A stretch of 64,000 bases of DNA from Bacteroidota bacterium (GTDB lineage Bacteria > Bacteroidota > Rhodothermia > Rhodothermales > UBA10348). A program made the position numbers and the translations under genes. The stretch covers positions 1 to 64,000 of the forward strand of contig JAJCYR010000021.1 of NCBI GenBank assembly GCA_029262775.1. The letters are read 5' to 3'. The notes under the pieces were generated by a model. The model searched no databases and had not been told where the DNA came from. It saw nothing but the letters and a program-made list of their open reading frames with translations. This document shows positions 1 through 64,000 of this stretch, piece after piece (within the stretch, counting starts at the first letter, position 1; every line of letters begins with the position of its first letter).

Positions 1-49
1 CACACCCTTCTGAGGCGGCGAAACGCCATCTACTGCGTTGTCCCTCCTT

Positions 50-79
50 CGAATAGCGCTGCTATTCGGCGTCGGGACG
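50..79. repeat. Hairpin-forming dispersed repeat, copy 1
   Basis: An 8-bp inverted repeat (CGAATAGC, loop GCT, GCTATTCG) is followed by GGCGTCGGGACG. A 28-base block, positions 52-79, recurs with one mismatch at 839-866 on the other side of the YceI gene. The surrounding bases (CTACTGCGTTGT upstream, CGCCTTGCAT downstream) form an imperfect longer palindrome, so the element probably extends over about 32-85. It resembles a REP-like intergenic element. Copy number in the genome cannot be seen from here. Confidence 0.6.
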
Positions 80-184
80 CCTTGCATCTGTCATTCCGGC
101 GCTCGCATCTTGGTGCACGCTGGTTCTTCAACACGCTTCTAAAATAACACGGCAACCCTGAATGTCCAGACACAGAGCGCACGT

Positions 185-832
185 ATGATCTCAATCTCGA
201 TTTTTTCCCACGTCCACGTGGCCGCACGGCCTTTCGCTGCCGTCGTCATACTGGTCTGCGCCTGCTGCGCATTCGGCGTGCAGCGCGCAGTCGCCCAGGA
301 CACGGCACGGCCCGGTGCGCCTGCCGAGCAGGAACTGGTCTTCGCCGACTCCTCGTTCATCGTCGTCGAGGGAACGTCCAACCGGTCCGATTGGACGGTC
401 CATGCCCCCGAATTTACGGCCAGCGTCCGCACGGCCGAAGCCGGTCAGCCTGCCAGCGTCACGCTGACCGTTGACGCGCTCGCCATGGAAAGCCGCAAAA
501 GCACCATCATGGACCGCCTCATGCGCAATTCCCTGAACACGGACGCCCATGATACGATCACGTTCGCATCTACAGGAATCACCCACTCGGACACGCCAGC
601 CTACTCGGACACGCCAGCCTACATGGTGTCGGGAGAACTGGAACTGGCGGGTATGAAGCAACCTGTCACTGTTCCGGTCACGCGGAGCATGAACGAAACA
701 GGACAGGTTGTATGGGTGGGACATGTGGCCTTCCGGATGACCGACTTCGGCATTCAGCCGCCAACGGCCATGTTCGGCGCGCTTCACACGGGCGACGAGG
801 TGACCGTGCGCTTCCGCCTGGTCGAGGAGTAG
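185..832 (+). CDS. YceI family periplasmic lipid-binding-type protein
   Basis: The protein is 215 aa. An N-terminal hydrophobic segment ending near VAQDTA looks like a signal peptide, so the product is probably exported. The rest matches the YceI lipocalin-like fold: a beta strand SSFIVVEGTSNRSDWTV, a central DRLMRNSLNTDAHDTITF block typical of the family, and a C-terminal FRMTDFGIQPPTAMFG segment. YceI proteins bind isoprenoid or fatty-acyl ligands in the periplasm; the ligand here is unknown. An exact 18-base tandem duplication inserts a second SDTPAY within the barrel. The gene stands alone, bracketed by two copies of a hairpin repeat, and converges on dnaK. Confidence 0.85.
   Translation: MISISIFSHVHVAARPFAAVVILVCACCAFGVQRAVAQDTARPGAPAEQELVFADSSFIVVEGTSNRSDWTVHAPEFTASVRTAEAGQPASVTLTVDALAMESRKSTIMDRLMRNSLNTDAHDTITFASTGITHSDTPAYSDTPAYMVSGELELAGMKQPVTVPVTRSMNETGQVVWVGHVAFRMTDFGIQPPTAMFGALHTGDEVTVRFRLVEE
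587..622 (+). repeat. Exact 18-bp tandem duplication inside the YceI gene
   Basis: TCGGACACGCCAGCCTAC occurs twice in direct succession (587-604 and 605-622), in frame, adding the hexapeptide SDTPAY. The two units are identical, which suggests a recent slippage event. Confidence 0.95.
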
Positions 833-838
833 TTCTAC

Positions 839-866
839 AATAGCACTGCTATTCGGCGTCGGGACG
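839..866. terminator. Hairpin repeat copy 2, possible bidirectional terminator
   Basis: The sequence AATAGC-ACT-GCTATT forms a 6-bp stem with a 3-base loop, followed by CGGCGTCGGGACG. It is the second copy of the repeat at 52-79 (27 of 28 bases identical). It lies in the 51-base gap between the convergent YceI and dnaK genes, where a shared terminator would be expected. It has no T-tract, so the terminator role is inferred from position and structure only. Confidence 0.45.
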
Positions 867-883
867 TAAACCCGCGCGCTGGA

Positions 884-2824
884 TTACTCCGCCGGTTTCT
901 CGTCCTCGTCGTCGACCACTTCGTAGTCCACGTCCTTGACCTCGGCGTCGGCTTCGGCGTCGGCTTCGGGCTCGGCTTCGGCGCTGGCGCCATCGCCCGA
1001 CGCACCGCCGGTGCCAGCGGCCTGCTGCGCCGCGTACATCTCCTGACTGGCATCGGCCCAGGCCGCGTTGAGTTCCTCAATAGCCGGTTCAAGACCCGCT
1101 ACATCCTTGGCCTCGTGCAGCGTCTTGACGTTGGCAACGGCCGCTTCAATGCGCGACTTTTTGTCAGCAGACAGCTTTTCGCCGTATTCGGACAGGTTCT
1201 TCTCCGTCTGCATGACGAGCGCATCGGCCGAATTCAGTTTGTCGATCTCTTCCTTGCGCTTTTTGTCTTCGTCCGCATGCGCCTTCGCGTCCGTACGCAT
1301 CTTCTCAATTTCCTGCTCGGTAAGTCCCGAAGAGGCCTCAATACGAATGGATTGCTCCTTTCCGCTGGCATTGTCCTTGGCGCTTACATTCAGGATCCCG
1401 TTCGCATCGAGATCGAAGGAAACCTCGATCTGCGGCACCCCGCGCGGCGACGGAGGAATGCCGTCCAGGTGGAAGCGACCTATGGTCCGGTTGTCCGACG
1501 CCATGGACCTGTCGCCCTGCAGCACATGGATTTCCACTGACGGCTGGTTGTCGGCCGCGGTCGAAAACGTTTCGCTCTTCCTGGTCGGAATGGTGGTGTT
1601 GGCCGGAATCAGTACGGTCGATACGCCGCCCAGTGTCTCAATGCCCAGATTCAGCGGGGTCACGTCGAGCAGCAGCACGTCGCTCACATCGCCCGAGAGC
1701 ACGCCTCCCTGGATGGCCGCACCGATGGCAACCACCTCATCCGGGTTCACCGAGCGGTTGGGCGCCTTGCCAAAAAATTCCTCGGCCGCCTTCTGGATGG
1801 CCGGAATACGGGTCGATCCGCCGACGAGGATGACCTGGTCCACTTTTTCCTTCGACACACCCGCATCTTTGAGGGCCTTTTCCATGGGAGGAAGGGTCCG
1901 CTTCACGAGGTCATCGACCAGGTTCTCGAATTTGGCGCGCGAGATGTCCATGGTGAGGTGCTTCGGGCCATCCTGCGTGGCCGTGATGAACGGCAGGTTG
2001 ACGGTCGTCGCGGAGGAGCTGGAGAGCTCGATTTTGGCTTTCTCGGCCGCCTCCTTGAGGCGCTGGAGCGCCATGGCATCCGAGCGCAGGTCAATGCCCT
2101 CGTCCTTCTTGAACTGGTCGGCTATGTAGTCAATTACGCGTTGATCGAAATCGTCGCCACCGAGGTGCGTGTCACCGTTCGTGGACAGCACTTCGAATAC
2201 GCCGTCGCCGAGTTCCAGGATAGAGATGTCATACGTGCCGCCTCCGAGGTCGAAGACCGCGACGATTTCTTCGGATTCCTTCTTGTCCAGTCCGTACGCC
2301 AGGGCAGCCGCCGTCGGTTCGTTGATGATGCGGCGTACGGTGAGTCCGGCAATTTCGCCGGCTTCCTTGGTCGCCGTGCGCTGGGCGTCATTGAAGTAGG
2401 CCGGAACCGTGATCACGGCTTCGGTCACCTTCTCTCCCAGATAGTCTTCGGCGGTCTGTTTCAGCTTCTGCAGGACCATGGCCGAGATTTCCTGCGGCGT
2501 GTAGACACGATCATCGATCTTGACGCGGGCCGTCTGGTTGTCGCCCTCCACCACGTCATAGGGTACGGTCTTGAGCTCGCTGCTGACTTCACCATGTTTG
2601 CGCCCCATGAAGCGCTTGATGGAGAAGATGGTGTTGTTCGGATTGGTAATGGCCTGCCGCTTGGCAGGGGCACCCACGAGGCGCTCGCCATCTTTCTTGA
2701 ATGCGACAATCGAAGGCGTCGTGCGCGCGCCCTCGGCGTTCGTGATTACAACGGGCTCTCCACCCTCCATGACGGAGACGACGGAGTTTGTGGTGCCCAG
2801 GTCGATGCCAATGATTTTACCCAT
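884..2824 (-). CDS. dnaK: Molecular chaperone DnaK (Hsp70)
   Basis: The 646-aa protein is full length for DnaK. It starts [16 protein letters not shown] (phosphate loop 1 of the actin-like ATPase). It contains [13 protein letters not shown] and an EIRVL-type substrate-binding region after the linker [13 protein letters not shown] near residue 390. The tail is acidic and ends in [12 protein letters not shown], matching the conserved EEVxDxD-like C-terminus of bacterial DnaK. It folds nascent and stress-damaged proteins in the cytoplasm with DnaJ and GrpE, neither of which is adjacent. No CIRCE element (TTAGCACTC-N9-GAGTGCTAA) is visible upstream, so heat regulation is probably not by HrcA at this locus. 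The gene is divergent from pgsA. Confidence 0.98.
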
Positions 2825-2976
2825 GATGCTTGTATTCGGTGTTCGGTCAGAGTGTCATGGGTGACTGTACACAAGAACAATGCCGTTTTGAATATGCCGA
2901 CATATTGTCAGGGTGGTTTTCAACTGACTTCCAGTCGCGTCACTGGTATATTGCCCACCGTCGAATTACCAGCCGC

Positions 2977-3537
2977 ATGAAGCACGTTCCAAATGCGTTA
3001 ACCGTGGTCCGTATCCTGGTCACGCCGGTCCTGCTCTATCTTCTTTACGTTGGAGGGGCGACGGGTCATGCGTGGGCGCTCGTGCTGTTTGTTGCGGCCT
3101 CCCTGTCGGACTGGCTCGACGGGAAGCTGGCGCGGCTCTTTTCCGTTCGCTCCCGACTGGGGCAATTTCTGGATCCCATGGCCGACAAAGTGCTTGTGCT
3201 CGGCACGTTCGGCATGTTGTCGTGGCTCTACCCGGCCGTGGTACCCCTCTGGACGGTCCTCTTGATTGCCTTTCGGGATGTGGCGGTGACGCTGCTTCGT
3301 AGCGTGTATGAGCGACAGGGGCGCAGCCTCACGACGAGCCACTCCGCCAAATGGAAGACAGCGGCCCAACTCACGTTCCTGATCGGGTTTCTGGTGCTGC
3401 TCGCGGCCGAACACATTCCGGGCGTCGTGGGGCAGGGGGCGGGTGTGGTTCTCGGCAGTACGGCCCTTTTGTACGCGCTCGTCGGGGTCGTCCTCATCAC
3501 GCTTTACACCGGTTATCTCTACTTCAGAACCCCATGA
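2977..3537 (+). CDS. pgsA: CDP-diacylglycerol-glycerol-3-phosphate 3-phosphatidyltransferase
   Basis: The protein is 186 aa from ATG 2977 (MKHVPNALTVVRI). The longer ORF in the track reaches into the dnaK promoter and has no family support. The CDP-alcohol phosphotransferase signature DG-AR-G-D-D is complete: SDWLDGKLAR followed by GQFLDPMADK at about residues 44-70. Several hydrophobic helices surround it, so it is an integral inner-membrane enzyme. It makes phosphatidylglycerophosphate, the committed step to phosphatidylglycerol. The stop codon overlaps the start of pyrE by four bases (ATGA). A TATATTG box at 2947-2953 lies 23 bases before the start and may be the -7 element. Confidence 0.9.
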   Translation: MKHVPNALTVVRILVTPVLLYLLYVGGATGHAWALVLFVAASLSDWLDGKLARLFSVRSRLGQFLDPMADKVLVLGTFGMLSWLYPAVVPLWTVLLIAFRDVAVTLLRSVYERQGRSLTTSHSAKWKTAAQLTFLIGFLVLLAAEHIPGVVGQGAGVVLGSTALLYALVGVVLITLYTGYLYFRTP

Positions 3538-4208
3538 GTCCAGAGACCTCCAGACGTTCCGGTGAGGAAACAGCCCGGTGGCTGGCCACCGAGTTGCTGA
3601 AAATCGGAGCGCTCGTCCTGCGGCCCAATGAGCCGTTTACCTGGGCATCGGGGCGGCGCGCCCCCGTCTACTGTGACAACCGGCTGACGCTCGGATACCC
3701 CGACCTGCGCCGCTCCATCTGTACGGCCTTCGCCGACCGGATTGAAGAAGAGAGTTGGGAGGTGGACGCGGTCGTAGGCACGGCCACGGCTGGCATTCCC
3801 CACGCAGCCTGGCTGGCAGACCGGTTGAACCTTCCCATGGCATACGTTCGGTCCTCCGTCAAGGGGCACGGACGGCAGAACCGCCTCGAGGGGAGGCTCC
3901 CCGGTCGCGCCCGCGTCGTAGTGATTGAGGACCTCGTATCGACCGGCATGTCATCTACGGCCGTTCTCCCACCGCTTCTCGAATCGGGCTGCACGGTGCA
4001 CGGCATCATGGCCATCTTCACCTATCAACTGCCCGCCGCCGACCGGGCGTTCGTCGAGGCGGGCGTTCCGCTCGTGACGCTTTCATCGTTTCCTGTTCTG
4101 GTCGATGCGGCCCGCGCGCAGTCCCTCGTCGCCCCGGAAGAGGTGGCACTGCTTGAGGCCTGGTACCGGGATCCGTCGGCGTGGTCCAGGTCGCATGGCG
4201 GCGGCTGA
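3534..4208 (+). CDS. pyrE: Orotate phosphoribosyltransferase
   Basis: The 224-aa protein starts at ATG 3534, inside an ATGA overlap with pgsA; the longer track ORF starts inside pgsA. It transfers orotate to PRPP to give orotidine 5'-phosphate in pyrimidine synthesis. The PRPP-binding loop VVVIEDLVSTGMSS lies at about residues 129-142. The N-terminal FTWASGRRAPVYCDNR block and the SVKGHGRQNRLEG loop are characteristic of bacterial OPRTase. The gene sits between pgsA and cinA in a three-gene co-directional run without room for internal promoters. Confidence 0.94.
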   Translation: MSPETSRRSGEETARWLATELLKIGALVLRPNEPFTWASGRRAPVYCDNRLTLGYPDLRRSICTAFADRIEEESWEVDAVVGTATAGIPHAAWLADRLNLPMAYVRSSVKGHGRQNRLEGRLPGRARVVVIEDLVSTGMSSTAVLPPLLESGCTVHGIMAIFTYQLPAADRAFVEAGVPLVTLSSFPVLVDAARAQSLVAPEEVALLEAWYRDPSAWSRSHGGG

Positions 4209-4209
4209 C

Positions 4210-5466
4210 ATGACGGCAACCATCCTTACGATCGGCGATGAACTGCTGATTGGGCAGATTGTAAATACGAACGCGGCGTGGATCGGTGAGCAGCTCACGC
4301 TTCGCGGCGTGGAAGTGATCCGCTCGGTGACGGTCGGTGACTCGTCGCGCGTCATCCAGGATGAACTGGGCCGGGCCCTGGAAGCGGGCCGGATCGTGAT
4401 CATGACCGGCGGACTCGGCCCAACCCACGATGACGTGACAAAACACGCCGTCGCGGACTTCTTCGGAGACCGCTTGACGATGCGCAGCGAGGTACTGGAA
4501 GCGGTAGAGGCCCGGTTTGCCTCGCGGGGCATCCCCGTGCTCGACGCGAATCGGGACCAGGCGCTGGCCCCAGAGTCGTTTCAGGCCGTGGTGAACCGGG
4601 CCGGGACCGCACCGGCGCTCATTCGCGGGACGAAGACTCCGAAAGGCAAGGGCCTGGTGGCGCTCCTGCCCGGCGTCCCTCACGAAATGCAGCATTTCAT
4701 GGAGGAAGCCGTGCTTCCGGAGATTGAAAAGCTGGGCGTTCATGGGGCCATTGCGCACCAGACCATTCTGACGGCGGGTCTCGGGGAGTCGCTGGTACAC
4801 GAACGCCTTGCCGGCATTGAAGCATTCCTGGCGCGGAATGTATTCCTGGCGTACCTGCCAAATATCCACGGCGTGCGTGTGCGCATGACGGTGCGCGCGG
4901 CAACATCCGACGAGGCGGCGTCGAGGCTCGAGGAGGTGGTCGCGTGGGCATGTGACCGGCTGGGCGAACTCGTCTACGGTCTGGGAGAGGACTCGCTCGA
5001 AGGGGCGCTCGGGCGTGCCCTTCGCCTGCGGGGCTACACCGTCTCGGTTGCAGAGAGTTGTACGGGCGGGCTGATTGCCCACCGGATCACGAATGTGGCC
5101 GGTGCGTCCGATTACATGGTCGGCGGCGTCGTGTCGTACGGAAACTCCGTCAAATCGGGTCTTTTGGGGGTCGATACATCGGTTCTCGCCGCACATGGAG
5201 CCGTGAGCGAGCAGGTGGCGCGCAGCATGGCTGAAGGGATGCGAGCCGCGCTGGGTTCAGACACCGCCATCAGCACGACCGGCATCATGGGGCCGGGTGG
5301 CGGATCGCCTGACAAGCCCGTGGGCACGGTATGGGTGGGCCTGGCCCTGCCGGACCGGACGGAAACCCGGCTCTTGAGACTCGGAATGAGCCGGCTTCGT
5401 AATAAAGAGCGGGCGGCTGCGCAGGCCATGAACGAACTCCGTATCCTGCTCGGAAAGGAGCGTTGA
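4210..5466 (+). CDS. cinA: CinA family competence/damage-inducible protein
   Basis: The protein is 418 aa from ATG 4210 (MTATILTIGDELLIGQ). ATG 4195 in the same frame is an alternative that would add five residues. The N-terminal half is a MoCF-like domain with MTGGLGPTHDDVTK. The C-terminal half is the NMN deamidase (PncC) domain with SVAESCTGGLIAHRITNV, whose serine is the expected nucleophile near residue 280, and GVVSYGNSVKSGLLGV. Full-length CinA proteins recycle pyridine nucleotides (NMN deamidation, ADP-ribose pyrophosphatase activity). In many bacteria the gene lies next to recA, and here recA follows 174 bases downstream on the same strand. Confidence 0.93.
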   Translation: MTATILTIGDELLIGQIVNTNAAWIGEQLTLRGVEVIRSVTVGDSSRVIQDELGRALEAGRIVIMTGGLGPTHDDVTKHAVADFFGDRLTMRSEVLEAVEARFASRGIPVLDANRDQALAPESFQAVVNRAGTAPALIRGTKTPKGKGLVALLPGVPHEMQHFMEEAVLPEIEKLGVHGAIAHQTILTAGLGESLVHERLAGIEAFLARNVFLAYLPNIHGVRVRMTVRAATSDEAASRLEEVVAWACDRLGELVYGLGEDSLEGALGRALRLRGYTVSVAESCTGGLIAHRITNVAGASDYMVGGVVSYGNSVKSGLLGVDTSVLAAHGAVSEQVARSMAEGMRAALGSDTAISTTGIMGPGGGSPDKPVGTVWVGLALPDRTETRLLRLGMSRLRNKERAAAQAMNELRILLGKER

Positions 5467-5530
5467 CGCGCCTCGGATCGCGCCTCGCGGGCGGGGGGTT
5501 ATGTTCGGCGAAAAAAGGTGTCAACGTAGA

Positions 5531-5546
5531 TGACAGTACGTTGTCA
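5531..5546. promoter_or_regulatory. Inverted repeat upstream of recA (candidate operator)
   Basis: TGACA-GTACGT-TGTCA is a 5-bp inverted repeat with a 6-base spacer, about 100 bases before the recA start. Its position suits an SOS operator, but it does not match the E. coli (CTGT-N8-ACAG) or Firmicute LexA boxes exactly. No LexA gene is in the window, so the role is a guess. Confidence 0.3.
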
Positions 5547-5560
5547 CAGGCAGGTCCTAT

Positions 5561-5582
5561 CATGTGTGTGTCATGTGTGCGT
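5561..5582 (+). repeat. 11-bp tandem direct repeat upstream of recA
   Basis: CATGTGTGTGT and CATGTGTGCGT lie head to tail with one mismatch, about one helical turn apart, immediately before TATATTG (5582-5588), a possible promoter -7 element. This arrangement would suit an activator binding site. It could also be simple GT-rich sequence. Confidence 0.35.
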
Positions 5583-5640
5583 ATATTGGGTCCACACGGC
5601 TCGACAGCGCCACCCAACCCGAAACAGAAACCATAGAATC

Positions 5641-6684
5641 ATGAGTACGCAGGAATCAGCCAAACAGCGCGCATTGGATCTGGCGCTCAAGCAGATCGAG
5701 AAAACTTACGGCAAAGGTGCCATCATGCGCCTCGGCGACACACCAGACATCCGGATCGGTGCCATTTCGACCGGTTCCCTTGCGCTCGATGCAGCGCTCG
5801 GCGTCGGCGGCGTTCCCCGCGGCCGCGTAATTGAGATCTATGGCCCGGAGTCGTCGGGGAAGACCACGCTCGCGACCCATATCATCGCCGAGGCACAGAA
5901 ATTGGGGGGATCGTGCGCGTTCATCGATGCTGAACACGCGTTCGATGCCACGTACGCAGAAAAGCTGGGCGTGGATATTGACACCATGCTTGTTTCGCAG
6001 CCCGATACCGGCGAAGATGCCCTCAATATCTGCGACACGCTCGTGCGCAGCGGTGCGCTCGACGTGATTGTGATTGACTCGGTCGCGGCGCTTGTGCCCC
6101 GCGCTGAAATCGAGGGTGACATGGGGGACAGCCATATGGGACTTCAGGCGCGGCTCATGAGTCAGGCGCTTCGCAAGCTCACCGGTACGCTCAACAAAAC
6201 ACGGACGGTCCTGGTATTCATCAACCAGATCCGGGAAAAAATCGGCGTCATGTTCGGTAATCCAGAAACCACGTCTGGCGGACGCGCCCTCAAGTTCTAT
6301 GCGTCTGTCCGCATGGACATCCGCCGCATTGGAGCGGTCAAGGACGGCGCAGAGGTGACCGGCAACCGAACGCGTGTCAAGATTGTGAAGAACAAGGTGG
6401 CACCGCCATTCAAGCAGGCCGAGTTCGACATCATCTATGGTGAGGGCATTTCTTCGAGGGGCGAGCTCATTGATCTGGGTGTGGATAACGATATTGTGAC
6501 CAAATCCGGCTCGTGGTATTCCTATGGAGACATCAAGATTGGGCAGGGGCGTGATGCAGCGAAGCAGTGGCTCAGTGACAACCCGACGCTCCATGACGAA
6601 ATCGCTGTACGCGTGCGGGAGGCCATTGGCATGGTCACCTTCCCGGCCACGAATGGCGTGGAAGCGGTTGAAGAGGTGGGGTAA
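5641..6684 (+). CDS. recA: Recombinase RecA
   Basis: The 347-aa protein starts at ATG 5641 ([21 protein letters not shown]); the upstream extension in the track is intergenic. RecA forms ATP-dependent filaments on single-stranded DNA for homologous recombination and SOS co-proteolysis. Walker A is GPESSGKTT near residue 67, Walker B is [13 protein letters not shown], and the L1/L2 regions include [19 protein letters not shown] and [21 protein letters not shown]. No intein is present. An inverted repeat and a tandem repeat precede it. A PAP2 phosphatase gene follows 34 bases downstream on the same strand. Confidence 0.98.
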
Positions 6685-6718
6685 GGCGTCTCGCGGCGCT
6701 CCGCGGCGGCAGGCAGGC

Positions 6719-7336
6719 ATGTCTTTCAATGGCGCCGTGCTGGTCGCGAGTATGTTGTTGGGCCTGCTGGCTGTTCCTGCGAGTGCGCAGAGCGCCGCTG
6801 GGCGTGATGTCCGCTGGCTCACCCGTGTGCATAATGCGGACTCGCCGTGGGTCACCCGTCCGCTTGGCGCGGCACACCGGTCGGCGTGGCCCGTGTTCGC
6901 GCTCTCGGTGCCTGCCGCGCTTACGGCCTCCGAGGTGGGGAACGCGTGGTCCTCGTCCGACGCCCTGGCAATGGGGGCTTCGGCCGTGCTCGCAGGCGGC
7001 GGAGCGATGGTGCTCAAGCGCATCTTCAAGCGGGATCGGCCGTACGTGAGCCATACATTCATAGATCCGTATCACAGGACAGCCACCGGCCGTCCGGGTG
7101 CCCATTTCCTGTCGGATTCAGCCTCCATGCCCTCCGGTCATGCCTCACTTGCCGCGTCCCTCGCCGTTTCGTCCATGTGGTCACAACGCCGCCCGGCGTA
7201 CGTTGCCATCGGGTCTGTCTGGGCGGCTTCCGTCGCCCTTTCGCGGGTTTGGCTGGGGGTCCATTATCCGTCGGATGTGCTTGCTGGTACACTTCTCGGC
7301 GCGTCCTTGGCAACGGCCGTCCATTTTGTGCGGTAG
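6719..7336 (+). CDS. PAP2 family phosphatase, exported
   Basis: The 205-aa protein starts at ATG 6719, which gives a clean signal peptide ending VPASAQS; the longer track ORF reads through recA. All three phosphatidic acid phosphatase type 2 motifs are present: KRIFKRDRP (about residue 99), MPSGHASLA (about 138) and SRVWLGVHYPSD (about 174). The conserved Arg, Ser, His, Arg, His and Asp catalytic residues are therefore intact. PAP2 enzymes dephosphorylate lipid phosphates such as phosphatidate, PG-phosphate or undecaprenyl pyrophosphate. The substrate cannot be told from sequence. Its 3' end overlaps the start region of the next gene. Confidence 0.88.
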   Translation: MSFNGAVLVASMLLGLLAVPASAQSAAGRDVRWLTRVHNADSPWVTRPLGAAHRSAWPVFALSVPAALTASEVGNAWSSSDALAMGASAVLAGGGAMVLKRIFKRDRPYVSHTFIDPYHRTATGRPGAHFLSDSASMPSGHASLAASLAVSSMWSQRRPAYVAIGSVWAASVALSRVWLGVHYPSDVLAGTLLGASLATAVHFVR

Positions 7337-9734
7337 GCAGTTGCTGATTCTTCTGAGCACCTTTTTTTTCGTTTCGTCCGCAGGGCTTTCCGATGCATGG
7401 GCACAGGAGGATGTCCGCCGGGGTCATTCCGTGACGGTTCTGGAGGGCTCTGTGCGGGACGATGCGACAGGAGAGGCGTTGCCGGGCGCTACGGTTCAGA
7501 TCGAAGGCACATACACGGGCACGGTGACCAATGCGGACGGTGCGTTTGCTCTCGCCACCAAATCGCTCCCTATTGTGCTGGAAGTGCGTTTTATCGGGTA
7601 CGTCACAGAGCGTGTTGAAGTGACGGGCGCCGTGAACGGGCGGTTGGATGTGCGCCTGCGCCCGACATCGATTTCGCTTCCGGAACTGGTGGTTTCTTCG
7701 GAGGACCCGGCCGTGGGGATCATGCGCAAGGTGATTCTCCGAAAGGCAGAGCAGAAAGAGTTGCTGGAAAGTTACGCGGTAGATGCCTACAACCGATTCC
7801 GCATTGAAAACGATACGGGCATCGTGTCCATCTGGGAAAGCTTTACCCAGGCATGGTGGCATCGGGACCGGGGCATTCGGGAGGTGTCCATCTGGCAGGA
7901 GCAGACGAAAAATGCGGTCTTGGATGGTGCCCTGCCGGCCGCCATTTTTGTCGTCAACCTGTCGGACGACGATATTGACGTGGCCGGCCACCGGCTCATG
8001 GGCGTGACCCACCCGCGGGCTCTCTCCATGTACAACTTCCGGCTCGACACGCTTCGGGCCATCGACGACCAACTGGTCTACGACATCCGGGTCGCACCCA
8101 AGTCGGATCGCAGTTCGGGTTTTGTCGGACGAATTTCCATTCTGGATGAAGAGTGGGTGATGATCCAGGCAGAGCTCAGCCCGGGCGAATCGTTCCTGTT
8201 TCCTCCCCCGATCGAACAGATTGACGTTACGTACGAGCAGCAGTTTTCCCGGTTTTCGGGGGACTTCTGGTTACCGGCCTACCTGGCTTCCGATGTGGAC
8301 GTCACGATTGCACTGGGCCGGATGCTCAACTTCCCCGAAATCCGCGTCCGGCAATTTTCCCGGCTGTCCGATTTCAGGATCAACGTTCCGGTCCCCGACT
8401 CTCTTTATGAAGCAGACGACCTGATTGTGGTCGATACGGCCCGCACCGAAAAAGTCCGCCCCGCTGCCCTCGTGGCCGTTCCGTTGACTCCGGGCGAGCA
8501 ATTGGCCTATGCGACCCTCGATTCCACCATGACCCTGGAAGACGCCTTCCAACCGGGGGGGCTGCTCGCGCGCCTGAGCCGCTCGGGCGGGGAAAGTGAC
8601 GGCGGGAGCGGGCGGTCACTTGGTAAATCGGGCGTGCTGTCTGCTGCCAGCGTGCGTCCGGTCATGTGGTACAACCGGGTCCAGGGCCTGCATACGGGGG
8701 CAGAAGTGGCCGTGGAGCTCCCGGCCTCTGTGCGCGTGGCCGCCGAGGCCGGCTACGACGGGGCCTCCCGGGACTGGACATCCGGCGCCTCGCTCCGGGT
8801 CGGGCACCGGGTAGCGTGGCGCGCCGCGGTCTTTGATGACGTGGACCTGCGTATCCAGAGCCGAATGAAAAGTCGGGTGTTGAATTCGTTCACCGTCCTT
8901 GCCGGCGACCCTGATTACTTTGACTACGTCTCGCGGCGCGGCGTCGAGGCGGGCGTTCGCGTGCAGGACATCCGGTCATGGTGGGTCGAGGTGGGCGTAA
9001 ACCATACGGATTATGCTTCTGTGCCGTTGCGCGTTCGTGACTCCTTCCTGGGAACCGACGTGGTTCAGACACCGAACGCGGCCATTCAACCCGGTACGCT
9101 GACCCGGGTCCGTGTCGGTGCCGGGAAGGAATGGGAGTTCATTCCGTTTGGCCTTGGAGGAAACCGGCGGGCAGAGTTCGACCTGGAAGTGGGCCTCGGC
9201 GGTACCATGCCCGGAAGCGGGTCGTACGTGCGGGCGGTAACCGAGATCTACTGGCGAATTCCTACGTTCAACCGCAGGCGCCTGCTGCCACAAGCGCTCG
9301 ATGTGCGGCTGTTCGCGGGTGCCATGTCGAGCAGTACGCCGCTCGTGCGGTACGGCCTTCTGGATGGATCGTCCCGATTCACGGAATTCGGGGCGCTCCG
9401 GACGCGGGAGGATCGGCCCTATGAGGGGACCCGCTTTGGGCTCCTGGCATGGGAACATACCCTGCGGACCATTCCTTTTGAAATGCTGGGTTGGGACTGG
9501 GCGGTAGAGCGCAACTGGAATGTGATCGTGCACGGCGCTCACGGCGCGTCGTGGGCACCGGGGCCCGACAAAACGTCATTGGCGTTGTGGGTGCCATCGG
9601 CAGTGACAGACGGCGGGCATCACGAACTGGGCGCGTCCCTGTCGGGCATTCTGACGTTATTCCGGATTGACACCGCATGGCGTCTTGATGAGCGCGCCTT
9701 CCGCGTTGGAGTGTCCATTGCGCGGATTTTCTGA
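7275..9734 (+). CDS. DUF5686 outer-membrane protein with carboxypeptidase-like regulatory domain
   Basis: The protein is about 819 aa from ATG 7275. A TTG at 7326 would give a better-shaped signal peptide (CGRQLLILLSTFFFVSSAG) and a shorter overlap with the PAP2 gene, so the start is uncertain. After the signal sequence comes a CarboxypepD_reg-like domain (residues about 55-130: LEGSVRDDATGEALPGATV, then FIGYVTERV). The long DUF5686 region follows, with YAVDAYNRFRIENDTGI and a C-terminal part alternating in beta-strand fashion that ends in IARIF. These are features of Bacteroidota outer-membrane barrel proteins; the function is unknown. It converges on the sulfurtransferase gene with an 8-base gap. 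Confidence 0.8.
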   Translation: MCLLVHFSARPWQRPSILCGRQLLILLSTFFFVSSAGLSDAWAQEDVRRGHSVTVLEGSVRDDATGEALPGATVQIEGTYTGTVTNADGAFALATKSLPIVLEVRFIGYVTERVEVTGAVNGRLDVRLRPTSISLPELVVSSEDPAVGIMRKVILRKAEQKELLESYAVDAYNRFRIENDTGIVSIWESFTQAWWHRDRGIREVSIWQEQTKNAVLDGALPAAIFVVNLSDDDIDVAGHRLMGVTHPRALSMYNFRLDTLRAIDDQLVYDIRVAPKSDRSSGFVGRISILDEEWVMIQAELSPGESFLFPPPIEQIDVTYEQQFSRFSGDFWLPAYLASDVDVTIALGRMLNFPEIRVRQFSRLSDFRINVPVPDSLYEADDLIVVDTARTEKVRPAALVAVPLTPGEQLAYATLDSTMTLEDAFQPGGLLARLSRSGGESDGGSGRSLGKSGVLSAASVRPVMWYNRVQGLHTGAEVAVELPASVRVAAEAGYDGASRDWTSGASLRVGHRVAWRAAVFDDVDLRIQSRMKSRVLNSFTVLAGDPDYFDYVSRRGVEAGVRVQDIRSWWVEVGVNHTDYASVPLRVRDSFLGTDVVQTPNAAIQPGTLTRVRVGAGKEWEFIPFGLGGNRRAEFDLEVGLGGTMPGSGSYVRAVTEIYWRIPTFNRRRLLPQALDVRLFAGAMSSSTPLVRYGLLDGSSRFTEFGALRTREDRPYEGTRFGLLAWEHTLRTIPFEMLGWDWAVERNWNVIVHGAHGASWAPGPDKTSLALWVPSAVTDGGHHELGASLSGILTLFRIDTAWRLDERAFRVGVSIARIF

Positions 9735-9742
9735 CAGGTAGC

Positions 9743-10624
9743 TCACGACGCTTCCACGCCAGGCTTGGATATCCAGCCGCTCCAGGAGGGGGCAAAGAGG
9801 CGGGGCTCGCCGACGCCCGCCGCAGCTGCCGACAGAATAAGGTGGCACGCCGAGACGCCCGATCCGCAGTAGACGACGCAGTCGGCGGGACGCTCCGCGA
9901 CAGCCAACCACGTTTCTGCCAGACGGTGCGTGGGCAGCAGGTATCCGCCAGCCGAGAGGAGCTGCTTATAAGGCAAGTTTTTGGCTCCTGGAATGTGTCC
10001 CGCAACCGGGTCAATGGGCTCTTCAATGCCGGCGTAACGACGCGCATCCCGGGCATCGACCAGCCGGCCCGTGGCGGCGGCCTGGAGCACATCTTCCCGA
10101 GTGGCGACGGGCCACGGCCGGCATTTCGGCCACGGCCGGGGATCGGATGTGGCTGCTGATCTGCCGTCGGGTCCGGGACGGGCGTGCTTCGCGGCCAATT
10201 CTCTGTTCTCGAGCGTTCCCCCAGCCTCGCACCAGGCTGCCAGACCCCCATCCAGGACACGAACGTCCCGGGCCCCCTGCGCGCGGAGCATCCACCATAA
10301 CCGGCCTGCGATGGCGCCTCCGGCGTCGTCATACACGACAAAGCGTGAAGAGGGCGAGGCGCCGTGTTCCGCCAGCCAGGCGCAGAAATTGTCTGGCGCG
10401 GGGAGCGGATGGCGGCCCTCTGATGACGGTGCGGCCAGGTCCGACAGGTCCCGGTTCAGGTGGGCGTAGCGGGCACCCGGAATATGCCCGTCCAGGAAGG
10501 CGCGCTCACCGGCCGCGTCATCGGCCAGGCTGAAGCGGCAATCAAAAATGATGGGAGCCGGGGTGTGCTGCTGAGTGAGACGGAGAAGGTCGGCGGTGGC
10601 TATGAGCGGAGACGGGTTGGGCAT
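9743..10624 (-). CDS. sseA: Thiosulfate/3-mercaptopyruvate sulfurtransferase (tandem rhodanese)
   Basis: The protein is 293 aa from ATG 10624 (MPNPSPLIATADLL); the 22 extra residues in the track look like promoter sequence. There are two rhodanese modules. The first is non-catalytic (FLDGHIPGARYAHLN, RFVVYDDAGG). The second carries the active loop VYCGSGVSACH with the catalytic Cys near residue 253. A CG[S/T]GV[S/T]A loop favours 3-mercaptopyruvate over thiosulfate as donor, whereas CRKGVT is typical of true rhodanese. It probably works in cysteine degradation or sulfane-sulfur transfer. It is divergent from mutS across 84 bases. Confidence 0.88.
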   Translation of the reverse strand: MPNPSPLIATADLLRLTQQHTPAPIIFDCRFSLADDAAGERAFLDGHIPGARYAHLNRDLSDLAAPSSEGRHPLPAPDNFCAWLAEHGASPSSRFVVYDDAGGAIAGRLWWMLRAQGARDVRVLDGGLAAWCEAGGTLENRELAAKHARPGPDGRSAATSDPRPWPKCRPWPVATREDVLQAAATGRLVDARDARRYAGIEEPIDPVAGHIPGAKNLPYKQLLSAGGYLLPTHRLAETWLAVAERPADCVVYCGSGVSACHLILSAAAAGVGEPRLFAPSWSGWISKPGVEAS

Positions 10625-10667
10625 GAACAGGATGGTATGTTGGACTGCAAGTGAGAGCAGGATAACG

Positions 10668-10674
10668 TACTTTG
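10668..10674 (+). promoter_or_regulatory. Candidate -7 box of the mutS operon
   Basis: TACTTTG lies 34 bases before the mutS ATG. It resembles the Bacteroidota housekeeping -7 element TAnnTTTG with one fewer spacer base. No convincing TTTG -33 element is found at the expected distance. Confidence 0.3.
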
Positions 10675-10708
10675 CGCGCGTACACCACACAAGTCACGTG
10701 CCCATTCC

Positions 10709-13387
10709 ATGAGTGAACAGGCCGCTCGAAAGCGGGTTCAGGGGCAGACGCCCCTCATGCGGCAGTTCTTCTCCATCAAATCCAGGCATCCGGATACGAT
10801 TCTGCTCTTCCGGATGGGGGATTTCTATGAGACGTTCGGAGACGATGCCAAGGAAGTGCATGCCGTGCTTGGCATTACGCTGACCAAGCGATCCAATGGT
10901 GCAGCAGCCGATGTGGCGCTCGCAGGTTTTCCCCACCACGCCCTGGACACGTATCTTCCCAAACTCGTGCGGGCAGGCTACCGCGTTGCCATCTGTGAGC
11001 AACTGGAAGATCCGAAGCAGGCGAAGAATATCGTCAAGCGCGATGTGGTGGAAGTAGTCACGCCCGGCGTGGCGTTCCGGGACAACCTGCTGACACCTTC
11101 CAGGGCGACCTACGTGGCGGCCGTGCACTTTGGCTGGCGCGGAAGGGGGAAAGCCCGTCTGGAGATCGCGGGCATTGCCTTTGCCGATGTATCGACCGGG
11201 GAGTTTCGCGTGGCCGAGGTCGGTGCGGCTGTGGCCATGAGCTTTCTCGATTCAATTGATCCGGGTGAGATCATTTTGACGCGCGAAACGCGGACGCGGC
11301 TGGAGGACGGTGCGCCCATGCGGCGCTCATTCACGCTCGTAGACGACTGGGTTTTCACTCCCGCGGACAGTCTGGACCGGCTGACGGCCCATTTCGGGAC
11401 GCACTCGCTCAAGGGGTTCGGTGTCGAAGATCTGGATATAGGGCTCGTGGCAGCCGGGGCCGTTCTGCACTACATGCAGGAGGCGCAGAAGGGGGCGCTG
11501 CCCCACATCCGCCGGATGGAGGCGCACCGAAGCCAGGCATACATGACGCTCGATGCCCAGACCCGGCGCAATATGGAACTGGTTTCGTCCTTCGAAGCCG
11601 GTGAGGATGGCTCTCTCGTAGCCATTCTGGACCGGACAGCGACGCCCATGGGTGCCCGGATGCTGCGGCATTGGCTGCTACGGCCCCTGCGGGAGCTTTT
11701 GGCTGTGGAGCGGCGCCAGGAGGCGGTTCGGGCGCTGGTGGAAGATGCGGGCCTTCGTGAGCGTATGGCTGAACTCCTTGTGCCCGTTGGTGATCTCGAG
11801 CGTATGCTCGCGCGCGTCTGCATGGGTCGCTGCTCGCCCCGGGATCTGAAAGGCCTCGGACGCGCGCTCGAACGCGTACCTGCCATCCAGTCGGAGTTGG
11901 AGTTGGTCGAGCCAGGCATGGCCGGAGAACTCGGTGGCATCCGGGACGGGCTCCAGCCGTGCCCCGAGGTGGCGTCGTTGCTCGAGGAAGCACTGGTCGA
12001 CGACCCACCGGCCACGCTCCGGGACGGAGGGGTTGTCCGCACAGGGTACAACGACGAGCTCGACCAGCTGCGCCACCTCGCGGGGAGTGGAAAGGAATAT
12101 CTGGCGGGCCTGCAGAAGCGGGAAGCGGAGCGTACCGGGATCAACTCCCTCAAAATCGGCTTCAACAAGGTATTCGGGTATTACCTGGAAGTGACGCATA
12201 CGCACCGGGAGAAGGTGCCCGCCGAATGGATCAGGAAGCAGACGCTCGTTTCGGCAGAGCGCTACATCACGGAGGAACTCAAGGAGTACGAGGAGAAGAT
12301 TCTGGGAGCCGAGGAGCGGATGGGCGAGCTCGAGGCGCGCCTCTTCGAGGATGTCCGGGAGCATGTGGCCGGCTATGGCGCTCCGATGCAGACCACGGCG
12401 CGGCTCCTGGCCCGGCTTGATGTGCTTGTCTCGCTGGCCCGTACAGCTATAGAGGAAGACTGGACGCGCCCGGAAGTCGATGACAGCACGGTACTCGATA
12501 TTCGGGACGGCCGTCATCCGGTAGTGGAACGCAGCCTGCCACCGGGCGAGCCCTTTGTCCCGAACGATGTGTGCCTGAGCACGGATCGCGATCAGATCAT
12601 GCTCGTAACCGGGCCGAACATGGCCGGCAAAAGTGTGATCCTTCGGCAGGTAGGTCTGATCGTACTGCTGGCGCAGATGGGCTCGTACGTGCCCGCATCG
12701 CGCGCCCGAATAGGGCTGGTAGATCGAATTTTCACGCGGGTCGGCGCCTCCGACAACCTGGCGGCAGGCGAGAGTACGTTTCTCGTCGAAATGAACGAAA
12801 CGGCCAATATCCTGAACAACGCCACCAGCAGGAGCCTGATTCTGCTCGATGAGGTTGGTCGTGGCACGAGCACGTTCGACGGATTGTCTATTGCCTGGGC
12901 GCTCGTGGAGTACGTACACGAAGAATCGCGTGTGGCTGCGCGCACGCTCTTTGCCACCCATTATCATGAGCTGAATGCCCTTGAAGACAGGCTTCCCCGC
13001 GTGCGGTCCTACCGCGTTCATGTGCAGGAGCACGAGGACCGCGTAATTTTCCTGAGAAAATTGATCCGCGGCGGCGCTGATCATTCCTATGGTATTGAAG
13101 TGGCCCGCATGGCGGGGTTGCCGCAGGCAGTGATTGACCGTGCCCGCTCCATTCTGGCGGAACTGGAAGCCGGTCAGGCGCCGGGCGGTCGCCAGGCGAA
13201 GCAGTCTGCCCATGTCAGCGTGGCCGCCGAGCCGCAGATGGATCTGTTTGCCGGGTCTCGTCTGGATCCGGCCCAGCGTGATGTGCTGGAGCGGCTCCGG
13301 AACGCGGATCTTGAGCAGATGACACCGATCGATGCCCTCGTGCTTCTGTCCGAGCTCTCCACCATATTATCCCCCGAATCCACATGA
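10709..13387 (+). CDS. mutS: DNA mismatch repair protein MutS
   Basis: The 892-aa protein is full length for MutS1. The mismatch-probing motif F-x-E is at residues 39-41 (MGDFYETFGDDA). The core and clamp domains follow, then the ATPase with Walker A GPNMAGKSVILRQ (residue 635), LLDEVGRGTSTFDGLSIAWA and FATHYHELN. The protein recognises mismatches and recruits MutL; mutL is not in the window. The C-terminal tail MDLF...LERLRNADLEQMTPIDAL matches the family's tetramerisation end. The stop overlaps the next start (ATGA at 13384). It heads a four-gene run with gamma-carbonic anhydrase, purD and an NHL lipoprotein. Confidence 0.98.
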   Translation: MSEQAARKRVQGQTPLMRQFFSIKSRHPDTILLFRMGDFYETFGDDAKEVHAVLGITLTKRSNGAAADVALAGFPHHALDTYLPKLVRAGYRVAICEQLEDPKQAKNIVKRDVVEVVTPGVAFRDNLLTPSRATYVAAVHFGWRGRGKARLEIAGIAFADVSTGEFRVAEVGAAVAMSFLDSIDPGEIILTRETRTRLEDGAPMRRSFTLVDDWVFTPADSLDRLTAHFGTHSLKGFGVEDLDIGLVAAGAVLHYMQEAQKGALPHIRRMEAHRSQAYMTLDAQTRRNMELVSSFEAGEDGSLVAILDRTATPMGARMLRHWLLRPLRELLAVERRQEAVRALVEDAGLRERMAELLVPVGDLERMLARVCMGRCSPRDLKGLGRALERVPAIQSELELVEPGMAGELGGIRDGLQPCPEVASLLEEALVDDPPATLRDGGVVRTGYNDELDQLRHLAGSGKEYLAGLQKREAERTGINSLKIGFNKVFGYYLEVTHTHREKVPAEWIRKQTLVSAERYITEELKEYEEKILGAEERMGELEARLFEDVREHVAGYGAPMQTTARLLARLDVLVSLARTAIEEDWTRPEVDDSTVLDIRDGRHPVVERSLPPGEPFVPNDVCLSTDRDQIMLVTGPNMAGKSVILRQVGLIVLLAQMGSYVPASRARIGLVDRIFTRVGASDNLAAGESTFLVEMNETANILNNATSRSLILLDEVGRGTSTFDGLSIAWALVEYVHEESRVAARTLFATHYHELNALEDRLPRVRSYRVHVQEHEDRVIFLRKLIRGGADHSYGIEVARMAGLPQAVIDRARSILAELEAGQAPGGRQAKQSAHVSVAAEPQMDLFAGSRLDPAQRDVLERLRNADLEQMTPIDALVLLSELSTILSPEST

Positions 13388-13935
13388 TCCACTCCTTTAT
13401 TGGCCGAATGCCGGATTTTGGATCGGACCCGTTTGTCGCCGACACGGCCACCGTCACGGGTGACGTTGTAACAGGTGACGATTTCAGCGCCTGGTTCGGA
13501 GCCGTGCTGCGTGGCGACGTGCACCGGATTCGCATTGGCCACCGGACAAACATCCAGGACAATGCCGTAGTCCACGTTACCCACGGCAGCGCTCCGACAC
13601 ACATCGGTTCGGGCGTCACGGTCGGTCACGGCGCCATTGTGCACGGCTGCACGATCGAGGACGACGTGCTGATCGGAATGGGTAGCATTATTCTGGACCA
13701 TGCCGTCATTGGGCATCATTCCATTGTCGGGGCCGGCGCCCTTGTGACCGGACGCACGCACATACCGCCGCACTCCATGGTGCTCGGCTCCCCGGCGCGT
13801 GCAGTCCGCGAGCTGACGGGGGAAGAAGTCGCCTCTATTGCGTCCTACGCAAGCGGTTACGTGCGCTACAAGAATATCTATCTGGGGCTGGAAACCCCGG
13901 ATACCAATCCGTTTTATGAGGCTGACGAATTATGA
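13384..13935 (+). CDS. Gamma-carbonic anhydrase family protein (left-handed beta-helix)
   Basis: The 183-aa protein consists of hexapeptide repeats forming a left-handed beta-helix (for example GDVVTG, AVVHVTHG, VTVGHGAIVHG). The three histidines expected to bind zinc at the trimer interface are present: H64 or H67, then H82 and H87 in the GHGAIVHG block. W37-F38-G39 and R43-G44-D45 also match the family. Members of the CaiE/PaaY/YrdA group may hydrate CO2 or have lost activity. The conserved metal site permits activity but does not prove it. It overlaps mutS and purD by four bases at each end. Confidence 0.87.
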   Translation: MIHSFIGRMPDFGSDPFVADTATVTGDVVTGDDFSAWFGAVLRGDVHRIRIGHRTNIQDNAVVHVTHGSAPTHIGSGVTVGHGAIVHGCTIEDDVLIGMGSIILDHAVIGHHSIVGAGALVTGRTHIPPHSMVLGSPARAVRELTGEEVASIASYASGYVRYKNIYLGLETPDTNPFYEADEL

Positions 13936-15230
13936 ATGTCCTGATCATTGGCAGCGGTGGCCGCGAACACGCCCTGGCCTGGGTGTTGTCCCGGAGCGCG
14001 CAGAAGCCGGCTGTATTCGTAGCGCCCGGAAACGCAGGTACGCGCCTCGTGGCCACGAATCTGGAGCTTCCTGTTCCGCAGGCCGAGCAGGTACTTGCGC
14101 TCGTCACGCGGCACGATATTGATCTGGTCATTGTCGGGCCCGAACAGCCTCTGGTCGATGGGCTGGCGGACAGGCTGCGTGAGGCCGGCATACGGGTATT
14201 CGGACCCGGTCGGGATGCGGCGCAAATTGAGGGAAGTAAAGCGTTTTCGAAAGCCTTCATGGAGCGACATGGCATTCCGACGGCCGCCTACCGAACGTTC
14301 CGCCGCAGAGACGAGGGCGCGCTGCGGGCGTACACAAAGGAGCAGGGGGCACCGATTGTGCTCAAGGCGAGCGGCCTGGCTGCCGGTAAAGGAGCTATTG
14401 TGTGCATGACGCGAAGGGAAGTTGAGGAGGGGCTCGGGCAGCTCCTCTCCGGCGATCAGTTCGGCGAGGCGTCCGACGAGATCGTGGTCGAGCAGTTCAT
14501 GGAAGGGGAGGAAGCCAGCCTGTTCGTCCTCTCGGACGGGACGTCCTGGGTCATGCTGCCCAGCGCCCAGGACCACAAACGGATAGGGGTCGACGATACG
14601 GGGCCCAATACGGGCGGGATGGGAGCCTATGCGCCGGCCCCGGTCATGACGCCCGCCATGATGGTCCTTGCTACCGAGCAGATTGTTAAACCGACACTTG
14701 AGGGACTTGCATCCGAAGGCATGCCCTACAACGGAATACTCTATGTCGGCCTCATGCTTACAGAGGATGGCATCAAGGTGGTGGAATACAATTGTCGATT
14801 CGGCGATCCGGAAGCACAGGCGATCCTGCCGCTCATCACTTCCGATGCCCTCGAGCTGTTCCTGGCCGGAGCCGAGGGGCGCCTGCATGAGGCCGACGTG
14901 CAGGTATCGGGCATGACATCGGCATGTGTCGTGATGGCCTCCGACGGATACCCCGGCGCGTACCGCAGGGGGTTTCCCATCCAGGGCCTGGACATGGCAT
15001 CCCAGCTCCCCAATACGCTGGTGTTTCACGCCGGCACGGCGCAGGATGGACCGGTGGTCCGCACGAATGGGGGACGCGTACTGGCCGTTTCGGCGCAGGC
15101 GACCGGGCTTCAGGGCGCGCTGGCACGGGTCTACACGGGAGTCTCGCTGATTCATTTCGAGGGTGCCTACCACCGCACCGATATTGGAAAGAAGGGGCTG
15201 CTGCACGGCATGTCCCGGCAGAAGGAATGA
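13932..15230 (+). CDS. purD: Phosphoribosylamine-glycine ligase
   Basis: The 432-aa protein matches GARS length. It begins MNVLIIGSGGREHALAWVLS, the typical PurD N-terminal motif. An ATP-grasp domain contains PIVLKASGLAAGKGAIV, GEEASLFVLSDG and the metal-binding VEYNCRFGDPEAQAILPL. The C-terminal domain has the SPGYPGAY-like SDGYPGAYRRGFPI. It ligates glycine to phosphoribosylamine in de novo purine synthesis. purE and purK are 20 kb away on the opposite strand. ATGA overlaps on both sides suggest translation coupled to its neighbours. Confidence 0.97.
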   Translation: MNVLIIGSGGREHALAWVLSRSAQKPAVFVAPGNAGTRLVATNLELPVPQAEQVLALVTRHDIDLVIVGPEQPLVDGLADRLREAGIRVFGPGRDAAQIEGSKAFSKAFMERHGIPTAAYRTFRRRDEGALRAYTKEQGAPIVLKASGLAAGKGAIVCMTRREVEEGLGQLLSGDQFGEASDEIVVEQFMEGEEASLFVLSDGTSWVMLPSAQDHKRIGVDDTGPNTGGMGAYAPAPVMTPAMMVLATEQIVKPTLEGLASEGMPYNGILYVGLMLTEDGIKVVEYNCRFGDPEAQAILPLITSDALELFLAGAEGRLHEADVQVSGMTSACVVMASDGYPGAYRRGFPIQGLDMASQLPNTLVFHAGTAQDGPVVRTNGGRVLAVSAQATGLQGALARVYTGVSLIHFEGAYHRTDIGKKGLLHGMSRQKE

Positions 15231-16213
15231 CCATGGCCTCGGCCACGCGGTCTCCCGTCTCCATGGCCGCCGTCCTGGTCACCCTTGCGGTACTTTGGAC
15301 GCTGCCTGCCTGCCGGTCACAGCGCGTTCCACCCGGTGCGGGTAGCGCGGTGCTCCTCACCGGGCTGCCCGGCCTGGACATTGCCACGCGCCGTGCCGGG
15401 GTGGCGGCTGGCATCCGTTTCCAACACGCGACGGCCATGACCGGCACGGCGGCCGGGATGTTGTACGTCGCCGATGGCGCGGAGAACAGCATTCGCGTCT
15501 TCCGACTCGAGGGGGGAGCCGAGGTGCGTGACGTCATGCGCATTGGAACGTCCGGCAGCGGCGCTGCTGAGTTCAACGGCGTCTGGGACGTGGACGTGTT
15601 CTCGGGCCTCTTTGTGGTTGCCGCCGACCGTGGAAATGGCCGAATACAGCGCTTTGACCGCGACGGTGCACTGGTGGAACTCTTTCCGCTCAACCCTGGC
15701 GAGAGTGCGCCCAGCCCGGTCTTTGTCCAGAACGCCGCTCGTGGCGTGACCGGGTGGTCCGAACCCATTGCCCTTGCCACGGCTCCGAATGACGATCTGT
15801 TCATGGTCGATGCACGCTCCTCAGGCCTCTATCGCACCGACCGGCGACGCGAACGCCTTGAGCAGATGGGCGCCGACGTGCTCACCGAGCCGATCGACGT
15901 GGTCGTCGCAGGCGGCCGCCTCCTGGTGCTTGACGCGGCCGAGGGCATCGTCGTATTCGACGTGCTGGGTACCCACATCCGAACCATTCGCGTGGGCGGC
16001 CTCGAAAGGCTGGCCGTACTGTCCGACGGCCGTCTTCTCGGAATTGCCCCCACGTTCGTAGTGCTCTTCGACGAGGGGCTTGCTCCTGCCAGCCGCCTTT
16101 TTTTCCGGGTCGATGCGCCGGTGCGCGACGTATTTCATCGCGGCGACCTGCTCTACCTGCTCACGGACACAGCCCTCTACGTGGCCGCCGTTGCAGGCGT
16201 CTTCACCGGTTGA
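15227..16213 (+). CDS. Lipoprotein with NHL-type six-bladed beta-propeller
   Basis: The protein is 328 aa from ATG 15227, which overlaps the purD stop as ATGA; ATG 15233 is an alternative. The N-terminus ends in the lipobox LPAC with Cys near residue 29, so it should be lipid-anchored in the envelope. The rest shows repeated propeller blades of the NHL/6-bladed type: GMLYVADGAENSIRVFRL, GLFVVAADRGNGRIQRFD, NDDLFMVDARSSGLYR, GRLLVLDAAEGIVVFD and GDLLYLLTDTALYVA. Ligand or enzymatic role is unknown. It is last in the mutS run and overlaps the convergent ScfR-type gene by 11 bases. Confidence 0.75.
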   Translation: MTMASATRSPVSMAAVLVTLAVLWTLPACRSQRVPPGAGSAVLLTGLPGLDIATRRAGVAAGIRFQHATAMTGTAAGMLYVADGAENSIRVFRLEGGAEVRDVMRIGTSGSGAAEFNGVWDVDVFSGLFVVAADRGNGRIQRFDRDGALVELFPLNPGESAPSPVFVQNAARGVTGWSEPIALATAPNDDLFMVDARSSGLYRTDRRRERLEQMGADVLTEPIDVVVAGGRLLVLDAAEGIVVFDVLGTHIRTIRVGGLERLAVLSDGRLLGIAPTFVVLFDEGLAPASRLFFRVDAPVRDVFHRGDLLYLLTDTALYVAAVAGVFTG

Positions 16214-17588
16214 TGCGCCGGATCAGGCTCGACAGGGCGCGGGAGCGGCTCGAGAGCCGCTCCCGCGCCGTAACATGGACCGGATCGGCATGGCGGTCAT
16301 CACAATTCGAGATGGGGCAGCGTTCGCACGTGGTGCCTGCGGGTGTGGATCGCAGGCGTGCATCCGTGGCGAAGCGAATATGGGCATGGGCCTGGGTGTT
16401 GAGCGGTATGCCCATCATAACCGCCGAGTCTCCTGTTTCGCCCAGCTGCAGCGGGCGCGACATGGCCAGAATGAGGAGCGGACCGAAACCACCGGCCAGT
16501 TCCACCCGCTGAGCATGGGCCGTCGGAGCGTGGGGTTCCGTACCAGTACGCAGGCCGTCGGCACGCTCCTCAGCCCGGCGGTGCAGCATACGCAGGCCCG
16601 CCCAGCGGCGGCATACGTGCTCGGTCAGCGGCAGTACGTGCGGAAGCGTCAGGCGGGTCATGTTGAACAGGCGGGATACCGTCACCTGGCGCCGGAAACT
16701 GAGCCGCATGAACACGTGCTGTTCCAGATTCAGGTGGGCCGCCGCCACTTGGCCAAACCGGTAGAAAAACATTTCAGGAGTGGCAGAAAAGCGGTTCATG
16801 CACTGCAGAAGAGCCGACGGAGACCAATTTTCCCTGTTCAGGAAAGCCTGCATGGTACGCACGAACTCCTGCTCCGGAAGCAATACGCATCCGGCGAAAT
16901 AGGAGGTGGCATGGTTGTCCTGCACGTCACGCCAGGAGGGCGTCGTGAGCCATGGTGAGGCCGCCCTGCGACGCACCGTACCGAGGCGAAAGCTACCGAT
17001 TTCCTTCGCCAGAATGAAGGCACGTTGAGAGGGAAGCAGCTCGCTGTTGACAAGCAGGGCGGGTCTCTGCCCCGGCACGGAAACCGCACGCAGCCCTCCC
17101 AGCTCGTCATTTTCAGAGAGCGCCGACAGGTCTACGGCGACGCCGTACTCGCGGCGCAGGATTTGAAGCAACCGGTTCTCGAGCTCAACGGCCGAGGATG
17201 GATCCTGACCGTCGTATCGACCCATATCGGAGAGGAACGCGGATGCGGCCGCTTCCACGTGTGGAAGGCGATTTCCGCACGCGACCATGGCATCGTGGAG
17301 CCTCCGCATGAGATGCGCCGGCGTGGTGGCGTCCAGGCCTGCAGTTTTGCCAGTGGTCTGGGTGGGTGGCTTGGGACGCGTGAAGAGGTCCTCCACGGGC
17401 GACTGGAGCACGTCGGCAAGGGCGGCAAGCGTATCGGCACCGGGGAATTTAAGACCCCGCTCGACCTCACTGAGGTGCGAGACGCTGATACCGGACTGCT
17501 CGGACACGTCGGCCAGCGTATAGCCGAGTTCGTGGCGTCTGGTGCGCAGGTTTGCGCCCAGAGTCCGGGCTATTTCATGGGGTGTCAT
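16203..17588 (-). CDS. ScfR/RamB-type XRE transcriptional regulator with Cys-rich C-terminus
   Basis: The protein is 461 aa. Residues about 7-65 are a classic XRE helix-turn-helix (LRTRRHELGYTLADVSEQSG, then HLSEVERGLKFP). The middle corresponds to the ImmA/IrrE-like domain but reads AFILAKEIGSFRL where active members have HExxH, so it is unlikely to be a peptidase. The C-terminal DUF2083-like region has three clustered cysteines (CERCPISNC, residues 421-429). In actinobacteria and proteobacteria this architecture is the short-chain fatty acyl regulator family controlling glyoxylate or propionate genes through acyl-CoA sensing. No such gene is adjacent here. Its last codons contain a perfect 16-bp palindrome. 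Confidence 0.8.
   Translation of the reverse strand: MTPHEIARTLGANLRTRRHELGYTLADVSEQSGISVSHLSEVERGLKFPGADTLAALADVLQSPVEDLFTRPKPPTQTTGKTAGLDATTPAHLMRRLHDAMVACGNRLPHVEAAASAFLSDMGRYDGQDPSSAVELENRLLQILRREYGVAVDLSALSENDELGGLRAVSVPGQRPALLVNSELLPSQRAFILAKEIGSFRLGTVRRRAASPWLTTPSWRDVQDNHATSYFAGCVLLPEQEFVRTMQAFLNRENWSPSALLQCMNRFSATPEMFFYRFGQVAAAHLNLEQHVFMRLSFRRQVTVSRLFNMTRLTLPHVLPLTEHVCRRWAGLRMLHRRAEERADGLRTGTEPHAPTAHAQRVELAGGFGPLLILAMSRPLQLGETGDSAVMMGIPLNTQAHAHIRFATDARLRSTPAGTTCERCPISNCDDRHADPVHVTARERLSSRSRALSSLIRRINR
16236..16269. terminator. Perfect 16-bp inverted repeat within the ScfR-type gene's 3' end
   Basis: GGCGCGGGAGCGGCTC, loop GA, GAGCCGCTCCCGCGCC. It begins 22 bases after the stop codon of the plus-strand mutS-purD run, so it is well placed to end that transcript. 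It lies inside the last 23 codons of the convergent regulator gene, encoding part of RERLSSRSRAL. It lacks a T-tract. The structure is certain; the function is inferred. Confidence 0.55.
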
Positions 17589-17740
17589 GCCTGAATTACG
17601 CTTAGAGCGAAATCATGTGCCCGGGTGACGGCTATATTTTCCAGAAATCTTGCGCAGGCGGCCACTCCGGCATTGCCGCCCGGGAGGGGGCGGGGTAGTT
17701 TGGCGCCGATCCAATTTTCCATCTTTCGACGGGTAGACGC

Positions 17741-18388
17741 ATGCGGCTGGTGCTTTTTGGTCCTCCTGGAGCGGGCAAAGGAACGCAGGCGGGGCGTCTT
17801 CGTGATACGCTCGGCCTGAACATCATATCGACCGGGTATCTGATCCGGTCGGCTATCCGGCAGAGGTCGCCGCTGGGTCTGCGGGTCAAGGAACTGGTGC
17901 AGCGCGGGGGGTTGGTGCCAGATGAGACAGTGCGGGATCTGGCAAGTGAAGCGATTGTGCACCAACGGTTTGACAACTTCATTCTCGATGGTTATCCGCG
18001 TACCATGCAGCAGGCTGAATGGCTGACGGCGTTTCTCGAAGCCTACAAGGCTCCGCTCACCGCCGTCTTCTACCTGAAAGTGCCCGATGCCGTCATCGTG
18101 GATCGACTGTCCGGGCGGCGCATGGATACCAAGACCGGAGACAGTTACCACGTAGCCCTGAATCCTCCTCCTGACAGTATTCCGGCTGATCGACTCATTC
18201 AGCGGCCCGACGACCGGCCGGAGGCGGTTTTGGAGCGACTGAAGACCTACCATCGCGATACCATGCCGCTGGTGAAGTATTTTGGCCGCAGCGGGCTGAT
18301 CGTCCCCATTGACGGGACGGCGACATTTGATGACGTGTTTGAAGAGATCTGTGCCTCGGTTGGCATGGAGGAGCGGGTATCGGTCTGA
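17741..18388 (+). CDS. adk: Adenylate kinase
   Basis: The 215-aa protein interconverts AMP plus ATP and two ADP. The P-loop is FGPPGAGKGTQ at residues 6-16. The AMP-binding region contains ISTGYLIRSAI, and FILDGYPRTMQQAEWL matches the DGFPR motif with Tyr replacing Phe. It has the long form of the LID (GRRMDTKTGDSYHVALNPPP) without zinc-binding cysteines. The start MRLVLFGPPG fits the family. It is divergent from the ScfR-type gene across 152 bases with a GC-rich stretch and a TATATTTT sequence at 17633. The M16-like gene follows after 11 bases. Confidence 0.95.
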   Translation: MRLVLFGPPGAGKGTQAGRLRDTLGLNIISTGYLIRSAIRQRSPLGLRVKELVQRGGLVPDETVRDLASEAIVHQRFDNFILDGYPRTMQQAEWLTAFLEAYKAPLTAVFYLKVPDAVIVDRLSGRRMDTKTGDSYHVALNPPPDSIPADRLIQRPDDRPEAVLERLKTYHRDTMPLVKYFGRSGLIVPIDGTATFDDVFEEICASVGMEERVSV

Positions 18389-18399
18389 CGCGCACCCCT

Positions 18400-19662
18400 G
18401 TGATCTCGGAGCGTATTGAACAGCTCACGGCGGGTAACCTCCTGCTGCGCTCATTGCGTGTGGATGTCACAGACGTGGTTACGCTGCATATGTCCTGGCC
18501 GGTTCCGCTTGCCACCACAGCTCGGGAAGAGCTCCTGGATCAGATTGCGGTGGGACTGCTGGACCGCGGTGCGGGTCGTTGGGGCGAAGAGGCCGTCTCT
18601 GTGTTCCTGGAGGACCGGGGCGTAGAACTCCGGTTTGCCCTGGGGAGCGGCAGGTTGCGCTGCGAGGTGCGCATGCTGACGCGGCACCTGTCAGACGTCA
18701 TGCCGCTCGTCGTTGCGTGCATGAACGAGCCCCTGATGGAGGCATCGTCCTTCAATACCGTGTCGTCGCGCCTGCGATCGAACCTGATGCAGGCTCGATC
18801 GCGCACGGCAGCGCGCGCCGCGACCGGGCTCAGGAAGCAGATTTTTGCGCCCGGCCATCCAGAATATGCGTGGGATGCCGACGAGCGGCTGGCTGAACTC
18901 GACAGCGTAACGGCAGGCGACGTCGGTCCATTCTACCGGAAGCGACTGCGCCCGGCGGAGGTCCATCTGGCCGTAGTGGGCGATGTCGAGGAGGATCACG
19001 TTCGACGGGTGGCCGAAATCGTGTCTGCGGGTGTGGCCGCCGACCGGGGAGCGGCTGTTGGTAGGGGCCACGCGGTGGCGGAATTCCGGCACCTGGAACC
19101 GGTACGCATGCATGTACCGCTCGCCGACCGGTCGAACCTCGACGTGCATATGGGGCACGGTGTCGACATGCACCGCACACACGAGGCCTACGACGCACTC
19201 AAGACGGGTGTTTTCGCGCTTGGGGGCAATTTTTCGGCCCGGCTTATGACCACCGTACGGGATCGTGACGGGCTCACCTATGGAATTGGCTCGTCCCTTT
19301 CCGGCGTGGATGTGGGCTGGTCCGGGATGTGGGTCACGTCGTTGTCGCTGAGCGCGCCAGCACTGTCAAAAGGCGTCGAGGCCACGCTGTCAGAAATCCG
19401 CACCTTCATCCGAGACGGAATCACGGACGAGGAGCGGCGCGCGGTCGTCGGGACACTTACGGGCTCGTTTCGGGTCCAACTCGGGACCACGTCGGGCCTT
19501 GCGCGCGTCATGCTGCGTCACATGGAGCGCGGCGAACCGGCGACGGAAATCGACGCCTGGTCACAGCGCATTGAAAACCTCTCGACGGGTCGGATCAACG
19601 ATGCCATCCGGACCTGGCTCGACGCCGACCGTCTTCATGTGGTGAGCGCAGGGACCCTGTAG
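18400..19662 (+). CDS. M16 peptidase-like protein lacking the zinc motif
   Basis: The 420-aa protein has a GTG start, 11 bases after adk. It has the two-lobe M16 architecture: an N-terminal lobe with LHMSWPVPLATTAREELLDQ and a C-terminal lobe with the family's substrate-binding block ALGGNFSARLMTTVRDRDGL and YGIGSSLSG. The HxxEH zinc motif expected about 50 residues into the first lobe is absent. It therefore resembles the non-catalytic partner subunit of M16B heterodimers (as in mitochondrial MPP-alpha or bacterial paired M16 proteins). No active partner is adjacent. No signal peptide is visible. Function unknown. Confidence 0.75.
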   Translation: MISERIEQLTAGNLLLRSLRVDVTDVVTLHMSWPVPLATTAREELLDQIAVGLLDRGAGRWGEEAVSVFLEDRGVELRFALGSGRLRCEVRMLTRHLSDVMPLVVACMNEPLMEASSFNTVSSRLRSNLMQARSRTAARAATGLRKQIFAPGHPEYAWDADERLAELDSVTAGDVGPFYRKRLRPAEVHLAVVGDVEEDHVRRVAEIVSAGVAADRGAAVGRGHAVAEFRHLEPVRMHVPLADRSNLDVHMGHGVDMHRTHEAYDALKTGVFALGGNFSARLMTTVRDRDGLTYGIGSSLSGVDVGWSGMWVTSLSLSAPALSKGVEATLSEIRTFIRDGITDEERRAVVGTLTGSFRVQLGTTSGLARVMLRHMERGEPATEIDAWSQRIENLSTGRINDAIRTWLDADRLHVVSAGTL

Positions 19663-19689
19663 CAGGCGTCCGGCTGAGCGCGCACGCCG

Positions 19690-19878
19690 TCAGTGATCCG
19701 GCATTACGAATGCCAGGATGACATAAAGGATGAGGCCGGGAAAACCCGTTGACAGGATACTCAAAAGTATCCAGGCCACGCGGACAGTGGTCGAATCAAT
19801 GTCGAAGTATTCGGCCAAGCCGCCGCAGACACCGGCGATTTTGCGGTCGTGCGTGGATTTGATGAGTTTCCTGCTCAT
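19690..19878 (-). CDS. Small PspC domain protein
   Basis: The 62-aa protein is essentially a single PspC domain: KLIKSTHDRKIAGVCGGLAEYFDIDSTTVRVAW followed by a membrane helix ILLSILSTGFPGLILYVILAFVM. PspC proteins sit in the inner membrane and act in envelope stress responses with PspA or PspB in proteobacteria. No PspA gene is seen here. It follows a larger PspC paralog by five bases, so the pair is probably cotranscribed. It converges on the M16-like gene. Confidence 0.88.
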   Translation of the reverse strand: MSRKLIKSTHDRKIAGVCGGLAEYFDIDSTTVRVAWILLSILSTGFPGLILYVILAFVMPDH

Positions 19879-19883
19879 AATGT

Positions 19884-20546
19884 TCAGCTGTCTCGTATGA
19901 TGGTGATGCGTTCTTCCCGACTGGGGCGGACCGGGTCATCGGCCGACGGCATGACGAAGGCCAGCACGATGTAGGCGAGCAGTAGCGGACCTCCCCCGGA
20001 AACGACGGTTCCAACGACGAGGGCAATGCGCACGAGCGTTGAATCGACCCCGAAATAGTCTGCGATTCCGCCCGCGACCCCGGCAATTTTCTTATCACGA
20101 CTTTTGGTCAGCCGTTTCTTCCGGCTTGAAGTGATGGATTCCTTCGCACGCCGGGCTTCAGACGAGGCCAGCTTTTTCTCGGCTTTTCTACGTGCGCGTT
20201 TCCGGCCGGGGCGCCAGGACAATACGCCAAAACCGGTCAGAACAATGAGCAGACCGGCAAGCCAGGGCAGCATTCCGGCCAGTACGGTCAGATCCACTCC
20301 GCTGCCCCAAAGCCCGATCTGCTGGAAGATGAAGGCGATGCCTACCAGAATGACGGACATGCCGGCCAGCGTGGGCAGGTTCAACGAGGACGACCCTTCT
20401 TCGGGCTCCTCCTCGAACAGCATGACCTCGAGGTCCTCGTTCGAGAGCGCATCGAGGTCGGGATAGGCGTCGTACACGTCTCGTTGCGCGCGGTGCGGCG
20501 CGTCAATGGGTGATCGGAACGGTCTTTCGGATGTGCTCATGCTCAT
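19884..20546 (-). CDS. PspC domain protein with acidic N-terminus and extra membrane helices
   Basis: The 220-aa protein has an acidic N-terminal cytoplasmic segment (NEDLEVMLFEEEPEEG), two predicted membrane helices (about residues 60-105), a basic linker (RKRARRKAEKKLASSE) and a C-terminal PspC domain (KSRDKKIAGVAGGIADYFGV) with its own helix. The PspC module is paralogous to the small protein downstream, which suggests tandem duplication. The N-terminal helices resemble LiaF/DUF5668-type membrane modules; this is a loose resemblance. A role in sensing membrane stress is plausible from family knowledge only. Confidence 0.82.
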   Translation of the reverse strand: MSMSTSERPFRSPIDAPHRAQRDVYDAYPDLDALSNEDLEVMLFEEEPEEGSSSLNLPTLAGMSVILVGIAFIFQQIGLWGSGVDLTVLAGMLPWLAGLLIVLTGFGVLSWRPGRKRARRKAEKKLASSEARRAKESITSSRKKRLTKSRDKKIAGVAGGIADYFGVDSTLVRIALVVGTVVSGGGPLLLAYIVLAFVMPSADDPVRPSREERITIIRDS

Positions 20547-20577
20547 ACTGACGGACTACGAACAGGTGGAGGATAGG

Positions 20578-21135
20578 TTACGTGGATATTATGACATGCC
20601 TGATGGGTACGTCGTGTGCTTCGTTCGGGAGTGCCTCCACAAAACCGCTACCGAATATCGGACATATGGTTTCTGCATGCACGCCCGGGAGCCACCTGTC
20701 GTAGTACCCGCCCCCATAACCCAGCCGAAACCCCTGGCGGTCAACGGCCAGCGCCGGTACAATGACGACGTCCGGTATATCCGCGTGAAAAAGGGTCGAT
20801 GCGACGGGTTCCAGCATGCCCATGGGCGCGGCGTGCAGGGAGTCTGGACCCGTGTACCGGCCGGCCCCGAGCCCACTACCGACCACAACGGGCAGCCATA
20901 CGCGTCGGCCTTCTGCCACCCACGCGTCAATCAGGGGCTGCAGGTTCGGCTCGCGCAGGAGCGTCATGGGCCAAAAGACGTGAATGTCCGACGCCATGGC
21001 CACGACCGGGTGCCTGGTGAGGCGCTCGCAGAGAACGGAACTTTCGCGCTCCCAATCGGCTTCAGTCATGCTGCGCCGCGCGTCTCGGAATTTCTGCCGA
21101 AGCACGTCTTTTTTTACCGAAGAATCTGTAGTCAT
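20578..21135 (-). CDS. 5-formyltetrahydrofolate cyclo-ligase
   Basis: The protein is 185 aa from ATG 21135 (MTTDSSVKKDVLRQKFRDARRSM); the longer track version runs into the divergent neighbour. It converts 5-formyl-THF to 5,10-methenyl-THF with ATP. The signature LGYGGGYYDRWL near the C-terminus and VIVPALAVDRQGFR define the 5-FTHF cyclo-ligase fold (YgfA family). Its ATG shares two bases with the ATG of the plus-strand AhpD-like gene (CATG at 21133-21136). The two genes therefore have no intergenic space, and their promoters must lie in each other's coding region. Confidence 0.9.
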   Translation of the reverse strand: MTTDSSVKKDVLRQKFRDARRSMTEADWERESSVLCERLTRHPVVAMASDIHVFWPMTLLREPNLQPLIDAWVAEGRRVWLPVVVGSGLGAGRYTGPDSLHAAPMGMLEPVASTLFHADIPDVVIVPALAVDRQGFRLGYGGGYYDRWLPGVHAETICPIFGSGFVEALPNEAHDVPIRHVIIST

Positions 21136-21514
21136 GCCGAACCGATTGGACGAATTCGAAGCGTATCGAGAAAAAATGAACGCCCGTATCCTGTCAAAAG
21201 ATACGCACCTGGGCATTCGCCGCTTCTTCAATCTGGATACGAACGCCTATGCCGAAGGCGCCCTCCCCAGTGCGACGAAGCAGTTGCTGGGACTGGTCGC
21301 ATCGATGGTACTCCGGTGCAACGACTGCATTGACTACCACGTCCTCGAGTGCATTGAATCTGGTTTTACCGATGCGGAACTCGACGAGGCGTTCAACACC
21401 GCCCTCGTTGTGGGGGGATCGATTGTGATTCCGCATCTGCGTCATGCGGTGGAGACGCGCGACCTGGCGCGCAGCCGCAGGTCGGGCCCTACGCGTGAAG
21501 ATGACAATAAATAG
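21134..21514 (+). CDS. Carboxymuconolactone decarboxylase/AhpD-like protein
   Basis: The protein is 126 aa from ATG 21134 (MPNRLDEFEAYREKMNARIL); an ATG at 21176 is an alternative. The AhpD redox motif C-x2-C-x3-H is present as CNDCIDYH (C62, C65, H69). It is followed by GFTDAELDEAFNTALVVGGSIVIPH, typical of the all-helical CMD fold. Members act as alkylhydroperoxidases or small disulfide reductases; the partner is unknown. Its N-terminal block is well formed, which supports the start that overlaps the divergent cyclo-ligase ATG. It lies upstream of ffh on the same strand. Confidence 0.82.
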   Translation: MPNRLDEFEAYREKMNARILSKDTHLGIRRFFNLDTNAYAEGALPSATKQLLGLVASMVLRCNDCIDYHVLECIESGFTDAELDEAFNTALVVGGSIVIPHLRHAVETRDLARSRRSGPTREDDNK

Positions 21515-21595
21515 GGTCAAAGTGGGTAAGGAAACTGTTTTCTTTGTATTTTGTCCAGTCTGCGCCGTTTTTGGCGAGAACCACGATTCCTGAAC

Positions 21596-22948
21596 ATGTT
21601 CGACAATCTTTCAGAAAAGTTGGAGGGTGCGCTCAAGTCCATTGCTGGACAGGGGCGGATCACGGAGCTGAATATCGCGTCCACGATGCGCGAAATTCGG
21701 CGCGCTTTGCTGGATGCTGATGTCAATTTCCAGGTAGCGAAGGATTTCACGGATCGGGTCAGGGAAAAAGCGCTCGGCTCGGACGTGCTCACGTCCGTAT
21801 CGCCGGGGCAGCAGCTCGTCAAGATTGTCTATGACGAACTGGTCCATTTCCTGGGTGGTGAACAGCAGGATATCCATCTTGCCTCGCGCCCGCCGACCGT
21901 GATTCTTGTTGCTGGCCTCCAGGGATCGGGGAAAACCACGTTTTCCGGCAAACTTGCGAAGTACTTCAAAAGTCAGGGGCGCAGTCCCATGTTGGTTGCG
22001 GCTGACGTTTACCGTCCGGCAGCCGTGGATCAGCTGAGAATGCTCTCTGAACAGATCGGAGTGCCCGTATTCACGCTGGAAGAAGGAGGTCAGGTCGTTC
22101 AGGATCCCGTCCGAATAGCCCGCGAAGCCGTTTCCGAGGCGCGCAAGCAGGTACGCGACATGGTGATCATCGATACGGCAGGACGCCTTCACGTTGACCA
22201 GCGCATGATGGCCGAGGTGTCGGACATCCGCGCTGCCGTTGAGCCCGATGAAATCCTGTTCGTGGTCGACGCCATGACAGGGCAGGATGCGGTCAATACG
22301 GCTGTCGAATTCAACCGGCAGCTGAATTTTGACGGCGTCGTTCTGACGAAGCTTGATGGCGACACGCGCGGAGGGGCTGCTCTTTCCATTCGCCGCGTCG
22401 TCGACAAACCCATCAAATTCGCCTCTACAGGTGAAAAACTCGATGCCCTTACGCCGTTCTACCCGGAACGGATGGCGCAGCGTATTCTGGGAATGGGGGA
22501 CGTGGTCAGTTTCGTCGAGAAAGCCCAGGAGCAAATCGACGAAAAACAGGCAGAGAAGCTCCAGGGACGCATTCGGTCGGAATCATTCGACCTCAATGAT
22601 TTCCTGGACCAGCTTGGGCGCCTCAAGAAAATGGGCTCGCTGACCGACCTTGTGGGCATGATGCCCGGCGTCGGCAGCAAACTCAAGGACGTGGATATTG
22701 ACGACGACGCGTTTGTACATGTCGAAGCCATCATCCAGTCCATGACGGAGGAAGAGCGCAGCGACCCGGATCTGATCAACGGTAGCCGCCGCCGACGCAT
22801 TGCGCGGGGAAGTGGCGTTGAAGTCCGGGATGTGAACCAACTCCTGAAACAGTTTCGGGACATGAAAAAGATGATGAAGACCATGACCAAAATGATGGGC
22901 AAGGGCCGCTCGCTCGACCTGTCAAACCTCATGGGCCGCATCAACTGA
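21596..22948 (+). CDS. ffh: Signal recognition particle GTPase Ffh
   Basis: The protein is 450 aa from ATG 21596 ([19 protein letters not shown]). The N domain is followed by the G domain with [15 protein letters not shown] (G1, about residue 105), DTAGRLHVD (G3) and [14 protein letters not shown] (G4). The methionine-rich M domain binds 4.5S RNA and signal sequences ([18 protein letters not shown]). It targets inner-membrane proteins co-translationally through FtsY. It heads the ribosomal cluster ffh-rpsP-rimM-trmD-rplS, the same order as in E. coli. A TATTTTG box lies at 21547-21553. Confidence 0.97.
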
Positions 22949-22974
22949 ATCCATCAACTTATATTTGAATACTC

Positions 22975-23790
22975 GTGGCAGTTAAACTTCGATTGAAACG
23001 CATGGGTCGGCGCAAGCGCCCGGTCTATGCCATTGTTGCAACGGACGCACGTCATCCGCGCGACGGACGGTACATTGAAGATCTGGGTCGATACGCCCCG
23101 CTCAACGAACCCGCCACCGTCTCCGTGGCCGCCGATCGCGTCCACTACTGGCTGGACAACGGCGCCCAGCCGTCCGATACGGTCCGCTCGCTGCTCAAGA
23201 AGCAGGGCGTCCTTCTGGCATACAGCATGCAGAAGAACGGCGCATCGGAAGACGCTATCAGGGAGGCGGTCGAGGCCCACGTGGCGCGGCATGCATCCAA
23301 GTCATCCCAGGCGGCCAAGCTCACGCCGACCGAGCGCCGTGCCGCGGCTCTGAAGGCGGAAGAGGAGGTGGCCAAGGCGAAGGAAGCCGAACTGGCGAAG
23401 AAACGGGCCGAAGAGGAGGCTGTCGCCAAAAAGGCTGCCGACGAGGCGCGCAGGAAAGCCGAAGAGGAGCGCGCCGTTGCGGCCGCCGAAGCCAAGGCCG
23501 AACAGGAGGCTGCCAACAAGGCGCAGGCCGATGCGGAGAAGGCACCAGTCGCTGCCGCGGAGCCGAAGGCAGAAGCTGCCGCGGAGCCGAAGGCCGAAGC
23601 TGCCGCCGAGCCGAAGGCCGAAGCTGCCGCCGAGCCGAAGGCCGAAGCTGCCGCCGAGCCGAAGGCCGAAGCTGCCGCCGAGCCGAAAGTCGAAGCTGCC
23701 GCCGAGCCGAAAGCCGAAGCTGCCGCCGAGCCGAAAGCCGAAGCTGCCGCCGAGCCGAAGGCCAACGAGGACAAGGAAAAGTCCGCCTGA
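22975..23790 (+). CDS. rpsP: 30S ribosomal protein S16 with long repetitive C-terminal tail
   Basis: The protein is 271 aa with a GTG start (reads MAVKLRLKRMGRRKRPVYAIV). The first 80 residues or so are canonical S16 (GRYIEDLGRYAPLNE). The remaining 190 residues are a charged Ala/Glu/Lys region, probably a long helix or coiled coil, ending in nine near-identical octapeptides of type AAAEPKAE. S16 is usually about 80-90 aa. C-terminal extensions are known in Bacteroidota, but this one more than triples the length. It lies 26 bases after ffh and 24 before rimM. Confidence 0.95.
   Translation: MAVKLRLKRMGRRKRPVYAIVATDARHPRDGRYIEDLGRYAPLNEPATVSVAADRVHYWLDNGAQPSDTVRSLLKKQGVLLAYSMQKNGASEDAIREAVEAHVARHASKSSQAAKLTPTERRAAALKAEEEVAKAKEAELAKKRAEEEAVAKKAADEARRKAEEERAVAAAEAKAEQEAANKAQADAEKAPVAAAEPKAEAAAEPKAEAAAEPKAEAAAEPKAEAAAEPKAEAAAEPKVEAAAEPKAEAAAEPKAEAAAEPKANEDKEKSA
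23551..23766 (+). repeat. Nine tandem 24-bp units in rpsP
   Basis: Nine units of consensus GCTGCCGCCGAGCCGAAGGCCGAA run without gaps, each encoding AAAEPKAE-type octapeptides. One unit has Val for Ala, and the last ends in AAC. The near identity at third codon positions shows recent expansion by slippage or unequal recombination, so unit number may vary between strains. Confidence 0.97.
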
Positions 23791-23814
23791 TCACCGCTAT
23801 ACGGGGCACGATTC

Positions 23815-24336
23815 ATGGCACACCAACTACGCCAGATTGGCCGGATTGTCCGGCCGCATGGTGTTCGGGGTGAGCTGAAGGTGGCCCCGGAAACGGACCG
23901 GCCGGAGATCTATCTGGATCTTCAGGCGGTCCTGGTTGGCTCGGATAACGAGTCGGCTGTGTCCTTTGACATATTGTCTGCCAATGTGGTCCCTTCACGA
24001 CACGGTGTTACGGCTATCGTTCAGTTGAAGACAGTATCTTCGCGGAATGAAGCCGAGGCGCTGGTGGGACGACTCGTTTTCGCGAGAGATGCCGATTTGC
24101 CAGGCCTCGCCGATGATGAGTTCTACTACAATGACGTGATCGGACTGCCAGCTGTAGATCAGCATGGCGTTCTGCTGGGCACGATCAAGGATATCCTCGA
24201 AGCGCCTGCCCAGGACAAACTGGTCATTTCCAGATCCGGGCGAGCAGATGTGCTGGTTCCCCTTGTGCCTGCTTTCATTGGCAGCGTATCGGGCGACCAG
24301 GTCGTCATCCATACCATCGAAGGTCTCTTCGACTGA
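23815..24336 (+). CDS. rimM: Ribosome maturation factor RimM
   Basis: The 173-aa protein has the RimM N-terminal domain (QIGRIVRPHGVRGELKV) and a PRC-barrel C-terminal half with YYNDVIGLPAVDQHGVLLGTI and VLVPLVPAFIGSV. It assists late assembly of the 30S head and binds S19. Its placement between rpsP and trmD is the conserved order of this operon. The start MAHQLRQIGRI agrees with the family. Confidence 0.94.
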   Translation: MAHQLRQIGRIVRPHGVRGELKVAPETDRPEIYLDLQAVLVGSDNESAVSFDILSANVVPSRHGVTAIVQLKTVSSRNEAEALVGRLVFARDADLPGLADDEFYYNDVIGLPAVDQHGVLLGTIKDILEAPAQDKLVISRSGRADVLVPLVPAFIGSVSGDQVVIHTIEGLFD

Positions 24337-24350
24337 CCGCCGGACGGCTC

Positions 24351-25037
24351 ATGCGCATTGATATCATAACGGCTTTACCCCACCTTGTGGAGTCACCGCT
24401 CTCCCACAGCATTGTGGGGCGGGCGCGGGCTGCTGGTCTTCTCGATGTGCACATACACGATTTGCGGTCGTTCGGCTTGGGACGCTACCGACAAATCGAC
24501 GATGAGCCGTACGGGGGGGGAGCAGGAATGGTGCTCAAGGTCGAGCCGCTGTTCGATTGCCTGAAAGCGGTAATGGCGGAATCTCCGGACATACCGGTAG
24601 ACGAGGTTATCTACATGACCCCCGATGCGCAGGTGTTGACGCAGGCCACGGTCAATGGGCTCACGCTCAAAAGCCGGTTGGTCGTAATTGCCGGTCACTA
24701 CAAAGGGATTGACCAGCGCGTACGCGATGCGGTTGTGACTATGGAAATCTCGATCGGCGACTACGTCCTGAGTGGGGGGGAACTACCCGCATGTGTGCTT
24801 GTTGACGCGCTCGCTCGACTGATTCCGGGGGTCATTACGGACGCGGAGTCGGCGCTGACCGATTCGTTCCAGGATGGACTTCTCGATGCGCCCATGTACA
24901 CGCGTCCAGCCTCATACCGGGGAATGGACGTTCCGAACGTGCTGCTCAGCGGAAACCACGAATTCATCCGGGAGTGGAGAGAACGCATGCGTGTGGAAAA
25001 AACACGGCGCATCCGGCCCGACATGCTCGGCGATTGA
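24351..25037 (+). CDS. trmD: tRNA (guanine-N1)-methyltransferase TrmD
   Basis: The 228-aa protein methylates G37 of tRNAs using S-adenosylmethionine, preventing frameshifting. It starts MRIDIITALPHLVESPL. The SAM-binding trefoil knot contains VIAGHYKGIDQRV and GDYVLSGGELPACVLVDALARLIPG. The substrate-binding segment RQIDDEPYGGGAGMVLK is intact. It is 14 bases downstream of rimM and 63 bases upstream of rplS, where a separate promoter may lie. Confidence 0.97.
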   Translation: MRIDIITALPHLVESPLSHSIVGRARAAGLLDVHIHDLRSFGLGRYRQIDDEPYGGGAGMVLKVEPLFDCLKAVMAESPDIPVDEVIYMTPDAQVLTQATVNGLTLKSRLVVIAGHYKGIDQRVRDAVVTMEISIGDYVLSGGELPACVLVDALARLIPGVITDAESALTDSFQDGLLDAPMYTRPASYRGMDVPNVLLSGNHEFIREWRERMRVEKTRRIRPDMLGD

Positions 25038-25067
25038 CACATTCATTGGCAGACAGTACCTATTTTC
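25034..25067 (+). promoter_or_regulatory. Candidate promoter before rplS
   Basis: TTGACA (25034-25039, overlapping the trmD stop), a 17-base spacer and TACCTATTTTC (25057-25067) lie about 35-65 bases before the rplS ATG. The -35 matches the sigma-70 consensus exactly, and the -10 is a fair match. It would allow rplS and the downstream genes to be expressed apart from trmD. Confidence 0.45.
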
Positions 25068-25100
25068 ACTTTATTCTGAGCCCGAATTGCGAGGTATACC

Positions 25101-25451
25101 ATGGCAACTGACGTCATGAACATGATTGAAGAGTCGCAGAAGCGCGACGATATCCCTGTTTTTACGACAGGCGACACCGTGAATGTGCACGTACGCGTCG
25201 TGGAAGGCGACAAAGAGCGTATCCAGCAGTATCAGGGAGTTGTTCTCGGCTTCAAGGGCTCAGGTGCGCGCCGTACGTTCACTGTACGCAAAGTCTCGAA
25301 CAACGTGGGCGTTGAGCGTATTTTCCCCGTCTTCTCCCCTAAGATTGCCAAGATTGAGCGGGTTCGGGAAGGAAGTGTTCGTCGTGCCAAGCTCTACTAC
25401 CTGCGCGATCGCCGCGGCAAGGCTACCCGTATCAAGGAGCGTCAGCGCTAG
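25101..25451 (+). CDS. rplS: 50S ribosomal protein L19
   Basis: The 116-aa protein matches L19 in length and sequence: [57 protein letters not shown] and the basic C-terminus [21 protein letters not shown]19 lies at the 30S-50S interface. It is the last gene of the ffh-rpsP-rimM-trmD-rplS order, but the transcript probably continues into the MqnA-like gene seven bases on. Confidence 0.97.
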
Positions 25452-25458
25452 CCGCGCC

Positions 25459-26190
25459 GTGCGTCTTGCAATCTGGGATACGCCTTTCACAGAGCCGGTG
25501 GGACGCGCCTTCGATCCGGTGCCAGGTGCGTCCGTATTTCGGGGCTCGTCGGTAGAGGTGGTAGCCAGACTCGCGGCGAATCAGGCCGATGTGGCGCTGG
25601 TGCCTGCCGACCATGCGCTTACGGTTTCGGATAATGTCGACATCCTGCCTTCGGTAGCGGTGTCCATGTGGCTGGCCGGGAGCACGCGCCTCGTCCTCCC
25701 GAGTGGCCTTTCAAGTCCGGTACTGTCCCTGCATACGGGACCTGAATCCCTGTACATGACGCTGCTGGCGCGAATTGTCCTGAAGGAGCATTACGGAAAG
25801 CAGATGCTCATCCTGGACGGAGGAGACGTGCCTCTCGATCCTCCCTGGATGCCCTTGGTGGTTGCAGAAGGAGACGGCGAACCGTTTGAGATCGACCTCG
25901 CACAGGAATGGTTGGAAATGGCTCACTATCCGCTCGTCGCGGGACTGTTCATCACGCGCAAGGGGCAGGCTACGAGTGAGGTGATTCGGAGTGTCCGCGA
26001 TGTTGTCGTGGCCTTCGACGACGAGCGCAGCGACCAGGAGCGCGAGATGATTCGTCTTCGCCTCGACGACGTGTCGGTTGCCAGCCTCAGTGAACTCGCT
26101 GACTATTTGTTTTATTACGGGATGACACCCGAGATTCCAGGTGTCACGTTTGCGAGCTTGGATGAGGAAGAAGACGGGCCACACGAATGA
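25459..26190 (+). CDS. MqnA/MqnD/SBP-like protein (menaquinone-type, divergent)
   Basis: The protein is 243 aa with a GTG start at 25459 (reads MRLAIWDTPFTEPVGRAF), seven bases after rplS; the longer track ORF starts inside rplS. The pattern of a periplasmic-binding-protein fold with NQADVALVPADHAL in the first lobe and FEIDLAQEWLEMAHYPLVAGLFITRKG in the second resembles MqnA (chorismate dehydratase of the futalosine pathway). The N-terminal YLNS-like motif of MqnA, which holds a conserved Asn, is replaced here by PFTE. It may therefore be a divergent or non-catalytic paralog. No other menaquinone gene is nearby. Confidence 0.55.
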   Translation: MRLAIWDTPFTEPVGRAFDPVPGASVFRGSSVEVVARLAANQADVALVPADHALTVSDNVDILPSVAVSMWLAGSTRLVLPSGLSSPVLSLHTGPESLYMTLLARIVLKEHYGKQMLILDGGDVPLDPPWMPLVVAEGDGEPFEIDLAQEWLEMAHYPLVAGLFITRKGQATSEVIRSVRDVVVAFDDERSDQEREMIRLRLDDVSVASLSELADYLFYYGMTPEIPGVTFASLDEEEDGPHE

Positions 26191-26642
26191 CGGACACGCG
26201 CAAGATTGTTACCAAAAACAGAAAAGCCACCCACGAATACCACATCGAGGAGCGTGTGGAAGCCGGCCTCGCGCTGCGCGGCACCGAGGTCAAGGCGCTC
26301 CGGCATGGCAAGGCCAACCTGCAGGAAGCATTCTGCGCCCTCGAAGGGGGGGAAATGAAGCTCCTCCAATGCCACATTGCGCCGTACGAGTTCGGTAATC
26401 GCCTGAATCACGACCCGTTGCGGCCACGCACGCTGCTCATGCATCGTCGCGAGATTGACCGGTTTGCCAAAGCAACGCAACAGAAAGGGTATACCATCAT
26501 TCCATTGTCCATCTACTTCAAAGACGGGCGGGCGAAGGTTGAAATCGGGCTGGCCAAGGGCAAGAAGTTGTACGACAAGCGGCAGGATATAGCCGATCGG
26601 GATACCAAACGGCGGATGGACCGGTTGTCCAAGGTGCGTTGA
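26187..26642 (+). CDS. smpB: SsrA (tmRNA)-binding protein SmpB
   Basis: The 151-aa protein has the SmpB beta-barrel sequence: KNRKATHEYHIEERVEAGLAL, RGTEVKALRHGKANLQEAF, and a basic C-terminal tail KGKKLYDKRQDIADRDTKRRM that inserts into the empty ribosomal mRNA channel. It delivers tmRNA to stalled ribosomes for trans-translation. The tmRNA gene itself is not seen in this window. The start overlaps the MqnA-like stop (ATGA). Confidence 0.97.
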   Translation: MTDTRKIVTKNRKATHEYHIEERVEAGLALRGTEVKALRHGKANLQEAFCALEGGEMKLLQCHIAPYEFGNRLNHDPLRPRTLLMHRREIDRFAKATQQKGYTIIPLSIYFKDGRAKVEIGLAKGKKLYDKRQDIADRDTKRRMDRLSKVR

Positions 26643-26720
26643 CCGACCGTTCGCGGACCAAACCATACAGATGATCATATTGCCGGGGGCCGCGACGTTC
26701 GTGAGGGGTATACTACGGGC

Positions 26721-28814
26721 ATGATTTCTGTAACTGTCGTTGTCAGGCTCTCTCTGCGCACGCTGCTGCTGGTAGCGGTCGTGATGGCGCTGCAGGTACC
26801 AACATCGGCGGGCAGGCAGGTGTTGACAGGCGATGAGGTACCAGTGAGTGTGGCCCTTCGTCAGGCCTACGAGGCAATGCGCGGGCCGGTGGAAGGGCGT
26901 GAAAGAGGCGAAGTCCAGCTCAAGGAAGTGCTCTACGCCTATCCGTCGCATAAACGGGCCCGGGAAGTGGACCTCTGGCGCCGATACCGGTTTGGCGGAT
27001 CGTTCATGCCGGTGATTCGTCATGAACTCAGGGAGCGCGCCGCGACGCGCCTGATAGAGGAAGATTCATCGAGCGCCGGGGCGCATCTTGTGCTCGGGCT
27101 GCTGGAAATGGACCTGTTCCGGGAGGCTCACAACCGTGTGCAGCTACCCTCCCGCCTGGCGGAGGGAAACCGGATCGACTCGTGGTTGGGGTTCGTCGAT
27201 GTGGCCATTGAGAAGACAGGCGATCAAACGCTGGTCTCCCTGTTTGACAGCGAGTTACTGGGTGCCCGCGCCCGCCTCGTGCGCGATGATGACGTGGCGA
27301 CGAGCCATGCCGATCGCGCCCGGGAGTATCTGACCACCGCCCTTGCGGACCCTTTCTGGGCAGCCGAAGCCGGACGAAGCTTGGCGGAACTGGGTATCAG
27401 AACGCGTGACGGGGAGCTGATCGCGCGTGTTGCGGCCCGCTTGGCAGCGCATGGAGAGTTCGAGGCACAGGCCCAGGAATACTGGACGCTGCATTACATC
27501 CTGCGTGGGCAGGTCGATAGAGCGCTCGAAAGTCATGCAGCGGCCGTCGAGGCCATGGACACCAACCGGCGGGTGCAGGTCGAGGATCTGCAGGTACTGG
27601 CACCTCCCTCTCAGGTCGCCGCGGATTCGACGCGTGACAACTGGTTGGACAGGGATCCGCTGTGGATGACCGAGGGCAACGAACGGGCGGCAGAGCATTT
27701 GGCACGTGTCGTTGCCGTGGAGCTGCTCTTCGGAACGCCTGACGACCCGGGCCGGGCTCTTTTTTCCGATCCCGGGCAACTTGTCCTCCGGTACGGAATC
27801 CCCTCAGAGACCGTGCAGTTTTCGTCTGACGTGGACGGGTATATGCTGCTCAACTATCCGGATCAATATTACCTGTTTCACGACATGGCCAAAGCCGGGA
27901 AATGGATTTTTTTCAGTAGCTCGGCGGCCGCGCTCACCGGACCCAGGAGTGTTGCCCCGCAGTGGGAACGGGATTTCGCCCTGCGGGCACGGGAAGCATT
28001 TGAACTCCAACCTGATATTGGCCGCGTGCCCAGCCTGACTCGGACGGATATGGACACAGCCTGGTACGTTTTTCCAGACGGCGAGCAGCTGTCTGGGGGT
28101 GGACAGATGTCGGTCGTAGCGGCTTGGTGTGCACCGGAAGATTTCGCGGACCTCGTCGTCGAAATGGGGATGTATGCCGTTGCCGACGGGTCTCAGCGTA
28201 TCCGCCATCTCAGGGAATGGAAGGCGTCCGTGCGCAGGAATCAACAGGGGGCGACCTGCCATGCCGATACGCAGCATGCAGACGTGCCGGTGGGTATGTG
28301 GCGGCTCTCGCTCGAAGCGGTGGCGAGGGACGCGTACGCCGTGTCGCGGCACCGTGTCGCTGTATCGACCATGAGTAGCGTGGTTCCGGCCCGTCTGATT
28401 GTGGACCGGGAGCCGGGTGCGGCGCCGCCGGCCGGGTTCTTTGAGCGGGGAGACGTCTGGATTCAGCCGCTGGTGCCGGCGAAAATCCGTGCGGACGAAC
28501 CGGTGTCGGTCTATGCCGAAGTGACCGGGATTCCACCGGCCACAGGATTGATATTGATCGAGGCTGTACTGCGCAAAAGGCGGGACGAGACGCGCAGACG
28601 GTGGTTTCGGGGGGGGCAGCAGGAAGCCGTGTCGGTCCGGTTCAAACAGGACGTGACGGGCGCGCGGGCGGCTGTTCGCGTTGCACTCGACGTGTCGAAT
28701 GTGGAGCCGGGAGCCTATGACCTTGTAGTGCGTGTGACGGGCGGTGATGAGGAATCGTATGCAACCGAAAACCGGACGACGCTTATCGTATTGGAGGATG
28801 TGGATGCGAGATAA
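26721..28814 (+). CDS. GWxTD-domain-like exported protein A
   Basis: The 697-aa protein starts with a hydrophobic signal segment (TLLLVAVVMALQVPTSAG). Residues about 45-300 are helical, TPR-like repeats (RGEVQLKEVLYAYPSHKRA, AHLVLGLLEMDLFREAHN). At about 308-365 comes WLDRDPLWMTEGNERAAEH, then VVAVELLFGTPDDPG and LVLRYGIP, the GWxTD-domain framework. The eponymous motif itself is degenerate, with no GWxTD but ALFSDPG in its place. C-terminal beta-rich domains follow (VSVYAEVTGIPPATGLILIE). Function is unknown. It is paralogous in layout to protein B at 32039 and opens the cassette. A TATACT sequence lies only six bases before the ATG, hinting at a very short leader. Confidence 0.7.
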   Translation: MISVTVVVRLSLRTLLLVAVVMALQVPTSAGRQVLTGDEVPVSVALRQAYEAMRGPVEGRERGEVQLKEVLYAYPSHKRAREVDLWRRYRFGGSFMPVIRHELRERAATRLIEEDSSSAGAHLVLGLLEMDLFREAHNRVQLPSRLAEGNRIDSWLGFVDVAIEKTGDQTLVSLFDSELLGARARLVRDDDVATSHADRAREYLTTALADPFWAAEAGRSLAELGIRTRDGELIARVAARLAAHGEFEAQAQEYWTLHYILRGQVDRALESHAAAVEAMDTNRRVQVEDLQVLAPPSQVAADSTRDNWLDRDPLWMTEGNERAAEHLARVVAVELLFGTPDDPGRALFSDPGQLVLRYGIPSETVQFSSDVDGYMLLNYPDQYYLFHDMAKAGKWIFFSSSAAALTGPRSVAPQWERDFALRAREAFELQPDIGRVPSLTRTDMDTAWYVFPDGEQLSGGGQMSVVAAWCAPEDFADLVVEMGMYAVADGSQRIRHLREWKASVRRNQQGATCHADTQHADVPVGMWRLSLEAVARDAYAVSRHRVAVSTMSSVVPARLIVDREPGAAPPAGFFERGDVWIQPLVPAKIRADEPVSVYAEVTGIPPATGLILIEAVLRKRRDETRRRWFRGGQQEAVSVRFKQDVTGARAAVRVALDVSNVEPGAYDLVVRVTGGDEESYATENRTTLIVLEDVDAR

Positions 28815-31077
28815 ACTGGCTTTCTGCACACTTATCGTGCTGCTGTCGGGGGTGGGACAGTCCCTCAATGTGGTCGCGCAGGTGGCCATTGTTCGGGGAA
28901 CGGTGACGGACGTAGCGTCTGGAGAGACGCTTCCGGGCGTCAACGTGGTGCTGTTTACCGGTGACGGTGATCTGGTCAAGGGGTCGGTGACCAACGAATC
29001 GGGGGTGTATGCCCTTTCGCGGATTTCACGCGGCGTGTATACGCTCAGGGCCACATTTGTGGGATTCGATGCCTGGGAGCGCAGCGTCCTGATTTCGACT
29101 GACGAGCGGACCATTGTGAACATTGAGCTTGAGACGACGCAGTCTGAGCTTGGAGAAGTCCTGGTGGAAGGCGACCGGCGGGACGGCATTGTGAAGGTGA
29201 CTGCCGGCCAGACGACCGTACTGCCCACCGATATTGACCTGGTGCCCTCGCCGGATGTGTCGGGTGACCTGGTCAATTATCTGACTGCCATGCCCGGGAT
29301 TGTGTCGGTGGGCGACCGCGGCGGCCAATTGTTTGTCCGCGGGGGAGAGCCGTGGCAGAACCTGATCCTGCTCGACGGCATGTGGGTCTACCAACCGTTT
29401 CACGTGCTTGGATTCTTTTCGGCGTTTCCGAGTGACATCATTTCGTCTGTCGATGTCTACGCCGGTGGATTTCCAAGCCAGTTCGGAGGGCGCCTGTCCT
29501 CGGTGATTGATGTGCGCAGCCGCAACGGCAATAAGCGATCATACGAGGGGTCGGCATCGATTGCGCCGTTTATTACCGGATTTACGCTGGAGGGACCGAT
29601 CGATACGAGTGGCAGGGTGTCCTTTCTGACATCGTACCGGGAGTCTGTCATTGAGCAGGGAGCTTCCCGTCTGGTGTCCGACGACCTGCCGTACTCTTTT
29701 GGTGACTTCTTCGGGAAAATCCACGCACTCCCGTCAGGGAATTCACAGCTGTCCATCAGTCTGCTCACGACCCACGACGAGGGTGCCGTGTTTGAAGGCA
29801 CAGCGGCTGAGCCGGCCGAGCAGGTGGAGTGGAAGAACACGGCAGCGGGTGTGCGCTATACGGTGCTTCCGAATGTTTTGCCGGCCATGGCCCAGTTCGG
29901 AATCAGCGTATCGAAGCTGGAATCAGACCAGAGTGTAGGGACGGCCAATTCCCGCAGCACCGAGATCCAGTCGGTCAACACCAACGCCGACATCACGTAC
30001 TTCAATGGCGATACGACGGTCCGGTGGGGCGTATTTGCGCGCTCCCTGCGTGCCGAGTCGAACCTCGGAGGGCTATTTCAGAACGTGGAACTGCGCGAGG
30101 AGTTTTTGACCGAAGTAGGTGCCTACGTGGAGCCGGAGTGGGAAGTGCGGGGTGGATGGGATGTGCGGCTGGGTCTGCGCGCCCACAGTTTTCCGAGCAA
30201 GAGTGTGAGTTTTCTGGAGCCCAGGCTCAGGCTTGTCCGGACGGGGCTCGTGAACGAGATCTCGCTGGCGGCGGGTATTTACCACCAGGAAATCGTGGGA
30301 CTGTTGGACCGGCGCGATGCGGCCGGCGTGTTTACGGCGTGGGCGGCCGTTCCCGACGGGTTCAGTGTGCCCTCGTCGGCGCATCTTATTGCCGGGTACC
30401 AGCGAACATTGTCAGACGCGCTGGAAATTGGCGTCGAGGTATACGGGAAGCAGTTACGCAACCTGTTCATTCCGGAATGGACGGCGTTCCCGCGGTTTAC
30501 GACGAACCTCCAGGAAGCAGATGGGGAAGTACTCGGTGGTGATTTCCGGTTGAACTATCAGACGGGCCCGTTCGGGGTATTCGTGACCTATGGGCTGTCG
30601 CGTACCCGCTACAACGCCAAACAGGAATCCCTGCCCATCTGGTTCGGGACCGATAAACTGGAATTCCGTCCGGCCCACGACCGGCGGCACCAGATCAATG
30701 TGGTTTCGAGGCTCGATACGAGGCTGGCAAATTTTTCGATGCGGTGGCAATTCGGCTCCGGTCTTCCGTTCAACCAGGCGCAGGGATTTGACGGGTTCGT
30801 GCTGCTCAACGGGAATGTGGACGTAACAACGGAATCGGGCAGCCGGCGCGTCATTTTCGATGAGCCCTTCGGCGGCGAACTGCCGACCTACCACCGGCTC
30901 GATGTATCGGCCGAAAAGTCGGTACAGTTGACGGGGCGCGGTTTGTTGACACTCCAGGCGGGTGTAATCAACATCTACGACCGATCGAACCTGTTTTTCC
31001 TGGACGTCTTCACGCAGAACCGGGTAGACCAGATACCCATCATTCCGAACTTCGGACTCAAGTTGGAATTCCAGTAG
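28804..31077 (+). CDS. TonB-dependent receptor
   Basis: The protein is 757 aa from ATG 28804, overlapping the end of gene A by 11 bases; ATG 28798 is an equal alternative. Order of parts: signal peptide (LAFCTLIVLLSGVGQ), CarboxypepD_reg-like domain (IVRGTVTDVASGETLPGVNV), plug (VNYLTAMPGIVSVGDRGGQ, LFVRGGEPWQNLILLDGMWV, VDVYAGGFPSQFGGRLSSVI), then a beta-barrel ending in the aromatic terminus LKLEFQ that suits BAM insertion. It imports a ligand across the outer membrane using TonB energy. The ligand is unknown; the plug is of the 'FRGG' type common in Bacteroidota. Two GWxTD proteins and a lipoprotein surround it. Confidence 0.88.
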   Translation: MRDKLAFCTLIVLLSGVGQSLNVVAQVAIVRGTVTDVASGETLPGVNVVLFTGDGDLVKGSVTNESGVYALSRISRGVYTLRATFVGFDAWERSVLISTDERTIVNIELETTQSELGEVLVEGDRRDGIVKVTAGQTTVLPTDIDLVPSPDVSGDLVNYLTAMPGIVSVGDRGGQLFVRGGEPWQNLILLDGMWVYQPFHVLGFFSAFPSDIISSVDVYAGGFPSQFGGRLSSVIDVRSRNGNKRSYEGSASIAPFITGFTLEGPIDTSGRVSFLTSYRESVIEQGASRLVSDDLPYSFGDFFGKIHALPSGNSQLSISLLTTHDEGAVFEGTAAEPAEQVEWKNTAAGVRYTVLPNVLPAMAQFGISVSKLESDQSVGTANSRSTEIQSVNTNADITYFNGDTTVRWGVFARSLRAESNLGGLFQNVELREEFLTEVGAYVEPEWEVRGGWDVRLGLRAHSFPSKSVSFLEPRLRLVRTGLVNEISLAAGIYHQEIVGLLDRRDAAGVFTAWAAVPDGFSVPSSAHLIAGYQRTLSDALEIGVEVYGKQLRNLFIPEWTAFPRFTTNLQEADGEVLGGDFRLNYQTGPFGVFVTYGLSRTRYNAKQESLPIWFGTDKLEFRPAHDRRHQINVVSRLDTRLANFSMRWQFGSGLPFNQAQGFDGFVLLNGNVDVTTESGSRRVIFDEPFGGELPTYHRLDVSAEKSVQLTGRGLLTLQAGVINIYDRSNLFFLDVFTQNRVDQIPIIPNFGLKLEFQ

Positions 31078-31081
31078 AGCC

Positions 31082-31975
31082 ATGCGAATCCTTCAGGTTG
31101 TGATGTTTCTGGCTGCCACCGTGGCGGCTGCCGTGCTGATTTCAGGATGCGAGGAGAATGTCAGTCCGATCGTACCGACGGAGCGCGTGTTTACGATGTG
31201 GGGTTTTTTGGACCCGACGGTGACCAGCCAAAAGGCCCGCGTCTTCCGGATTGAGTCTGTGCTTGAACCGACCCGCCCCGAGCCACTCGGAGCCACGATG
31301 TCGGTGACCGATGTGGCCTCGGGCAGCGCAACCGTATGGCGTGATTCGGTGATTCTGTTTCCGGACGGGTTCTATGGACACATCTACCTTGCCGAGCAGG
31401 AGATTGGTTTTGACCGGGAGTACCTGGTGGAGCTCGAGACGCTGGACGGCCTTGGTTCGTCGGCGCGTGTGCGAACGCCTGCCGAGACTTCTCCCGTAGT
31501 GTCTGAGATCCAGAATGTCCGCTTCAACGTCAAATTCCGTGTGCGTTGGGATAACGCGCCGCAGCTTCTGGACCTCAAGGTGCGCTATCATGTGGCCTTC
31601 CGCAGTCGTGGATCGGGCGCGGCGTTTACGTCCGGAGCCGTCACCCTGCGGACCGGAGCCGTGGAAACCGCAGCGGACGGAACGCCTGTCGTGCTGGTTG
31701 AACCAACGTCTGACCTGGGCGACATTCTGCAGCTGCTCAACCTGCAGGCAGGGCGCGACGAGATGGCATTGGATTCGATAACGGTCCTGCCATTCGTGGG
31801 GTCGGAGGAGTGGCGCTCGCCGACGGGTGATTTTGATCCGGAAGTGCTGGTACAGCCGGGGACATTGTCCAATGTGGACAATGGATTCGGGTTTTTCGGT
31901 TCGGGATTTGAAGATGCTTTTGTTGTTCACCTGCCCGAGGATGCCGTAGAGAATGCTGGTTTTACGGTTCGCTGA
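31082..31975 (+). CDS. Outer-membrane lipoprotein, DUF4249-like
   Basis: The 297-aa protein has a lipobox LISGCEEN with Cys about residue 23, so it is a lipoprotein. The body is beta-rich: VFTMWGFLDPTVTSQKARVFRI, ATMSVTDVASGSATVWRDSV and YLVELETLDGLGSSARVRTPAE follow the pattern of DUF4249 proteins, which pair with TonB-dependent receptors. DUF4249 members are usually longer (about 350-400 aa). It starts four bases after the receptor. It may be the surface lid or accessory lipoprotein of that receptor. Confidence 0.62.
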   Translation: MRILQVVMFLAATVAAAVLISGCEENVSPIVPTERVFTMWGFLDPTVTSQKARVFRIESVLEPTRPEPLGATMSVTDVASGSATVWRDSVILFPDGFYGHIYLAEQEIGFDREYLVELETLDGLGSSARVRTPAETSPVVSEIQNVRFNVKFRVRWDNAPQLLDLKVRYHVAFRSRGSGAAFTSGAVTLRTGAVETAADGTPVVLVEPTSDLGDILQLLNLQAGRDEMALDSITVLPFVGSEEWRSPTGDFDPEVLVQPGTLSNVDNGFGFFGSGFEDAFVVHLPEDAVENAGFTVR

Positions 31976-32038
31976 TTTGTCCCGAATCAGTTTGAACTTC
32001 GCGGAGTACCATGGCATGGATAAAACCGTACTAACAGC

Positions 32039-34522
32039 ATGATCATGATGAAGCGTTCGTTCTTCTTTGCAGTAATCCTGCTGCTGGGTGCAATAACCCT
32101 GGTCCAGGCTCCCTTGGCCCCGAATGCCACAGCGCAGTCCACCACGGACCCCATGACCGATGGCATTCTGTCGTTCCGCAACGGTGATTACAAGCAGGCG
32201 GTGTCGTTCTTCGACGCGGCTCTTGAGGCCGACCCGCAGAATGCGGAGGCACACTTCCTGCTGGCTCGAATTTTTTGGGAGACCCCTCTCAGGAACGTGA
32301 GGCGTGCGGGAGACGAGTTGGAAAAAGCCATTGACCTCGAGCCCGAAAATGTGCAATACCTCGTAGCCTCTCTGCAGCAGAACAAGGCCGATGCATCGAA
32401 TTTCATCACGGAAAAAATCCGCGAGAGCAAGCGGCGCGATCTGGCTCGTACTATTCTTGAACTGGATCCGGACAACTCGTTCGCGCACGAGGAAATGGGC
32501 AGTACCTACATTCGTGATTTCTGGAGGTACCGCAATGCGCTCATGTACCCGGCGCTGACCTTCAATGAATACAAGTACCGGAGTTCGACGACGATTGATC
32601 CGATGGCCGGCTACCTGGTGGATCAGGTACGGGAGTTTGACGAGGCCCAGGGTAATCCGGAGCCAGAGCCCCTGAATACGGAACTCTTAGGTGCGGTCGA
32701 GGCCAATTATGATCCGAATTCGATCTTCATGGCCGATGAGTTCGATGTGGAAACATTGAGGCGGCAGGGTATTCCTGTGATGGACCTCTCAAGCCGGGCC
32801 CAGAAAGCCTATGACAAGGCCATCATGCACCTCGGAAAGGCACTGGAAATGGATCCGCGGCAGCGCTCGGTGTATGATCACCTCATGGAAATCTATGCGC
32901 TCAAGGGAGAGTACGAGGAGGCCATGAGCATGCTGTCGCAGATGTACGTGTTTTTCCCGGAGGACAACAAACTCTGGACGTACCTGGGCTATACCCACTA
33001 CAACCTGGGCAACATGGATGCAGCCTCCAAGTCCTTCGAGACGGCATTCAAGTACATGACCCCGGAGGAACAACAGGCCTACGAGGGGTTGGAGCACATT
33101 CTTCCGCGAAATGAGAAGAAGGCCTACGAGGCGGACAGGATTGCCTACGCAGCGCGCTTCTGGACCAGCAAGGATCCGCGGTATCTGACGCCGTACAATG
33201 AGCGCAGAATGGAGCACTATGTTCGTCTGACCTACGCCGACCTGCTCTATGGCGCCCCCGATCTGGACCTGCGGGGTTGGAATACGGAGCGGGGCGCCAT
33301 TCTCGTGCGGTATGGTCCGCCCCAGGGAGATGTCGTGATCATTCCCCGGAGTACGTCTGGTGTCAGACAGGGCGTGGCACCGGTGAGTGGATCCCAGTCC
33401 GATCCAACGGGAAGTACGGGTCTGGCTCTCGAAGTGGGTCGTAACGGGTCCGGTATGGACCTTGCAGAAGAAGCAAACACGTTCAACATCTGGGATTACG
33501 GTGAATTCAAGTTTGTTTTTGAGGATCCTTTCCGCAACGGTGAATACCGACTGTACAGCCCATCTGCGTCTGAAATTGCAGACGGGTCGCTTCCATGGGC
33601 CAATGATTACACCATCAAGGCCAAAGAAACCTTTCTGGAGACGCCAGAGCGTTACGAATACGAGGCGCCGGGTCGCCAGGTAGAGCTTCCCTATATGGTG
33701 TCGTCCTTCCGAGGACAGAATGGGCAGACCGATGTGATTGTCAACTATGGCATTCCTATTACGGAAAACCTGAAGGACGGACAGGACGTGATAAACATCA
33801 CGGCCAGCACCGGTACATTTGTGGTTGCCGGGAACCGGGACATGCTCGTCGAGCGCCGGAACGTGATTTATGGTCTGAGGACGGAGCAGATCGTTCCCTT
33901 CATTGACACGCAGTTGTGGATCAATACGGTGGAAGCGGAGGTCCCGCCCGGAAAACATGAGGTCTCGGTCGAATTCGAGACGGCGGGTGGCGGCACGGTC
34001 GCCGTGCAGCGCCGTGAGGTTGATATTCATGACTTCTCGGGTGACCGCCTGGCCATGTCGGACATCCTGCTGGCCTATCGGATTGAAGACACGGCCAACG
34101 GAAAGCCCATCATTCCCTCGGACGTGGTCCGGCGTAACCTGTCCATTCAGCCGGCCCCGTGGTCAGTATTCGGTATTGATCAGCCCATTTATCTCTACTT
34201 CGAGGTGTACAACCTGGAAATGGGCGAGGACGGCACGGCCCGATACGACATCGAGGCGACCCTCACGCCAAAAGAAGGTGGAAATGCGGTAGGTCGTACC
34301 ATAGGACGCCTGCTGCGTCGCGACGCCGAGGGTGTGTCTGTACGACTACCCATCACGGTGCCATCTGAAACGGATGGCCAGTTCCTGATCCTCTCGGCAG
34401 AGAACCAGGCGCCGGGTCTCTACCTGCTGTCGGTCAAAATCCGGGACACAGTCTCTGGAGATACTGTGGATATGGAGCAGGACCTGTTCCTGGACGAACC
34501 GCTGTCTTCGGCTCAGAATTGA
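32039..34522 (+). CDS. GWxTD-domain protein B with TPR repeats
   Basis: The 827-aa protein has a signal peptide ([26 protein letters not shown]). TPR repeats lie at about residues 40-110 ([20 protein letters not shown]) and 255-345 ([35 protein letters not shown]). The GWxTD domain is at about 395-500, with the conserved core [18 protein letters not shown] and [15 protein letters not shown]. The C-terminal 300 residues are beta-rich. TIGR-type GWxTD proteins occur in Bacteroidota and Acidobacteria and have no known function. Start choice among MIMMKRSF is loose: ATG 32039 or 32048. It overlaps convergent purE by ten bases. Confidence 0.82.
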
Positions 34523-35013
34523 GATTGCGTCTTACTATCCATGTCTGAAACGAGGTCGCGCAGATTCTTCCTGTAAGACTCCATGGCATCGAGCAGGTCG
34601 TCCCGGCTGGCTGCAAGGACTTGAACGGCCAATAATCCCGCATTTTTGGCACCGCCAATAGCGACGGTGGCGACCGGCACGCCACCGGGCATCTGGACGA
34701 TGGAGAGCAGCGAATCCATTCCATTGAGATGCCGACCGGGTACGGGCACCCCGATGACCGGTAGCGGCGTCGAGGCGGCAATCATGCCAGGCAGGTGAGC
34801 GGCTCCCCCTGCGCCGGCGATGATTACCCGGATTCCACGGGACCTGGCGGTTTTGGCGTATTCTGTCATGACGTCCGGCGTCCGGTGTGCCGAGAGTACC
34901 CGGACCTCGAACGAAATGCCAAACTCGTGGAGCACATGGGCGGCTTCCTCCATGACGGGCAGGTCCGAACTGCTTCCCATGGCAATACCAACGATGGGAT
35001 GTGTATCAGGCAT
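34513..35013 (-). CDS. purE: 5-(carboxyamino)imidazole ribonucleotide mutase
   Basis: The 166-aa protein is full-length class I PurE. It has [17 protein letters not shown], the active-site LSAHRTPD loop, [16 protein letters not shown] and [27 protein letters not shown]. It rearranges N5-CAIR (from PurK) to CAIR. It lies 14 bases downstream of purK, its pathway partner. Its stop overlaps the convergent GWxTD gene end by ten bases. Confidence 0.97.
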
Positions 35014-35027
35014 GATCTTTTTTCTGT

Positions 35028-36188
35028 TTACAGTTGGACATGGGCGGCGGCTTCCTCGGCCAGCTTCAGGGCCGCTTCGGTGGTCGAGGCCGTGACGGTG
35101 ACGTGCCCCATTTTGCGTTTCGGCCGCACCTCCCGCTTACCATAGATATGGATGGATGCGCCGGGTACCGCCATGGCCTCGCGCAGTCCTGTGGTACCGG
35201 CCATTCCGGACCGGTGGCCCAGAATGTTGACCATGGCCGCGGCCGGTACGCGTAGCGACGGGTCCCCGAGCGGCCAGCCCGAAACCGACCTCACATGGTT
35301 CTCGAACTGGGAGGTATGACAGGCCTCAATGGAAAAATGTCCCGTATTGTGGGGCCTGGGGGCCAGTTCGTTGACAAGGATGGAGCCGTCCTCAAGCTCG
35401 AAAAGCTCCACTCCCAAGAGCCCCACCGCATGGACCGCTTCAGCGGCACGCCGGGCGAGTTCCACAACACGGGCGGCCGTAGCCGAGGCGATAGGCGCCG
35501 GAGCCAGTACAGCATGGCACCGATGGTCTTGCTGAATGGTGTGAACGGCCGGATACGTGACGTGCGCGCCCGAAGCTGAACGGACCACCACGATAGCCAA
35601 CTCCCGTCGAAAGGGAATAAAGGCCTCGACGAGCAGTCCATCATCGGCCGCAAGTGCATCCCAGGCCGGACCTATGTCTTCGCTCGCGTACGCCGTGGCG
35701 TTCCCATATCCGTCGTAGGACCCCTCGAATTTCTTGAGGAGTACCGGGAATCCAAACGAACGGGCGGCATCGTGCGCTTCGTCCAGACTGTGGCAGCACA
35801 CATAATCGGCCACGGGAATACCGGCGCTGCGCAGCGCATTCTTCTGGCGCCCCTTGTGCCGAATGGTATGAAGCGTGTTTCCGGATGGATACACAGGAAT
35901 GCGCCCGGCTGCTACCTCCTCGGCCCGGTCGGCAGGAGCCCATTCGCTTTCCACCGTGATGACATCACACCGTTCCACGAATCGTTCGAGTACGTTCATG
36001 TCTGTCCAGTCGCCCACATGGGCATGTCCAATTCCCTCAACAGGGGCTGCAGGGCTGGGCGAGAGTGTGTGCACATCAAAACCGAGCCGGAGTGCGGCCA
36101 GGGCAGACATGCGTCCAAGCTGCCCGCCTCCGAGGATGCCAATAGTGGGAAAGGTACTCATGTACGGCAGGTCAGGGCGTGTTAACAT
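35028..36188 (-). CDS. purK: 5-(carboxyamino)imidazole ribonucleotide synthase
   Basis: The protein is 386 aa from ATG 36188, whose A overlaps the ftsK stop as TAATG, suggesting coupling. ATG 36161 ([18 protein letters not shown]) is the alternative and fits the family N-terminus better. The ATP-grasp enzyme converts AIR plus bicarbonate to N5-CAIR. Motifs: [33 protein letters not shown], and [18 protein letters not shown], which is the PurK metal and substrate motif. It feeds purE directly downstream. Confidence 0.95.
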
Positions 36189-38650
36189 TACGTGGCAGAA
36201 CCACGCAGGAATTCGTCGAGCGCTTCGAGGTCGTCCATGTATACCGAGCGTGCCTTGGAGCCCTCAAACGGGCCAACGATGCCGGCATCTTCAAGCTGAT
36301 CGACAATACGGGCGGCACGTGCGTATCCAACAGATAATTTTCGCTGTAACAGGGATACGGATCCCTGCTGTGCCCGAACAATGATTCGGGCGGCCTCGTC
36401 GAACAGTTCATCCCGGTCCTGGGATGCGCTCCGGCCCGTGCCGCCCGTGGACTCCGATTCGGTTTCAATGGAGGGCAGGATGTAGGGCCCTGGCCCTTCC
36501 TGGTCCGCGATGTAGCCGGTAACGCGGTCTATTTCGGCAAGCGATACGAACGGGCCCTGTAGTCGCATGATACGACTGCCCAGCATGTAGAGCAGGTCAC
36601 CGTTACCGACGAGTCCTTCCGCGCCATTCTGGTCGAGAATGGTTCGGGAGTCGACTTTCGATGCTACCTGGTAGGCAACGCGTGCCGGGAAATTGGCCTT
36701 GATCAGGCCCGTGATGACATCGACGGACGGTCGCTGGGTGGCCAGGATCAAGTGAATACCCACGGCACGGGCCATCTGGGCAAGCCGGGCGATGGGCGCT
36801 TCAATGTCCTTGCCGGCGGTCATCATGAGATCGGCCAGCTCGTCGACCACGACCACGATGTAGGGGAGCAGCCGGTGGCCGCCCTCTTCGCTGAGACCTC
36901 CTTTCTGGAAGCGATCATTGTACTCGCGGATGGATCGGACGCCGGCCTCCTTGAGCAGGTCATATCTGAGTTCCATCTCCTTCTCACACGACTTGAGTGT
37001 TCCCAGGGCCTGGTGGAAGTCGGTGATGATGGCATCGTCGGCCTCGGGCGGCATGGCGACGTAGTGGGACGTGATCTGGGCGTAGACGGATAATTCGATC
37101 TTTTTGGGATCGATCATCACGAATTTGAGGAGCGATGGGGGGACGGAATAGAGCAGTCCGGCGATAAAGGTGTTGACACCAACCGATTTACCCGATCCGG
37201 TAGCACCCGCGATCAACATGTGCGGCAGTTTGGTGAGGTCCTGCAGCACGACTTCCCCTTCAATGGATTTTCCCATGATGAGGGGGAGTTCCATGGTGGT
37301 TTCCGAAAACGTGCGCGTTTCCACCACGTCACGGACCAGCACCAGCTCCCGGTGGCGGTTCGGAATTTCCACCCCGATGGCTGATTTGCCGGGAATGGGC
37401 GCGATCATGCGGATACCCCGGGCCGCAAGTGCCATGGCGAGATCGTTCTCGAGGGCGGTAATGCGGCTGATCTTGACCCCCGGGGCGGGTGTCAATTCGT
37501 AGAGTGTGACGGTGGGACCGACGATGGCATCGATTGAAATGATTTCGATGTTATACGTGGCGAGCTTGTCGAGCAGGACCTGCTTGTTGTCCTCGAGTTC
37601 GTCATAGTCGACCCGTGGTCCGGTGGACTCCGCCTCATTGAGAAGTTCTACGGGTGGGGTGACGAAGGCGTATTCTCCCGTCCGGAAGGCACCCTGTTTG
37701 CTGCGCCGGGCCTTTTCCTCGACAATCTGTTCGTGCACGCGTATTTCTACGTCGCGTTCGGCGCCATCCGTGCTCTCCGCGCCATTCTGCCCGTCCTGTG
37801 GGGCCCGTGGTGCCGAAACAGTACGGGGTGCCTGGCGTCGCTCGGATTCACCCGTCATGGCTTCCCGGCGCGTGGCAGCGGCGGCTTCGGCGCGCAGCTT
37901 CTCCCGCTCGCCGGCGCTTTCCCTCGTCTGTCTGGCGGTCGTCCTGCGTTCTTCCTCCAGCAACTGGCTGCGCCGTTCGGTACGGGCTTGCCGCCGGGCC
38001 GAGCGCTGTAGCCACCACCTCTCGACAGTCTGGTAGGCGCTTCGGAACAGGTGCTCGAGGCGATCCATCGTGCGCTGTATGTCCCGGTCCACAAGTAGCA
38101 GTGCCGCCAGGATGATGATCAGGATGAGCAGCAGCAGCGATCCTGTCTGTCCAAACACGCTCTGCATCCAGGCGGCCGATCCCGTGCCCCACAAACCGGT
38201 CCATGCCTGGATGTCCGCATCCATCCGGGTCGACATCCAGCCAAAGAGCGTGGAGAGTACGAAAGAGGTGCCGAGAACAAGTAGTGTGGTAGTTTTGAGC
38301 GATTCAAGACGGCGGTGGCGGAGCAGGGCGTAGCCCCATGCCACGAGGAGGCCGGGCCAGAGGACGACGGCATACCCGAGGAAAGAGGGGATCAGAATGC
38401 GGCTCAACCATGCTCCGGTAAGGCCCAGCGCATTGACAACCGTTCGGTCGCCTGGCCGGAGCAGCAGGTCGAACGAAAAGCGCTGGGCCACGGGGTTGTC
38501 GGCTGCGTCGTAGGTGAGAAGGGCGAGCAGCGTGAGCAGGCCAATTCCCAGGACGGCCACACCCAGCACTTCCTGTTTCCGCTCACCGGACACAAACGGA
38601 CTTGCCGGATCCGCCTTTCTGACCGTGCGCTTTTTGATTGTCGATGCCAT
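36188..38650 (-). CDS. ftsK: DNA translocase FtsK/SpoIIIE
   Basis: The 820-aa protein has an N-terminal basic segment and about four membrane helices within residues 25-195 (LGVAVLGIGLLTLLALLTY to LLLLILIIILAALLLV). A charged linker of about 130 residues follows. The alpha-beta motor has Walker A IAGATGSGKSVGVN (about residue 484), VVVVDELADLMM and LATQRPSVDVITG. The C-terminal gamma winged helix (AQQGSVSLLQRKLSVGYARA) reads KOPS-like sequences. It pumps chromosome ends across the division septum. Its neighbours gcvT and purK are unrelated metabolically but closely spaced. Confidence 0.97.
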   Translation of the reverse strand: MASTIKKRTVRKADPASPFVSGERKQEVLGVAVLGIGLLTLLALLTYDAADNPVAQRFSFDLLLRPGDRTVVNALGLTGAWLSRILIPSFLGYAVVLWPGLLVAWGYALLRHRRLESLKTTTLLVLGTSFVLSTLFGWMSTRMDADIQAWTGLWGTGSAAWMQSVFGQTGSLLLLILIIILAALLLVDRDIQRTMDRLEHLFRSAYQTVERWWLQRSARRQARTERRSQLLEEERRTTARQTRESAGEREKLRAEAAAATRREAMTGESERRQAPRTVSAPRAPQDGQNGAESTDGAERDVEIRVHEQIVEEKARRSKQGAFRTGEYAFVTPPVELLNEAESTGPRVDYDELEDNKQVLLDKLATYNIEIISIDAIVGPTVTLYELTPAPGVKISRITALENDLAMALAARGIRMIAPIPGKSAIGVEIPNRHRELVLVRDVVETRTFSETTMELPLIMGKSIEGEVVLQDLTKLPHMLIAGATGSGKSVGVNTFIAGLLYSVPPSLLKFVMIDPKKIELSVYAQITSHYVAMPPEADDAIITDFHQALGTLKSCEKEMELRYDLLKEAGVRSIREYNDRFQKGGLSEEGGHRLLPYIVVVVDELADLMMTAGKDIEAPIARLAQMARAVGIHLILATQRPSVDVITGLIKANFPARVAYQVASKVDSRTILDQNGAEGLVGNGDLLYMLGSRIMRLQGPFVSLAEIDRVTGYIADQEGPGPYILPSIETESESTGGTGRSASQDRDELFDEAARIIVRAQQGSVSLLQRKLSVGYARAARIVDQLEDAGIVGPFEGSKARSVYMDDLEALDEFLRGSAT

Positions 38651-38667
38651 GCCTCAAAGGTACGATA

Positions 38668-39783
38668 TCAACTTTCAGTCCGCTTCACGTGAAACGGCGG
38701 TCTGGTGACCTTTACGGCCGTTGACCGGCCCCGCGCCGAGACCTGGAGCAGCGAGCCGGGCGTTGTGAATTCCGGCCGATTTTCTACGTATCCCAGCCCG
38801 ACGCCCTTCGACAGTGTAGGCGATTGGGATCCGGACGTGACTACGCCGACCGCCTCGCCCGATGGGGCAAGCAGTTCGTTTCCAGCCCGCGGAATGCCCC
38901 GTTCTTCGGCAATGAAGCCGATCAGTTTGCGCGCTGGCCCGGATTCCTTGACCCGCCGCAGCGCATCCCGTCCGACAAAAGGTCCCGCTTCGAGTTTGGT
39001 GAGCCAGCCCAGGCCGGCCTCCAGAGGATTGGTCTCGACTGTCAAGTCGTTCCCGTAGAGACAGAACCCGGCTTCGAGCCGCAGCGTGTCGCGTGCCCCC
39101 AGCCCGGCCGGTAGGAGACCGAACTCCCGGCCCGCATCCATAAGCTTCGTCCAGATGGATGCGGCCTCCTCTGACGGACAGTACACTTCCACACCGGTTT
39201 CTCCCGTATATCCGGTGCGGGAAACCAGTAGATGCTTCGATCCCAGGCATTCGGCCGGGCGCTCGAAGTGGTAGAACTTGAGATCGGAAAAGTTGGTGCC
39301 CGATGCTTTTTCAAAAATGTCGAACGCCCGCGGCCCCTGCAGGGCCAGGAGGGCGGTCTCGTCCGATACGTCGCGAACGGAGACATCCGGCGGTGCATGC
39401 TGTTCAATCCACGCCATATCAACGTCTTTCCGCGATGCGTTGACGACGAGCACGTACATCTCCGATCCAAACCGGTACACCAGCAGGTCATCGATGATGC
39501 CACCGTCATCCTGGCACATGGCCGTATAGAGCGCCTTGCCGTCATAGAGCGATGTGACATCGTTCGTGACGAGACTGTCAACGAAGCGTTTGGCACCTGG
39601 ACCCGAGACCAGGAATTCACCCATGTGGCTGACATCGAACAGTCCGGCAGCCGTCCGGACGGCGTTGTGCTCATGGATGATGCCCGAGTACTGAAGCGGC
39701 ATATCATACCCGGCGAAGGGGACCATTTTGGCACCCAGTGCCTGGTGGATGGCGTGAAGAGGAGTCTTTTTTACGTCTGACAC
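38668..39783 (-). CDS. gcvT: Aminomethyltransferase (glycine cleavage T protein)
   Basis: The 371-aa protein begins MSDVKKTPLHAIHQALGAKMVPFAGYDMPLQY. It carries FDVSHMGEFLVSGPGA, ALLALQGPRAFDIF, SRTGYTGETGVEVYCP and AGLGARDTLRLEAGFCLYGND, all diagnostic of GcvT. It transfers the methylene group of glycine from the lipoylated H protein to tetrahydrofolate. The genes for P, H and L proteins are not in the window. It lies 17 bases upstream of ftsK and 51 downstream of tyrA. Confidence 0.97.
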   Translation of the reverse strand: MSDVKKTPLHAIHQALGAKMVPFAGYDMPLQYSGIIHEHNAVRTAAGLFDVSHMGEFLVSGPGAKRFVDSLVTNDVTSLYDGKALYTAMCQDDGGIIDDLLVYRFGSEMYVLVVNASRKDVDMAWIEQHAPPDVSVRDVSDETALLALQGPRAFDIFEKASGTNFSDLKFYHFERPAECLGSKHLLVSRTGYTGETGVEVYCPSEEAASIWTKLMDAGREFGLLPAGLGARDTLRLEAGFCLYGNDLTVETNPLEAGLGWLTKLEAGPFVGRDALRRVKESGPARKLIGFIAEERGIPRAGNELLAPSGEAVGVVTSGSQSPTLSKGVGLGYVENRPEFTTPGSLLQVSARGRSTAVKVTRPPFHVKRTES

Positions 39784-39834
39784 GGGAAGAAGTGGTTGTG
39801 GATGGCGTATGTGGTGGCGTGTTCTGTTCGGGTC

Positions 39835-40932
39835 TTACAGCCGGAAAGCGTAGATCTGTTTCCCGGTAAGAGCGGTCACTGCGCGAGCAGCATCGGCTTC
39901 TGACTCGAGGCCGAGCCGGAATGTGCCCCCAGTACCCTCCCGGATGCGAAGAAGTTCGAGGTCTTTGATGTTGATGCCGCATTCGAAGAGCGTGCCGGTG
40001 ACCGCGACCAGCGCTCCCGGGCGGTCGTCGACCGACACAAATACATCGGCGAGCGGCGCCAGAAACCCCTTGCGCGCCTGGGGAATGCGGCTTCGGGTCT
40101 GGTGAGCAGACTGAAAAAATGTCTCCATGTTTTCAATCTTTCCTGATTTCAGGTGTTCAGCCATCAGCGAGAGCACCCGCTGAAACGCATGAAGCGCGGC
40201 GCGAGCCTCGGCGGCATTGAGCTGGAGAATATCCTGCCACATGTCGAAAGGGGAACTGGCAATCCGGGTCATGTCCCGGAATCCGCCAGCCGCCAGTTCC
40301 AATGCGGTGTCGTGCCTTTCGTCGGAGATTCCGAGGGTGTGCACGAGGGCGACTGCCAGCAGTTGTGGCAAGTGGCTCACGTGGGCAGCAATGGTGTCGT
40401 GTTCGTCGGCGCTGAGCTCAAGTATGCGGGCTCCGGTAGCCTCAATTACAGCGCGTACGGGGGCGTAACGCGCTTCCGCGATGGATCCCTCCATAGGTGT
40501 AACCACCCAGGTGGCATTCTCGAACAGAAGGGCATCGGCATAGCGCGCCCCCGTGTGCTCGGAGCCGGCCATGGGGTGCGACCCGACGAAGAGCACACCG
40601 CCCGGGAGGAACCGGCGGGCCGCATCCATCATGGGCTTTTTGACCGATGCCACATCCATGAGCGTGCTACCGGGTTCAAGCAGTGGAGCGAGCTGCTCGA
40701 CGAGTTCCACGCACGTCCGTACCGGCGCGGCAAGAACGACGAGTGTCGCCCCAGCGACCGCCTCCTCCAAACTCGCCGCGGTGCCTGTCAGGGCGCCGCG
40801 CTCGACGGCCTGGCGGAGGGCGTCGGGACGGTCGTGTCCAATCACGTGAGACATCGGGTCGCGGGACCGGAGGGCCAGTGCCAGGGAACTCCCAATGAGT
40901 CCGGTACCGATAACAGCGATCCGAGATGACAT
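39835..40932 (-). CDS. tyrA: Prephenate dehydrogenase with C-terminal ACT domain
   Basis: The protein is 365 aa from ATG 40932 (MSSRIAVIGTGLIGSSLALAL); upstream residues in the track are intergenic. The Rossmann nucleotide site is GTGLIGSS. The dehydrogenase signatures SHPMAGSEHTGARYA and LSADEHDTIAAHVSHLPQLLA are present with the catalytic His. Residues about 285-365 form an ACT domain (VFVSVDDRPGALVAVTGTLF), which suggests feedback control by an amino acid, probably tyrosine. It makes 4-hydroxyphenylpyruvate on the route to tyrosine. It is divergent from the glutaryl-CoA dehydrogenase gene. Confidence 0.93.
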   Translation of the reverse strand: MSSRIAVIGTGLIGSSLALALRSRDPMSHVIGHDRPDALRQAVERGALTGTAASLEEAVAGATLVVLAAPVRTCVELVEQLAPLLEPGSTLMDVASVKKPMMDAARRFLPGGVLFVGSHPMAGSEHTGARYADALLFENATWVVTPMEGSIAEARYAPVRAVIEATGARILELSADEHDTIAAHVSHLPQLLAVALVHTLGISDERHDTALELAAGGFRDMTRIASSPFDMWQDILQLNAAEARAALHAFQRVLSLMAEHLKSGKIENMETFFQSAHQTRSRIPQARKGFLAPLADVFVSVDDRPGALVAVTGTLFECGINIKDLELLRIREGTGGTFRLGLESEADAARAVTALTGKQIYAFRL

Positions 40933-41011
40933 CAGAATGCGTGTAGGGGTCAGGTTTGAGGTAGGGAAGCGATCGACGGGTGGCGAGCGGCTGGTGGCAG
41001 GTGCCGGGTGG

Positions 41012-41018
41012 CAAGGTA
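41012..41018 (-). promoter_or_regulatory. Candidate -7 box of the tyrA operon
   Basis: On the minus strand this reads TACCTTG, about 80 bases before the tyrA start. It resembles the TAnnTTTG element of Bacteroidota promoters with one base fewer. No -33 element was confirmed. Confidence 0.25.
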
Positions 41019-41071
41019 CATACGGCCCATGGAAATCACGTAAAGCCAATGGCGAGAGCCGGGGGGCGTTG

Positions 41072-41079
41072 TATCTTTG
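41072..41079 (+). promoter_or_regulatory. Candidate -7 box (TATCTTTG) of the acyl-CoA dehydrogenase gene
   Basis: TATCTTTG is an exact match to the Bacteroidota consensus TAnnTTTG and lies 42 bases before ATG 41122. No TTTG or TTG appears about 20 bases upstream, so the promoter is supported by one element only. Confidence 0.45.
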
Positions 41080-41121
41080 CGTGAATCTCCCTATCCGCAC
41101 ATACCATTTTCTGGTGCCTCC

Positions 41122-42330
41122 ATGCCACAACCCCCATTTTCAATCGATGACGCCTACCAGTTCGAATCCCTGCTCGGAGAAGAGGAGCGTCTGATCATGG
41201 AAACGGCGCGTGAATACGCGCAGACACAGCTTGAGCCACGTGCGCTCGAGGGCAATCAGGAAGGGATTTTCCATGACGAAATTCCGGCCGAACTCGGCGA
41301 GTTGGGCCTGCTCGGCGCCACCATTCCCGAAGCCTACGGAGGAGTAGATGCAAGTTATACGGCCTACGGACTCATTGCCCGCGAACTGGAGCGGGTCGAC
41401 TCTGGATACCGGTCGTTTGCCAGCGTCCAGTCTTCGCTCGTCATGCATCCCATCCATACCTTCGGTACGGAAGCAATGCGGCAGGAATATCTGCCTAAAC
41501 TGGCTACGGCGGAGCTGATCGGGTGCTTCGGCCTGACCGAGCCCGATCACGGCTCGGATCCCGGCTCCATGGTCACGAACGCCGTTCGGGGAGACGGGGG
41601 GTGGATACTCAATGGCGCCAAGATGTGGATCACGAATTCGCCGGTGGCCGACGTGGCTGTCGTCTGGGCCAAGGCGCACGAAGCGTCGGGGCAGAAGGGG
41701 GTCATACGAGGATTCCTGGTCGATGCGAAGGCCGAAGGGTATTCAGCTCCAGTGACCCATAACAAAATGTCCCTTCGGGCATCGCACACTGGGGAAATTG
41801 TCCTCGAAGACGTGTTTGTGCCGGATGACATGATGTTTCCAGACGTGACGGGACTCAAGGGGCCGTTTTCCTGTCTCAATAATGCCCGGTATGGTATTGT
41901 GTGGGGAGCGCTCGGCGCGGCCGAGAACTGCTATCAGCGTGCGCGGCAGTATGTCATGGAGCGCAAGCAGTTCGGTTATCCGCTCGCGGCGAATCAGCTG
42001 GTCCAGACGAAATTGGCCAACATGCTGACCGAAATCACACAGATGCAACTGCTGGCATGGCGGCTTGGACAGCTCAAGGACGAAGGCAGGGCGGCTCCGG
42101 CCATGGTCTCGCTCGCCAAACGGAACAACTGCGGCAAGGCGCTGGACATAGCCCGCGTTGCCCGGGACATGTTTGGCGGAAACGGCATTACAGGGGAGTA
42201 CCGGGTTATCCACCACATGGTGAATCTGGAAAGTGTCAACACGTACGAGGGTACGTACGACATACACGGCCTTATTCTGGGGCGCGAAATCACCGGTATT
42301 CAGAGTTTCACGCCCCGAGGGAACGACTGA
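41122..42330 (+). CDS. Acyl-CoA dehydrogenase, glutaryl-CoA dehydrogenase type
   Basis: The protein is 402 aa from ATG 41122 ([18 protein letters not shown]). The fold motifs of FAD-dependent acyl-CoA dehydrogenases are present: [17 protein letters not shown] and [16 protein letters not shown]. Features particular to GCDH are [19 protein letters not shown] and [20 protein letters not shown], with the catalytic Glu in TYEG near residue 375. It would oxidise and decarboxylate glutaryl-CoA to crotonyl-CoA in lysine or aromatic degradation. No other gene of that pathway is adjacent, so the substrate is inferred from homology. The stop overlaps the nagB start (TGATG). Confidence 0.85.
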
Positions 42331-44270
42331 TGGAGCAGATGCTGGACACGATGCTCAGTGCCCGGGAGCGCATCCCGGTGGCTGTTCACGAGGAGCCGCT
42401 GGACGTTTCGCGTGCCGTGGCCCAGGAAATTGCGGACCTGATCCGAACGCGGAAGCAGCAGGGGCGCCACTGCGTGTTGGGTCTGGCGACAGGATCCACA
42501 CCGACCGGCGTCTATGCGGAACTGGTGCGATTGCATCGGGAAGAAGGGCTCTCATTCCAAAACGTGGTCACGTTCAATTTGGACGAATACTACCCGATGG
42601 ATGCCGAGGCGGAGCAGAGCTATCGCCGTTTCATGGACGACCACCTTTTTGACCACGTCGACATTCCAGCCGAGCAGATTCATATGCCGGATGGAACGAC
42701 CCCTCTGGATGAGGTAGCGGCCAGTTGTGTCGCATACGAGGACGCCATTCGGAAGGCAGGCGGGCTCGATTTCCAGCTGCTGGGCATTGGTCGCACGGGA
42801 CACGTCGGGTTCAATGAGCCTGGCTCCGGCAGGCACAGTGTCACGCGTCTGATCACGCTGGACAATGTCACCCGAACCGATGCCGCGGGGGATTTCTTCG
42901 GGAAGAACAATGTACCCCGACGCGCCATCACCATGGGCGTGGCGACCATTCTTGGTGCCCGTCGTGTGGTGCTCATGGCGCTCGGGGAAGGCAAGGCGCC
43001 TGTCGTGGCGCACGCCGTGGAGGGAAATATCAGTGACGTGATCGCTGCCTCCTTCCTGCAGGAGCATGCCAACGCGCAGGTGATCCTGGACCGGGCGGCC
43101 GCCGACCGGCTCACCCGGTATACCTGTCCCTGGGTGTTGGGTCCCGTTACCTGGGAGGATCGGCTCATCAGAAAAGCGGTCATCTGGTTGGCCCAGTGCG
43201 TGGATAAACCCATCCTCAAGCTGACCGACGAGGACTACAACGAGAACCACCTCCAGGATCTCCTGGCAGAATATGGGTCGGCATACGAGATCAACCTGCA
43301 CGTATTCCACGATCTGAACAGTACGATTACGGGGTGGCCCGGAGGGAAGCCAGCCTACCGGAAGCTGCCCGGTGACCGGAAATGGCCGGGGGATGACATT
43401 CATCCCAAACGCGTCCTGGTCTTTTCCCCGCACCCCGACGATGATGTGATTTCCATGGGCGGATGCCTGATGCGCCTGGCCGAGCAGGGGCATGAGGTGC
43501 ACGTGGCGTATCAGGTTTCGGGGGCACTGGCCGTGTTTGATGAGGATGCCGAACGCTTCCTGGAATTCGCATCGTCCTACAATGAGTTGTTCGACATTGC
43601 ACCGGACGTGTCCGGGGAGATCCGGCAGCGCATGGCCAGGTTCATGGCCGAAAAGCGCCCTGGGCAGCAGGACAGCGGCGAACTGCAACTGATCAAGCGG
43701 GAAATCCGGCGTGGAGAAGCCCGTGCGGCCGGTAAACACTGCGGGATTCCTGTAGATCGGCTGCATTTCCAGGACCTCCCATTCTACGATACGGGCACCG
43801 TGCGCAAGAATCCCCTGTCGGAGGATGACATTGACATAACCATGCGGCTTCTGGAACAGATGCGTCCGCATATGATTTTCGCCGCGGGAGATCTTTCTGA
43901 TCCTCACGGCACACACCGGGTGTGTCTTACGGCCATCTTCGAATCGCTGCGGCGTCTTGCGCCAAAAGACTGGTATGAGGACTGCGTGGTCTGGCTGTAC
44001 CGCGGCGCGTGGCAGGAGTGGGAGCCGGAGCGCATTGACATGTCGGTCCCGCTCAGTCCGGGTGAACTGGAGCGCAAGCGCATGGCCATTTTCAAGCACG
44101 AGTCCCAGAAGGACAAGGCCATGTTCCCGGGCTCGGATTCGCGGGAGTTCTGGGAACGGGCCGAGGATCGTAACCGTGCCACGGCGCGACTCTTCGACCG
44201 CCTGGGTTTGGCCGAGTATGAGGCCGTGGAGGCATTCGTGCGGTGGCGGGGTACGACGACGTCGTTGTAG
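42330..44270 (+). CDS. nagB: Glucosamine-6-phosphate deaminase fused to PIG-L/LmbE deacetylase
   Basis: The protein is 646 aa from ATG 42330; the longer track ORF starts in the upstream gene. Residues 1-265 are NagB-like: GLATGSTPTGVYAELV, FNLDEYYPM and GIGRTGHVGFNEPGS. In E. coli NagB the last motif is NDGHIAFNEP with Asp141 in the active site; here that position is Thr. Residues about 350-646 are a PIG-L domain with the zinc motif VFSPHPDDDVISMGG and DLSDPHGTHRVC. The fusion is known in Bacteroidota. It may deacetylate and deaminate amino-sugar phosphates in sequence, but the altered NagB residue makes the deaminase chemistry uncertain. Confidence 0.88.
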   Translation: MEQMLDTMLSARERIPVAVHEEPLDVSRAVAQEIADLIRTRKQQGRHCVLGLATGSTPTGVYAELVRLHREEGLSFQNVVTFNLDEYYPMDAEAEQSYRRFMDDHLFDHVDIPAEQIHMPDGTTPLDEVAASCVAYEDAIRKAGGLDFQLLGIGRTGHVGFNEPGSGRHSVTRLITLDNVTRTDAAGDFFGKNNVPRRAITMGVATILGARRVVLMALGEGKAPVVAHAVEGNISDVIAASFLQEHANAQVILDRAAADRLTRYTCPWVLGPVTWEDRLIRKAVIWLAQCVDKPILKLTDEDYNENHLQDLLAEYGSAYEINLHVFHDLNSTITGWPGGKPAYRKLPGDRKWPGDDIHPKRVLVFSPHPDDDVISMGGCLMRLAEQGHEVHVAYQVSGALAVFDEDAERFLEFASSYNELFDIAPDVSGEIRQRMARFMAEKRPGQQDSGELQLIKREIRRGEARAAGKHCGIPVDRLHFQDLPFYDTGTVRKNPLSEDDIDITMRLLEQMRPHMIFAAGDLSDPHGTHRVCLTAIFESLRRLAPKDWYEDCVVWLYRGAWQEWEPERIDMSVPLSPGELERKRMAIFKHESQKDKAMFPGSDSREFWERAEDRNRATARLFDRLGLAEYEAVEAFVRWRGTTTSL

Positions 44271-44298
44271 AAGGGCAACCTTTGATCGGCGGCGTTCG

Positions 44299-44306
44299 TA
44301 CCTTTG
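44299..44306 (+). promoter_or_regulatory. Candidate -7 box (TACCTTTG) before the PspB-like gene
   Basis: TACCTTTG matches TAnnTTTG exactly and lies 19 bases before ATG 44326, in the 55-base gap after nagB. A TTTG at 44281-44284 is closer than the usual -33 spacing. It may give the PspB-like-rsgA pair its own transcript with a short leader. Confidence 0.4.
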
Positions 44307-44325
44307 GGAAAAGCCGAGTTACGTC

Positions 44326-44637
44326 ATGTTTTTCCCCATCGCCATCGTTGGCATCGTCTTCGGGTCCGCTCTCATCTTCACAAAATTGATTATCGATTAC
44401 AAGCGTGCGGCAGCCCGGAATGCGCCCTCGACCGACAAGTCGCTGAGCACCAGTGAGCTCCGGAATATGATCGATGCGGCCGTCGAGGAAGCCAGTGCCC
44501 CGCTGCTCGAGCGATTGGAGCGGCTTGAAATGCGTAGCGGCAAAACAATGGGTCGGGCCAGCGATGAGCAGGATGCGTACAGTTTGCCTCTGGACGAGGT
44601 ATCGCACCAGACAGAAGTTCGGCGTCGCACGCGGTGA
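44326..44637 (+). CDS. Small membrane protein with coiled coil, PspB-like layout
   Basis: The protein is 103 aa from ATG 44326; the longer track ORF lies within nagB in another frame. One N-terminal membrane helix (MFFPIAIVGIVFGSALIFTKLI) is followed by a charged helical region with heptad character (ELRNMIDAAVEEASAPLLERLERLE). This is the layout of phage-shock protein B (N-out helix plus leucine-rich coiled coil), although sequence identity is not established. Two PspC genes occur 25 kb away. It overlaps rsgA by four bases (GTGA). Function unknown. Confidence 0.6.
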   Translation: MFFPIAIVGIVFGSALIFTKLIIDYKRAAARNAPSTDKSLSTSELRNMIDAAVEEASAPLLERLERLEMRSGKTMGRASDEQDAYSLPLDEVSHQTEVRRRTR

Positions 44638-45596
44638 GGGGGCTCGTTATCCGGTCAACTGGCAGTTGGTATGAAGTACAGACGGACCGGGGTGCCATGT
44701 CCTGTACATTACCGGGACGGTTTCGGAGGCAGACGGCGGTTGCCACGAATCCGGTGGTGATCGGGGATGTGGTGGAGTTGGAATTGGGGGAGGAGGACGG
44801 AAGCGGGCAAATTGTGGAGATCGCCCCTCGCCGGAACAAGTTGTCGCGGCGGGCGGCCGGAAGGCGGGTGGGCGTGGAGCACGTTATCATGGCCAATATT
44901 GACATGGCCTGGATTGTGCAGAGCGTTCAGAAGCCCAAATTCAACGGCGGTCTTGTGGATCGTTTTCTGGTCATGGCCTCGGTCTATGACATTCCGGCGG
45001 GCATTATCATCAATAAAGCCGATCTGATCGACGAGCGATCGGCCGATGCCATGGATTTCTGGTCGGGTCTGTATGAGGATCTCGGATACCCCGTGGTGTT
45101 CACAAGCGCTACGACACCGGACGGCGCGGCGCAGCTGCGGTCCGAGCTTGCTGGAGGCATGCACGTTTTTGTAGGGGCATCGGGCGTGGGGAAGTCCTCC
45201 CTGGTGAATCTGCTCATTCCGGGCGCCGATCAACGGACCTCACATGTGTCGGAGCGGACGCGCAAGGGTCGGCATACGACGACGTTTGCCGAGCTCATCC
45301 GGATTCCCGGCGGGGGGTGGCTGGCCGATACACCGGGCCTGCGCGAGTTCGGATTGGTGGGGCTGGAGCCGCCAGCTCTTGGGCATCACTTTCCGGAGAT
45401 GGCGCGCGTTCTTCCGGAATGTCGTTTTCCGAACTGCACGCACGATCACGAACCGGGATGCGGCGTGAAGGAGCGGGTGCACGAATTCCTGGTCGGGTCG
45501 GATGTCGTCGACGCAGTCATCAGCGCCGAGCGCTACGAAAGCTATCTGAGCATGCTCGCGGCCGTTCGCCTGGGCGATGCCGATACGGGTCGGTAG
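44634..45596 (+). CDS. rsgA: Ribosome small subunit-dependent GTPase RsgA
   Basis: The 320-aa protein has a GTG start overlapping the preceding stop (GTGA). The N-terminal OB-fold (GSWYEVQTDRGAMSCTLPGRF) is followed by a circularly permuted GTPase: NKADLIDE (G4), then GASGVGKSSLVNLLI (G1) and DTPGLREFG (G3). A zinc finger C-x4-C-x-H-x5-C closes it (CRFPNCTHDHEPGC). RsgA checks the 30S decoding site late in assembly. It functionally complements rimM in the other part of the window. It converges on topA with a 15-base gap. Confidence 0.96.
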   Translation: MRGLVIRSTGSWYEVQTDRGAMSCTLPGRFRRQTAVATNPVVIGDVVELELGEEDGSGQIVEIAPRRNKLSRRAAGRRVGVEHVIMANIDMAWIVQSVQKPKFNGGLVDRFLVMASVYDIPAGIIINKADLIDERSADAMDFWSGLYEDLGYPVVFTSATTPDGAAQLRSELAGGMHVFVGASGVGKSSLVNLLIPGADQRTSHVSERTRKGRHTTTFAELIRIPGGGWLADTPGLREFGLVGLEPPALGHHFPEMARVLPECRFPNCTHDHEPGCGVKERVHEFLVGSDVVDAVISAERYESYLSMLAAVRLGDADTGR

Positions 45597-45611
45597 GGGC
45601 GCGAGACGGGC

Positions 45612-48221
45612 CTACTTTTTCGGCGCGCCCTTCTTTTTGGCTGCTGGCTTCTTTTTGGCTGTGGTTTTCTTTTTCGGAGCTTTTTTGGTCGCCGCCTTGC
45701 TGTCAATGAGTGCGACCGCTTCGTCAAACGTGAGCGATTCGACCGGCGTGTCCTTCGGAAGCGATGCATTGGTTCGCTGGTGCTTCACATACGGGCCGTA
45801 GCGCCCCTCGAAGATCTCAAGAGGATCACCCGTCTCGGGGTGGTCGCCCAGGCTGCGGAGCGGTTTGTTCTTGGCCTCTTTCTTCGCGATCAGTTCCATG
45901 GCGCGGTCGTAATCGACGGTCAGGACATCGTCCGTCTTGGTAAGCGATGCAAACGTGCGATTGTGCTGCACGTACGGGCCATAGCGGCCAATGTGCGCCT
46001 GGATGGTTGCGCCGGTGTCCGGGTGCTGGCCCAGCTCGCGGGGCAGCTCCAGAAGCCGCTGCGCGGCGTCCAGGTCAATCGCCGATGGATCCATGTTCCG
46101 AGGCACGGAAATGCGTTTGGGTTTTCCTTCCTGCTCATCATCGCCCAGCTGCACATAGTGCCCGTAGGGCCCTTTCTTTACAAAGACGGGCAGGTCGAGC
46201 ACGCTGTGTATGCCGAGTACCTCGGCGCCCTTCTGCTTTTCGTCGATGAAGTGTTGCAGTGCCTCCCGCGTGAGGTCGCCCGGAGCCACTTCCGGGGGAA
46301 TGGAGGCGACTACGCGCTTACCGTCCACCTCCTGTTCTACGTACGGACCGTACTTGCCGACACGTACGACGAAGGGATCCCACTTTGCGAATTGAATGCC
46401 CGACACTTCCCGTGCATCGATACTGTCGAGGCCTTTTTCGACCATGGATTCGAGGCCGTTCTCGCCGACGTACAGACTGGTCAGGTAGGGCACGGATTCC
46501 CGCCGGCCACCCGCAATATCGTCCAGTATCTGCTCCATTTCGGCTGTAAAACCAGTGTCTACGTATGGCCCGAATTGCTGTTCGAGCAGGTTGGTCGTGG
46601 CAAAAGCGGTGAATGTCGGGACGAGTTGGTTTCCATTTCGCTGCACATATCCGCGACGAACAATAGTATCCATGATAGATGCATACGTGGACGGCCTGCC
46701 AATACCCTCTTCTTCCAGCAGCTTGATGAGGCTGGCTTCGGTGAACCGGGCGGGCGGCCGTGTTTCATGTCCTTTCGCCTCGAGCTTTCGGACCGGTAGT
46801 TCTGCGTTCCTGGTCAATGGCGGCAGGGGAGCTTCCCGGTTTTCGAGCGCAGCCTCCGGGTCGTCCGATCCCTCGACATAGGCCCGGAAGAAGCCCGGGA
46901 ATATGACCTCCCTTCCACTGGCGCGGAAACGGGCCGTGCCACGCGACGTGTCGGCCTCAAGGTGAACGGTCGTCTGGCGGATCACCGCTTCAGCCATCTG
47001 CGACGCAACGGTGCGTTTCCAGATCAGGTCATAGACGTCACGTTCCGGGCCGGAAAGCCCCAATTCCTGCGCCGTTTTCATGGCCGTTCCGGCCGGTCGA
47101 ATGGCCTCGTGGGCCTCCTGGGCATTGCGGACCTTGTTGGTAAACTGCCGGGGAGCTTCCGAGAGGTATTCTTTGCCGTAACGCGCTTCGACCGATCGCC
47201 GGCTGGCTTCAATAGCCTCCGATGAAAGTGCCGTGGAGTCGGTTCGCATGTAGGTAATGAGGCCGTTCTCGTAGAGTTTCTGGGCGACCCGCATGGTGTC
47301 ACGCGCCGAGAGACGAAGCTTTCGGCTCGCCTCCTGCTGCAGGGACGAGGTGATGAACGGGGCATACGGATTTCGTTTGCTCGTCCGCTCGTCGATATTG
47401 ACCACCTTGAGGGCCACCCCCCGGAGTTCCTTCTGAAGCGCCGTTGCGGTGTCTTCCTTGAGAATGACCACATCTTTTCCGTCGACGAGGTTGTCGGCAA
47501 GGCGCCCCGTGTTGTCGTCAAAATTGCGTCCCGTGGCCAGTGGAACGTCCGACAAATGCGTGAGCGTACTGTCAAACGAGTCCGTGCCGGCCTGGAGTGT
47601 GGCAAGCAGATCCCAATAGGAGGCTGGCACAAACAGGATACGCTCTCTCTCACGTACCACGAGCAGCCGGACGGCGACGCTCTGAACCCGTCCCGCGCTG
47701 AGTTTTGGAGCAATTTTTTTCCACAGCAGGGGAGAAATGCTGTACCCCACGAGGCGGTCCAGCACGCGCCGCGTCTCCTGCGCATCGACCAGATTGCGGT
47801 CCATGTCCCGGGTTTCATCGAGTGCACCCAGAATGGCTTCTTTTGTAATCTCGTGGAAGACCATGCGCCGCACAGGGATACTCGGATTGAGCACCTCGAG
47901 GAGGTGCCAGCCAATGGATTCTCCCTCGCGGTCTTCGTCCGTTGCGATAAAGAGCTCCTCCGCATCCTTGAGCGCGTCCTTGAGCATCTTGACCACTTTC
48001 TTCTTGTCCGATGGCACGATGTACACGGGTTCGAATCCCGAACCCACGTTCACGCCCAGACGCGCCCAGGATTCTTTTTTATACTTCTCCGGAATCTCGG
48101 CGGCCGATCCGGGCAGGTCACGGATATGCCCCATACTGGCTTCGACCCGATACGAGTCGGGAAGGAATTTCCGGATGGTGCGGGCCTTGGTAGGCGACTC
48201 AACTACTACGAGTCGGTTCAT
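45612..48221 (-). CDS. topA: DNA topoisomerase I
   Basis: The protein is 869 aa from ATG 48221 ([16 protein letters not shown]). It has a Toprim domain ([15 protein letters not shown]), the catalytic Tyr in [12 protein letters not shown] (about residue 322), [13 protein letters not shown] and [23 protein letters not shown]. Instead of C4 zinc fingers it has several C-terminal glycine-tyrosine repeats ([27 protein letters not shown]). The tail is lysine-rich ([20 protein letters not shown]), which may bind DNA. It relaxes negative supercoils. It is divergent from the pyruvate phosphate dikinase gene. Confidence 0.97.
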
Positions 48222-48245
48222 TCGTACGTACGGTAAGAGAGATGT

Positions 48246-48257
48246 CATTCATGAATG
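48246..48257. promoter_or_regulatory. 12-bp perfect palindrome upstream of topA
   Basis: CATTCATGAATG is perfectly symmetrical and lies 25 bases upstream of the topA start. Its size and place would suit a repressor dimer, or it may be coincidence. No regulator is known for it. Confidence 0.25.
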
Positions 48258-48394
48258 GGCACTCTCACGCCGCCGGAGGGGGTCTCGTTCCGCGCAGCCT
48301 TCGAGGGTGCCGTGTGGCGCAGGTTGCCACATTTTTCTGGAAGGGCTTTCGGTGATTAATGATTTCTTGGTTCTGGCGACCTTCAGCCGCGGGC

Positions 48395-48447
48395 TCCCAC
48401 TGTATATATTACGTGGATTGAAATTTTTCCAATTGACAGCAAACGAC
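48395..48447 (+). promoter_or_regulatory. AT-rich candidate promoter and leader of ppdK
   Basis: TGTATATATTA at 48401-48411 is the most AT-rich patch in the 226-base topA-ppdK spacer and lies about 40 bases before ATG 48448. It could be the -10/-7 region. A -35/-33 element is not clear. The rest of the spacer shows nothing else recognised apart from the palindrome near topA. Confidence 0.35.
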
Positions 48448-51087
48448 ATGAGCGACGCACCGGACAAAATGGTATACCACTTCGGTGGTTCACGCACAGA
48501 TGGCGACAAGAGCCTCAAGGCACTTCTGGGCGGAAAGGGAGCAAACCTGGCGGAAATGAGCTCAATCGGCCTTCCGGTGCCTCCCGGCTTTACCATCAGC
48601 ACGGAGGCATGCAAGTTCTATAGCGACAATCACCACGAGTGGCCTGACGGACTGGATGCCCAGGTAGCCACGGGCGTAAAGCACATCGAAGAGGCCATGA
48701 GTGCCGGATTCGGGGACGCACGGCGGCCTCTGCTCGTTTCCGTGCGTTCGGGGGCGGCCGTTTCCATGCCGGGCATGATGGATACGGTACTCAACCTCGG
48801 CCTCAACGATGAGGCCGTGGAGGGACTGGCGAAGCATACTGGCAATCCGCGGTTTGCCTACGATGCCTACCGGCGCTTCATTGACATGTTTGGTGATGTG
48901 GTCATGGGTGTCGGGCACCAGCACTTTGAACAGGCCATTGAGAAGCTGAAGGAAGAGCGTGGGGTGAAAAACGATGTCGACCTCTCGACCGATGACCTCA
49001 TGCTGCTGGTGGATCGATACAAAGCCATTTACCGCAAGCACACCGGGTTCATGTTTCCGGATGACCCGCGCGTGCAGTTGAAACTGTCCATCAATGCCGT
49101 GTTCGGATCGTGGGACAGTGATCGCGCGGTCAAGTATCGGTCCATCAACAAAATCCAGGGGCTGGTGGGAACGGCTGTAAACGTGCAGGCGATGGTCTTT
49201 GGCAACATGGGCCAGAATTCAGGCACCGGCGTGCTGTTCACGCGGAACCCGTCGACGGGTGAGAATAAGCTCTACGGCGAGTTCCTGGTCAACGCCCAGG
49301 GCGAAGACGTGGTAGCCGGGATCCGGACGCCGGAAGACATTTCCCAGATGGCCAGCGAGTTTCCTGCCGCCTATAAACAACTCGTGCAGGTTACTCACAG
49401 GCTCGAAGCCCACTACCGGAATATGCAGGATATCGAGTTCACCGTCCAGGACGGTGAACTGTTCATTCTCCAGACCAGAAACGGAAAAAGGACTGGTACG
49501 GCGGCTGTAAAGATTGCTGTCGATCTGGTAGATGAGAAGGTGGTGTCGACGACCGATGCCGTACGCGACCTTGTGGAACCCGGGCATCTGGATCAGCTGC
49601 TGCATCCAGGGTTCAAAGATCCGAACGCCTACAGGGAGTCGGTTATTGCAAAAGGGCTTCCTGCATCGCCCGGAGCCGCAGTCGGTAAGGTGGTTTTCTC
49701 GGCCGAAGCCGCTGAAGTCGCGGCAGAAAAGGGGGAGGATGTCCTTCTGGTCCGTATTGAGACGAGTCCCGAGGACGTCGGCGGTATGAACGCGGCCAAA
49801 GGAATTCTGACCTCCCGCGGTGGCATGACCTCGCACGCGGCTGTCGTGGCGCGTGGCTGGGGCAAGCCGTGCGTTGCGGGCTGTGATGAGATTGTGATCA
49901 ATTACAAGGCCCAAAACTTCACCAACGGCGAAGTTACTGTCAAAGAGGGTGATTGGTTATCTATCAACGGCACGACAGGTGAGATTGTGCTTGGGGCCCA
50001 GGAACTGGTGGAGCCCAAGCTCACGGGTGACTTTGCCCGGTTCATGAAATGGGTCGATGCCGAGCGGACCATGAAGGTTCGCACCAATGCAGATTCGCCG
50101 GCCGATGCGGCGAAGGCCCTTGAGTTTGGTGCGGAGGGCATTGGCTTGTGTCGCACGGAGCACATGTTCTTCGAAGGTGAGCGGATTGACCGTGTTCGCG
50201 AGATGATTCTGGCCGAAACCGAAGAGGAGCGCCGCGCGGCGCTGGGCAAACTGTTGCCGTTCCAGAAGGAAGATTTCATTGGCATATTCCGGGTCATGGC
50301 CGGCAAGCCGGTGACCGTACGTCTGCTCGACCCACCACTTCATGAGTTCCTCCCGCATGGCGACGAGGAAGCGCAGGAAATGGCTCAAAAAATGGGTGTG
50401 TCGCTCGACGTCGTAAAGGCAAAAATTGCATTCCTGGCCGAATTCAATCCCATGTTGGGACACCGCGGTTGCCGGCTGGGGATTACGTACCCGGAAATCA
50501 CAGAAATGCAGACACGGGCCATTCTGGAAGCTGCCGTGGAGCTCGATCAGGAGGGCGTGAGCGTACTGCCGGAAATCATGGTGCCCCTGATTGGTACGGT
50601 CGAGGAGTTTGCCAATCAGAAAGCGGTGATCACGAGGACGGCAGACGACGTATTCGGCGAGAAGGGTCATACGGTGGCCTACCTGGTCGGAACCATGATC
50701 GAGATTCCACGGGCGGCCCTGACAGCCCACGAAATTGCGGTGGAGGCAGAGTTCTTCTCCTTCGGAACGAATGATCTCACGCAGATGACGTTCGGGTACT
50801 CCCGTGATGACGCGGGTAAGTTCCTGCCGACGTACGTGGATCGTAAGATCCTCCCGGAAGATCCGTTCCAGTCACTCGATGTGTCGGGCGTTGGACAGCT
50901 CGTTCAGATGGGCACGGAACGGGGTCGCGAGGGCCGTCCCGGTCTGAAGGTGGGCATCTGCGGTGAACACGGCGGAGATCCCCGCTCGGTTCATTTCTGT
51001 CATGCTGTTGGTATGGACTATGTCTCCTGCTCCCCATTCCGGGTGCCCATTGCCCGGCTCGCTGCCGCACAGGCTGCCCTTTCGTGA
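48448..51087 (+). CDS. ppdK: Pyruvate, phosphate dikinase
   Basis: The protein is 879 aa from ATG 48448 ([19 protein letters not shown]); the track extension runs through topA on the other strand. The ATP-grasp part contains [20 protein letters not shown] and [16 protein letters not shown]. The phosphorylated His is in [21 protein letters not shown] (about residue 463). The TIM-barrel domain includes [11 protein letters not shown] and [12 protein letters not shown] with the catalytic Cys. It interconverts pyruvate, ATP and phosphate with PEP, AMP and pyrophosphate. No regulatory RP (DUF299) gene is adjacent. A strong hairpin follows the stop. Confidence 0.97.
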
Positions 51088-51097
51088 AGTACGCAAC

Positions 51098-51132
51098 CGG
51101 CCGCGCCGTGGTGAAACACCACGGCGCGGCCG
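51098..51132 (+). terminator. Perfect 16-bp hairpin after ppdK
   Basis: CGGCCGCGCCGTGGTG, loop AAA, CACCACGGCGCGGCCG. It starts 11 bases after the ppdK stop. The stem is perfectly paired and very GC-rich, but only a weak run of T follows, so it may be a stabilising 3' structure or an atypical intrinsic terminator. It separates ppdK from the two small genes. Confidence 0.7.
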
Positions 51133-51175
51133 CCGTCTACGTTCTGAGTATCATCATAGAGGGCACAGAACAACC

Positions 51176-51505
51176 ATGACCGACAAAAGCAGAAGTGACG
51201 CATTCGAAGTCGCCTTCGCTGCATTCCAGAAACTGTCTACCGAAGAGAAGGCCACCTTCCTCGTCGAAACGGTAGTGGGAACGGTGGTAACGGGTCTGGA
51301 GGAAGCCTCAGAGGCCGTTGCAGAGGCTGTCCGCCGCGCAGCGGAGTCGTGTTCTGCACAGAGTGCGGACGCGTCCGGTGAGGAAAAAAAGGCCGGCGGC
51401 AAGGAGACCCGCGGAGAGGCGGCCGGCGGCGAGGCCGCATCGTCGGGAGAGAAAACCGGACAGGACGAAGCCGGACAGGACGATCGCGAAAGCAGTTCGT
51501 CCTGA
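51176..51505 (+). CDS. Hypothetical protein with acidic low-complexity tail
   Basis: The protein is 109 aa from ATG 51176. The N-terminal 65 residues look helical and amphipathic (AFEVAFAAFQKLSTEEKATFLVETVVGTVVTGLEEA). The rest is a Gly/Ala/Glu/Ser/Lys-rich disordered tail. No signal peptide and no known family is recognised. The layout recalls small granule- or membrane-associated helical proteins, but this is only an impression. Its stop overlaps the start of the next gene (TGATG), so the two products are probably made together. Confidence 0.6.
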   Translation: MTDKSRSDAFEVAFAAFQKLSTEEKATFLVETVVGTVVTGLEEASEAVAEAVRRAAESCSAQSADASGEEKKAGGKETRGEAAGGEAASSGEKTGQDEAGQDDRESSSS

Positions 51506-51771
51506 TGGCTTCGCACGGCCGTGATGAATCCGGTGAACAAGCGTCCCGCCGAGGGCCGCAGCGTTCTGTTTTGCCGAACGAACTCAATCTTCTGGGTCGT
51601 GCCGTCTACGTGGCGGGCACCGTGTTGGGACTTGCTGCGCGGACGGCGGGGTTCGCGCTGGGGAGCGCCCAGTCCATCTGGGAAGCATCGGAGCGCGCGT
51701 TCCACGCCGGATTGGACGAAAGTGTGGAAGATGCCCGGATCATTGAGGAAGTAGACCGGGATCAGACCTGA
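51505..51771 (+). CDS. Hypothetical small protein with hydrophobic helix
   Basis: The protein is 88 aa. A polar N-terminus precedes a helix of moderate hydrophobicity (LGRAVYVAGTVLGLAARTAGFALGSA) and an acidic amphipathic end (SEDAR-like [16 protein letters not shown]). It is translationally coupled to the preceding gene. The last ten bases overlap the convergent lon gene. No family is recognised. Two small coupled proteins of this kind could form a membrane-associated pair. Confidence 0.55.
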   Translation: MASHGRDESGEQASRRGPQRSVLPNELNLLGRAVYVAGTVLGLAARTAGFALGSAQSIWEASERAFHAGLDESVEDARIIEEVDRDQT

Positions 51772-54224
51772 TTTTTCTGGTGGTCCGGTACGTGAAAGTA
51801 CGTTTGGGGATTCTTGATCGGGCGCTTGAGCAGTGTATGCTCCAGTACGTCTTCCATCCTGTGCACATAGAAAACAGCGAGTCCGCGAAGCGAGGACGCC
51901 TTGATTTCCTCTACATCTTTCCGGTTTTTCTCGGGTAGTATGACCTTCTTGATTCCGGCCCGTTTGGCAGCCAGGACTTTTTCCTTGATGCCGCCGACCG
52001 GGAGGACCAGACCCCGAAGTGTGATTTCACCCGTCATGGCCACATTATGTCGCACCCGGCGTTGCGTATAGATGGAAATGATGGCTGTCATCATGGCTAC
52101 ACCGGCCGATGGACCATCCTTTGGTATGGCACCGGCTGGCACGTGGATATGCAGGTCCCAATGCTTGAACGCGTCGGGCGGAATGGACCAGTCCTGGGCG
52201 TTGCTCTTCACGTAGGAAAGGGCGGCCTGCGCCGATTCCTTCATGACCTCGCCCAATTGTCCGGTGAGGATCATGCGGCCTGATCCGCGGGAAACAGATG
52301 CCTCAATGAACAGGATATCGCCTCCGACTGGCGTCCATGCCAAGCCAGTGGCTACGCCGGGTACCTCTGTCCGCTCGGCCGTGTCTGAAAAATGCTTGCG
52401 GGCCCGAAGATAGGTCTCGATGTCCGGCTCGTCCACGTTCTCACCCGTGGACTCCTCTGTCGCGACCCGCTTGGCCACACCACGGGCAACAGACCCGATG
52501 GTGCGTTCCAGTTGCCGCACCCCCGACTCCCGCGTGTAGCCGTCTATAACGAGTTTGAGCGCCTTGTCGGTGATTTTGAACTGCCCGTTGGCCAGGCCGT
52601 TGCGCTCACGTTGACGCGGCACGAGATATTGCTTGGCGATGGCCAGTTTTTCCTCCTGGGTGTAGCCCGTTATTTCAATCATTTCCATGCGATCCCGAAG
52701 TGGGGTAGGAATCATCTCCAGATAGTTGGCCGTGGCAATGAAGAGTACCTTCGACAGATCATAGTCCAGTTCCAGGTAGTGATCATTGAAGGCATGGTTC
52801 TGTTCCGGATCGAGCACCTCAAGAAGGGCCGACGATGGGTCTCCCCGAAAGTCATTGCCCAGCTTGTCGACCTCGTCGAGCATGAACACGGGATTCGCCG
52901 TTCCGGCCTTCTTCATGCCCTGGATAATGCGGCCCGGAAGGGCGCCGACGTATGTGCGCCGGTGTCCCCGAATCTCAGCTTCATCGCGAACGCCGCCCAA
53001 GCTCATGCGGACGAATTCCCGTCCCAGAGCCCGGGCAATGCTCTTTCCGAGACTGGTTTTGCCGACCCCGGGAGGACCGTGGAAGCACAGGATGGGCGCC
53101 TTCATGTCTCCCTTCAGCTTCAACACGGCCAGGTGTTCGAGTATTCGCCGTTTTACCTGTTCCAGGCCATAATGGTCTTCATCGAGTACAGTCGACGCCC
53201 GTTTGATGTCGAGTTTGTCTGTCGAATAGTGCTGCCATGGAATATCCAGAATCCAATCAATGTAATTGCGGGTCACCGCGTAATCGGGTGAGGCCGGATT
53301 GGACCGGGCCAGCCGTTCCAATTCCTTTTCGGCCGCGGCAAATACGTGTTCAGGCACCTCTTTTTCTTCCAGGCGCTGACGCAATTCAGATACTTCTCCC
53401 GCGGTGCCTTCTCCTTCACCCAGTTCGTCCTGGATGGCCTTCATCTGCTGGCGCAGCAGGTACTCGCGCTGCTGCTGGTCCACATCCGTCTTGACACGTG
53501 TGCGGATTTCCTCGGATAGCTGAAGGACCTGCAGCTCCTGGTTGAGATGATCCATGACCAGCTCGGCCCGCTCAATGAGGGGTACTGTTTCGAGCAGTTC
53601 CTGCTTGTCTTCGACCTCAATCTGCAGATTCGATGCAATGAAATGGATCAGGAACGTTGGCGAATCAATATTCTGGATGGCATAGGCCGCTTCACTGGGG
53701 AGATTGGGTGACAGACTCACAATCTGGATGGCGAGCTCCTTGATGGAGCGGATACGCGCTTCCAGTTCCACGTGACCATCGGGAGCATCTTCCGCCACGG
53801 CGGAGACCTGGGCTGTGAAATACGGCTCTTCCTGGACATATTCCGTCACCCGGAATCGTCGTTTTCCCTGGATCACGATGGACTTGCTTCCATCGGGCAT
53901 TTTGATGAGCTTCAGGATGCTGGCGACGGTTCCGAAATTGTAGAGGTCCGCCGGGGATGGATTTTCCGTTTCTGTACTGCGCTGGGCCACAACACCAATG
54001 GTGCGGTCTTCACCAAAAGCGTCCTTGACCAGTTTCAGCGAGGTATCGCGCCCTACGGTGATGGGAAGGACCACACCGGGAAAAAGAACGGTATTACGAA
54101 GCGTCAGAATGGGGAGCACGTCCGGAATTTCGGACGTGCTCATCTCTTTCTCTTCGTCTGCCGTCGGAAGGGGAATGCTCTGTTCGGGATCGTCGTCGAC
54201 GACAAGGATGAGGTCCTGGGGCAT
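51762..54224 (-). CDS. lon: ATP-dependent protease Lon
   Basis: The protein is 820 aa from ATG 54224 ([19 protein letters not shown]). The LonN substrate domain ([22 protein letters not shown]) is followed by a coiled coil. The AAA module has Walker [19 protein letters not shown] (about residue 383) and [11 protein letters not shown]. The protease domain has the catalytic Ser in [11 protein letters not shown] (about 705) and Lys in [14 protein letters not shown] (about 748). It degrades damaged and regulatory proteins. It is a single gene, convergent with the small hypothetical pair by ten bases and downstream of the histidine kinase. Confidence 0.97.
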
Positions 54225-54319
54225 GTGTACTCGCAATTCTCTGAAGGAGGAAGGTTGGATCCAAGGGGAGGGCAAAAACCACGCCAAACCCGGTGTACTG
54301 ACACAATGGCGGTCGCGAA

Positions 54320-55756
54320 TCAGACCAGATCCGAGATTGCCTCTATAAGGTCGTCAATTTTGAACGGTTTTGTGAGTACGCGTTTGATGACCAGCTGGTC
54401 CACCGAAAGGTCGGTATCGCCCGTGAGCAGTACGATCTGGATATTCGGCCATTTTGTATGGACCCTCTGCGCGAAATCGCGGCCGGACATCTCGGGCATA
54501 CCCTGGTCGGTGAAAATCAGGTCCACGGCGTGTTTACCGAGTATACGCAGCCCTTCATGACCGGAAGAAGCAGTGCGAACCTCATAGCCACGAAGCCCCA
54601 ACAGCTTCGATACGACATTCCGGACCATCGCTTCGTCATCCACAACAAGAATGGAGGCGGCACCTTTCGCTGCTGCAGATGCGTCATGAACGAGCGCGGG
54701 TGTGGCATGGATTCCTGGACCGGACTCGGGGCTGTCCGCCAATGCCACCGGGAACGAAAGGGTAAAAATCGACCCCTTGCCGGGCGTAGACTCCACGGAA
54801 ATAGCGCCGTCGTGCTCTCGCACAATACCGGTCGCAATGGAGAGTCCCATGCCTGTCCCGCGTTCTCCCTTGGTAGAGTACAGAGGTTCAAAAATTCGCG
54901 CACGCACCTCTTCGGTCATGCCCGTTCCAGAGTCCTGAACGTGCACACAGATCTGCTGACCGACACATTCTCCCCACACGGACAGTTCACCGCCCTCCGG
55001 CATGGCATGGACGGCGTTCAGTATCAGATTCACGAACACGTCGCGAAGTTCAGACGCTGCTCCGTGAATGGGCGGTAGTTCAGGAACCCGCATGCCAAAA
55101 GAAATGGCAATTCCCCGCCGGCGGGGCTCGTTGTACCAGTAGGGCCGGGTGAATGTCATGCAATCCATGAGCAGTGCCCGCATGTCCACGATCCCGAACG
55201 TATTTCTCGACTCCTGTCGGATGTATTTCTGAACCTTGTTGATCAGTTCTGCACCGTCCGAGGCAGCCTGTTCAATGGTTGACACGTGCATAAAGGCTCT
55301 CTCCGCACCCTCCGGATCTTCGTGGCGCCACAGCTCAAGATGCCCAAGAATACCACTGAGCAGGTTATTGAAATCGTGGGCCATTCCCATCGTCATGCGA
55401 CCCAGTGTTTCCATCCGGTGACGCTCGGTATGGCTCTCGGTCCACGTCGTGGGTTCGACGAGGAGTTCGCCCGTGATGGCAACAGCGTGACCCTGTTCTG
55501 ACGCCACGGGAACGAAATGAAGGAGAAGCGGCAGAGGCTCGTCGCGACCTGGCCGGTCCACGAGGAACAGCGCATGCGTGACCAATGTGCCACCAACGGC
55601 TTCCTGAATATTGCGCGCGGCCGTTTCATGGTCTCCTTCCTGCAGGTGTGTCCACGGATCGTCCGAGGCACCCAAAACACCTTTCCAGGCCCGGTTGCGG
55701 AAGTTGATCTGCCCATGGGCATCTGCCGTAGCAACAAGAAGTTCCGGTTCTATCAT
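54320..55756 (-). CDS. Soluble hybrid histidine kinase (PAS-HisKA-HATPase-REC)
   Basis: The protein is 478 aa from ATG 55756 (MIEPELLVATADAHGQINFRN); the track's TTG start at 55825 would overlap the divergent gene. A PAS-like domain (residues 1-115) precedes the HisKA box with phospho-His in MGMAHDFNNLLSGILGHLEL (about 126). HATPase boxes are LILNAVHAMPEGGEL, VQDSGTGM and GTGMGLSIATGIVREH. A C-terminal receiver has ILVVDDEAMVRNVVSKLLG and the phospho-Asp in DLIFTDQGMPEMSG (about 414). There are no membrane helices, so it senses a cytoplasmic signal. No output domain or separate regulator is adjacent. Confidence 0.88.
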   Translation of the reverse strand: MIEPELLVATADAHGQINFRNRAWKGVLGASDDPWTHLQEGDHETAARNIQEAVGGTLVTHALFLVDRPGRDEPLPLLLHFVPVASEQGHAVAITGELLVEPTTWTESHTERHRMETLGRMTMGMAHDFNNLLSGILGHLELWRHEDPEGAERAFMHVSTIEQAASDGAELINKVQKYIRQESRNTFGIVDMRALLMDCMTFTRPYWYNEPRRRGIAISFGMRVPELPPIHGAASELRDVFVNLILNAVHAMPEGGELSVWGECVGQQICVHVQDSGTGMTEEVRARIFEPLYSTKGERGTGMGLSIATGIVREHDGAISVESTPGKGSIFTLSFPVALADSPESGPGIHATPALVHDASAAAKGAASILVVDDEAMVRNVVSKLLGLRGYEVRTASSGHEGLRILGKHAVDLIFTDQGMPEMSGRDFAQRVHTKWPNIQIVLLTGDTDLSVDQLVIKRVLTKPFKIDDLIEAISDLV

Positions 55757-55824
55757 GCGCTGGGCATCCAATCTGGGTTCAAAAATCTGTACCTTCCACG
55801 TACTTGCATCAGTACGAAAATACA

Positions 55825-57207
55825 ATGTGGCACAACAGTATCCTTGAAACGATCGGAAACACTCCCCTCATTCGTCTCAATCGGGTCACGGCCGGCTGTC
55901 CCTGCACGGTCCTGGCCAAGGTGGAATATTTCAATCCCGGACTGTCGGTGAAGGACAGAATTGGTCTGTCCATGATTGAGGCTGCCGAGCAGGCGGGCGA
56001 TCTGAAGCCGGGCGGCACGATTGTGGAAGGCACGAGTGGCAATACCGGCACGGGTCTGGCCCTCGTATCCATCGCCAAAGGGTACCGGTGCATTTTTACG
56101 ACCACCGACAAACAGAGCCAGGAGAAGGTGGATGTGCTGCGTGCCATGGGCGCAGAAGTCCTGGTTTGCCCGACGAACGTCGCGCCCGATGATCCGAGGT
56201 CCTATTACAGCGTGGCGCGCCGTCTGGCCGATGAAATCCCCGGAGCGGTCTACCTCAACCAATACGACAACCCGGCCAATGCACAGGCCCATTATGAATC
56301 GACCGGCCCGGAATTGTGGGAGCAGACCGAGAGAAAGATTACGCACTTCATTGCAACGGCAGGGACCGGGGGTACCATCTCGGGGACATCCAGATACCTG
56401 AAAGAGAGGAATCCTGACATCAAAGTCATAGGAGTCGACACCTACGGGTCCGTGTACCACAAATACTTCTTCACGCGCGAGTTTGATGAATCGGAAATCT
56501 ATCCGTACGTGACGGAGGGGGCAGGGGAGGACATCCTCGCCGAAAACATGGATTTCGACGGGCTGGATGATTACACGCGCGCCACGGACAAGGAAACCAT
56601 GCTCATGACACGCCGTCTGGCGCGTGAAGAAGGCCTGTTCGTGGGGCAGACTTGCGGGCTCGCCGTCGCGGGTACGCTCAAATGGATCGATGCCAACCGG
56701 GAGTCCCTCTCGGAAAAAGATCTTATTGTTGTACTGTTCCCGGATTCCGGTTTTCGCTATCTGTCGAAGACGTACAGCGACGCATGGATGCGAAACAATG
56801 GTTTTCTGGAGGAGAGGCCGGAGCTGAGAGCCGCGCAGATCGGTGTCCGCTCCGCGCTGCGGTCTGTCGGTCCGGAGGAGACTCTGGGGCACGCCGTGGA
56901 TATGATGGTTGAGGGAGGGGTGTCCCAGATTCCCGTCCTGGACGGTGACAACGTCGTCGGCAGTCTGACCGAAAATGATATCCTGACCCGACTCGTGCGA
57001 AATCCTGGTGCGCGTGACCAGTTGGTCGGGGAGAACATGGGCCCCCCTCTGCCCGTTGTGGGGCCGGAAACACCGTTGGAAGGACTGACGAGGCATCTGA
57101 GCACGCCCCCGGGGGCGGTACTGGTTCGGCACGATTCCGCATGGCAGATCATAACGAAAAGCGACGTCATTGAGGCGCTCTCACAACAAACAACGTCAAA
57201 GGCATGA
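55825..57207 (+). CDS. Cystathionine beta-synthase-type PLP enzyme with CBS pair
   Basis: The protein is 460 aa from ATG 55825 (MWHNSILETIGNTPLIRLN). The PLP-binding Lys is in NPGLSVKDRIGL (about residue 44). TSGNTGTGLAL binds substrate, and GTGGTISGTSRYLKE binds the PLP phosphate. Residues about 340-455 form two CBS modules (LGHAVDMMVEGGVSQIPVLD), which in relatives bind adenosyl ligands or ATP. It condenses serine (or O-acetylserine) with homocysteine or sulfide; the choice cannot be settled from sequence. It is followed with ATGA overlap by a DUF3467 gene. Confidence 0.86.
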   Translation: MWHNSILETIGNTPLIRLNRVTAGCPCTVLAKVEYFNPGLSVKDRIGLSMIEAAEQAGDLKPGGTIVEGTSGNTGTGLALVSIAKGYRCIFTTTDKQSQEKVDVLRAMGAEVLVCPTNVAPDDPRSYYSVARRLADEIPGAVYLNQYDNPANAQAHYESTGPELWEQTERKITHFIATAGTGGTISGTSRYLKERNPDIKVIGVDTYGSVYHKYFFTREFDESEIYPYVTEGAGEDILAENMDFDGLDDYTRATDKETMLMTRRLAREEGLFVGQTCGLAVAGTLKWIDANRESLSEKDLIVVLFPDSGFRYLSKTYSDAWMRNNGFLEERPELRAAQIGVRSALRSVGPEETLGHAVDMMVEGGVSQIPVLDGDNVVGSLTENDILTRLVRNPGARDQLVGENMGPPLPVVGPETPLEGLTRHLSTPPGAVLVRHDSAWQIITKSDVIEALSQQTTSKA

Positions 57208-57533
57208 GCAAAGACAAACGGGAAGAACCGGTACCACCCGGCAAACAGATCAATATTGAGCTTTCGGAAGACACGGCCGAAGGTATTTATTCGAATCTCG
57301 TTATGCTGGCACACTCATCCGAAGAATTCATACTGGATTTCATTCGTGTCATGCCGGGTGTGCCCAAAGCGCGGGTCAAGAGTCGCATTATTGTGACACC
57401 TCAGCATGCCAAGCGGCTCCTGCACGCGTTGGCCGAAAACATTGACCGTTTTGAGCAGTCCCACGGAGAAATTGACGAGTCGCGCGCCCAGAGTCCGGCA
57501 GTACACTTCGGCGTACCGGGAGGAGAAGCCTGA
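57204..57533 (+). CDS. DUF3467 domain protein
   Basis: The 109-aa protein carries the DUF3467 core QINIELSEDTAEGIYSNLV, EEFILDFIRVMPGVPKARVKSR and TPQHAKRLLHALAENI. This family is small, widespread in Bacteroidota and of unknown function. The start overlaps the CBS-type gene stop (ATGA), suggesting coupled expression. It converges on lptG with a gap of three bases. Confidence 0.87.
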   Translation: MSKDKREEPVPPGKQINIELSEDTAEGIYSNLVMLAHSSEEFILDFIRVMPGVPKARVKSRIIVTPQHAKRLLHALAENIDRFEQSHGEIDESRAQSPAVHFGVPGGEA

Positions 57534-57536
57534 GCG

Positions 57537-58619
57537 CTACTTCCGGGTTCTCGCCAGAATGACCAGCCCCGCCACCAGAAACAGTGCGTGTGGAATAAGC
57601 ACCGTCATGAGCGGCGAGAGGGTGCCGGCGAAACCGAACGGTTCCGCCAATTTCATGGCCGAGAGGTAGGAGAACGCAACAAACAGTGCAATTCCGACGC
57701 GAACCGCCTGTCCTCCGCGCCTGCGAACCGACGCAATGGGAACGGCCAGCAGCAACAGGATCAGGTGGGCAAACGGGTACAGAATGCGGGCGTAATAGGC
57801 GACGAGTGGGCGCTCGAGCCCGTTCGCCCCAGTGCGGCGCAGCGTTTCGATGTAATGGGCGGCGTCGGTCAGCGTCATGGCATCGACGTCACCGGTGGCC
57901 CGTGCCAGGTCACGGGGCGTTAGTGTGAGCACGGTGTCAATCCGGGCGACGCGGGTGCGGCTCTCTATCCCCGACGCATCGAACGTCAAAATGACAGGGT
58001 CACTCAGCCGCCAGATCAGGAGGGAGTCGACCCAGGTCATGCGGGGAGCATCGATGCGGCGCGTCAGGTGCGACCAGGAGGCATAGTCTTCGAGTGTCAC
58101 ATTGGTGGCCGTCCGTGAGCGGCGGTCGTAAAAGGAGACGCTCATCATACTGCTGGGACCGGTTTGACGGTGGATGAAGGAGCTTTCGACCCGCCCGGCG
58201 CCATCGCGCGTGTATTCGAGTTCGAAGGCCAGCCGGGTACGATTGGATTCCGGCACGACCCAGCCGCCAACGTAAACGAGAGCGATCGTGAGCAGCAGGC
58301 CAACCATCAGGTAGGGTACCATGATCCGGTATATTGACACGCCAGAAGTCTGTAGGGAGGAGAGTTCGAGGTGCTGGGCGAGCCGGCCGGTCAGGAAGAT
58401 GGCCGAAAGGAACAAGGCCAGTGGCGACGTGAGACGGATGATTTCTGGAACGTAACTGGGATAGTAGACGAGGAATACATCCCGCATGCTGGCTCCACTG
58501 TCCATGAAGTCATCAACGTACTCGACATAGTGGAGCACAATGAAAAACACGATCAGGCCTCCGACGAGAGCCACGTAGCCCTGAAGCAGGCGCTTGATGA
58601 TATGCAGGTCGTAGGTCAT
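57537..58619 (-). CDS. LptF/LptG family permease (lipopolysaccharide export)
   Basis: The protein is 360 aa from ATG 58619 (MTYDLHIIKRLLQGYVALV). It has the six-helix LptF/G topology: three helices in residues 10-115 (LVGGLIVFFIVLHYVEYVDDF, LTSPLALFLSAIFLTGRLA), a periplasmic beta-jellyroll, and three helices in the last 110 residues (PFAHLILLLLAVPIASVRRRGG). It is a subunit of the LptB2FG ABC exporter that lifts lipopolysaccharide towards LptD. An lptD gene is present 2-5 kb downstream in this window. It is divergent from sucC. Confidence 0.9.
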   Translation of the reverse strand: MTYDLHIIKRLLQGYVALVGGLIVFFIVLHYVEYVDDFMDSGASMRDVFLVYYPSYVPEIIRLTSPLALFLSAIFLTGRLAQHLELSSLQTSGVSIYRIMVPYLMVGLLLTIALVYVGGWVVPESNRTRLAFELEYTRDGAGRVESSFIHRQTGPSSMMSVSFYDRRSRTATNVTLEDYASWSHLTRRIDAPRMTWVDSLLIWRLSDPVILTFDASGIESRTRVARIDTVLTLTPRDLARATGDVDAMTLTDAAHYIETLRRTGANGLERPLVAYYARILYPFAHLILLLLAVPIASVRRRGGQAVRVGIALFVAFSYLSAMKLAEPFGFAGTLSPLMTVLIPHALFLVAGLVILARTRK

Positions 58620-58753
58620 CGCGTGCGCGAATGCGCGAATGAAAGAAACGGCGAATATGGGCGCTGCTCTGTGACGGCTTGTGCACCATGTTGTCACACG
58701 ATGTAGTTTCCGGTGCACTGAATGTTTGTATCAAAGTACGAAATCCGGAATCC

Positions 58754-59926
58754 ATGAAAGTTCACGAGTATCAGGCGAAGGAGATTCTTGCGAGGTACGG
58801 CGTTGCCGTGCAGCCCGGTCAGACGGCCACGACGGTAGAGGAAGCAGTGGCGGTGGCAGAGGCCATGAAGGAGGAGCGGGGCAGCAAGCTGTTCGTCGTC
58901 AAGGCGCAGATACATGCAGGAGGACGCGGCAAGGGCGGCGGCGTGAAGCTGGCCCGGGGCGTAGAGGAAGTTCGCGAAAAGGCGGAGGCCATTCTCGGCA
59001 TGCAGCTTGTTACGCATCAGACGGGTCCCGACGGGCAGAAGGTACGGACGGTGTTGATTGCAGACGCCGTTGACATCAAGAAGGAATTTTACCTCGGAGT
59101 CACGCTCGACCGTCAGCGTTCGATGCCGGTGATAATGGCATCGACGGAGGGGGGTGTCGAAATTGAGACGGTCGCAGAAGAAACGCCGGAGAAGATCCTG
59201 AAGGAATGGGTCGATCCATTGATCGGATTGCAACCCTTCCAGGCGCGCAAGATTGCGTTCGGTCTGGGATTTGAAGGCCCGGCGCTCAAGCAGGCTGTGA
59301 AGTTTGTGACACAGCTGTATACGGCCTATCAGAATGCAGATTGCACGTTGGCTGAGATCAACCCGCTGACGCTCACCGAGCAGGGGGACGTGATCGCGGT
59401 CGATGCCAAGATTGATATCGATGACAACGCCCTGTTTCGTCACAAGGATTTGGCTGCGTTTCGCGACGAGAATGAAGAGGACCCGCTTGAGGTCGAAGCA
59501 GGCACGCACAACCTGAATTATATCAAACTGGACGGTAATGTGGGCTGCATGGTGAATGGTGCCGGTCTGGCCATGGGTACGATGGATATCATCAAGCTGG
59601 CAGGCGGGGAGCCTGCCAACTTCCTGGACGTGGGCGGCAACGCCAACCCCGAGACGGTCGAAGCCGGTTTTCGGATTATTCTACGAGACCCGAACGTGAA
59701 GGCCATCCTGGTGAACATCTTCGGCGGCATTGTCCGATGCGACCGCGTGGCCAAGGGGATTGTCCAGGCTGCGCGAAACGTTGACATCCATGTTCCGCTT
59801 ATAGTGCGGCTGCAGGGTACGAACGCCAAGGAGGCTCGTGAAATCCTGGACAGCAGCGGACTCGAAGTCGAGACCGCCACGCTCTTCCAGGAAGCCTCTG
59901 ACAAAGTCACCCAGGCGCTCTCCTGA
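58754..59926 (+). CDS. sucC: Succinate-CoA ligase (ADP-forming) subunit beta
   Basis: The protein is 390 aa from ATG 58754 (MKVHEYQAKEILARYGVAV). The ATP-grasp part has LFVVKAQIHAGGRGKGGGVKLA, CTLAEINPLTLTEQGD and DAKIDIDDNALFRH. The CoA-ligase C-terminal domain contains FLDVGGNANPETVEAGF and NIFGGIVRCDRVAKGIV. It couples succinyl-CoA cleavage to nucleotide phosphorylation in the TCA cycle. The alpha subunit gene sucD is not adjacent, which is common in Bacteroidota. The orphan ABC ATPase starts four bases downstream. Confidence 0.96.
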   Translation: MKVHEYQAKEILARYGVAVQPGQTATTVEEAVAVAEAMKEERGSKLFVVKAQIHAGGRGKGGGVKLARGVEEVREKAEAILGMQLVTHQTGPDGQKVRTVLIADAVDIKKEFYLGVTLDRQRSMPVIMASTEGGVEIETVAEETPEKILKEWVDPLIGLQPFQARKIAFGLGFEGPALKQAVKFVTQLYTAYQNADCTLAEINPLTLTEQGDVIAVDAKIDIDDNALFRHKDLAAFRDENEEDPLEVEAGTHNLNYIKLDGNVGCMVNGAGLAMGTMDIIKLAGGEPANFLDVGGNANPETVEAGFRIILRDPNVKAILVNIFGGIVRCDRVAKGIVQAARNVDIHVPLIVRLQGTNAKEAREILDSSGLEVETATLFQEASDKVTQALS

Positions 59927-59930
59927 TCCG

Positions 59931-60926
59931 GTGTCGCTACACGGCGAAACAGTAACGCTCAACGGGGTCCGGAAATCGTTTGGTGACCTCACGGCTGTTG
60001 ACGGAGTGTCGTTCAAAATCCCGGCAGGATCCTTTTTTTCGCTACTGGGCCCCAGCGGATGCGGCAAGTCGACGACGCTGCGCATGATTGCTGGATTCGA
60101 GCGGCCGGACGAGGGGGACATTCTCATTGGCGACCGCAGCGTGGTGACACTTCCCGCCTCGCGGCGACCGACGGCCATGGTTTTCCAGAACTATGCCCTG
60201 TTTCCGCACATGACCGTTGGGCAGAATGTGGCGTACGGGCTGAACGTACGGCGCTTGAAGAAGGACGACGTGCGCGCACGCGTCCGTGAGGTACTGGAAC
60301 GCGTCGACATGACAGCATTCGAAGATACACCGGTGCCCTCCCTGTCCGGTGGGCAGCAGCAGCGGGTGGCCCTCGCGCGGGCCATCGCCGTTGAGCCTCA
60401 GGTTATCCTTTTTGATGAACCCCTGTCCAATCTGGACGTGGCGCTCCGCCAACAGACACGAAAAGAGCTGAAAACCCTCCAGAATGACATCGGTCTGACC
60501 AGCCTGTATGTGACTCACGACCAGGAGGAGGCCATGGCCATGTCGGACCAGGTGGCCGTCATGCGTGCAGGCCGCGTGGTTCAGATCGGGAAACCTGAAA
60601 TTTTGTACATGGAGCCCGAAACTGCGTTTGTAGCTTCTTTTCTGGGTGGTGCGAATATTCTGGTGGATGCTGCGCATTCCGTCAAACTCACCGGGGTCGA
60701 ACCGGGAAAAGGGCGTGTGCTGTCGGTCCGTGCCGAAGATGTGGTGCTTCGCAATGACGGACACGTGGCGCTGGTCGTTGGACGTCAATTTCTGGGCCAC
60801 GTCACGGAACTTGACGTGGAGCTTGACGGGATTCCGCTTCGGGTGCGCGTACCCGGCATGGCGCCCGATTCAACTGAGATCCGCATTGCAGTCGAGGCGT
60901 TCAGGAGCGTGCCGAACGATTTGTAG
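59931..60926 (+). CDS. ABC transporter ATP-binding protein (PotA/FbpC/MalK type with TOBE)
   Basis: The protein is 331 aa from GTG 59931 (reads MSLHGETVTLNGVRKSFGD); the track start lies in sucC. It has Walker A GPSGCGKSTTLRM (about residue 39), the Q-loop FQNYALFPHMTV, signature LSGGQQQRVALARA (about 137), Walker B VILFDEPLSNLD and H-loop VTHDQEEAMAMSD. The last 95 residues match a TOBE-like domain. Such ATPases power import of polyamines, iron(III), sulfate or sugars. No permease or binding protein is nearby, so the substrate is unknown. It is probably cotranscribed with sucC and converges on lptD. Confidence 0.9.
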   Translation: MSLHGETVTLNGVRKSFGDLTAVDGVSFKIPAGSFFSLLGPSGCGKSTTLRMIAGFERPDEGDILIGDRSVVTLPASRRPTAMVFQNYALFPHMTVGQNVAYGLNVRRLKKDDVRARVREVLERVDMTAFEDTPVPSLSGGQQQRVALARAIAVEPQVILFDEPLSNLDVALRQQTRKELKTLQNDIGLTSLYVTHDQEEAMAMSDQVAVMRAGRVVQIGKPEILYMEPETAFVASFLGGANILVDAAHSVKLTGVEPGKGRVLSVRAEDVVLRNDGHVALVVGRQFLGHVTELDVELDGIPLRVRVPGMAPDSTEIRIAVEAFRSVPNDL

Positions 60927-60979
60927 CGGGGCGCGGCTCGGGATGGCTCCCACTCCTATGGCCTGATTCGGCTTCCTCC

Positions 60980-63559
60980 TCAGAGTAGGGAGCCGAACCG
61001 GTCGTTGATGTCCGATTTGGGCTGCTTGATCCGCAACAGATCTCTCAGATGACCACTTTTGACGTGCAGGTCGAAGCCCCAGGACTGGAAGGAACCGAAG
61101 GGAATCCAGTTGAAAGACATCTGCCAGCAATCGAAGTCGTGTGCGAGCGCAATGTTGGTTGTCACCAGCTCCCGCTGTTCGATGTCATAGCCCGTGCGGC
61201 CAGCCACTTTCCAGTTGGGTGTCAGGCTGAAGTCGAATGAGGTATTCAGGATGGCCCGTCGAATGGTTGACAGACCCGGCTTTGTGATGCCATACGTGAA
61301 GTCGATAGACGTGGACCAAGGAATGGAAAAGTCGGTGTTGGGGGAGCGCAGGGAGCTCTGAAGAATCTGGGCTGAGCCCGTCGGGTCGCTTAGGCCGCCC
61401 GGTACAAAGCCACCGCGCGGCGCCGTCATGGGGCGGTCTCCGGCGCCCGTACGGCTACGAAGCGATGTGCGCACGGTGATGTTGGCCGAGGTCAGCCGTC
61501 CGAGTGGCGAGGTGAGGGTGAAGGCGCTGCCTTTCGTCAGGCCACCCGACGGAGACAGGTCGTACGGAGAAAATGTGCTGCGGGCGTCGACATCGACCTT
61601 CCCTGCAACTCGGGTACGGGCCGTCAGGCGCAGATCGGCCATTTTCAGCGAGTCGGCAGCGAAGTTGTAACTGGAAGCGGCAGATAGATCAAAGAGCTTC
61701 ACGATGGCACCTGCTTCATTTTCAGAGGCGTCCGTCTGGCGGTTTCGTTTTTTTGCTTCAAACGTGTTGTTGACGGAAAACGTCAGGGCGCGCTGCTCGC
61801 CCCTGGACACGCCGGGGACAATGGCGAATTGGGTTTCTTCGCCCGAGGGGGATGTAACCGAGCGTGTGTTTCCCCACCTTTCGTCAAAAAAATCGGGCCG
61901 GTACGAGAAACCGATGTTGGGACGAACGGTGTGGCGAATGCGACTCAGTCCGGCAAAGCGGGCAGGGAACTGACCGTAGAAGACCGTGCTCGAGTTGACG
62001 GACGAGCTGAACTGCCTGAGTGCAAAAAATTCGTCCTTCGAGCTTGTGAGAACGGCTGACGAGTCGGGGGCGAGCCGTCGCTCCTCGGTGCGGAGAAACC
62101 AGTCCTCTGTGTAGGTCACATTCGGTGACAGGTTGAACCGGACGTTACCAAGTACCGGTAGGGACTGAACGGAAAAAGGAGCGGAAACGGGAATGCGGTG
62201 CGAAGCCCGGAAAGCAAACGGGTCCTCATCACCCGTCGCCCGCCGGAAGTCAGAGGGAGAGCGTAGGGCATCCCACCAGGAGATATCGGCAGCCGTGGGG
62301 TCGCCAGCGGCTTCAAACTGGGCATCTGTCAGTGGGGAAAAGTCAAATCGGTTGTCGACGTTGAGCGTGTAGCTCGTGGTGATGGCATCACGGAGTTTTA
62401 CATTGTTCTGCGAAAAGCGGAATGAAGGCAGCACCATATTCACTTGGCCGCTGGCGAGCGATTGTCGCTGACTTGCCTGGAGGGACATGCTTCGCGACGT
62501 CCATCGCTGGCTGTAGCGGAGGGATGACTGCAGGTCCTGTCGGACGCGGTCCTCGTATTGCTGGGAAACAGCCCGGAGAAAGGAGGTCGATGACAGGTTC
62601 ACACTCGTGTTGAATGTGGCGGTCTGGCCTATGGTCTGATTGTGGGTCCACCGAAATGCGCTGGTCTGCTTGATGGCAAAAAGAGGGTCGCCCCGCACGC
62701 CATTCCGAAAACGGGCATAATCCACCTGCAATTGCCCGTCGAATGCGTAGCGCTTCCGATATCGGTACAGGCTGCGGGTTTCCCAGCTTCCCTGCGTCCA
62801 GAACCCCGTCTGAAGCTGGAGATCCATAAACTCATTCATGGCAAAGTACCATCCAAAGTCGCGCAGGTAAAAACCGAACTCATCTTCGCCGTACGTAGGG
62901 GGCAGTGGGCCGGATCGTCGTGTGTCCCGCGCCGGGAGAAATCCGAACGGAAGCCAGAGTGGCGTCGGAATATTGAACAGGAACAGTTGAATAGGGCCCG
63001 TATAAATCCAGTCATCGCCGACCATTTTCATTTTCTTCGAGCGGAGCGAGTACGACGGATTCTCGGTACAATTGCATGTCGTGTAGACACCATCGCGGAT
63101 GAAGAGGGTATTGTCTTCAATCGCTTTTACGACGCCAGCCCGGATGAATCCGTCCTCTATTTGTGTCTCAGCACCCACAATACGACCCCTGCGGGTATTC
63201 AGATTGAATGCGAGCGTCGTACCCTGGAACTCCTCGCCGGCCTGTACAATGGTTGGCCGGCCTACGAGGCCTGAATCGGCTCTGAGCCCGCGCGCGCGGA
63301 GCTCATCGATGTCGAAGAGAATATCAATCGTCCATGCCGTGAGTTGTACATCTTCATACACGACGGAGGCATTTCCGACAAGCGACGCTGAACGTGTCGC
63401 CGTTGCCAGTCTGATGAGAAGGGAATCGGAGGCAACAAACTCGACAGGGCGGGTCAGTGTACGGGCTTCCTGGGCCGTGGATATGCGAAAAGGGACGAAG
63501 GCGAGAACGGCTATCAGAAGATGACGTACACACACGGAACTATCGGCGTTCGTCAACAT
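60980..63559 (-). CDS. LPS-assembly protein LptD-like outer-membrane protein
   Basis: The protein is 859 aa from ATG 63559 (MLTNADSSVCVRHLLIAVLAF), with a signal peptide ending STAQE. The N-terminal OstA/LptD jellyroll includes SLVGNASVVYEDVQLTAWTI, GRIVGAETQIEDGFIR and the cysteine pair CNCTENPSYSLR. The passage PTPLWLPFGFLPARDTRRSG is typical of Bacteroidota LptD. The long barrel ends in NDRFGSLL. LptD inserts lipopolysaccharide into the outer leaflet with LptE. It overlaps the ROK gene by 20 bases. Confidence 0.88.
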   Translation of the reverse strand: MLTNADSSVCVRHLLIAVLAFVPFRISTAQEARTLTRPVEFVASDSLLIRLATATRSASLVGNASVVYEDVQLTAWTIDILFDIDELRARGLRADSGLVGRPTIVQAGEEFQGTTLAFNLNTRRGRIVGAETQIEDGFIRAGVVKAIEDNTLFIRDGVYTTCNCTENPSYSLRSKKMKMVGDDWIYTGPIQLFLFNIPTPLWLPFGFLPARDTRRSGPLPPTYGEDEFGFYLRDFGWYFAMNEFMDLQLQTGFWTQGSWETRSLYRYRKRYAFDGQLQVDYARFRNGVRGDPLFAIKQTSAFRWTHNQTIGQTATFNTSVNLSSTSFLRAVSQQYEDRVRQDLQSSLRYSQRWTSRSMSLQASQRQSLASGQVNMVLPSFRFSQNNVKLRDAITTSYTLNVDNRFDFSPLTDAQFEAAGDPTAADISWWDALRSPSDFRRATGDEDPFAFRASHRIPVSAPFSVQSLPVLGNVRFNLSPNVTYTEDWFLRTEERRLAPDSSAVLTSSKDEFFALRQFSSSVNSSTVFYGQFPARFAGLSRIRHTVRPNIGFSYRPDFFDERWGNTRSVTSPSGEETQFAIVPGVSRGEQRALTFSVNNTFEAKKRNRQTDASENEAGAIVKLFDLSAASSYNFAADSLKMADLRLTARTRVAGKVDVDARSTFSPYDLSPSGGLTKGSAFTLTSPLGRLTSANITVRTSLRSRTGAGDRPMTAPRGGFVPGGLSDPTGSAQILQSSLRSPNTDFSIPWSTSIDFTYGITKPGLSTIRRAILNTSFDFSLTPNWKVAGRTGYDIEQRELVTTNIALAHDFDCWQMSFNWIPFGSFQSWGFDLHVKSGHLRDLLRIKQPKSDINDRFGSLL

Positions 63560-64000
63560 GTTGGAATACCATGTGGGCAGCACCGAGCACGCCAACATCG
63601 TTTCCACCCGTTTCCTGTACAATCTCAAGCCCATCTGCGAGCGCAGGGAGGACGGACCGTGCCAATGAATGACGGGCAGGGTCCAGAATATAGTCTCCTG
63701 CGCCGGAGAGCCCTCCACCGATCACGAATTTCCGGATGTCCAGCAGATTCACGATGGATCCAAGCACCCGGCCGAGTTTGTGTCCCGCCCATTCCAGCAC
63801 CCGGCGGGCACCGCTGTCACCGGAAATGGCCGCGTCGTACAACATACGGGGAGTAATTCCCATGAGATCAGGCTGGGCCATCTGGTGAATCAGGCTGTCA
63901 CGGCGATTGAGTAGCATATACCGTGCCTGTCGGGAAAGAAACCGCTGCCCGAGGTAGGCTTCGACTGCGCCGGCAACGCCACTTCGTGCAATGGGACCTT
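63540..64000 (-). CDS. ROK family sugar kinase, partial (5' end beyond the window)
   Basis: The minus-strand frame stays open to the window edge, so the track start at 63917 is only an internal Met. About 152 C-terminal residues are visible: GPIARSGVAGAVEAYLGQRF, VLGSIVNLLDIRKFVIGGGL and a terminal GAAHMVFQHVDERR. These match the second half of ROK kinases (glucokinase or N-acetylhexosamine kinase). The usual zinc motif C-x-C-G-x2-G-C-x-E appears as ARSGVAGAVE with all three Cys lost, while the Glu that contacts sugar is kept. It lies just upstream of lptD on the same strand. Confidence 0.82.
   Translation of the reverse strand, partial: GPIARSGVAGAVEAYLGQRFLSRQARYMLLNRRDSLIHQMAQPDLMGITPRMLYDAAISGDSGARRVLEWAGHKLGRVLGSIVNLLDIRKFVIGGGLSGAGDYILDPARHSLARSVLPALADGLEIVQETGGNDVGVLGAAHMVFQHVDERR

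Follow-up and report, generated by a model that had tools for sequence, protein, structure and literature searches.

Two divergently oriented genes of a Rhodothermales genome, fcl and cmd, begin within one palindromic CATG, and we consider it highly likely that this sharing of start codons represents a real head-to-head (divergent) gene overlap of minimal size, mediated by the palindrome, between two separate transcription units. In the window, by which we mean the whole stretch of 64,000 nucleotides that was analysed, positions 21130-21139 read AGTCATGCCG; the ATG of cmd occupies 21134-21136 on the plus strand and the ATG of fcl occupies 21135-21133 on the minus strand. The first-pass annotation had described the two ATG codons as overlapping in one CATG, and a direct read of the letters together with both open reading frames confirmed this; the genes themselves share two nucleotides (the A and the T at 21134-21135), not four bases. 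It follows from the letters that CATG is the sole geometry in which ATG codons on opposite strands can share bases. What characterizes a divergent 5' gene overlap was found at this site: the genes are adjacent on opposite strands with overlapping starts, both genes and both starts are supported, and the arrangement is kept in relatives. The features discussed below are collected in Table 1.

Table 1. Positions of the shared start site, the two overlapping genes and the surrounding features in the window
Feature	Position	Strand	Basis
Palindromic CATG containing both start codons	21133-21136		Direct read; kept in 4/4 sampled genomes of the genus
fcl, 5-formyltetrahydrofolate cyclo-ligase, 185 aa, start ATG 21135	20578-21135	minus	PF01812, E 6e-35; TIGR02727
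cmd, AhpD-like / carboxymuconolactone decarboxylase (CMD) family, 126 aa, start ATG 21134	21134-21514	plus	PF02627, E 3e-14
ffh (SRP GTPase), next after cmd	21596-22948	plus	Open reading frame; 73-98% identical and at the same site in most relatives
PspC-domain-like gene (named by sequence resemblance), downstream of fcl	19884-20546	minus	Open reading frame; usual neighbour in relatives
cmd-ffh spacer, 81 nt, with conserved AT-rich promoter-like block	21515-21595	plus	GTTTTCTTTGTATTTTRTCCAGTCTRCGCC kept in three genomes of the genus
Putative fcl promoter/leader region, first ~22 cmd codons	21137-21200	minus	Geometry; raised synonymous conservation of cmd codons 4-20
Putative cmd promoter/leader region, first ~22 fcl codons	21070-21132	plus	Geometry only

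Support for both genes and both starts

The fcl product passed the curated cut-off of TIGR02727 (138.2 bits against a cut-off of 84.9, over residues 9-183), and the cmd product scored 53.4 bits against PF02627 (cut-off 23). The translation of cmd carries the CxxC...H active-site motif in the form CNDCIDYH, and the solved structures PDB 1vke/1p8c resemble it with an E value of about 1e-31. No relatives of the cyclo-ligase were found in a scan of viral contigs.

It had been suggested that one of the two starts may be wrong and, in particular, that the AhpD-like protein might begin at ATG 21176; the comparison with orthologues gave no support to either suggestion. ATG 21176 encodes M15, which lies inside the conserved N-terminus of cmd: across 92 loci, drawn from Rhodothermales and also from other phyla (chiefly Chloroflexi), L5, Y11, M15 and N16 are invariant or nearly so, and L5, Y11 and other conserved residues thus precede M15. 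R4, F8 and R12 served as alignment anchors, and therefore their invariance is partly by construction. Over cmd codons 4-14 (93 loci), conservation was 0.67, 0.75 and 0.33 at codon positions 1, 2 and 3, respectively; that is, the first two positions are conserved and the third is not. In one congeneric genome (G001), a stop codon in the cmd frame precedes the ATG by 12 nt, so that no other start lies before R4, and in another genome (G002) there is no other start between the cmd ATG and a stop at -69. In fcl, every one of 44 orthologues retains K9, R13 and R20; this invariance excludes the inner starts GTG 21105 and ATG 21069, since an inner start would remove K9 and R13. The outer fcl starts are at non-conserved positions (an ATG at +82 in the window's genome and at +55 in relatives). 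When aligned with their orthologues, both N-termini support the annotated starts, through L5 and Y11 in cmd and through K9, R13 and R20 in fcl.

Our own gene caller, which uses codon usage alone and is conservative about starts, selected inner starts for both genes, at 21069 for fcl and at 21176 for cmd; in both genes the GC content is 0.40-0.44 over codons 1-16 versus 0.59-0.64 in the remainder. A mis-called start, with cmd beginning at ATG 21176 or fcl at GTG 21105 or ATG 21069 and a normal spacer between them, would agree with the choice of the caller and with the AT-rich character of the shared region, but each inner start has conserved residues ahead of it, and the overlap amounts to 2 nt, with no long extension to be accounted for; we regard such an error as exceedingly unlikely. 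The preference of the caller shows that the base composition of the shared region is unusual. Composition is no proof of starts, and the conservation that supports the annotated starts overrides it. The fcl-cmd pair illustrates that composition-based start trimming by gene callers can misplace both ends of such an arrangement.

Distribution, recurrence and rarity of the shared CATG

The CATG, with both ATGs in frame, is present in each of the four genomes sampled from the window's genus, although their fcl sequences are only 47-71% identical to that of the window. Since the same CATG is retained in frame for both genes in every one of them, the arrangement appears to exceed what chance would produce. 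A close homologue of cmd was found in 52 of the 114 genomes of the order Rhodothermales, which is placed in Rhodothermota or in Bacteroidota depending on the authority. The two genes fcl and cmd are divergent neighbours at each of the 44 distinct Rhodothermales loci where both were detected; fcl is usually followed by a PspC-like gene, and cmd often by ffh. When each start was taken as the closest ATG beyond the conserved core, nine loci had a start-to-start gap of exactly -2, corresponding to the CATG: four are from the window's genus, four from one genus of another family (L024, L119, L123 and L124), and the ninth is that of Roseithermus sacchariphilus (L019/L072, CP030158). At L013, L020 and L066, a CATG would be usable if an alternative start were taken; the remaining loci have spacers of +7 to +321 nt and no other real overlap. 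A gap of -150 at L132 was discarded as an artefact of a cmd match without the N-terminus, and internal TAG stops in four cmd matches were found to be ordinary C-terminal stop codons (three of the four were read at that point).

On an unrooted tree of the fcl and cmd proteins, the CATG state, under the strict label, needs three changes by parsimony; the well-supported branches of this tree force at least two changes, and placement of the nine CATG loci in a single clade was rejected (AU p = 0.0008). Judged from these protein sequences, the CATG at fcl-cmd seems to have arisen at least twice, and probably three times. It is also conceivable that the CATG was ancestral in Rhodothermales and was lost in most lineages by the insertion of a spacer, rather than being gained repeatedly; this reading concerns the origin alone and is otherwise compatible with a minimal overlap. 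With alternative starts counted, a CATG is present or possible at 12 of 42 loci, which favors an ancestral state, but spacers are present on most branches, which makes repeated gain the shorter account (three changes under the strict label, on a tree that, being unrooted, gives no direction), and we consider an ancestral CATG unlikely.

Repeated gain of the CATG could proceed through the palindrome itself. An ATG preceded by C already presents an ATG on the opposite strand, and C precedes 35 of the 91 nearest cmd ATGs. Shrinkage of the spacer, or extension of the 5' end of fcl by a few codons, could bring both starts into a CATG, in which the ready-made opposite ATG would be the closest start open to the neighbour that does not intrude on the other protein. 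The core promoter and the ribosome entry site of each gene would then be accommodated within the first ~20 codons of its partner, in DNA that is AT-rich and where the encoded amino acids still leave room for them. Because the palindrome supplies the second ATG, the recurrence of the CATG can be explained without a special function, and we infer that the overlap has no special regulatory function.

In 737 kb from three related genomes (G000, G032 and G002), our own conservative caller predicted 69 divergent pairs, and no pair among them had overlapping starts. A looser count, in which any in-frame CATG between divergent open reading frames was accepted, gave 9, 1 and 1 sites in the three samples (11 in total, with several per pair), and a possible CATG alone is thus not rare; the CATG of fcl-cmd is distinguished by its homology support. 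Divergent overlaps are the rarest orientation, making up 1% of well-characterised overlaps (457 of 42,055 in 338 genomes; PMC2478687), and they are under-represented probably because upstream regulatory sequence is needed (PMC2174442). Our literature searches found no dedicated description of the exact CATG arrangement. The fcl-cmd site is a fresh, well-supported instance of a known rare arrangement, in which the genome is compacted in a simple though uncommon way.

As in the short divergent (5'-to-5') overlaps of prokaryotes, fcl and cmd are opposite-strand neighbours that overlap at their 5' ends; their overlap differs in that it is the smallest possible, falling exactly within CATG, in that homology rather than annotation stands behind it, and in that it recurs in separate lineages. 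In the same-strand start-stop overlaps of the ATGA/TGATG type, neighbours likewise share start codon bases (PMC10666635), but those overlaps couple translation on one mRNA, whereas fcl and cmd are on different mRNAs and no translational coupling is possible. The fcl-cmd CATG offers a homology-supported and recurrent case of the tightest possible packing of divergent genes.

Promoters, leaders and the possibility of mutual control

The earlier proposal that each promoter lies within the other gene is a consequence of the geometry, and there is no plausible cotranscribed neighbour upstream of cmd on the plus strand or of fcl on the minus strand; from this geometry we infer the promoter positions given in Table 1. 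No conserved promoter-like motif was seen in 21070-21132 on the plus strand, and a sigma-70 and terminator scan of 20200-22100 gave no sigma-70-type promoter, although the promoter type of this order may differ. The Bacteroidota motif TAnnTTTG, which also may not be the promoter type of the order, occurs 8 times in the window against 8.5 expected, with no occurrence near fcl and cmd. A TTGACA in the cmd codons (21197-21192, minus strand) is not taken as an fcl promoter: it has no good -10 element, and it is kept in three of four genomes and absent in the fourth.

The geometry differs from that of bidirectional (pseudo-symmetrical) bacterial promoters, which share with it compact divergent transcription in which RNA polymerases may compete (PMC12825309). 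Such promoters have symmetrical -10/-35 elements and closely spaced divergent TSSs, so that a single pseudo-symmetrical sequence drives transcription both ways, whereas each promoter of fcl-cmd would lie beyond the start of the other gene, inside the coding sequence of its neighbour. The natural series of fcl-cmd gaps, from -2 to +321 nt, could be exploited for testing promoters embedded in a neighbour's coding sequence. The first-pass annotation had also stated that the transcripts are antisense over their 5' ends; this would hold only if the mRNAs carry leaders, and with leaderless mRNAs the overlap would be just 2 nt.

Mutual antisense control of fcl and cmd is possible; an excludon-like antisense pair would have long leaders that overlap and opposite expression of the two genes. 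In such a device, initiation or transcription of one gene would interfere with that of the other, whether RNA polymerases compete or collide or the 5' leaders pair as antisense RNAs, thereby linking folate recycling to a peroxidase-like protein. The constancy of the divergent pair (44/44 loci) and the recurrence of the exact CATG in separate lineages are in keeping with this idea, but most relatives keep a spacer between the two genes, and those with 20-320 nt show that the pair can do without the overlap; the mutual control that had been proposed is unsupported.

Synonymous sites at the 5' end of cmd bear on the same question. In the window's genus, synonymous conservation of cmd codons 4-20 is 0.70 versus 0.47-0.52 (permutation p 0.004), and three genera or genus groups that have spacers showed no such rise, a contrast that would favor a regulatory device. 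However, the rise in the second CATG genus is weak (p 0.19; one member is partly misaligned by an indel) and is clear in one group with a spacer (f9, p 0.04); Rhodothermus, which also has a spacer, shows a slight rise. Low synonymous divergence at 5' ends is, moreover, common and may be mutational (PMC12725619). Given that 5' ends are often synonymously conserved for other reasons, the signal at codons 4-20 is a hint only, and we treat the synonymous-site result as suggestive. In the bidirectional promoters of E. coli, competition appears only under strong activation of one direction (PMC12825309). Taken together, we judge a regulatory device to be very unlikely. The stronger proposal that selection has repeatedly brought fcl-cmd to the CATG, with embedded promoters making the two transcripts mutually limiting and so forming a switch between folate recycling and the peroxidase-like protein, would be highly improbable.

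Neighbouring genes

The promoter-like block in the cmd-ffh spacer is probably the own promoter of ffh or of the ffh-rpsP-rimM-trmD-rplS cluster. With ffh probably having its own promoter, the CATG overlap need not control the downstream ribosomal-protein operon.

Proteins from Anaerolineae (Chloroflexota) are 66-77% identical to cmd (L037-L064), and neither an fcl nor an ffh homologue was found next to the cmd genes of Anaerolineae; the likeness of cmd to proteins encoded without these neighbours suggests lateral transfer between phyla. On the other side of the pair, fcl is followed on its own (minus) strand by a tandem of two PspC-like genes (19690-20546), and this tandem next to fcl recurs across Rhodothermales. 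Finally, rpsP (ribosomal protein S16, 22975-23790) encodes a long C-terminal tail, an unusual repeat tail for a ribosomal protein, which is coded at 23551-23763 by approximately nine copies of a 24-bp repeat that are 96% alike, with the unit AAEPKAEA.

Follow-up and report, generated by a model that had tools for sequence, protein, structure and literature searches.

Pairs made up of a TonB-dependent transporter and a DUF4249 lipoprotein have been described before, and for BT2172/BT2173 both the pairing and the functional linkage are published, disruption of either gene having similar consequences (PMC11003636). The pair discussed here, found in a window of 64,000 nucleotides (the whole stretch of DNA that was analysed), is of this already known type: as at BT2172/BT2173 (PMC11003636), a receptor gene is followed by one for a DUF4249-type lipoprotein and the two are conserved as a pair, a likeness of arrangement, and the difference is that the window's pair sits between GWxTD genes. 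With SusC/SusD loci it has in common a TonB receptor, a lipoprotein and an N-terminal CarbopepD_reg domain; however, the window receptor scores 38.2 bits against the SusC/RagA model TIGR04056, well under the cut-off of 368.25, and no SusD, glycoside hydrolase or regulator/sensor was recognised near the window pair, whose neighbours are housekeeping genes. As for the GWxTD proteins (TIGR04514, PF20094), no paper naming them was found in the literature that we searched, and the two at this locus differ from the ordinary members (Ig-GWxTD) in being ordered TPR-GWxTD-Ig.

Our ORF calls agree with an earlier note on this DNA that the four genes lie on one strand, with intergenic gaps of -11, 4 and 63 bases (Table 1). 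The first of these figures takes an in-frame ATG at 28804 as the start of the receptor, whose longest ORF runs from 28744, and at the far end purE overlaps gene B by 10 bases. All four are real genes, since dN/dS lies between 0.03 and 0.23 across them in congeneric genome pairs. Such tight gaps suggest co-expression, so that an optional functional link is possible and co-transcription of all four is plausible; promoter and terminator scans of the locus gave no signal above chance.

Table 1. Features of the locus, with window positions, and further GWxTD addresses in relatives
Feature	Position	Strand	Description
Upstream housekeeping block ffh - rpsP (long tail) - rimM - trmD - rplS - mqnA-like - smpB	21551..26642	+	
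Gene A	26721..28814	+	697 aa; exported, with TPR-like, degenerate GWxTD and Ig-like parts; tandem paralogue of B, diverged
TonB-dependent receptor	28804..31077	+	CarbopepD_reg_2 + Plug; DUF4249-paired type
Lipoprotein	31082..31975	+	lipobox LISGC, then EE; DUF4249-like partner of receptor
Gene B	32039..34522	+	exported TPR - GWxTD - two Ig/FnIII-like sandwiches; position conserved over most of the order
Downstream convergent purE - purK - ftsK block	34513..38650	-	
GWxTD genes at recurring ftsY/fmt and asnS addresses	L172:3781-7292, L173:8553-11599, L236-L250, L253-L255		

The explanation that we favour, at a probability of roughly two in three, is that two independent two-gene modules have come to share one locus, an importer pair being nested between B and a decaying duplicate of it, A. 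The first module, receptor plus lipoprotein, would be an outer-membrane importer in which TonB-ExbBD energy opens the receptor plug, while the lipoprotein, with its lipobox followed by two acidic residues, would be membrane-anchored, probably facing outwards, and would capture or lid the ligand. In the second, B, built from a TPR superhelix, a GWxTD segment and two Ig-like sandwiches, would be an old envelope component with a function of its own, perhaps that of a scaffold. In one family the importer pair is flanked by A and B, and it would probably ride on the same transcript as they do, with no physical partnership being obligatory.

Domain scans support a TonB receptor, as the earlier note had it: the Plug domain (PF07715) scores 31.1 bits against a cut-off of 23.9 and CarbopepD_reg_2 is also above its cut-off. 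No Pfam match to the barrel appears at E<=1, but the C-terminal half is nonetheless strongly conserved. The proposal of a DUF4249-like lipoprotein fared less simply, in that the window protein alone matches DUF4249 (PF14054) only weakly, at 16.8 bits against a cut-off of 28.5, while 15 of 16 orthologues do match (best E 2.7e-9), and it is on account of these orthologues that we place the protein in a DUF4249-like family. That the pair is conserved is borne out by the published pairing (PMC11003636) and by our own counts, with the receptor profile and the lipoprotein profile each matched in 83 of 100 relatives and the lipoprotein gene directly following the receptor in about 50 loci, the only exceptions being contig or fetch edges. 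Some receptor loci carry several lipoprotein copies; for example, at L202:2734-6046 three DUF4249-like lipoprotein genes come in a row after a single receptor.

The two outer proteins are homologous over their full length (BLASTP E 3e-17; hhalign probability 100 over 714 columns), and their predicted structures share one layout, with helical TPRs first, then a mixed GWxTD segment and last a C-terminal half rich in beta structure (mean pLDDT 83 for A and 78 for B). The claim that both are GWxTD proteins holds for B, which reaches 47.9 bits against TIGR04514 (cut-off 28), and fails for A, a homologue of B that scores 16.9 bits and has lost the GWxTD motif, reading ALFSDPG where B has RGWNTERG. 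The domain order is swapped relative to the two ordinary GWxTD members of the window's genome (window versus L001 and L002): a profile of B matched to both finds the beta segment after GWxTD in B and before it in the ordinary members, clearly against the C42 protein and weakly against C54. Foldseek matches for A and B were to TPR superhelices, FnIII domains of RbmA, transglutaminases and arrestins, all with low TM-scores; an enzyme fold was considered and rejected, none of these being convincing and all being taken as generic TPR and beta-sandwich domains. The closest named orthologues of B are in Bacteroidota bacterium OFTM130 (92%) and Bacteroidetes bacterium CG12_big_fil_rev_8_21_14_0_65_60_17 (89%), and the named records with B orthologues are metagenome-assembled genomes of Rhodothermales and other Bacteroidota.

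Gene A is a tandem duplicate of B that is diverging and being lost. In congeneric genomes its dN/dS is 0.15-0.23, about five times that of the receptor and B (0.03-0.04), with the lipoprotein in between at 0.07-0.10; synonymous sites are near saturation in this comparison. B, by the same measure, is under strong purifying selection. Indeed, A is broken in one genome of the family (G002) and missing from three that keep receptor, lipoprotein and B (G010, G018 and G023), and this absence, together with the fast dN/dS, marks it as the dispensable member.

Gene order in relatives (Rhodothermales, Bacteroidota) was read from gene calls on 40 loci and then from about 90 loci, some of them overlapping, that were classified with profiles, the upstream ffh to smpB block serving as the anchor. 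The order A-receptor-lipoprotein-B occurs in 18 of the 27 genomes of the window's family (its own counted); its recurrence on a single contig in 13 of them, the window included, and in split form in five more (G006, G017, G020, G024 and G025, at contig ends or on separate contigs) means that it is not a chance arrangement. Elsewhere in the family, one contig is cut within the receptor (G026), B stands alone in four genomes (G004, G008, G009 and G014), and no strong match came from G005. In one case the cassette also reaches beyond the family: G047, of f11, has the four-gene order in two pieces, one contig end carrying smpB-A-receptor and another receptor-lipoprotein-B. The expectation of conserved synteny is thus upheld within the family, where B identity is 58-92% when the four-gene order is kept, and beyond it by that one genome only. 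What is conserved far more widely is B itself, found in most families of the order behind an ffh-rimM-trmD-rplS-(mqnA)-smpB block from which tyrS often separates it. In f2, f9, f11 and f12 A comes immediately before B, no gene intervening, and in f4, f6, f12, f14 and f15 B is accompanied by neither A nor receptor; no clear B orthologue was found in f3 and f13. In another order of the class (L256 and L257), the genes upstream of B include, in both genomes, one of moxR type alongside further long ORFs, those in L256 being a subtilase and a protein of about 718 aa without a Pfam match.

The pairs, too, have a life of their own. Most of them have no GWxTD neighbour, and at other addresses the neighbours of related pairs vary by genome and offered no clue to the ligand. 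When receptor and lipoprotein sequences were concatenated, the resulting tree grouped the cassette pairs of the family as a single clade (bootstrap 100), with the G047 pair as a weakly supported sister (62 concatenated, 68 for the receptor alone) in a position not recovered in the lipoprotein tree. The clade next to these consists of pairs found at unrelated addresses, in genomes that lack the cassette, G004, G008 and G009 of the same family among them. A lipoprotein search found no second copy in that clade's score range in the family's cassette genomes, so both clades look like one orthologous group; judging from scores and tree, a single group of pairs would thus have members that lie within the A-B locus and, in other genomes, members at different sites.

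Against two separate modules stand the persistence of the four-gene order despite wide divergence, in two-thirds of the family's genomes and again in the distant G047, and the finding that A was never seen at the locus without the receptor pair among the 27 genomes. One could go further in the other direction and suppose that the genes are merely neighbours, the order persisting through synteny of the whole housekeeping region with no shared regulation or function. The flanking genes are indeed equally conserved and related receptor pairs do sit at unrelated addresses, but at least shared transcription is favoured by the overlap of start and stop codons and by the survival of the order over long divergence, and we regard neutral co-localisation as unlikely, if the best of the alternatives.

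Less probable still is the proposal that B is a general factor for outer-membrane biogenesis or quality control, a TPR/Ig chaperone or scaffold with many clients, this receptor among them, for which co-transcription would be helpful and not required. It would sit comfortably with separate modules and give B its own function, and it draws on B's conserved position in most of the order, its strong purifying selection, its exported TPR plus Ig architecture and the addresses at which GWxTD genes are found. Besides ffh-smpB, two of these recur in sampled genomes of several families, ftsY-GWxTD, often with fmt next, and GWxTD-asnS, and all three adjoin SRP or translation genes, a link that may simply reflect housekeeping clusters being the syntenic part of genomes. 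On the other side, the families lacking a clear B orthologue imply that B is not essential in general, and no known biogenesis factor was matched. Were GWxTD proteins secretion- or envelope-linked, this would supply a function for a widespread domain that has none known so far.

The earlier note had proposed a single four-protein import complex, with A and B as periplasmic or surface partners capturing or processing the receptor's ligand, and this we now consider improbable: tight gaps and order are kept across most genomes of one family and again in G047, and TPR and Ig-like folds would suit protein-protein contact, but A-B occurs without receptor in four other families and B alone in many, receptor and lipoprotein mostly do without GWxTD neighbours, and the receptor is retained where A is lost or broken. 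A dedicated four-protein system is unsupported because each half exists and persists without the other in most lineages, and GWxTD genes are placed independently elsewhere, with 1-9 matches in each of the 60 relatives tested, an outcome that the earlier note had itself named as refuting its proposal. The more general lesson is that tight gene order inside one family is weak evidence of a complex until the separability of its modules has been checked. Similarly doubtful, and if anything a shade more so, is the hybrid idea that TPR-GWxTD proteins form an order-wide envelope-biogenesis family tied to SRP/translation clusters, from which one family has recruited A and B into a periplasmic partnership with a TonB-DUF4249 importer.

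Outside the class, GWxTD-TPR proteins adjoin other genes, such as purL-type ones, and not receptors; the genes that follow GWxTD at L260 and L262, from a different family in the phylum, had been suspected of encoding receptor and lipoprotein and proved to be purL-type and BrkB genes. Finally, within the upstream block of the window, rpsP (22975-23790) encodes 271 aa with a long Ala/Glu/Lys-rich tail containing repeats, and in many relatives' loci the rpsP position is occupied by ORFs of about 150-360 aa.
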